A DNA stretch of 32,066 nt from Chloroflexota bacterium (GTDB lineage Bacteria; Chloroflexota; Anaerolineae; Anaerolineales; UBA11579): positions 1 through 32,066 of the forward strand of contig JAMCZK010000012.1 in assembly GCA_023485685.1 (NCBI GenBank), read 5' to 3'. Shown in pieces: positions 1-32,066 of this stretch; position 1 is the first letter of the stretch, and every line of letters starts with the position of its first letter. The position numbers and the translations under genes were made by a program. The notes beneath the pieces were generated by a model. It was given only the letters and a program-made list of their open reading frames with translations. It ran no database searches and had not been told where the DNA came from.

Positions 1-150
1 ATCTGGCGCCCGCGTTGTTTACCTGTTTATTTTTTCTCATGTACTAATCCCAAATCTCTAATCTCCACTGATATCAACGCTATAATTGCTAATTACCGAT
101 TACCTGTTCCCTTTACTAGTCTCTAATCTCCAATCTCTATTTTTCCGCCA

Positions 151-1170
151 CTAATACCCCCGCTCAAGGTCGATCTTGTTCAGCAATTCTTCTCCGCCGA
201 TATAGCGCCGCAGGTTTTCCTTAAACAAAGCAAATGCCCGTTCCACATAGTGGGGGCTCAATCCTGCGACGTGAGGGGAAATGAGCACATTGGGCATTTC
301 CCACAATGGATTGTCGGCAGGCAATGGTTCTTCTGCAAATACATCCAATCCCGCGCCGGCTAGTTGTCCTTTTTCCAGTGCGTGGATTAATGCTTCCTGG
401 TCTACAACGCCGCCGCGTGAAACATCCACCAGCACGGCGTTGGGCTTCATGGCGGATAGCTGCTTGGCGCCCAGCATGCCGCGCGTCTCCTCGGTCAATG
501 GTACGGTTACAACCACATAGTCGCATTCCTTGAGAAGACTGCGCAGGGCCTTGCCCGGATACAGCCGCCGCGGTAAATCGGCGGCCGGGTCACCCTGGCC
601 GTCCACCTGGTAGTCTGCCGATCCCGCTCGCAGCAGGTCGCGTTTATTGGCCAAAATGGTCACGCCGAACGATTGCAGCATCCTGGCCAGTCGTTGGCCA
701 ACGCTGCCATAGCCGATTATCCCTACAGTGCTGTTGATTAATTCCTTGGGTATGTAGCGTTGGGTGCGTTGTGTAGCCCATTGGCTGCGGCTCTGGTCGG
801 CAACCATTTCGGGCAGGTGATGGCCAATGGCCAGCATTAGCGCCAGCGCGTGTTCCGCCACCTGGGGCGCATTGGCGCCGCTCAGTGTGGTGGCTTGCAC
901 CTTCGCTTGGCGGAGAATTGCTTGCTCCAAATGTTCTTCGACGCCCGCCAGGTGGAACTGGATCCAGCGCAGTTTCGGCGCCTGCTCCGGCTGGGGCAGG
1001 GCGCGGAAGGTGTATAGGATTTCAACTTGCGCCCAGACCCCCTCAGGCAGATCCTGGCCGTGGGCTAATGGATGGGAGATGACCTTGAAATCAGGCCCAA
1101 GGGATTGCAATTCATCCAGTTGCTCCTGGTTGAATTGCACCGTTATTAGGATTTGGCGTTCTTTGCTCAT
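151..1170 (-). CDS. D-2-hydroxyacid dehydrogenase family protein (NAD-binding)
   Basis: ORF with GxGxxG-type motif VGIIGYGSVGQRLA, DVSRGGVVDQEAL and GLDVFAEEPLP...NVLISPHVAG, typical of the family. Confidence 0.9.
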   Translation of the reverse strand: MSKERQILITVQFNQEQLDELQSLGPDFKVISHPLAHGQDLPEGVWAQVEILYTFRALPQPEQAPKLRWIQFHLAGVEEHLEQAILRQAKVQATTLSGANAPQVAEHALALMLAIGHHLPEMVADQSRSQWATQRTQRYIPKELINSTVGIIGYGSVGQRLARMLQSFGVTILANKRDLLRAGSADYQVDGQGDPAADLPRRLYPGKALRSLLKECDYVVVTVPLTEETRGMLGAKQLSAMKPNAVLVDVSRGGVVDQEALIHALEKGQLAGAGLDVFAEEPLPADNPLWEMPNVLISPHVAGLSPHYVERAFALFKENLRRYIGGEELLNKIDLERGY

Positions 1171-1731
1171 ATTGATTTAAACGATAACACCGCAGCAATC
1201 ACTTGGTCACTCAACTGATTTCACCACGGAGACTTTAAATCTTATTCTCCGTGTCTCAGTGTCGGAGCCTGCCCTGACCCTGAGCGAGGGGGAAGCGAAT
1301 GGGGACACAAAGAATGGTATTATCCTTTTCCTTGTGCTTTTATTTGCGGAGATTATACTGAACGAAGCAAAGCGTTCGGGACTGGCGCCTGTCAGCCGCC
1401 GGAAACTGCAAAACCGGGCAAAGCGAACCGTAGGGAAGGCTCCGCCCTGAGTGCAACGAAGGGTTTAGAATTCATATGATCACAGCAGGCGATAAATCTT
1501 TGATGTCACCTCAAGATCGCAGCGAAGGTGCCTGAAACCTGTCCCCCCAGTAATCCGCCAACGGCAACTTATTTCCTGTTCGAAATTATTGACGTCGGGC
1601 ACAGGGACAGGCTTCTGTTCCTTCACCGCCATCACACGATCCTGCTAGATCTCATTGCTGGCAGTGATGCCTCGCGTCGGAACCCGTCCCTACGAAAACA
1701 TCGACTCCGTGGTTTGTATGTGCCGGGATGT

Positions 1732-1763
1732 AAAAAAGCCCGGCCATTTGCTGGGCGGGCTTT
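1732..1763 (-). terminator. Rho-independent terminator of the lipoprotein gene
   Basis: GC-rich hairpin AAAGCCCGCCC-AGCAAAT-GGCCGGGCTTTTTTA on the minus strand, just past the stop of the 1798..2475 ORF. Confidence 0.75.
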
Positions 1764-1797
1764 GGAAAATGTTTATATTCAGTTCTGCTATCGGTAA

Positions 1798-2475
1798 TCA
1801 ATCTTTCGCTTGGATTTCTACCCAAAACCAGGCTCGTCCATCCGGCCCTAAGCCAAAAAGAACGCCGGCATCACTGCGGAGCAACCAGTAGCCTTTGTAA
1901 GTTCCTGCTTTGTCAGGCGCTTGCATCTGCACCTCAATAGTTAAATGTTCACCGGGCAAAATTTCAACGTCGGTAAATTCAGAGAAAGGTATCGTACCTT
2001 TGGTACCAAAGGTTTCCCCTTGTTGCCAGACCAACGAAAACCCTTGTGTCCAGCTACAGGTGCCAACATTCTTGAACGTCCAAATCTTTTTAAAATTCTC
2101 GTTGATCTCGATCTTGGTTCCATCGGGGATCGTTTCATATCCTAATTCTGCTCTTACGCAACCTGTCCTGCTGCCACCGGTTCCCCCGCCAGATACTTGT
2201 TGCTGGGTGGGCGAGGGGGTTGCCGTTGGCGGGGTGCCTGTGATTGTTGGCGTATTTGTGGGAGGCAATGGAGTGTTGGTTGCCGTGGGCGGCACAGGAG
2301 TGGCTGTTGCCGTCGGCGGTGCTACGGCGGCAGTTTGGGTGAGGCTGTCTGCAAAGATTTGGGCGGCCTGGGTGAGAACCGCTGCGGAATTTTCTTCCGC
2401 AGAGGCGCCACAGGCGCTCAGCAGTATTGCCGCCAAAGCCAAGGGAAGCAGGGTTAATACACGGGTTTTGTTCAA
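1798..2475 (-). CDS. Lipoprotein with Pro/Thr-rich linker and C-terminal NBR1-type Ig-like (FW) domain
   Basis: Signal peptide/lipobox LLSAC; PPTATATPVPPTATNTP linker; FW-like core IPDGTKIEINENFKKIWTFKNVGTCSWTQGFSLVWQ...GTYKGYWLLRS...FWVEI. Confidence 0.8.
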   Translation of the reverse strand: MNKTRVLTLLPLALAAILLSACGASAEENSAAVLTQAAQIFADSLTQTAAVAPPTATATPVPPTATNTPLPPTNTPTITGTPPTATPSPTQQQVSGGGTGGSRTGCVRAELGYETIPDGTKIEINENFKKIWTFKNVGTCSWTQGFSLVWQQGETFGTKGTIPFSEFTDVEILPGEHLTIEVQMQAPDKAGTYKGYWLLRSDAGVLFGLGPDGRAWFWVEIQAKD

Positions 2476-2535
2476 TTTTGACCTCGGGTGGGCTGGTAGC
2501 CCGGGATTGAGGGGTAATTATATCCCCCGCATGAT

Positions 2536-2609
2536 AGGTCTGGAGGCCTTGAAGTCCGGAGGTCTGGAAGTCACAGTATCTGAAACCTGACTTCTTGACC
2601 TCCAGACCT
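2536..2609. repeat. Nested intergenic inverted repeat
   Basis: AGGTCTGGAGG (2536-2546) pairs with CCTCCAGACCT (2599-2609); inner GAAGTCA (2567-2573) pairs with TGACTTC (2588-2594). Confidence 0.7.
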
Positions 2610-2625
2610 CATGGCCTCTCGACGC

Positions 2626-4206
2626 TTATTCGATTACCGTATTGATCTGCTCGTGCATGTAGAGCTGCAGGTAATAGTGCCCGCCTGCGTTCTTGCCGCT
2701 GGAGCCGGAGCCTTTCCAGCCGCCGAAAGGCTGGAAGCCGGGCCAGGCGCCGGTAGTGGCGCCCTGCGGCCGGTTGGCGTAGGTGACGCCGGCTTCGATG
2801 CGGTCGAAGAACCATTGCGCCTCTTCCTGGTTGCCATAGAAACCGGCGGTCAGGCCGAAGTCCACGTCGTTGGCCAAAGTCATGCCCTCGTCTAAGTTGT
2901 CGATCTTGTGCAGCATGGTGATCGGCAGGAACATTTCATATTTCCAAAGCCGGTGCTCGGTGGGCACATTGCCTGCAATGGTGGGCTCGCAAAAATAACC
3001 TTTGCCGTGATCGCCTTCGGTGAGCACCTTGCCGCCGGTAAGGAAGTCTCCGGCTTGGGAAAGTTCTTCATTGAAATTCTTGAAGTTCTCGTAAGCGCCC
3101 TGATTGATCACCGGGCCCATGAACACGTCTTTTTGCGTGGGGTCGCCAACTTTTAGCTTGCGCGTCGTTTCCACCAACTTATTGACCAGGTCGTCATAGA
3201 CTGGCGCTTCCACGTAAATGCGCGACGCCGCCGAACATTTCTGCCCCTGGTTGCCGAACGCCGAGCGATACAGACCCTGAACGGCGCGGTCCAGGTCGGC
3301 GTGGCGCGAAATGATGGCCGGATTCTTGCCGCCCATTTCCAGGATGCTTGGCCGCGGGTAGCGGCCTTGGGCGAAGTCGCGGTAAATGCCCATACCCACG
3401 TCCACGGAACCGGTGAAAGTGACTCCATCTACCTGCGGGCTTTCGATCAATGCCTGACCCATCGCTGAGCCCCGGCCGGTGAGGTAATTCACCACACCAT
3501 TGGGGAAGCCCGCATCGCGGTAGCATTCTGCCAGCAGCCGCGAAGTCCATGGCGTGTCTTCGGCGGGTTTGTAGACTACGGTGTTGCCCGCCACCAGGGC
3601 CGCGCCTATTGGGCCGGCAGTCAGAGCAGCGGGGAAGTTGAAGGGGCTGATGACCACCCAGACCCCATAAGGTTTGAGCTTCGAGATGTTAGTAGCCCTA
3701 TATCCCTTCAGCGGGTCTACACCCATTTTGACGGTGAAGCCTTTGTTGGCCTCCATCTGATCGCAGGCGTAGCGCATGAGATCGGCGGCTTCGGCTGCGT
3801 CTGCCAGTGCTTCCATGCGGGTCTTTCCTGCTTCCAGAGAGATCACCGCGCCGAATTGGTAGATACGCTCATCCATCAGCTCCGCGGCTTTGCGCACCAG
3901 GGCCACCCGCTCTTCCCATGGGCGTCGGCTCCACTCTCGCGCCGCGCGGCGAGCGGCCTCCAGAGCCTGGTGGGATTGATCCGCTGTGGCACGCTGGAAG
4001 ACAGCTAAGGTCATCTTGGTGTCGATGGGAGAGATGTCTTCTTTCTTTTCGGATGAGAAGACATCCTTGCCATCGACATACATGCCGTATTCCTTGCCCA
4101 GGTTGGCTTTCACCTTGGCCACGGCTCCCTCGTAGCCCTTGTGCAGCTCTTCGGGCGGATCGAACATAGTGGCGTAAGTGAGCCTGAATTTACCGTTTTC
4201 GGTCAT
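2626..4206 (-). CDS. pruA: L-glutamate gamma-semialdehyde dehydrogenase (1-pyrroline-5-carboxylate dehydrogenase), RocA/PruA type
   Basis: Full-length ALDH: VVISPFNFPAAL, FTGSVDVG, LEMGGKNPAII, GNQGQKCSAASR, PFGGWKGSGSSGKNAGG. Confidence 0.88.
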   Translation of the reverse strand: MTENGKFRLTYATMFDPPEELHKGYEGAVAKVKANLGKEYGMYVDGKDVFSSEKKEDISPIDTKMTLAVFQRATADQSHQALEAARRAAREWSRRPWEERVALVRKAAELMDERIYQFGAVISLEAGKTRMEALADAAEAADLMRYACDQMEANKGFTVKMGVDPLKGYRATNISKLKPYGVWVVISPFNFPAALTAGPIGAALVAGNTVVYKPAEDTPWTSRLLAECYRDAGFPNGVVNYLTGRGSAMGQALIESPQVDGVTFTGSVDVGMGIYRDFAQGRYPRPSILEMGGKNPAIISRHADLDRAVQGLYRSAFGNQGQKCSAASRIYVEAPVYDDLVNKLVETTRKLKVGDPTQKDVFMGPVINQGAYENFKNFNEELSQAGDFLTGGKVLTEGDHGKGYFCEPTIAGNVPTEHRLWKYEMFLPITMLHKIDNLDEGMTLANDVDFGLTAGFYGNQEEAQWFFDRIEAGVTYANRPQGATTGAWPGFQPFGGWKGSGSSGKNAGGHYYLQLYMHEQINTVIE

Positions 4207-4326
4207 TGGGCATTCTCCTTGGATGGCTAAGAGGGGCTAGGAAGGTGTTCTTTGCAAGTATAGCCGAGGGAAAAAATGGCGTCAAAAAGGTTTTGTTCCC
4301 ATTTGTCCTTTTGAGGCGCTGAAAGC

Positions 4327-6693
4327 TTATCTTTTACGAATAAAAGCCGGCAACTGTTCCAGCCATTTCCGCCATTGCGCACGCCGCGCAGCCCAATGGA
4401 TGCGCCGCATAGTGCGCAGCGCGCGTTCTTCCCGGCTGATCTTGGAGCGGCTAAACAGCCGGGTTTGGTAATCGTGACTCAAGGACTGGATATCCTCGTT
4501 GAGCTCGGGCAAATAAAAGGCCAGCGATTTCGCGCGTTGATCCGGTGTATCGCTAAATTTGGGCGGGTCGCCAAGCCAGGCCAGCGCCAGGTTGATTTGC
4601 ATGTACGCACGCGTCAGTGGAGGCAGCTCGGCGAGGCGCGCCATTTGGATCAGCGCTTGCGGCGGATGGATGTCGTAACGAGCCAAGCCGCGCTCGGCAA
4701 GGGTAGCCAGTGCCAGGCCGCCCCGGGCGCGATGTCGATGCCACAAGAGTGCCGCGCCGAGAGATAACAACGCTGCCATGAATAACATCGAAGGAATGAA
4801 ATATCGCGCTTCCTCCTGTTTAAAGTATTCTTCTGCTGTCAGCGGTTCAATTTCTAGGACTTCTGGCGGGGAAACGACTTCTTCCGGATTCTCAAATTCA
4901 TTAACAGACGACTGAGGATTAACAAAAGGTCGGACCAATGGTTCTTGATTAGCGGTCGGCTCAAATTCCACCCAACCGATACCCGGAAAGTACACTTCAG
5001 GCCAGGCGTGCGCGTCGCGCTGCCGTACCGAGTAGCGAACCCTACCGCCAAGGTCTTCGCGTTCGCCCTGCGCGTAGCCCACCGCTAATCGCGCTGGGAT
5101 TCCCAGGCTGCGCAGCATCACCACTTCGGCAGTGGCATAGTAATTGCAGAATCCTTGCTTCTGCTCGAAGAGCATCCAATCGATGGGTTCGGATTCGAAA
5201 GGAGCGGCAGGCAATCGGTCTGTGTATTCGATCTCGCGGCGAAGATAGTTGGTGATTGCTGAGGCGATATCGTAAGGAGTTTCTTGGCCTTCAGCCAGCG
5301 TTTGCGCCAACTCTTGAGTGCGTTGGCTGATGTCACTGGGGAGTTGCAGGTAACGTTCACTCACCCAACTGGGGTATTGTGTGCCTGCGTTGCGCAGTTG
5401 ATTCACTGTTGGTACAGAGATCAATGCAGTGACACGGTAGCTTTCCCCCCTGAGAACGGGATCGATACTAAACAGTGCTCCAAAGTCCTTGCTGCCATCA
5501 TCGTTGCTGGCGAAAGAAAGCGTAGCCGGACGATCCAGGTAAACGAGTTGCGGCACAGTGTGCAATAGCACCATGTTGCTTTGTGCGATAAACAGAAATT
5601 GCGCCGGACTGTAGCTTTGAACATCACTGGATAGTAAATCCATCTCATCGGTTTCCCAGGTCTTGAGCTGATCGTGTGTGCTCGCCCATTGCCCATCTTC
5701 ATAAATATCGTAGACTCGATCGCGCCAATAGTTGCGGCGAACGGATTGCTCTTGTTGAATGATTTGAACCGTGAACAGATTTTCGGAAGATTTCGGGATG
5801 TCGCGGCCCAACAACATGCGTTCCCCATAAACAAAGCCGGCTTGCAGCGGTTCGCCTTTCAGCGGGTAAAAAGCGCGGCCCAACTCTTCCTGGAATGTTC
5901 GCCAAGGCGTGGTGATTATGGTCCATAATGATTCCGCTGAATCCAACGAGGAAACCAATGTGGGTGAGACCCAAGCCAACACAACAAGCAGGACTGCAGT
6001 GGAAAAGGATAAGGTAGACAAGTTGCTGTCCAGCTCCCAAGGCAAATTAGTGTGTGATGCTTCCCAGCCTTGTCGTTGTCTTAGCAATTGCAAACGGGCC
6101 ATCAACAATAGAACGCACAATAAAAAGATGGCCAAAAACCAGGCCTTCCAAGCCTCCTGCTGGTCGTAAGACTGCACGATGAGCGCGACCAACCCAAAAG
6201 GTATCACCGCGCCCCACAATTCGCCGCGCCGTGCCAGCCGGTAGCCCGCTTTCAAACTTATGACCCAGAATAGAAAGGCCATCACCGCAAGAAAAAGCAA
6301 GGGGTCTTCTACGTTCTCGCCTTCGAATAGTTGGGTTAGGGCAAAACTTAAACGCCCAACTAGGTCTCGCAAGCGATCAGCCCATTCCTGGTTGGCGAAA
6401 AGTGCTAAACCGAGTTGCCAGGGAATAAAGAAAAGGCCATACAGAAACCCAAAGATGGCGCCAAGCCAGGCGGGGAATCGAGAACGACCCAGAGCGAGAC
6501 CAGCGATACCCCCCAGGATGCCAAGGAAGGAGATCAGGATCAGATGGTCAGTAGCCTGAGTAACTACCAGACGGCCGCTGGCGATCAGGACACAGCCCAG
6601 CAGCAAGATGGCTGCAGGCCAATCCCAACTGAGTGAGCGAGGGGGAATACTGCTTTTTGTAAGTTTGTTTGCGGAAAGTTGCACAATCATCAA
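4327..6693 (-). CDS. Transglutaminase-like membrane protein (TgpA family, N-terminal multi-TM plus DUF4129-like C-terminus)
   Basis: N-terminal TM helices; catalytic-type region KQGFCNYYATAEVVMLRSLGIPARLAVGYA...VRQRDAHAWPEVYFPGIGWVEFEPT. Confidence 0.88.
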   Translation of the reverse strand: MMIVQLSANKLTKSSIPPRSLSWDWPAAILLLGCVLIASGRLVVTQATDHLILISFLGILGGIAGLALGRSRFPAWLGAIFGFLYGLFFIPWQLGLALFANQEWADRLRDLVGRLSFALTQLFEGENVEDPLLFLAVMAFLFWVISLKAGYRLARRGELWGAVIPFGLVALIVQSYDQQEAWKAWFLAIFLLCVLLLMARLQLLRQRQGWEASHTNLPWELDSNLSTLSFSTAVLLVVLAWVSPTLVSSLDSAESLWTIITTPWRTFQEELGRAFYPLKGEPLQAGFVYGERMLLGRDIPKSSENLFTVQIIQQEQSVRRNYWRDRVYDIYEDGQWASTHDQLKTWETDEMDLLSSDVQSYSPAQFLFIAQSNMVLLHTVPQLVYLDRPATLSFASNDDGSKDFGALFSIDPVLRGESYRVTALISVPTVNQLRNAGTQYPSWVSERYLQLPSDISQRTQELAQTLAEGQETPYDIASAITNYLRREIEYTDRLPAAPFESEPIDWMLFEQKQGFCNYYATAEVVMLRSLGIPARLAVGYAQGEREDLGGRVRYSVRQRDAHAWPEVYFPGIGWVEFEPTANQEPLVRPFVNPQSSVNEFENPEEVVSPPEVLEIEPLTAEEYFKQEEARYFIPSMLFMAALLSLGAALLWHRHRARGGLALATLAERGLARYDIHPPQALIQMARLAELPPLTRAYMQINLALAWLGDPPKFSDTPDQRAKSLAFYLPELNEDIQSLSHDYQTRLFSRSKISREERALRTMRRIHWAARRAQWRKWLEQLPAFIRKR

Positions 6694-6706
6694 CTTATGG
6701 TAGAAT
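6679..6706 (+). promoter_or_regulatory. Putative sigma70-like promoter upstream of nuoA
   Basis: TTGCAC-16 bp-TAGAAT with TGG before the -10, in the divergent intergenic region. Confidence 0.35.
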
Positions 6707-6853
6707 GCCGCCCGAATCAGATTCTGGGCATGTCGCGGCGCCTTAAGTACGGCCCAGAAGCGCCTGGGTTCATTCTACGAGAGTTACCAATGAATCGTAT
6801 GGTAAGTTTATAACCTCGGAATGCACGGGCGTCCAATACGCAACCCGAACTGC

Positions 6854-6893
6854 AAGGACCGATATGCTGGATCAAGGACCGATATGCTGGATC
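6854..6893 (+). repeat. 20-bp perfect tandem duplication spanning the nuoA start codon
   Basis: AAGGACCGATATGCTGGATC occurs twice in tandem (6854-6873, 6874-6893). Confidence 0.95.
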
Positions 6894-7240
6894 ACTGGAT
6901 TTTCATAGGAATTTTTATCGCGATTGCCGCGGTTTTTCCCCTTTTGCCCATTGTGCTGGCCCGCTTTGTAGCTCCGCGCAAGCCGAATCCGATCAAGCTG
7001 GATACCTATGAATGCGGGATGGAGACGGTAGGCGACACCTGGGTGCAGTTCAAGGTCCAGTACTATATTTATGCGCTTGTATTTTTAGTCTTCGATATTG
7101 AGACTGCGTTCCTGTTTCCCTGGGCGGTGGCCTTCGACGCGCTGCCGCTATTCGCAGTGCTCGAAGGCGTGCTTTTTATCCTCATCCTGGCCGGTTGCTT
7201 GCTTTACTGCTGGGGGAAAGGCGCCCTTGAGTGGTCTTGA
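6884..7240 (+). CDS. nuoA: NADH-quinone oxidoreductase subunit A
   Basis: MLDHWIFIGIF...KLDTYECGMETVGDTWVQFKVQYYIYALVFLVFDIETAFLFPWAV, NuoA hallmark; start taken as the second ATG of the duplication. Confidence 0.93.
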   Translation: MLDHWIFIGIFIAIAAVFPLLPIVLARFVAPRKPNPIKLDTYECGMETVGDTWVQFKVQYYIYALVFLVFDIETAFLFPWAVAFDALPLFAVLEGVLFILILAGCLLYCWGKGALEWS

Positions 7241-7250
7241 TCATGAAAGA

Positions 7251-7287
7251 AAGAAGGCTGATGCACAACTTTCAGCCTTCTTTTTTT
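7251..7287 (+). terminator. Rho-independent terminator after nuoA
   Basis: AAGAAGGCTGA-TGCACAACTT-TCAGCCTTCTT followed by a T run. Confidence 0.85.
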
Positions 7288-7393
7288 GTTGCCTTGCGTT
7301 CGCTGCGCAAACGCGTGGGAGAACCTACTCGGCGTAGCCGAGTAACGTTTCTCCAGCTTGAGATTTGAATTGGAAATAAAGGCGATTTAGCTG

Positions 7394-8578
7394 ATGTCAT
7401 TTATCAACGACCCAATAACTTTCCTGGCGGAATGGATTACCCAGTTCCTCGGTGGATTCCTGCCTGAGGCCTGGGTTACCTTCATCGTGACTCTCCTCGG
7501 TGTGATCATCACCGCGTCTTTTGGCCTCGTGTTTGTCATCTTCCTGATCTGGCTGGAGCGCAAGATCGCCGCCCGTTTCCAGGATCGGTTGGGTCCCAAC
7601 CGTGCCGGGCCGTTCGGCCTGCTGCAGACCTTCGCCGACATAGTCAAGCTGATCACCAAAGAAGATGTGATCCCGGAGAAGGCCGATAAGCTGACTTTTA
7701 ACATCGCCCCGATTCTCTCCGTGGTAGCCGTGTTGCTGATTTGGGCGGTAGTGCCCTTTGCGCCCGGTTGGATCGGCACGGACCTCAACGTGGGAGTGCT
7801 TTACATCGCCGCCGTCGGCTCGTTCGGCATCCTGTCCATCTTAATGGCCGGTTGGTCATCCAATAACAAATATGCGCTGTTGGGCGCCTTCCGCGCCGTG
7901 GCGCAATTGATTTCATATGAAGTCCCGATGTTGGTTACACTGATGGTGCCCGTTTTGCTGGCGCGCAGCATGGGCATGATGACCATGGTGGAATCGCAGG
8001 ACCTTTGGTTCATCTTCCTGGCCCCCATTTCGGCCATTATCTTCCTGGTCTCCTCCATTGCGGAAGTGGGGCGCACGCCCTTTGACCTCATTGAAGCTGA
8101 ATCCGAAATCGTAGCTGGGTATCACACCGAATATACAGGCATGAAATTCGGCTTGTTCTTCGCAGCCGAATTCCTGCATGCTTTCACTATCGGTGTGCTC
8201 TTTGCCATCTTTTTCCTGGGCGGCTGGCGCGGCCCGGGTGCGGAGCAGTTCCGCTTGCTGGGCGTCGTCTATTTGATGCTCAAAGGCTTGCTCGGCTATT
8301 TCGTGGTCATGTGGGTGCGCAGCACGCTGCCGCGCATTCGCATCGATCACATGCTGGCTTTCAACTGGAAATTCCTTACGCCGCTTTCGCTGGCGTTGCT
8401 GGTGATGACCGCCATCCTCGACAAGGTTTTTGGCGATACTGCGCTGCGTTTTCCAGTGCTGCTGGCCGGGAACGGCTCTGTGCTGCTGGTGACCTGGCTG
8501 GCATTGCGCTGGACCTCCCGCCGGCATACGAAGGAACGGCGGGTGTTCAAAAAGCGCCCGGTAGCCAAGCCGGCCTGA
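7394..8578 (+). CDS. nuoH: NADH-quinone oxidoreductase subunit H
   Basis: WLERKIAARFQDRLGPNRAGPFGLLQTFADIVKLITKEDVIPEKAD; SSIAEVGRTPFDLIEAESEIVAGYHTEYTGMKFGLFF. Confidence 0.96.
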   Translation: MSFINDPITFLAEWITQFLGGFLPEAWVTFIVTLLGVIITASFGLVFVIFLIWLERKIAARFQDRLGPNRAGPFGLLQTFADIVKLITKEDVIPEKADKLTFNIAPILSVVAVLLIWAVVPFAPGWIGTDLNVGVLYIAAVGSFGILSILMAGWSSNNKYALLGAFRAVAQLISYEVPMLVTLMVPVLLARSMGMMTMVESQDLWFIFLAPISAIIFLVSSIAEVGRTPFDLIEAESEIVAGYHTEYTGMKFGLFFAAEFLHAFTIGVLFAIFFLGGWRGPGAEQFRLLGVVYLMLKGLLGYFVVMWVRSTLPRIRIDHMLAFNWKFLTPLSLALLVMTAILDKVFGDTALRFPVLLAGNGSVLLVTWLALRWTSRRHTKERRVFKKRPVAKPA

Positions 8579-8612
8579 ACTGCTGAGGAGTCCACCGAGG
8601 AGATCGCAGAGC

Positions 8613-9131
8613 ATGACGGTAGAGCAAGCTGTTTTTCTTTTCACCAGCGCCCTGATCTTGTTTTCAGGCTTCATGATGGTAACGCGCCGCAACCTGGTGC
8701 ACGCCGCCCTGTACCTGATCGTGGCTCTATTCGGCGTGGCGGTAATCTTCGTGCTGTTGGAAGCCGGATTCTTGGCCGTCGTGCAAGTGCTGGTCTATAT
8801 CGGCGCCATCGCCATCCTGATGATCTTCGCCGTCATGCTGACCCGCGGGGACATATCCAAGGAGCAGGAGCCGGTCAATGCCGATTTTGGTTGGGCGCTG
8901 ATGCTGGCCGCACTGTTTTGCTTTGGCCTCATCATTCTTATCGGGCAGTGGCCGGCAGTGAACAGCCAGGCGCCTGCGCTTAGCGCCGAGACGGATACGG
9001 TCTTCGAGCTGGGGTCGGCGCTGGTGTCTCCCGATGCTTACGTGATCCCATTCGAAGTGGCTTCCGTGCTGTTGCTGGCTGCGCTGATCGGCGCGCTGGT
9101 GGTGGCGCGTCCCCACAAGAAGAGCAAGTAG
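8613..9131 (+). CDS. nuoJ: NADH-quinone oxidoreductase subunit J
   Basis: RRNLVHAALYLIVALFGVAVIFVLLEAGFLAVVQVLVYIGAIAILMIFAVML. Confidence 0.95.
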   Translation: MTVEQAVFLFTSALILFSGFMMVTRRNLVHAALYLIVALFGVAVIFVLLEAGFLAVVQVLVYIGAIAILMIFAVMLTRGDISKEQEPVNADFGWALMLAALFCFGLIILIGQWPAVNSQAPALSAETDTVFELGSALVSPDAYVIPFEVASVLLLAALIGALVVARPHKKSK

Positions 9132-9141
9132 GAGATATTAA

Positions 9142-9450
9142 GTGATCCCGCTTTCTTGGTACCTGTTTCTCGCCGCCGGATTATTCAGCCTGGGCTTGTA
9201 TGGTGTTCTGGCGCGCAAAAACGCCATCGCCATCCTGATGGGAGTCGAGTTGATGCTGAATGCGGTCAATATCAACATCGTCGCCTTTTGGCGTTATTTG
9301 ACTCCCGGGAATGTCGGCGGACAAGCCTTTGCGGTGATGGTCTTCGCTGTGGCTGCTGCCGAAGTGGCCGTAGGCCTGGCGCTGGTGATCTCCGTTTACC
9401 GCCGCCGCAAGACGGTGGCTGCCGACGAGATCAATTTGATGAAGTGGTAG
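9142..9450 (+). CDS. nuoK: NADH-quinone oxidoreductase subunit K (GTG start)
   Basis: LFSLGLYGVLARKNAIAILMGVELMLNAVNINIVAF...FAVAAAEVAVGLALVISVYR. Confidence 0.95.
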   Translation: MIPLSWYLFLAAGLFSLGLYGVLARKNAIAILMGVELMLNAVNINIVAFWRYLTPGNVGGQAFAVMVFAVAAAEVAVGLALVISVYRRRKTVAADEINLMKW

Positions 9451-9460
9451 GCGCAATTTA

Positions 9461-11626
9461 ATGACGACCGCAACATGGACCTGGCTCATTCCTCTCCCGC
9501 CGCTGTTGGCGTTTTTTTTGATTTTGTTGTTCACGCGCCGCAACAACGCCGTCAGTCATACGGTGGGCGTGGGTGCGGCGGCGCTTTCCTGGTTACTGGG
9601 CATGATCGTGTTCGTGGCCGCGCTGGGAGTCGACCACCTCGGTGAACACCCCATCACCTCTTCGGTGGGCTGGCTGCCGCTGGGGGACAAGATTTTCTCC
9701 ATCGGGGTCCTCGTCGATCCCTTGTCCGCGGTGACGCTCTTTTTTGTTGCCTGGACCGTGCTGATGATCTTTATCTACAGCATCGGGTATCACAACTTCG
9801 GGCAGCCCAGGGGCGCCCAGGATGTGCCCGGCTTGCCGCCGCATGGCGCCACGGATGCGAAGCATCCAGGACACCACGTGCCTTCGGTGGAGCCGATGTA
9901 CGCGCGTTTCTTCGCTTTCATCGCCCTGTTCGCCTTCGGCATGTACACCTTGGTGGTCTCCGACAACTTGCTGACCCTGTTCGTGGGCTGGGAGATCATG
10001 GGCCTGTGTTCTTATTTGTTGATCGGTTTCTGGTACGCCAAACCCTCAGCCCGCGCCGCAGCCATCAAAGCCTTTATGACCACGCGTGTGGGCGACGTGT
10101 TTATGCTGCTCGGCATCGTGGCCTTGTATTCCGCCACGGGCACGCTCAACTTCCGCGAGATCCTTTATAACCACGAGCTGCTCCAGACCCTGGCCAGCAC
10201 ACCGGTCGGCGTCTTCGGGCTCTCCGCCGCCGGGCTGATCGGTTTGCTGCTGTTCATCGGCACAGTGGGCAAGTCGGCCCAATGGCCGCTGCATGTTTGG
10301 CTGCCGGACGCCATGGAAGGTCCCACCCCGGTCTCCGCAATGATTCACGCGGCCACCATGGTCTCGGCCGGCGTGTACATGGTGCTGCGCATATTCCCGC
10401 TGCTTTCCGCTGGTTGGGTGGAGGGCGGCGATTTGACCACCCCCATGACGGTGATGGCCTTCATCGGTGCATTTTCCGCCTTGTTTGCGGCTTCCATTGC
10501 AGTTGCGCAGAAAGATATTAAACGTGTGCTGGCCTACTCCACAATTTCACAGCTCGGTTACATGATCGCCGCGTTGGGCATCGGCGCGTACGTCGCCGCC
10601 GCATTCCATTTGCTTACCCACGCCTTCTTCAAGGCGCTGCTGTTTTTGGGATCCGGCTCGGTGATCCATGGCATGGAACACGGCGTGCAGCACACCGGCG
10701 AACAGATCGATGCGCAGGACATGTTCAACATGGGCGGACTCAAGAGCAAGATGCCCATCACGTTCTGGGCTTTCCTGATCGGCGGATTCTCGCTTTCCGG
10801 TTTCCCGCTGATCACGGCGGGTTTCTGGTCTAAGGATGAAATCCTGGCGGACGCCTTCGCCAACGGGCGCTGGATCGTGTTTGCGGTACTGGCGCTCTCG
10901 GCGGTGCTCACCGGGTTATACAGCATGCGCCAGATCACGCTTACTTTCCTTGGCACGCCGCGCACCAAGGCGGCGGAGCACGCCAGTGAGAGCGTGCGCA
11001 CGATGACAATCCCGCTCATGGTGCTGGCGGTGTTCGCCATCGGCGCGGGCTGGATGGGAATTCCAAACACGTTCCCGGGCATTGGTGGACTGTTGCCATC
11101 TTGGTTTCATGAATTCGTCGGCGGCACTCTACTGGAGCCCCCACTCGAAGTTGAGTTCAATATCGTTCCACTACTGGTTTCGTTCTCGGTGGCGTTGGGC
11201 GGTTTAGCACTGGGTTGGTTGGTTTACCGGCGCGCGGGGCAAACGGATCCGTTGCGCAAACCGCTGGGCTTTATCTATACATTGCTGGAAAACAAGTATT
11301 ACTTCGATGAGTTATACGCTTGGCTGTTCGTGCGACCGGCAAAGTGGTTCGCCGAACAATTCAGCTATCTATTCCTCGACAGGCAGGTGATCGATGGCGC
11401 GCTGCATCGAATGGCGCGGGTTATTTTTGCCTTGGGCCGCGTTTTCCGTAATTATTTCGATGCCCCGGTGGTGAACGGTTTCGGCGATTTCACCGCCTCG
11501 GTGACCCAATCGTTAGGACGCACCCTGCGCAAGATACAGACGGGCCAGGTGCAGCAATATCTGCTCTTCGTGGCGCTGTTGGCTTTCGGCGGACTCTTCT
11601 ATTATTTGCTGAACACTCTGAAATAG
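9461..11626 (+). CDS. nuoL: NADH-quinone oxidoreductase subunit L
   Basis: GWEIMGLCSYLLIGFWY; GTVGKSAQWPLHVWLPDAMEGPTPVSAMIHAATMVSAGVYM; C-terminal long-helix extension. Confidence 0.95.
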   Translation: MTTATWTWLIPLPPLLAFFLILLFTRRNNAVSHTVGVGAAALSWLLGMIVFVAALGVDHLGEHPITSSVGWLPLGDKIFSIGVLVDPLSAVTLFFVAWTVLMIFIYSIGYHNFGQPRGAQDVPGLPPHGATDAKHPGHHVPSVEPMYARFFAFIALFAFGMYTLVVSDNLLTLFVGWEIMGLCSYLLIGFWYAKPSARAAAIKAFMTTRVGDVFMLLGIVALYSATGTLNFREILYNHELLQTLASTPVGVFGLSAAGLIGLLLFIGTVGKSAQWPLHVWLPDAMEGPTPVSAMIHAATMVSAGVYMVLRIFPLLSAGWVEGGDLTTPMTVMAFIGAFSALFAASIAVAQKDIKRVLAYSTISQLGYMIAALGIGAYVAAAFHLLTHAFFKALLFLGSGSVIHGMEHGVQHTGEQIDAQDMFNMGGLKSKMPITFWAFLIGGFSLSGFPLITAGFWSKDEILADAFANGRWIVFAVLALSAVLTGLYSMRQITLTFLGTPRTKAAEHASESVRTMTIPLMVLAVFAIGAGWMGIPNTFPGIGGLLPSWFHEFVGGTLLEPPLEVEFNIVPLLVSFSVALGGLALGWLVYRRAGQTDPLRKPLGFIYTLLENKYYFDELYAWLFVRPAKWFAEQFSYLFLDRQVIDGALHRMARVIFALGRVFRNYFDAPVVNGFGDFTASVTQSLGRTLRKIQTGQVQQYLLFVALLAFGGLFYYLLNTLK

Positions 11627-11632
11627 GCGACC

Positions 11633-13189
11633 ATGGACTTCATCTTTGACCATTTGCTTTCGTTCATTTTGTTCAGCCCGCTGGTGGGCGGCTTAATTAT
11701 TTTGCTGATTCCCGGCGAGAACAAGAACCTCACTCGCCGCGTTGCTTTGGCGCTTAGCCTTATTCCCTTCATCCTCACCCTGGTGGCTTGGCTGGGATTC
11801 GCAGCGGCGCCGGAGGCGGACGGTTTCCGCTTCCAGGAGCAGGTGGCTTGGTATCCAGGGTGAGGTTCCAGTTTTCACCTCGGCGTGGATGGGCTCTCGC
11901 TCAGCATGGTGCTGCTGACCACGCTGCTGGCGCCGCTGGCTATCCTGGCATCCTTCAGTATCGAAGAAAAGGTCAAGCCTTATATGGCCTTGTTCCTGGC
12001 GTTGGAGACCGGCATGCTGGGCGTCTTCCTTTCGCTGGACCTGCTTCTCTTCTTTGTCTTCTGGGAACTGGGGCTCGTACCGATGTTTTTCCTCATCGAC
12101 CAGTGGGGCAGCAAGACGGGTGAACGCGAACTCTGGGGCGGTATGAAGGTAAGCGCGCGCGGCTATGCGTCATTCAAGTTCATGATCTACACCATGGCGG
12201 GGTCGCTGGGGCTGCTGCTGGCCATCCAGATGCTGGGCGTGGTTTCCGGCACCTTCGATATGCTGGCCCTGTTCCAGAGTTGGCCCAGCCTCACAGGTTC
12301 ACTATTTGGACTTTCTATTGAAACCGTAAAAGCGGTCGCTTTTTGGGCGTTTGCGATTGCTTTTGCCATTAAGGTTCCGGTATGGCCTTTTCACACCTGG
12401 CTGCCGGATGCGCATACCGAGGCGCCTACCGCAGGATCGATGATCCTGGCTGGTGTGCTGCTGAAGCTGGGCGCCTATGGCTTCCTGCGCCTGGTGCTGC
12501 CGCTGTACCCAGAGCAGGCGCGCCAATACGCGGGCGCTCTGGCGTTGCTGGCTACCGCCGCCATTATTTTTGGTGCGCTATCCGCTTACGGGCAACGGGA
12601 CTTCAAGCGCATGGTGGCTTATTCATCGGTGAACCACATGGGCATCGTAGTGCTGGGTATCGCCGCGGCGGCCTACGCCGCCGGTACCGAGAGCGCCACG
12701 ATTGCATTGAACGGCGCGGTGCTGCAGATGTTTAACCATGGCATCTCGGCGGCAGCCATGTTCTTTTTGGTGGGCGTGATCTATGAGCGCACTCACACCC
12801 GCGATCTGGAAGACTGGGGTGGGCTGTTCCCGTTGGTGCCAGTGTTTGGCAGCCTGTTGATTTTTAGTTCGATGTCTTCGCTGGGGCTGCCAGGCTTGAA
12901 CAGTTTCGTTTCCGAGTTCCTGGTGGTGCGCGGCGCCTGGCCCATCTTTACGCTGTTCACCGCGCTGAGCATGATCGGCTTGCTTTTCACCGGGGCGTAC
13001 ATCCTGAAGGGGATCGCCAAAACTTTGCATGGCCCGCTGAATGAAAAGTGGAAGGGCCATATCAGCGATATCAATCGACGTGAAATTATCGTGTTGGCGC
13101 CGCTGGTGGTGCTGATGCTTTGGCTGGGCCTGTGGCCCGCGTGGCTTCTGAACGTGATCAATCAAGCCGTAGTCAAATTATTTGGATAG
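11633..13189 (+). pseudogene. nuoM: NADH-quinone oxidoreductase subunit M, first copy, interrupted by one in-frame TGA (11861-11863); ORF pieces 11633..11863 and 11885..13189 share one frame
   Basis: Continuous NuoM homology across the stop: ...EQVAWYPG*GSSFHLGVDGLSLSMVLLT...FAIKVPVWPFHTWLPDAHTEAPTAGSMILAGVLLKLGAYG. Confidence 0.85.
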
Positions 13190-13272
13190 CCTTTGATTAA
13201 CGGATTAATTGATCAATAGATTGATTTTTTGACTAAGGACTAACCGACTACCGGACTATAGGACCATCGTAG

Positions 13273-14748
13273 ATGCAAATTCCTTACATCCTCAGCATTA
13301 TCGTTTTCCTGCCCATCGTGGCGGGCGCAGTGATGCTGTTCATCCCACCCAAGAACCGCGATCTGATCCACCGGTTTGCATTGGCGGTAGGGCTTATCGC
13401 TTTCCTGCTGTCTCTGGTTGTCTATTTCAGCTTCGATGCAAGCGGGCCACGTTACCAGTTCGTTGAGAAATACGACTGGTTGCCCGCCCTGGGCATTTCC
13501 TACCACGTCGGCGTGGATGGTATCACCGCGCCGCTGGTGTTGCTTACCGGTGTAGTCATCTTTACCGGCGTGATCATTTCGCAACGCATCGATGATCGGC
13601 CGCGCGAATTCTTCTCCTTCTTGTTCATCCTCGCCAGCGGCGTGTTCGGCGTGTTCACGTCGCTGGATTTGTTCGCCTTGTTCTTTTTCTACGAGATCGC
13701 CGTCTTTCCCATGTATTTGCTCATCGCCTTGTGGGGCTGGAAGCAGACTCGCGAATACGCGGCGATGAAGTTGACGTTGTACTTGTTTATTGGCTCGGTG
13801 ATTGCCTTGGTGGGCGCACTGGCCATGTATTTTGCGTCGGGACTGAACACCTTCGATATGATTGCATTGGAGGGAGCTAATTTTTCCCCTGAATTCCAGA
13901 ACCTGTGGTTCCCCTTTGTTTTCTTTGGGTTCGCGGTGCTCGGCGGCATCTTCCCTTTCCACAACTGGAGTCCCGATGGCCACGTGGCCGCGCCGACGGC
14001 CGTCTCCATGTTCCATGCCGGCGTGCTGATGAAATTGGGCGCCTTCGCCGCTCTGCGCGTCGGCATCATGCTGATGCCTATCGGGGCGCAGACGCACCTT
14101 CCTTGGATCATTTTGCTCACCCTGGTCAACGTGGTTTACGGTGCGTTGATCGCCATGGTTCAGACCGATTTCAAATATATGATCGGTTTTTCTTCCGTGT
14201 CGCACATGGGCTTGGTGACGATGGGATTCGCTACGCTGACACCGCAGGGCTACCTGGGCGCGGGCGTGCAGATGTTTTCTCACGGGGTGATGACGGCTCT
14301 CTTCTTTGCCGTTGTCGGCATGGTTTACGACCAGGCGCACACGCGCGAGATCCCCAAGCTGGGCGGCCTGGTCAAGTACATGCCGTTTGCGGCGGTGGCC
14401 TTCATCATTGGTGGGTTGACCTCCATGGGCATGCCAGGATTTTCCGGGTTCATCGCTGAATTCCCCATTTTTCTGGGGCTGTGGGACAGCCAGCCATGGA
14501 TCGCTATTGTCGCCGCCATCGCAATTGTCGTGACGGCTGCCTATATCATGCGCGCGATTGGACGCGTCTTCTTCGGCGAGTTGCCCCCTGAGCTGGAAGG
14601 TCACATGCATGACATCCAGCCTTCCGAGAAGCTGGCGCTCGGTGTGCTTTGCGCCTTTATGATCACAATCGGCATCTTTCCCAACGTTATCGTGCCTATA
14701 GTGCAATCCGGAATGCAGACCGTGTTGGCCTTACTGGGAGTCGGATAA
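13273..14748 (+). CDS. nuoM: Second NuoM-family antiporter-like subunit, divergent
   Basis: YDWLPALGISYHVGVDGITAPLVLLTG; FYEIAVFPMYLLIALWG; FPFHNWSPDGHVAAPTAVSMFHAGVLMKLGAF. Confidence 0.92.
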   Translation: MQIPYILSIIVFLPIVAGAVMLFIPPKNRDLIHRFALAVGLIAFLLSLVVYFSFDASGPRYQFVEKYDWLPALGISYHVGVDGITAPLVLLTGVVIFTGVIISQRIDDRPREFFSFLFILASGVFGVFTSLDLFALFFFYEIAVFPMYLLIALWGWKQTREYAAMKLTLYLFIGSVIALVGALAMYFASGLNTFDMIALEGANFSPEFQNLWFPFVFFGFAVLGGIFPFHNWSPDGHVAAPTAVSMFHAGVLMKLGAFAALRVGIMLMPIGAQTHLPWIILLTLVNVVYGALIAMVQTDFKYMIGFSSVSHMGLVTMGFATLTPQGYLGAGVQMFSHGVMTALFFAVVGMVYDQAHTREIPKLGGLVKYMPFAAVAFIIGGLTSMGMPGFSGFIAEFPIFLGLWDSQPWIAIVAAIAIVVTAAYIMRAIGRVFFGELPPELEGHMHDIQPSEKLALGVLCAFMITIGIFPNVIVPIVQSGMQTVLALLGVG

Positions 14749-16197
14749 ATGTTTGGATCCATTACTGCCGAAATGATCCTAGCCGTCTTGCCGGAGATTG
14801 CTCTCCTGGTTCTTGTAGCGATAGTTTTTATTGCCGATTTGATCTTGGCTGAGAAACAACGCGGCAACCTGGCTTGGATCGCGGCTGTGGGTCTGGCAAT
14901 TGCGTTTTTGCTGACCCTGTTATTTGCTCGACCCGATGCGGGTGGCGAACAGGTGTGGGGCGGCATGTTGCGCCACGATTGGCTGGCCTTCATCTTCAAG
15001 CTGCTGTTCCTGGCCGCGGCGCTGCTCACCACACTGCTCACCGTGGGCTGGACAAGTATCTGGCGTAAAGGCGAGTTCTACGTCCTATTGCTCACCTCCA
15101 CCTTGGGGATGACCCTGATGGCGGCGTCGGCTGATCTCATCATGCTGTTCCTCGCCATTGAAACCACATCTATCCCCTTGTACATCATGGCGGGTTTCAT
15201 GACCGAGGACGACAAGTCTGCCGAATCCGGTTTCAAATATTTGCTGTTCGGCGCCATGACTACGGCGGTGATGCTGTACGGCTTCAGTCTGCTCTATGGG
15301 TTCGCAGGCACCACCAATCTGTACGAGATGGCCGCCGCTCTGAGCGTTGCGCAAGTACCGGGACCGGTGTTGGTGGGCGCCTTGCTGTTGATCTTGTTGG
15401 GCTTCGGCTTCAAGGTGGCGTTGGTGCCCTTGCACTTCTGGGCGCCCGATGTGTACGAAGGCGCGCCTACGCCGGTTACCGCGTTCCTGTCCACCGCGTC
15501 CAAGGCCGCCGGCTTCGCCGTGCTGGCGCGCGTGATGATCGCTGCGTTCCCCAGCATCCTGGCGGATTGGCAAACCATCATTGCTATCGCCGCGGCGCTC
15601 TCGATGACGCTGGGCAACGCAGTAGCGCTGACGCAGCACAATATCAAGCGTCTTCTGGCTTATTCGTCCATTGCGCATGCCGGTTACGCTCTACTGGGCG
15701 TGGCCGCCGCCTCCGAGTTGGGCGTGATCAGCGTGGTGTACTACTTCCTGGTCTACGCGGTCACGCAGATGGCGGCCTTTACCATTGTGATCATTGTCTG
15801 GCATAAGGTGGGGTCAGATGAGATCGAGGATTACGCCGGTCTCAGCCGCCGCTCGCCGCTGCTGGGGGTGGCAATGATGCTGGCCTTCCTCTCGTTGGCC
15901 GGGGTGCCGCCTTTGGGCGGCTTCATCGCCAAGATATTGGTATTCGCCGCGGCGGTGCAATCGGGGCTGGTGTGGCTGGCAGTGCTCGGTGTGCTGAATG
16001 CGATCGTGGGACTCTACTATTACCTGATCGTGCTCAAGGTCGTTTATCTATCCGAGCCGAAGGACACAAAACCGGTGCCTGTGATGAGATCTCATGCGGC
16101 TGCATTAATCACCACCATTGCCTTGGTGCTGGTGCTGGGAATCGTATTGGCGCCTTGGTATGGTTGGGCGGCCGCCAGCGCCGCGGCGTTGTTTTAG
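14749..16197 (+). CDS. nuoN: NADH-quinone oxidoreductase subunit N
   Basis: LLGFGFKVALVPLHFWAPDVYEGAPTPVTAFLSTASKAAGFAVLARV; starts immediately after the nuoM2 stop. Confidence 0.95.
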   Translation: MFGSITAEMILAVLPEIALLVLVAIVFIADLILAEKQRGNLAWIAAVGLAIAFLLTLLFARPDAGGEQVWGGMLRHDWLAFIFKLLFLAAALLTTLLTVGWTSIWRKGEFYVLLLTSTLGMTLMAASADLIMLFLAIETTSIPLYIMAGFMTEDDKSAESGFKYLLFGAMTTAVMLYGFSLLYGFAGTTNLYEMAAALSVAQVPGPVLVGALLLILLGFGFKVALVPLHFWAPDVYEGAPTPVTAFLSTASKAAGFAVLARVMIAAFPSILADWQTIIAIAAALSMTLGNAVALTQHNIKRLLAYSSIAHAGYALLGVAAASELGVISVVYYFLVYAVTQMAAFTIVIIVWHKVGSDEIEDYAGLSRRSPLLGVAMMLAFLSLAGVPPLGGFIAKILVFAAAVQSGLVWLAVLGVLNAIVGLYYYLIVLKVVYLSEPKDTKPVPVMRSHAAALITTIALVLVLGIVLAPWYGWAAASAAALF

Positions 16198-16212
16198 TCG
16201 AAATAATGCTTG

Positions 16213-16221
16213 TGATATAAT
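16213..16221 (+). promoter_or_regulatory. Putative extended -10 (TGATATAAT) upstream of the atp genes
   Basis: TGN-TATAAT in a short AT-rich patch between nuoN and the AtpI-like gene; no convincing -35. Confidence 0.3.
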
Positions 16222-16237
16222 TCCCGAACGAGCTGAC

Positions 16238-16558
16238 GTGGAGCCAAATAAGACCAAGCCGGCGCGGTACGCATACAATCTGACGCTGGCTGCGGTTGCC
16301 GGGCAGGTAGGCTGCATCACCGTCGTCATCATTGCCCTAGCCTTGCTGGCCGGTCTCTGGCTGGATAACCAGTTTGGAACCCGCCCGCTTTTTCTAGTAG
16401 GACTGTTGCTGGCTTCAGTGCCGGTGACTCTGATCACGATGTTCTGGGTGGTTCGCCAGGCGACCTCCCGCATAAACCGCGAATACTCGAAAGAGAATTC
16501 GCACGAATCTTCGCCCAAACAGGTGCAGGAGGATCAGGAAAGTGGAACAAAGTCGTAA
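16238..16558 (+). CDS. AtpI/AtpZ-like F0F1-ATPase accessory membrane protein (GTG start)
   Basis: Two TM helices, VEPNKTKPARYAYNLTLAAVAGQVGCITVVIIALALLAGLWLDNQFGTRPLFLVGLLLASVPVTL, directly upstream of atpB. Confidence 0.75.
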   Translation: MEPNKTKPARYAYNLTLAAVAGQVGCITVVIIALALLAGLWLDNQFGTRPLFLVGLLLASVPVTLITMFWVVRQATSRINREYSKENSHESSPKQVQEDQESGTKS

Positions 16559-17534
16559 GTGGTGGCGCTTTGGGGTGAACCGGTGGTTCGTCCTGCTGTT
16601 CATTGTGCTGAACGTGATCGCCGTTTCGGCGTACCCGCCGCTGCGACCGCACATCCAGCTTCCCGCGGAAGCGCTCACGGAGCAGCCGCTTTTTATTTTT
16701 CCCCTGGTCAATGCACCGGTATACCTGACCAACACACTAGTCGCCACACTGATCGGCGATATCCTCTTGTTGCTGATTGGTTTCGGTGTGTGGCGCGCAG
16801 TGGGCAGCGGCCAAATGGTGCCGCGCGGCCTCTCCGGCGCGGTGGAAGCCTTCATCGAAGTGTTGTACAACCTCACCGAATCGACTGCTGGCAAATGGGC
16901 CAAGCGGATTTTCCCTTATTTCGCAACGATCACATTATTAGTTCTGGTGCTCAACTGGATGGAATTGATTCCCGGTGTGGATAGCATCGGGTTTTTCAAC
17001 GAGCGCCACATCGAAAATCCCTTTGAATGCAGTTTCGTGCAGTTGCCGTTGGGGGCAGTGGGCATTACCGGAGCGAGCAACGAGTGCGTCAAAGGGGTGA
17101 TCCCCTTTGTGCGCGCTACCGCCACCGATCTAAACTTCACATTGGCTTTGGCGCTGATCGCCGTGGTGATGGTGCAAGTGATCGGCGTCCGAGCTCAAGG
17201 ACTCAGCTACTTTAGCAAATTCCTCAACGTCAAGACATTCTTTACCAAACCCGTCTTCGGCGTGATCGATTTCGGCGTCGGCATTTTGGAACTCGTTTCC
17301 GAGTTTTCCAAAATCTTCTCGTTCGCTTTTCGTCTTTTTGGCAACATCTTCGCCGGTTCGGTGCTGCTGTTCGTGATCGGCACGCTGGTGCCTGTATTTG
17401 CTCAATCCGGCGTGCTGATGCTGGAGTTCTTCGTTGGCGCCATCCAGGCGGTTGTGTTCGGCTTACTCACCATGACCTTCATGGCGCAGGCGACACAGAG
17501 TCACGGCGGCGAAGGCCACGAGGAATCGCACTAG
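16542..17534 (+). CDS. atpB: ATP synthase F0 subunit a (GTG start, overlaps previous gene)
   Basis: LNWMELIPGVDSIG; PFVRATATDLNFTLALALIAV; FSFAFRLFGNIFAGSVLL; GAIQAVVFGLLTMTFM. Confidence 0.95.
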   Translation: MEQSRKWWRFGVNRWFVLLFIVLNVIAVSAYPPLRPHIQLPAEALTEQPLFIFPLVNAPVYLTNTLVATLIGDILLLLIGFGVWRAVGSGQMVPRGLSGAVEAFIEVLYNLTESTAGKWAKRIFPYFATITLLVLVLNWMELIPGVDSIGFFNERHIENPFECSFVQLPLGAVGITGASNECVKGVIPFVRATATDLNFTLALALIAVVMVQVIGVRAQGLSYFSKFLNVKTFFTKPVFGVIDFGVGILELVSEFSKIFSFAFRLFGNIFAGSVLLFVIGTLVPVFAQSGVLMLEFFVGAIQAVVFGLLTMTFMAQATQSHGGEGHEESH

Positions 17535-17540
17535 ACAAAT

Positions 17541-17630
17541 AACCTTGCGAAGGCCAAGGAAAGCTTGCTTTCCGCAGTTGCGAGGAGGAGCGCCAGCTCC
17601 GACGAAGCAATCCCCAACCTTCGCAAGGTT
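17541..17630. repeat. REP/BIME-like inverted repeat, copy R1 (atpB-atpE junction)
   Basis: AACCTTGCGAAGG (17541-17553) and CCTTCGCAAGGTT (17618-17630); interior holds GGAAAGC/GCTTTCC and GGAGC/GCTCC stems. Confidence 0.9.
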
Positions 17631-17656
17631 GGAAAAAACTATGGAGGATTTTCGTC

Positions 17657-17893
17657 ATGGAAGGTGATTTCGTACAGGGAGCAAAGATGATCGGGGCCGG
17701 CTTGGCCATGATCGGCACCATTGGCGCCGGTGCCGGTATCGGCATCGTGGTCAGCGGCGCCGTGCAGGCCATGGGCCGCAACCCGGATTTTTCGGGAACC
17801 ATCCAGACCAACATGATTTTGGGCATTGCCTTCGCCGAAGCGGTAGCTATTTACTGCCTGGTGGTTGCGCTGCTGCTCCTCTTCGCGGTCTAG
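17657..17893 (+). CDS. atpE: ATP synthase F0 subunit c
   Basis: GAGLAMIGTIGAGAGIGIVVSGAVQAMGRNPDFSGTIQTNMILGIAFAEAVAIYCLVVALLLLF. Confidence 0.96.
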   Translation: MEGDFVQGAKMIGAGLAMIGTIGAGAGIGIVVSGAVQAMGRNPDFSGTIQTNMILGIAFAEAVAIYCLVVALLLLFAV

Positions 17894-17920
17894 GCTGCGA
17901 AGGAGTGAAAGGAGCCTGCA

Positions 17921-18658
17921 TTGGAAGCCCTTGGTCTTAATCTCGGTTACGTTTTAGTCCAGATCTTCAACTTTGCCATCCTCTTTGTTGTATTGCGCGT
18001 TTGGGTATACAAACCTATCCTCGGCCTTCTGGAGAGGCGCCGCGAGGCGATTGCCAAAGGCCTGGAAGATGCTCGCATTGCAGCAGAAGCCCGCGAGAAT
18101 GCGGAGAAGGAAGCGGAGAAACTGCTGAACGAGGCTCGCAGCAAAGCGGCTGCGGAAACCCGCGAAGTGACCCAGCGCGCGGAGCAGCAAGCCAAAGAGA
18201 TCCGTGCCGCAGCGGAAGCTACCGCTTCCAAGGCGCGCGAAGCAGCGCTGGCCGAAGTAGAGACGGAACGGGCCCGCATCCTGAGCGACCTGCGCGGCCA
18301 GGTGGCCGCACTTGCGGTGGCGGCTGCCCAAAAACTTATTGGGGAAGCGCTGGATGCCAAGAAGCAAAAAGCCCTCATTGATGAGTTCTTCTCGGGCGTA
18401 AAAGCCGGGAAGGTGACCGTGTTGGAGGGCACTGAAGTGAGCGGGGCTGCGGCGGTGGTCACCAGCGCCCTGCCGCTTAACAAAGAAGAACAGGACGCCG
18501 TGCAGAAGCAAGTACTCCAGTCGCTGGGTGGCAAAGGGGAAGTCACTTTCAGGGTGGATCCCAACATCTTGGGTGGCCTGGTGGTGCGCGTAGGCGACAA
18601 GGTGCTGGACGGTTCAGTGTCGGGCCAGTTGGGCGCCCTGCGCCAGTCCATGCGATAA
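17921..18658 (+). CDS. atpF: ATP synthase F0 subunit b fused to the C-terminal domain of subunit delta (TTG start)
   Basis: N-terminus NLGYVLVQIFNFAILFVVLRVWVYKPILGLLERRREAIAKGLEDA (b); C-terminus VTSALPLNKEEQDAVQKQVLQSLGGKGEVTFRVDPNILGGLVVRVGDKVLDGSVSGQLGALRQSM (delta). Confidence 0.9.
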   Translation: MEALGLNLGYVLVQIFNFAILFVVLRVWVYKPILGLLERRREAIAKGLEDARIAAEARENAEKEAEKLLNEARSKAAAETREVTQRAEQQAKEIRAAAEATASKAREAALAEVETERARILSDLRGQVAALAVAAAQKLIGEALDAKKQKALIDEFFSGVKAGKVTVLEGTEVSGAAAVVTSALPLNKEEQDAVQKQVLQSLGGKGEVTFRVDPNILGGLVVRVGDKVLDGSVSGQLGALRQSMR

Positions 18659-18835
18659 CCAAGGAAAGCCGAAGTTACGAGGAGCTGAGCGAAAGCGAGG
18701 CGACGTGGTAATCAGCTTTCCGCAGTTGCGAGAGCCTGCCCCGAGTGAGCCGCTTGCGGCGACGAGGGGAGGCTAAAAGCCAGAGCCTGTCCCGAGCGAG
18801 CCGCTTTGCGGCGACGAGGGAAAGCAATCCCCATG
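18658..18835. repeat. Degenerate dispersed intergenic repeats (GCAGTTGCGAG...GCGACGAGGG...GCAATCCCC type)
   Basis: GAGCCTGCCCCGAGTGAGCCGCTTGCGGCGACGAGGG and GAGCCTGTCCCGAGCGAGCCGCTTTGCGGCGACGAGGG in tandem; the flank GCTTTCCGCAGTTGCGAG is shared with the interior of R1. Confidence 0.75.
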
Positions 18836-18844
18836 ATTGTTGGA

Positions 18845-18875
18845 AAGACGTCTCGGCATCGAGGCGTCTTTTTGT
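18845..18875 (+). terminator. Rho-independent terminator downstream of atpFH
   Basis: AAGACGTCTCG-GCAT-CGAGGCGTCTT followed by TTTG; 11-bp stem with one GU pair. Confidence 0.85.
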
Positions 18876-18890
18876 TATAGAATCTAGTTC

Positions 18891-18990
18891 GTCATTGCGA
18901 GGAGGCGTTTTTGAGCCGCTGTTGCGGCGAAAGCCAGAGCCTGCACTGAGCGAAGCGAATGTGTGGCAATCTCCACCAAGGTAAAGTGAT
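18891..18990. repeat. Dispersed repeat (GTCATTGCGAGGAG...GAGCGAAGCGAA...GGCAATCTCC type)
   Basis: Resembles the 18725-18835 element and the R1 interior; noncoding. Confidence 0.6.
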
Positions 18991-19036
18991 GTGACTAGGA
19001 TTCGAGGTTTTAACCGGTAATACAAATCTGCTTGTC

Positions 19037-20578
19037 ATGGCTACTCTGTCAGATCTTCTAAAAGATTTTCCCACTGCGAATGAGGTTCCACCGGTCGAGG
19101 TCAAGGGCATTGCCGTTGACTCGCGCCAGCTAAAGCCTGGGGACCTTTTCTTCGCTGTGATTCAAGGTGTGGATCGATACAAGTTTCTAGATCAAGTTGT
19201 AGAGAGAGGTGCTGCCGCGGTGGTGGGAGAACGCTCAGGCATCGAGCTGAGCATTCCGCACATCCAGGTGAAGGACACGCGCGCCGCGTTAGCGCATGTG
19301 TCCGCGGCGTTCTTCGACCAGCCTGCCAAAGACCTGACCATGATTGGCGTTACTGGCACGGACGGCAAAACCACCACCTCGAACTTCATTTATCACATCT
19401 TGCAGTCAGCCGGTTTGCCGACTGGAATGATCAGCACTGTGAACGCCCAGATCGGCAGCCAGGTGCTGGATACCGGTTTCCATGTGACCACGCCGGAAGC
19501 TTTCGACACCCAGCGTTACCTGCGTCAAATGGTGGAGGCCGGGCTGACTCACGCGGTGTTGGAGATGACTTCGATCGGTCTGGCCCAGCAGCGCGGCGCG
19601 CGGCCCAGGGAATTCGACCTAGGCGTGGTGACAAATATCACCCACGAACACCTCAATGATCATGGTACCTATGAAGCCTATTTTGATGCCAAAGCCTTGC
19701 TATTTGAAGGTCTGAGCCAGCCTTATGAAAAGAAACGGCCGGCCGAACGGTTGGCTGTGCTCAACCGCGACGACAAATCGTATGAAGGCCTGGCAAAGCG
19801 CATCCGGGTGAAAAAACTTTCATATGGTGTACACCCAGAAGCCCAATTGCGCGCTGTGGATATTGAAAATCATCCGGATCGATTGATCTTCACGGCACAA
19901 GGTTCGGGCTTTGAATTCGGTGTGCAAACGAAAATGTTCGGTGCGTTTAACGTATCCAACGCACTGGCAGCCATCGGTGCAACGGTGATGGGTCTGGGCA
20001 TTGATCCCAAAGCGGCGCAGGCGGGCATTGCTGCCCTGGAAGGCGTGCCCGGGCGCATGGAGCGCATCGAAATGGGGCAGGACTTCACCGCCATCGTGGA
20101 TTTCGCCCATACGCCCAACGCGCTGAAAGTTGCTCTGGAAGCCGGGCGCCAACTCACTCAGGGCAAGGTGATCGCCGTGTTTGGTTCGGCAGGACTGCGT
20201 GACAAAGCCAAGCGCCGTATGATGGCCGAGGTAGCCGCCGAGCTGGCTGACACCAGCGTGCTAACCGCTGAGGATCCACGCACCGAATCACTGGATGGCA
20301 TCCTGGAGGAAATGGCCGCCGGCGCCAAAAGCAAAGGTGGCAAAGAAAGCAAGAGTTTCTGGCGCGTGCCTGATCGCGGCGCGGCAATTTCATTTGCCTT
20401 GCTGCAAGCAAAGCCGGGCGACCTGGTGATGGTGTGCGGCAAGGGCCATGAGCAATCCATGTGTTTCGGGGAAACCGAATACCCTTGGGACGATCGGGTG
20501 GCGATGCGCGCCGCGCTGGCGGAGTTGTTGGGCGTCGAAGGACCGCAGATGCCGAAGCTGCCCACCGCGGGTGCATGA
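19037..20578 (+). CDS. murE: MurE-like Mur ligase (UDP-N-acetylmuramyl-tripeptide synthetase family)
   Basis: GVTGTDGKTTTSNFI; HVTTPEAFDTQRYLRQM; VVTNITHEHLNDHGTYEAYFDAK; GVPGRMERIEMGQDFTAIVDFAHTPNAL; TAEDPRTE. Confidence 0.85.
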   Translation: MATLSDLLKDFPTANEVPPVEVKGIAVDSRQLKPGDLFFAVIQGVDRYKFLDQVVERGAAAVVGERSGIELSIPHIQVKDTRAALAHVSAAFFDQPAKDLTMIGVTGTDGKTTTSNFIYHILQSAGLPTGMISTVNAQIGSQVLDTGFHVTTPEAFDTQRYLRQMVEAGLTHAVLEMTSIGLAQQRGARPREFDLGVVTNITHEHLNDHGTYEAYFDAKALLFEGLSQPYEKKRPAERLAVLNRDDKSYEGLAKRIRVKKLSYGVHPEAQLRAVDIENHPDRLIFTAQGSGFEFGVQTKMFGAFNVSNALAAIGATVMGLGIDPKAAQAGIAALEGVPGRMERIEMGQDFTAIVDFAHTPNALKVALEAGRQLTQGKVIAVFGSAGLRDKAKRRMMAEVAAELADTSVLTAEDPRTESLDGILEEMAAGAKSKGGKESKSFWRVPDRGAAISFALLQAKPGDLVMVCGKGHEQSMCFGETEYPWDDRVAMRAALAELLGVEGPQMPKLPTAGA

Positions 20579-20635
20579 CCTTGCGAAGGTTGGCCTTGAA
20601 GAAAAGTTTGTATTCAAGTCGACCCTTCGCAAGGT
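20578..20635. repeat. REP/BIME-like inverted repeat, copy R2 (abuts the murE stop)
   Basis: ACCTTGCGAAGG (20578-20589) and CCTTCGCAAGGT (20624-20635); inner stem CTTGAA (20595-20600)/TTCAAG (20613-20618). Confidence 0.92.
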
Positions 20636-20661
20636 TTAATTACCTCGGGCCTTCCTATTAA

Positions 20662-22196
20662 ATGTTTACACCAAACTTAAAACGAAACATCCTGTTCGCT
20701 GCCGCTGTCTTGCTTCCCTCAATCCTGGCGATCTGTCTGCCAGTATTTTTCTGGGGGAGATCGATTCTCGAATTCGTGCCCAATTCGTCCGATGAAATTA
20801 TTTACTGGCGGGAGATAAAGACGTTTTCCGAATACGGCTTTGGCGGCGGCCAATATTCCACAGATGAGCGCCCGGCTCTGTTTTCAGCCAGCCCATTCGG
20901 GTCGCATGGGCCGGCATTTGCCATGTTGTTCGGTTCACTGGGTCGAATGGTGGGGTGGCGGGAGATTCCGCAGTCCTCATTCATCTAATTCTTGTACCTT
21001 TGGTTTTGCTGCTGGCAATCAATATTGCCAAACCAAATCTAGGGCAGCTAGGCGTGTTGATCTTGCTTGTGGTCACTTGGTGGCCGTTGCAACTTTATAT
21101 TCCCAGTAATATGCAAGAGGTCGTGCATATGAGCGCGGCAATCCTCGTGGCCGCACTGTTTTATCGGTACATGACTGACCCGAAAATAAAGACCAGGTAC
21201 GCGGTGTACATAGGTTTACTTCTCTTATTCTTGATACCGCTGCGTTTTATCTGGGGCTTTCTTGTTTTTCCATTAATCCTTTTTTATCCGATCAAAAAAG
21301 ACTGGAAGACCTGGCTAATGGCCTTTGTTGGCACTGGATTGGTTTTACTGGCCGGTGCGGCATTCGTACGCATTTTTTATTCGTATTACCCATGGTATTC
21401 GAACGAACTCTTGGACCTTTTACTCAACAGCCCCCTCCAAGGCATCCGAGAAATGATCCGGCATTTCACCGCATCGATTGGCCAGCTTTTTTCCCTCAAC
21501 CAAGGGTTGCCCCTGGTCATCTTGGTTCGATATCAAATAATCGGGCTCTTGATCGCGGTTGTAGCATGGTTAGTCTTGATTGTAAGATCGAAGACGGGGA
21601 TTAGTTGGGATAGGGCTCGTGAGCCATTATTCCATGCGATCAGCCTGGTTTCCGTTCTGGCGTTTGTGTTGTTTTTTTATGATGTGCTGGATACGCGTGA
21701 TTACCGCATGTTCATTTCGCCGTTATTACTATCGTGTATTTTGCTGATACTCTTGGGACGATTAAAATTTGTTTATCCGATCATTGCACTCAACGTTGTC
21801 TTTGTTTTTTCTTTCCTTTCCTACTACCCGGTGTACCGATATCCAAATTTCCACGTCGACCCACAGCTGCTAAGCGAAGTCCACCGGACTATCAATCCCT
21901 ATTTGCAATTTGATTCGGTGGCCAATCGCTGGTGCAATACCATCTCAATAAGCAAATATGGAGATGTGCAAGCGATCGGCTACCCGCTGACCGCCATACA
22001 AAGTGGATTCGGCATCACCACGATTTTGGATTGGAAGGAACTAAGCGGCCAACCGCTGAAGGCCAAGTATGTGTTAATGGACCCTGTTTCTCTGATGCCT
22101 GATTTTGGTAAGCTTGCCAATCGTTTTGATTTGCTTGAAATAAACCAAACTCCGTTGGGGACGCTGTATATAAATCCTCACGCTGATTGTGAATGA
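20662..22196 (+). pseudogene. Multi-TM membrane protein, possibly glycosyltransferase-like, split by an apparent -1 frameshift near 20950-20965
   Basis: ORFs 20662..20988 and 20955..22196 overlap in different frames around G-rich GGTGGGGTGGCGGG; TM-rich protein continues in the second frame. Confidence 0.6.
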
Positions 22197-22198
22197 TT

Positions 22199-22232
22199 AA
22201 AAAAGGGCGGGCTCATAGCCCGCCCTTTTATT
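22199..22232. terminator. Bidirectional Rho-independent terminator between convergent genes
   Basis: AAAAAGGGCGGGCTCATAGCCCGCCCTTTTA. Confidence 0.85.
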
Positions 22233-22248
22233 GCAGAATGGATTTGCT

Positions 22249-22581
22249 TTAAGCTTCAAAGGCTTCAAAAACGGGCGGGAAGGTGAGCAGTAGACCAAGA
22301 GCCAGCAATACCAGGGTCCAGGTGAAAACACTGCGCAGATTGAGCTCCTTGTTCTTCCAGAGGGCATTCAGAATCAGCCAACTGAGCAACCAGACGGCGA
22401 TGCCAAATGTTGTCTTGCCGGATAACGGGCCGGCCGGAACATACAAGACAAGCGCGTTCTTCAGAGCTTCGCTAAGTACAGCTCCGGTCGTCAGGATGCC
22501 GATGGTCAGTCCGCCGATACCGGCGGAGATCATCGCGGCCGCTGCGGGGCCGCTAGGGATTGTTTTGGTTTGAGCACTCAT
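22249..22581 (-). CDS. Small membrane protein of unknown function
   Basis: 3-TM hydrophobic ORF downstream of a second TM protein on the same strand. Confidence 0.6.
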   Translation of the reverse strand: MSAQTKTIPSGPAAAAMISAGIGGLTIGILTTGAVLSEALKNALVLYVPAGPLSGKTTFGIAVWLLSWLILNALWKNKELNLRSVFTWTLVLLALGLLLTFPPVFEAFEA

Positions 22582-22607
22582 GAAATTTCTCCTTAACCTT
22601 TAGCGGA

Positions 22608-23144
22608 CTACAAAATGGGGGCGGCTTTGGTGATCAGGGCGCCAAAGAGGCCGGCGACGCCTGCAGCGGCGAAGGACAGGATGAAAAGAATGACGATCAT
22701 CCAACGAAGATTTTTGTATTTATCCTGCGCTAATGCCGGGCCATAACGGAAGATCAGATAAAGGACTGCCACAGTGAGGATAGGAGAGAACCAGGCAATA
22801 TGCTCCTTCCATTCCATGGCAAAAGTGTGCCATGCCGAAAGGTTGGGATCCGCCAGTAAAAAGGATCGCGGGTACTCCAACAGGTTGGCGCCTTCGGGTG
22901 GGGCGGCACGGTACCAGGGGTACACGATATAGGTCCCGCTGATGACAGTAAGAAATGAAAGCAATGCCATGATGCCTGTTTCCCACTTCAGGCGGGTGAT
23001 GCGCTCGATAATGCCCTTGCCGGTCACCCAGCTTTCTCTTAAGCTGTACAGGCCGACCAGGCCGGCGGTGAAGGCCAGCAAATACGCTGCGCCGAACACC
23101 ATGCCGTGAAGCGCGGTCCAGATTTCTCTTGCGGTGAGAACCAT
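22608..23144 (-). CDS. Multi-TM membrane protein of unknown function (start MVLTAREIWTALHGM preferred over the longer ORF to 23234)
   Basis: Several TM helices with conserved-looking His residues; the upstream part of the ORF lacks membrane-protein character. Confidence 0.6.
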   Translation of the reverse strand: MVLTAREIWTALHGMVFGAAYLLAFTAGLVGLYSLRESWVTGKGIIERITRLKWETGIMALLSFLTVISGTYIVYPWYRAAPPEGANLLEYPRSFLLADPNLSAWHTFAMEWKEHIAWFSPILTVAVLYLIFRYGPALAQDKYKNLRWMIVILFILSFAAAGVAGLFGALITKAAPIL

Positions 23145-23299
23145 ACGATGCCTCCTTAAGGCTATCTTTGTATCCGGCCTTGGCGGATACTTACGGATAC
23201 TTAGTAACGATGCAAGTATGCACATAGTTGCCAAAATTTGACAGGGACAAATGGCATCTGGTGGTTACCTATTCCCTAGGGAAAAAGTCCCGATATACA

Positions 23300-23325
23300 A
23301 AAGGACGGGCCATAGCCCGTCCTAT
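23300..23325 (-). terminator. Rho-independent terminator of pnp
   Basis: Minus-strand hairpin AGGACGGGC-TATG-GCCCGTCCTTTT just after pnp. Confidence 0.75.
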
Positions 23326-23356
23326 AAACCTTCAACCTTAAACTTGTTACCGTCTT

Positions 23357-25600
23357 TCAGCGCCGATCTCGAAAGCCGCCGCGCCCACCGCTGCCGCGGT
23401 CTCCACCGCGTCCGCCATCGCGGCGCCCGACGCCAGGCCGTCCGCCGCGGTCGCCACCCGGCCGCCGGCCACCGCCGCCCTTATCGCGCTCGCGGGCTTC
23501 TTCGGGGGTCCAACCCTCGAGGACAGCCTGCCGGCTGAGACGGATCTTGCCGCTCGGATCGATATCCGTGATCATCACCGTGAGTTCGTCGCCTACTTTT
23601 GCTACCGATTCGACGGATTCCACTCGCGTGCTATCCAGTTGGGAAATATGCACCATGCCATCCGTGCCGGGCATGATTTCGACAAAGGCGCCGAAATCCG
23701 TGGTGCGCACGACTTTGCCTGTGTAGATTTTGCCGATCTCGGGCGTCTCGGTCAGCGCTTCGATGCGCTCACGCGCCATCTGGGCTGCAGCTCCATCATC
23801 GGAAGCGATGAACACCGAGCCGTCGTCGGAAATGTCGATCTTGGCTCCGGTTTCTTCCTGGATGGCACGAATGGTCTTGCCGCCTGGGCCAATGATTGCG
23901 CCGATCTTCTCCACCGGCACCATCACGATCGTGATGCGCGGGGCATGCGGCTTCAACTCAGGGCGCGGCGCGGGAAGGACTTCAAGCATCTTGTCCAGGA
24001 TGTGCTTGCGCCCGGCTTTCGCCTGCTGCAGTGCTTCTGCCATCATCTGTGTGGTCAGTCCGGAGATCTTGATGTCCATCTGCAAGGCAGTGATGCCTTT
24101 GTCGGTACCGGCCACTTTGAAATCCATATCGCCCAGGTGGTCCTCGATGCCCTGGATGTCGCTAAGGATCTTGTAATTGCTGCCATCGGTGATCAGCCCC
24201 ATGGCGATGCCGGAAACGGGCGCTTTGATCGGCACGCCCGTATCCATCAGCGCAAGTGTGGAGCCGCAGACAGAGGCCATCGATGTCGATCCGTTTGAAG
24301 ATAGGCACTCTGAAACCAGACGTAAGGTGTAAGGAAATTCTTTTTCGGGAGGAATCACAGGCACCAAAGCGCGCTCGGCCAATGCGCCGTGTCCGATTTC
24401 TCGCCGGGAAGAACCGCGCAGGAATTTGACTTCGCCGGTGGAGAAAGGTGGAAAGTTGTAGTGGTGCATGTAGCGTTTCAATTCGATGGGGGACAGCGTG
24501 TCCAACTCTTGAGCTTCACGAGGCGTGCCCAACGTGGCCAGGGTGAGCACTTGCGTCTCCCCGCGAGTGAAGAGTCCCGAGCCATGGGCGCGGGGACTGT
24601 AGTCCACTTCGCACCAGATGGGGCGGATCTCGGTAGGTTTGCGTCCATCCGGGCGGATACCCTGCTCGAGGATGCGGCGGCGCACCACAACCTTCTCAGC
24701 CGCAGTGTAGGCTTCCTTTACGTTGGCGGCAAGCTCCACATCTTCAGGTGCCAATTCCGCGACAACAGTGTCGCGCAGCGCGTCAATGGCCGCATATTGT
24801 TCCGCCTTGCCCAAGCCTTTGTTGAAGATTTCTTCCAATTCCGACTGGCTGCGCGCCAAAACTTTCTGCTTTAGATCTTCGGGTACGGCAAAATGCTGAT
24901 AGTCGCGCTTAGCCTTGCCGACTTCCTGGGCCATTTGCAATTGCAGATCGATGAGGGGTTGGATCGCCTTGTGCGCTTCCTCAAGCGCGGACACTATGGT
25001 GTCTTCATCCACTTCGTTGGCGCCGCATTCCACCATCAGGATGGCGTCGCGGGTGCCCGCCACGCGCAGATCCAGATCGGATTGCTCGAGCTGCGGGTAG
25101 GTTGGATTGATGACGAAGCCTCCATTGACGCGCCCTACGCGTACCGCGCCGACCGGTCCGTTCCAGGGGATGTCGGAGATCATCAATGCTGCGGATGCCG
25201 CGTTGACTGCAATGACGTCGATGACATTTTCCTCATCCGCAGATAAGGAATACATGATCACCTGCACTTCATTGCGCAGGTCCTTGGGAAACAGCGGGCG
25301 TAGCGGGCGATCGGTGAGGCGCGCAGTCAGGATGGCGCTCTCGCTCGGACGCCCTTCGCGGCGGAAGAACGAACCGGGGATCTTGCCTCCGGCGTACATA
25401 CGCTCTTCGTAATCGACGCTAAGGGGGAAAAAATCGATGCCCGCGCGGGGCGCAGGCGACATGGTGGCGGTCGCCAGGATCAGCGTATCGCCCAGGCGGG
25501 CCGTGACGGCGCCGCCGGCTTGGCCAGCCAGCTTGCCGGTGGCAAAGGTCAGCTCCTGGTTGCCTACCTTCGTGGAAAACTTCTTTGATTCGGGTTGCAT
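23357..25600 (-). CDS. pnp: Polyribonucleotide nucleotidyltransferase with RG/RGG-rich C-terminal tail
   Basis: [62 protein letters not shown]1 [33 protein letters not shown]. Confidence 0.97.
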
Positions 25601-25787
25601 AGATGCTCCTTAGGCTTGTTCAGCCTGCAGCCCGCTAGTTCAGGAACTGGAATTTGATTACAAACGAGAGGTTGCCGCAAGGCGCACTCGATATTTGTAC
25701 CCATATTCCAATGCCTAACCAGCAGGCATTTCTAGTTGACTAGGTGGATGGTTTTGGTGTTTTCTCTTTACCGCTCGCCCCCGGGAT

Positions 25788-25826
25788 GGCCGCAACAAAT
25801 GTGGCTGGCCTTTTAAGCCAGCCACA
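25788..25826 (-). terminator. rpsO-pnp intergenic hairpin (terminator or processing site)
   Basis: ATGTGGCTGGC-TTAAAA-GGCCAGCCACAT. Confidence 0.65.
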
Positions 25827-25829
25827 TTA

Positions 25830-26105
25830 TTAACTCTTTCGGCGAATCTTCAGGCGATCGGCAAGGGCCACGTAGCCCTCGTAATTGCTCCGGCGCAAGT
25901 ATTCCAGCAGTCGGCGGCGCTGGCCAACCATACTAAGCAAACCACGCCGTGAAGCTGCATCTTTATTGTGGGTCTGCAGATGGTTGGTGAGCTGTTCGAT
26001 GCGGCTGGTAAGCAAGGCTACCTGAACCTCTGCGGATCCGGTATCGCCTTCGTTGCGGTGGAACTCTTGAATAACTTGCGTTTTCTTTTCTTTTGGCAGT
26101 GGCAT
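25830..26105 (-). CDS. rpsO: 30S ribosomal protein S15
   Basis: GDTGSAEVQVALLTSRIEQLTNHLQTHNKDAASRRGLLSMVGQRRRLLEYLRR. Confidence 0.98.
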   Translation of the reverse strand: MPLPKEKKTQVIQEFHRNEGDTGSAEVQVALLTSRIEQLTNHLQTHNKDAASRRGLLSMVGQRRRLLEYLRRSNYEGYVALADRLKIRRKS

Positions 26106-26178
26106 GACGTCTGCGTCTCCTTTTGTGCAGGTCTCCAGGCAAGCAGCCGTAGCCGCTTGCCGGTCGAGTCGAAAACAA

Positions 26179-26184
26179 ATTATA
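26179..26184 (-). promoter_or_regulatory. Putative -10 box (TATAAT) of rpsO
   Basis: AAGGTATAATTTG on the minus strand about 75 nt upstream of the rpsO start; -35 unclear. Confidence 0.3.
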
Positions 26185-26206
26185 CCTTATATGAAAAGTA
26201 AGAAGA

Positions 26207-27001
26207 TTACTTGATTAAAGACCGCAAACGCTCGCGGCTTTCATCGGGCAGAGCCTTAAATACCTGACGAGCTAGCCAGCGGGCGCCCTCGCTGGGAGTC
26301 TCCGCGAGGATCTGTTGAAGGAAGAATTCGGTTTCCTTTGAGCTGAGGCGGGCTACCGCGATCAGCAAGTCTGCCAGTTCGGGCCGGATTTTTCTATCGG
26401 GATCTTTGCATGGTTCTGCAAGTAGGTCAAACAATTTTGGCAGATTGGAGAATTGGTTGTCAAAGAGTAAATTTCGTAGCACACCCAGAGCCAGGATTTG
26501 CCTACGCGAATCTTTACTTGCCATAAGAATGGCTGCAAACTCCAGCAGTTCTGATTGATTGTGGGTGCGAAGCGTTTTGGTGCCGCTGGAAGCCAACTGG
26601 GGGACCAGGAATTGTTCACGGTTTTCCTGCGCCCAGCTTGCTAGGCGGTTCGTGATTTCGGTTGGCACGTCTGTGGGTACAGAGCCCAGCAGATAGATTG
26701 CCAGCAAGCGAGTCTCGAGGTTGGGCCTTGCCCAAAGCCCATCAGCAATTTTTATGGCTTCAGCAGGATATTGTTTGGCCTGTAGGCTCAGCTCCAGTTG
26801 TAACTGCTTGAGCAAAGGTGGCGGCACTTCGTAACTCGCGAGCACAGGTCGCATACCCTTAACCCGGCCCTGGCGATGGACGGGGACCTCGTGATTCCTT
26901 AGCAAATCTTCAATGCCGCGCAGGTAGTTGGCTGGCTGCTGAAATAAATCCGAAAGTTGCACCACCTGCTGCTGCAGACGGCCAAGTTCGACGGCAGGCA
27001 T
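26207..27001 (-). CDS. Alpha-helical (HEAT-like) repeat protein of unknown function
   Basis: Leu-rich helical pairs throughout; start lies 2 nt after the LOG-family stop, suggesting co-transcription. Confidence 0.55.
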   Translation of the reverse strand: MPAVELGRLQQQVVQLSDLFQQPANYLRGIEDLLRNHEVPVHRQGRVKGMRPVLASYEVPPPLLKQLQLELSLQAKQYPAEAIKIADGLWARPNLETRLLAIYLLGSVPTDVPTEITNRLASWAQENREQFLVPQLASSGTKTLRTHNQSELLEFAAILMASKDSRRQILALGVLRNLLFDNQFSNLPKLFDLLAEPCKDPDRKIRPELADLLIAVARLSSKETEFFLQQILAETPSEGARWLARQVFKALPDESRERLRSLIK

Positions 27002-27003
27002 GA

Positions 27004-27537
27004 TTAGGGTTGCGGCAGCATAGAAACAGCTGACCCGATATTTGGTGCAAAACTAAGCAGGTCACGATGCCCAACTGGGATGTTGGCGTTCATTTCGGTA
27101 TAGATGGTCACGAAGACTCGACGCCAGCCATCGCCTATGAGGATGAGTGGGCGCGCGGGGAGTGACTGGGTCTGCATCTGGCTCCACATGGTCGCGATCT
27201 CAGCCAACGTGCCTACGCCACCGGGCAGTGCAAGGGCGGCGTCGCAGCTCTCGATGAGGCAATACAGGCGTTCACGCAGGGTTGGAAGGCGGCGTTCCTC
27301 ACCAACCCAAGCGTTCGCCCTGGCTTTGCGCCATACCTCGATTTGGTCGCAGGTGACGCCGATGGTATGGCCGCCGGCCTCTGCAGCCCCGCGAGAAACG
27401 GCTTCCATGGTGCCCATATAGCCCCCCGTGATTACAACGTGGCTGGCGTTCGCTAGCAACTCACCAAGGCGATGAGCTTCTTTGTAGGCCGCTTCACCGG
27501 GAACAGGAGAAGCGGAGCCGAATACAGTGATATTCAT
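27004..27537 (-). CDS. LOG-family protein (Rossmann, possible phosphoribohydrolase)
   Basis: ITGGYMGTMEAVSRGAAEAGGHTIGV and ALPGGVGTLAEIATMW (PGGxGTxxE motif). Confidence 0.88.
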   Translation of the reverse strand: MNITVFGSASPVPGEAAYKEAHRLGELLANASHVVITGGYMGTMEAVSRGAAEAGGHTIGVTCDQIEVWRKARANAWVGEERRLPTLRERLYCLIESCDAALALPGGVGTLAEIATMWSQMQTQSLPARPLILIGDGWRRVFVTIYTEMNANIPVGHRDLLSFAPNIGSAVSMLPQP

Positions 27538-27545
27538 TTCTTTAG

Positions 27546-27602
27546 AACCTTGCGAAGGTTGATGAAAGACAAGTTAATCTTTCAAATACCCTTCGCAAGG
27601 TT
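27546..27602. repeat. REP/BIME-like inverted repeat, copy R3 (overlaps the methyltransferase 3' end)
   Basis: AACCTTGCGAAGG (27546-27558) and CCTTCGCAAGGTT (27590-27602); inner stem TGAAAGA (27563-27569)/TCTTTCA (27578-27584). Confidence 0.93.
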
Positions 27603-28490
27603 AGATATCCGTTTTTCCGCTAATTTCACATAGCTCCTGCTGGTTTCGTATCCCACGTAAGCGCGACTTGTCGCCAGCGCGGCCAATGCCGTCTGGCCGC
27701 TGCCCATGAAAGGGTCGAGCACGACTTCACCGATATACGTGTAGAGTTCGATCAGGCGTTGCGGCAGCTCTTGCGGAAAGGGCGCCGGGTGGCCGATTCG
27801 TTTTGCGGAAACCGCGGGAAAGGTCCAGACGCTTTTGCTGTTCTGGAGGAACGCCTCCTTGCTGATGCTGTTTTTACGGTCGGCCGGCTTGGGGCGGCCA
27901 AAACTACCCTTGCTAAAGACCAAAATGTATTCGTGCACGTCGCGCAGTGTGGGGTTGCTGGCGCTGCGCCACGATCCCCAGGCCGTGGAGACACTGGAGC
28001 TGGCGGCCTTGTCCCAGATGATCTCGCCGCGCATTAGAAAACCCAACGAAAGCAGATCGCTGATGATGAAGGCATGCAGGGGTATGTATGGTTTGCGCCC
28101 CAGATTGGCGACGTTGATGCAGGCGCGGCCGCCGGGCGCCAGCACGCGTAGAGTTTCGGCCCAGACGCGGCGCAGCATGGCGAGATATTTGTCTAGTTTG
28201 AGGTTCTTGTCATATTCTTTTCCAGCGTTGTAGGGAGGTGAGGTAACCATCAGGTGCACGCAAGAATCAGGCAGCTCGTGCATATTTTCGCTGCTGTGGG
28301 TGAAAATATGGTTGCGTGCAGGCGCAGGCAACGGATTTTCGATGTATTTAACGGGGTCTTCAGTGGGCTGATCCGCGTAAAGCGAGCTTTTATAAAACGC
28401 ACTAGCGTCGTGGTTTACGCGGCCTGCAGTGCCGAACGAGGAGCTGCGAGTGCCTTTTTGGCGATGTGAAGGCTCCCTGTTGGCTGGCAT
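27582..28490 (-). CDS. Site-specific DNA methyltransferase (N4-cytosine/N6-adenine type, TSPPY before FxGxG)
   Basis: VTSPPYNAGKEYD, APGGRACINVANLGR, VVLDPFMGSGQTALAA; start set at MPANREPS. Confidence 0.88.
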   Translation of the reverse strand: MPANREPSHRQKGTRSSSFGTAGRVNHDASAFYKSSLYADQPTEDPVKYIENPLPAPARNHIFTHSSENMHELPDSCVHLMVTSPPYNAGKEYDKNLKLDKYLAMLRRVWAETLRVLAPGGRACINVANLGRKPYIPLHAFIISDLLSLGFLMRGEIIWDKAASSSVSTAWGSWRSASNPTLRDVHEYILVFSKGSFGRPKPADRKNSISKEAFLQNSKSVWTFPAVSAKRIGHPAPFPQELPQRLIELYTYIGEVVLDPFMGSGQTALAALATSRAYVGYETSRSYVKLAEKRISNLAKGI

Positions 28491-28539
28491 ATCCACACTG
28501 TAACCGAAACCGCGCGCCGCGGCAAGAATTGTGCTTTTC

Positions 28540-29634
28540 TTAATTTGGCCAGATGGCTCCCGCGCGCACGATCCCGCCAGCGGGTACATCCCCCTTTATC
28601 GTAGCGCCGTTGCCAACACGCGCCCCTGCGCCGATGCGAACGTTCAGATTAATCGTCGCGCCCATGCCAATGAGCGTGCCTTCGCCTATTGATACGGCGC
28701 CGGCGAGAATCGCCCCTGGCGCCAGGTTGACGTAGTCGGCCAGTACGCAGTCGTGCGAGACGACAGCGCTGGTGTTCACGATGCAGCCAATGCCCAGCCT
28801 TGCCGAGGAGCCGATATATGCGTGCGGAAATACCTGCGCACCTGCACCTAATTCGGCGTTCGGCTCAACAACCGCGCTAGGATGAATGAGGACGGGAAAT
28901 TCGAAACCCGCGTTTCGCAGTTTATCGAAGATCAGCATTCGGCTGCTCATGGCGCCGATACCGCCCACTGCATTCAACGCCAGCTTGCAGCCTGCGGCGC
29001 GGATTGCCGCTAGCGCGTTTTCCCCACCGAGGACATTGCTGTCCAGCACGCGGTCGCCGGGCTGGCGACCATCGTCGATAACGCCGATCAGTGTATATCC
29101 GCCCGCGGCGCGCAACAAGTCGATGACTGCTTTACCGTGACCGCCAGCGCCGTAGACAATGACGGAGTTCGGCTCTTTAGCTATTGTGGGGACGGGAAGG
29201 TTTTCGCGTCGGCTGCCTTTTGCCACTACGGCGCGAACTTGTTGCTCCGTGATAATAGGGCCGATTGGTAGGGTGGATAAATCCAGCTTTTCTTTTTGGG
29301 CCAATTGCAACGCTGGTTGCGTGATGCGCAGCCCATCAGGGAGGCCAACCGCCTTCGTTTGCTTTTCCTTCTTTGGTGGCTTCCAGTCTTTAGATTCGGC
29401 CAAATAGCAGAGGGTCGCTCCGGCTTTTATTAGCTCACCAGGTTGAGCGGTTACTCCGACCAGGTATCCAGCTTTTCCTGCAGTCAGTTCAAAGGTGGAT
29501 TTCGTAGTCTCCAGCGTCGCCAGTAAAGCGCCGGCTTTCACCTTTTGCCCCGGCTTGGTATGGTAAGCAACCAGGCGGGCTTCGTTTTCGTTTGGGTTGA
29601 TGAGAGGAATGGTTACCGCGATGGCCGCGCTCAT
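28540..29634 (-). CDS. Fusion: N-terminal lipoyl/biotinyl domain, E3-binding-like domain, C-terminal NeuD/left-handed beta-helix acyltransferase
   Basis: Lipoyl VKAGALLATLETTKSTFELTAGKAGYL; PSBD-like RITQPALQLAQKEKLDLSTLPIGPIITEQQVRAVV; NeuD-like VYGAGGHGKAVIDLLRAAGGYTLIGVIDD with hexapeptide repeats. Confidence 0.82.
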   Translation of the reverse strand: MSAAIAVTIPLINPNENEARLVAYHTKPGQKVKAGALLATLETTKSTFELTAGKAGYLVGVTAQPGELIKAGATLCYLAESKDWKPPKKEKQTKAVGLPDGLRITQPALQLAQKEKLDLSTLPIGPIITEQQVRAVVAKGSRRENLPVPTIAKEPNSVIVYGAGGHGKAVIDLLRAAGGYTLIGVIDDGRQPGDRVLDSNVLGGENALAAIRAAGCKLALNAVGGIGAMSSRMLIFDKLRNAGFEFPVLIHPSAVVEPNAELGAGAQVFPHAYIGSSARLGIGCIVNTSAVVSHDCVLADYVNLAPGAILAGAVSIGEGTLIGMGATINLNVRIGAGARVGNGATIKGDVPAGGIVRAGAIWPN

Positions 29635-29641
29635 GGTCGCT

Positions 29642-30691
29642 TTATACCATCCTTCGCGCGACAGCGATGATGTCATCCACACCGGGGAGCGTCTTGTCCT
29701 CGAGGGGCGCTGATGCCGGGATCGGCATGTCGGCGGCCGCCACGCGTTGGGCGGCTTTCAGCTGCCCGGGAAAAGCCTGAACTGCGCGGGCGAATACTTC
29801 CGCACCCCAGCCCAATGTGTAATTGCCCTCTTCAATGGCAAGCAAGCGCTGGCTACGTTCTAGCGATTGCTGCAGTGAAAGTTCGAGTGCACCATCTGCC
29901 GAGAAAGGAGCAAGCTGGCTGGGGACAACTAGTTCGCAGAAGATTTCATGCTCGAAGGCGAGGCGCAGCAATGCTTCGCGGGCCAACTCGGCCATGTAGC
30001 CATAAGCGGTCAGCGTGATTACTGGGGGCGACGCTCCTTTGAGCCGCAACGTGTGGGTGGTTGCGTAGCTATCTTTGCGGTTGTGGATTTCGACTTCGAA
30101 ATCCTTCAAGGCTTCCCTGTCCAGAACCGGTTTCAAGTACAGCAATTTGTTTTCGATGAAAAGCACGGGGCCAGGGTCTTCCACGATGGCTTTATGCAGC
30201 ATGTCGCCTGGGTCGGCCAATGTGTTGGCGGCCAGCGTCCGTAAACCGGGCATGCCGAGAAACAGTTTTTCCAGCGTTTGGCTGTGAGTGGGGCCGTATC
30301 CGCGGCGGCCGCCCATGGGAGTGCGGATGACCAAGGGCACTTCGACCTGGTCGTTATACATGCTGCGGAATTTGCTCAAGCTGTTGATAACCTGGTCGGC
30401 GATGAGCGTGGTGAAATCGCCGAACATGATTTCGGCCACCGGGCGCAGGCCGCGTAACGCCATGCCTGCGGCCACGCCTACGATGGCAGCCTCCGAAACG
30501 GGGCTGGTCCATACGCGCTCGGGATATTTGCTGGACAGACCCTTGCTGACCTTGAATGCGCCACCGTAGGGATCGAGCAGGTCTTCACCGATCAGATAAA
30601 CGCGCCCGTCCTCGGCGAAGGCCTGATGCAGGCCGCGATTGAGGGAATCCAGGACAGTCTGCCTTGCGGAGCTTGGCTTTGAAGTCACCAT
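29642..30691 (-). CDS. Thiamine-diphosphate-dependent dehydrogenase E1 component, beta subunit (pyruvate/acetoin dehydrogenase type)
   Basis: GLSSKYPERVWTSPVSEAAIVGVAAGMALRGLRPVAEIMFGDFTTLIADQVINSLSKFR; MGGRRGYGPTHSQTLEKLF. Confidence 0.9.
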   Translation of the reverse strand: MVTSKPSSARQTVLDSLNRGLHQAFAEDGRVYLIGEDLLDPYGGAFKVSKGLSSKYPERVWTSPVSEAAIVGVAAGMALRGLRPVAEIMFGDFTTLIADQVINSLSKFRSMYNDQVEVPLVIRTPMGGRRGYGPTHSQTLEKLFLGMPGLRTLAANTLADPGDMLHKAIVEDPGPVLFIENKLLYLKPVLDREALKDFEVEIHNRKDSYATTHTLRLKGASPPVITLTAYGYMAELAREALLRLAFEHEIFCELVVPSQLAPFSADGALELSLQQSLERSQRLLAIEEGNYTLGWGAEVFARAVQAFPGQLKAAQRVAAADMPIPASAPLEDKTLPGVDDIIAVARRMV

Positions 30692-30717
30692 TCGAACTAG
30701 TTCAACCCTTTGCAAGG
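30662..30717. repeat. Degenerate REP/BIME-like copy R4, containing the E1-beta start codon
   Basis: CCTTGCGgAGc (30662-30672) and CCTTtGCAAGG (30707-30717); inner TTGAA/TTCAA. Confidence 0.6.
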
Positions 30718-30737
30718 CTGGAGACAACCCGGCATCG

Positions 30738-30816
30738 CCTTGCGAAGAGCTTGCCCTGAGCAGAGCGAAGGGGTGGACTTGAAACCATCATCGCCGTACG
30801 TTAACCCTTCGCAAGG
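30738..30816. repeat. REP/BIME-like copy R5, downstream flank of the RAYT
   Basis: CCTTGCGAAG (30738-30747) and CCTTCGCAAGG (30806-30816); the second arm encodes the RAYT C-terminus. Confidence 0.82.
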
Positions 30817-31370
30817 CTGGAATGAACGTATTTTTCATATTCTTTTGGGTTATCAAAAAACCGCAAAACTAAATTGCCTTGGTTATCTGTCTTTTGGTCA
30901 ATCCACCCAAGATATTTGCTGTATTTCCACTGTTCAGGTTTTTTCGTCAATCCAGCCTTAACCGGGTTTAGATGAATATAGCAGCAAAGTTGTAAGGCAT
31001 ATTCATCAGTTTCAATCAGTCTGAATTTGGCGCGACTTTCAAATAAAGTACCAGTTCGATTTTGCTGCTGGTTGAAAGCTTGTGAGTAGCTGTTGAATAA
31101 TTTTTGAACGAAACGGGAGGCTTGCTCTCGATTTTCCGTTTCAATAAGAAAATGATAATGGGTTGGCATAAGACAATAGACAACCACTGTGACGCCGAGT
31201 TGAGTACTGTAGTCCGTCATCCGGTTCAGTAAAAAATCATAATTATCGCCTGAAGTAAAAATTGCTTGCCTGTTGACGCCCTGATTGTAAACGTGAAAGT
31301 AGATGCGTTCGCCGTCTGGGATTTGGCCAGCCTTGCGAAGGGCTGACTCGCTAAGACTTGAAGACTTCAT
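30801..31370 (-). mobile_element. REP-associated tyrosine transposase (RAYT; IS200-like Y1/HUH transposase)
   Basis: 189-aa intact ORF; HUH motif MPTHYHFLIE; NSYSQAFNQQQNRTGTLFESRAKFRLIETDEYALQLCCYIHLNPVKAGL; bounded by REP-like repeats. Confidence 0.9.
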
Positions 31371-31385
31371 TCAACCTTCGCAAGG
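31331..31385. repeat. REP/BIME-like copy R6, upstream flank of the RAYT / 3' end of E1-alpha
   Basis: CCTTGCGAAGG (31331-31341) and CCTTCGCAAGG (31375-31385); inner TTGAA (31358-31362)/TTCAA (31370-31374). Confidence 0.93.
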
Positions 31386-32042
31386 CGTTTGGTTTCAGGC
31401 AGCGGGTCGGCTTGGGCTTGCTCGAACGCGGCTGCCACCTGGGTTTTCACTTCGGCTTCGATGTCATTGCGCTGCCGGGCGGTCAGGCGCTTCCCGTGGA
31501 TTTGCACTGGGTCGCGGCTGGCGCGCAGCTTGGCCATCGCCTTCTTGTCGCGCGTGTCATCGCCCTTGGAGTGCGGGCCGAAGCGCACCGTGTGCAGCAC
31601 CAAAGCCCGCGGGCCGCCTTCTTTGCGCAGCATACGAATTTCTTCGCCTGCCGCCGCACTGATTTCTCGAACATCGCTGGTGTCCACCTCGCGGCCATGG
31701 ATGCCGAAGGCGGCAAACCGCGCCGGTATCTGGCCGGCGAGCGCCAGTTCAATCGGTGTGGTCTGCGCGATATGGTTGTTCTCGAGTACGAACAGGATCG
31801 GCGCTTTCCATAGTGAGGCGATGTTCAGGCTCTCGTAGACTACGCCTTCGCCGAGTGCGCCATCGCCAAGAAAAGCAATGGTGATTGCCTTGCTGCCTTT
31901 CGCTTTTTCTGCCAGCGCGGTGCCCACTGCGACAGGCGCCGTGCTGCCTAATATTCCGTTCGAGTAGAAATCCTTCCAATGCAGATGTTGCGAGCCGCCC
32001 AGCCCGCCGCAAACACCGGTAGCTTTTCCCATCAGCTCGGCA
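31367..32042 (-). CDS. Thiamine-diphosphate-dependent dehydrogenase E1 component, alpha subunit (5'-truncated by contig end)
   Basis: GKATGVCGGLGGSQHL, GDGALGEGVVYESLNIASLWKAPILFVLENN (ThDP motif GDG...NN). Confidence 0.9.
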
Positions 32043-32066
32043 AGATCGGAAGAGCACACGTCTGAA
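32043..32066 (+). other. Illumina TruSeq adapter sequence (assembly contamination)
   Basis: AGATCGGAAGAGCACACGTCTGAA, exact 24-nt match to the read-1 adapter start; the ORF N-terminus MCSSDL is its translation. Confidence 0.97.

Follow-up and report, generated by a model that had tools for sequence, protein, structure and literature searches.

The right-hand part of the 32,066-nt stretch of DNA analysed here (the window) carries a series of short, paired hairpins at gene junctions, which raises the question of what these repeats are and by what means they reached their positions.

Double-hairpin repeats in the window

A preliminary description of the window had listed five good copies and one degenerate copy (R4) of the repeat, and reading the six doublet sites bore this out, as it did the structure proposed for them: the arms are 6-3-6 palindromes (AACCTT-GCG-AAGGTT), and each copy contains two of them in inverted orientation. 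With up to one mismatch allowed, the window contained 11 occurrences of the arm CCTTGCGAAGG, where 1.04 were expected, and none of 100 shuffles reached 11. Every arm match was located to the right of 17.5 kb, in agreement with the earlier observation that the left 17 kb is free of copies.

R1 (17541–17630) is a long-form doublet of 90 nt, located between atpB (16542–17534) and the gene that follows it in the atp operon, as identified with Pfam. Between its arms, AACCTTGCGAAGG/CCTTCGCAAGGTT, lies a dispersed repeat of another kind (..TTGCGAGGAGG..GACGAAGCAATC..). The 60-nt core of R1 (17553–17612) was also found free-standing elsewhere in the genome (C32, C30, C37, C14, and C50) and is therefore a repeat in its own right that is nested within the doublet. 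R2 (20577–20636), a short form of 60 nt, starts at the stop codon (TGA) of a Mur-ligase gene (19037–20578), and R3 (27546–27602), a short form of 57 nt, is neighbored by genes assigned with Pfam to the LOG/SLOG family (27004–27537) and to the N4/N6 DNA methylases (27582–28589). The degenerate doublet R4 (30660–30719) was recovered by a covariance model with an E-value of 0.025. R5 (30736–30818) is a composite doublet of 83 nt in which a 'CTTGCCCTGAGCAGAGCGAAGGGG' segment is nested within one arm and the left arm has one mismatch, and R6 (31329–31387) is a short form of 59 nt. Together with the gene between R5 and R6, these three copies form a block (30661–31387) between the E1-alpha (31367–32059) and E1-beta (29642–30727) genes, that is, at the pdhA/pdhB junction. 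The window also contains a member of another dispersed repeat family (GCCAGAGCCTG..GAGCGAGCCGCTT; 18728–18960), for which dozens of partial matches exist at other genomic sites, and a segment resembling it is nested within the R5-type composites.

Folding and covariation of the arms

Each copy had been described as able to fold either as one long stem or as two small hairpins. In single-stranded DNA folding, the long stem prevailed, with energies of −16 to −25 kcal/mol and z-scores of −4.7 to −7.9 for R1, R2, R3, and R6, whereas a lone arm hairpin was worth only −3.1 kcal/mol. R4 (z −1.5) and R5 (z −2.2) folded weakly.

The core arm positions 3–13 were almost invariant (304 of 319 cells paired). 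The outer arm position was A or G and covaried between the two arms (10 double changes in 29 copies, p = 0.0002), which shared lineage could likewise explain. The inner half-site GGACTTGAA appeared as a decaying consensus. The inner pairings previously noted in R2 and R3 do exist, the R2 pairing being simply this consensus half-site, but the selection on structure that they had been taken to suggest found no support in the family: among the 29 copies, 112 of 261 inner-stem cells were paired versus 109.9 when the arms were re-dealt among the copies (p = 0.41), and a gapped test gave p = 0.90. Selection on the inner stem was rejected on the basis of the re-dealing test.

Distribution of the family across the genome

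The source genome is a 1.71-Mb draft that is 76% complete. The pattern CCTTGCGAAGG-N10..40-CCTTCGCAAGG identified 21 exact doublets genome-wide versus none in the reversed-pattern control, and 68 single arms were detected when both strands were counted. A covariance model built from the 21 exact doublets returned 46 loci. After one doubtful match was removed and one long form was added, the curated total was about 46 doublets and a few solitary arms, so the family extends far beyond a few copies. The short form (57–62 nt) was represented by 29 copies. The composite form of ~84 nt, in which 'ATTCGCTTCGCTCAGGGCAGGCTC' is nested in one arm, was represented by about 11 copies, R5 among them, and the junctions of these composites were identical, indicating that the composite was amplified as a unit. 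A third form, containing a nested 'GGAAAGC..TTGCGAGGAGG..GACGAAGCAATC' segment, comprised R1 and about five others. Because the segment nested in R1 occurs alone in the genome, the doublet family includes BIME-like mosaics. At one locus (C42; L075 1447–1766), three 84-nt composite doublets were arranged near-tandem, 106–130 nt apart.

Strictly intergenic positions were occupied by 29 of 50 members, compared with 7.9% of random 60-mers; with the crude ORF calling used, this fraction is a lower bound, because several 'intragenic' calls (e.g., R1) involved spurious antisense ORFs. The genes flanking the intergenic copies were co-oriented in 16 cases, convergent in nine, and divergent in three. 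The 32-kb contig that forms the window held six of the ~47 copies versus 0.9 expected (p = 3e-4), and three versus 0.8 expected when R4–R6 were excluded (p = 0.05). The clustering of copies near newly acquired REP-associated tyrosine transposases (RAYTs) has been reported before (PMC2817692).

No target-site duplication of ≥3 nt was found in any of 31 copies, and the bases just outside the doublets showed only a weak preference for C. Neither the consensus nor the flanks contained a GT(A/G)G tag at the foot of the hairpin (outer flank information ≤0.27 bits), and there was no T enrichment in the doublet flanks. Intrinsic terminators were rejected as an identity for the repeats, given flanks without a T-tract and copies within operons, such as R1 in the atp operon.

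A predicted RAYT gene between R5 and R6

The gene between R5 and R6 (30801–31370, minus strand) encodes a protein of 189 amino acids with an HUH motif (H71-Y72-H73), a catalytic tyrosine (Y131), and a YIHLNP motif. Its reading frame opens within R6, which provides the start codon and the first ~15 codons, and closes within R5, which contributes the last codons and the stop. The gene is present as a single copy in the genome. Y1_Tnp was the only Pfam domain detected (E 9e-9), and the NCBIfam model REP_Tyr_transpos matched at 2.8e-20 with a score of 72.7, slightly below the cut-off of 80. H71, Y72, H73, Y131, H133, N135, and P136 were invariant among 43 aligned relatives. The AlphaFold model (pLDDT 91) ended in a final helix at 175–188, and its best match in a fold search of the PDB was 4ER8 (TMq 0.63, TMt 0.71, 2.7 Å), which is the E. 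coli TnpAREP in complex with a REP hairpin, followed by ISDra2 and IS608. A PDB sequence search returned nothing beyond spurious matches to 14-3-3 and weak ones to ISDra2. Judged by its sequence and modeled fold, the protein is a RAYT.

The genome contains other Y1_Tnp genes (L124–L127) of the NH[FV]H/WQR type. No repeat arm was found within about 1.5 kb of these loci (stretches of ~3 kb were read), and these transposases were rejected as partners of the repeats.

Empty sites and history of the locus

The R4–RAYT–R6 block was missing from the intact pdhA/pdhB junction in nine same-genus genomes, which aligned on both sides of it, and the atpB/atpE junction of all nine lacked R1. At the level of sequence comparison, these empty sites are an indirect sign of a putative mobilization by the RAYT. 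They lie, together with the RAYT itself and the mosaic nature of R1 and R5, with their nested unrelated repeats, beyond what the preliminary description contained. The insertion seems to have cost the E1-beta gene its original ATG. To judge from the reading frame, E1-beta may now start at an in-frame ATG inside R4 (MVTSKPSSARQ..), in which case the repeat would have been turned into coding sequence.

No RAYT of this type was found in the other genomes of the family that were searched. One same-genus genome without the RAYT (G012) contained four doublets. In addition, a solitary arm, AACCTTCGCAAGGTG, was located at its E1-alpha/E1-beta junction (L057 8254–8385), where the block sits in the window; this arm may be a remnant of the same event.

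RAYT relatives and their arms

Of 301 genomes belonging to the order, 143 gave a match, the relatives being compared from draft genomes. Inverted repeats were present in 110 of 140 flank windows around 70 RAYT loci, compared with 26 of 126 control windows. The flanking doublets varied by RAYT clade (GTGACAGTCAC, CCTCCCGCAGG, GTGCGTCGCAC, AGACTTCCGAAGTCT, CGTCCCGAAGG, and others), and GTGACAGTCAC doublets occurred in 66 of the 301 genomes. Many arms were 15-nt mini-hairpins: 21 non-redundant arms averaged 3.7 of six pairs versus 1.6 after shuffling, with the CGTCCCGAAGG arm, which has no clear self-complementarity, as one exception. Over 64 RAYTs, arm similarity was correlated with protein similarity (Mantel r = 0.62; maximum of 2000 permutations, 0.14).

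In a wider scan of 84,980 species genomes, the RAYTs closest to that of the window (L128, L129, and L132/L022) carried CCTTGCGAAGG doublets; the closest relatives were those of Anaerolineae A05DMB24 and Chloroflexota CSMAG_1213, and CCTTGCGAAGG doublets also flanked RAYTs in Bacteroidota (Bacteroidetes), Calditrichota (Calditrichaeota), Ignavibacteria, and KSB1. When 149 RAYTs were ranked by similarity, the carriers of this doublet occupied ranks 1, 2, 3, 4, 9, 20, 39, 65, and 69 (p = 1e-4). In the phylogenetic tree, the window RAYT formed a clade (97/98) with L022, L128, L129, L131, and L049, whose arms were identical or related. L049 within this clade had AACCTTCCGAAGGTT and the nearby L029 had AACCTTGACAAGGTT, with the same stem and a different loop. 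The occurrence of one stem with different loop triplets (AACCTT-GCG/GAC/CCG-AAGGTT) among RAYTs hints that recognition may depend on the stem and not on the loop or on a tag.

CCTTGCGAAGG doublets with a gap of ~7 nt were also dispersed in other genomes (G257, 37; G273, 23; G245, 10; G214, 9; G058, 5). No RAYT flanked by a CCTTGCGAAGG arm was detected in G257, G273, G012, or other repeat-rich genomes, indicating that the presence of the repeat and that of the RAYT are only partly coupled. The cognate RAYT of the orphan doublets in G257, G273, and G012 may have been lost or left unassembled, or another RAYT may mobilize them.

Placement among RAYT subclasses

In a motif census of the RAYT family, NHYH was found in 119 of 150 proteins and THYH in 22; FE was found in 101 and FQ in 39; and a YIHxNP motif was present, most commonly as YIHLNP (39). 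These motifs are near, and not identical to, those published for subclass 2.1 (NH[YF]H, FQ, and Y[IV]HLNP). In the tree, the RAYTs adjoined proteins of Legionella, R. rubrum, Sporomusa, and Pseudoalteromonas, apart from E. coli RayT; the split from these proteins was supported at just 87/67, and the reference set was small and assigned to subclass 2.1 by motif alone. The C-terminal HTH/DnaA_C-like extension of subclass 2.1/TIRYT proteins (median 238 amino acids) was absent from the proteins examined here, which are ~190 amino acids long. On motifs and tree, the window RAYT, a short protein, probably lies nearest to subclass 2.1.

A survey published in 2018 reported no REP-like sequences for TnpAY1 subclass 2.1, which it equated with the TIRYTs (PMC6006769). 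In a literature search that covered few subscription journals, we found no report on the RAYTs of Anaerolineae. We consider the chances even that these proteins represent a large undescribed RAYT subclass (~190 amino acids; [NT]HYH, F[EQ], and YIHxNP; no C-terminal HTH; Anaerolineae, several FCB and candidate phyla) with a tag-less REP code, in which each clade reads its own ~15-nt mini-hairpin with a fixed stem of 5–6 bp, the inverted doublet serving both as its own ends and as a dispersed repeat.

Origin of the repeats

The copy number and dispersal of the doublets, the RAYT bracketed by two of them, the empty sites, the same arm around the closest RAYTs, and the co-variation of arm and RAYT together make it very probable that the repeats are REPINs, non-autonomous elements putatively spread genome-wide by the RAYT encoded in the same window. 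The system is best read as a REPtron with REPIN/BIME-like elements, in which the customary GTAG tag is missing. With its copy number, intergenic bias, RAYT, and cognate relatives, the family also vindicates the initial assignment to dispersed REP/BIME-like repeats at gene junctions.

Under the mechanism we propose, a RAYT dimer would recognize the two arms, AACCTT-NNN-AAGGTT, as single-stranded DNA hairpins (AACCTTGCGAAGGTT) and cut next to them with Tyr131 (HUH H71/H73), and the hairpin would be moved, probably by way of single-stranded DNA on the lagging strand, the route used by IS200/IS605. The lineage would have acquired such a REPtron horizontally, because no other searched genome of the family has the RAYT. 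The RAYT may then have seeded copies near itself and subsequently genome-wide, with some copies acquiring unrelated nested repeats and continuing to amplify as 84-nt composites. Any host function, for example as mRNA 3' structure, would be secondary.

An alternative that we consider unlikely treats the RAYT block as a conventional transposon of the IS200-like/TIRtron kind ended by double palindromes, and the dispersed copies not as REPs but as a MITE family derived from it by internal deletion. The repeats do stand at both ends of the gene in the manner of TIRs, some TIRs of TIRtrons are double-palindromic and form moderately abundant families (PMC3733652), and the RAYT appears closest to the subclass equated with TIRYTs. 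However, it is a single-copy gene, each dispersed unit is one whole doublet without any RAYT remnant, two doublets lie on the R5/R4 side, and the C-terminal HTH of TIRYTs is lacking. Mechanistically, this alternative overlaps the REPIN reading, and the difference is mostly one of nomenclature. It is less likely still that the copies owe their spread to a different Y1 transposase in the genome, or to template switching or gene conversion. Only the window RAYT is bracketed by the arm, its relatives are bracketed by it as well, and the other Y1 loci lack the arm in the stretches read, even though further Y1_Tnp matches exist in the source genome (G000) and some genomes have copies without a detected cognate RAYT. 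The least probable alternative, host-selected RNA or DNA structures (terminators, mRNA 3' stabilizers, or nucleoid-protein sites) with a RAYT adjacent by chance, would suit strong hairpins that often directly follow stop codons and the predominance of co-oriented and convergent over divergent flanking genes, but not the positions of R1 within the atp operon and of the RAYT block within pdhAB, the flanks without T-tracts, the lack of inner-stem covariation, the absence of the repeats from nearly all same-genus genomes, or an arm that follows the RAYT across phyla.

Comparison with known systems

Among domesticated bacterial transposases, RAYT/REP systems are the best known, and they have been described mainly from proteobacteria with GTAG-tagged REPs. 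The many RAYT/hairpin pairs collected here constitute a natural panel in which the recognition sequence and the protein change together with no tag, so that hairpin reading and the choice of strand and cleavage site become testable by partner swaps. Furthermore, hairpin doublets were found here for RAYTs whose apparent nearest subclass had no REPs in the 2018 survey (PMC6006769).

Compared with the TIRYT/TIRtron systems of subclass 2.1 (PMC3733652, PMC6006769), which supply the closest reference proteins in the tree and some TIRs that are double palindromes forming repeat families, the proteins described here are shorter (~190 amino acids, without the HTH), the arms have no GGGGWSAS, and the copies are widely dispersed doublets. 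Enterobacterial BIMEs share the mosaic organization, in that other repeat families are nested in R1 and in the 84-nt composites, and C42 has three units in a row, whereas the mosaics here combine one arm type with unrelated nested segments. In comparison with REPINs (PMC3116915), the family lacks the 16-mer/GTAG REP, its arm being a perfect 6-3-6 mini-hairpin; it has fewer copies (about 46 versus the usual >100 for REPs); and its spacer shows no demonstrable compensatory change. Like REPINs, it consists of two inverted units around a poorly conserved spacer that form one hairpin, is dispersed mainly in intergenic regions, is linked to a RAYT, and has solitary arms that are rarer and degenerate. 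REPtrons with GTAG REPs differ in having the GT(A/G)G tag, and the motifs found here (NHYH, F[EQ], and YIHxNP) are not those of subclasses 2.2, 2.4, and 2.5. Several features of REPtrons (PMC2817692, PMC8266576; 4ER8) recur in the window and its relatives: a Y1 HUH transposase, with a predicted fold that best matches 4ER8, is flanked by inverted palindromes, and the RAYT and its repeat co-evolve.
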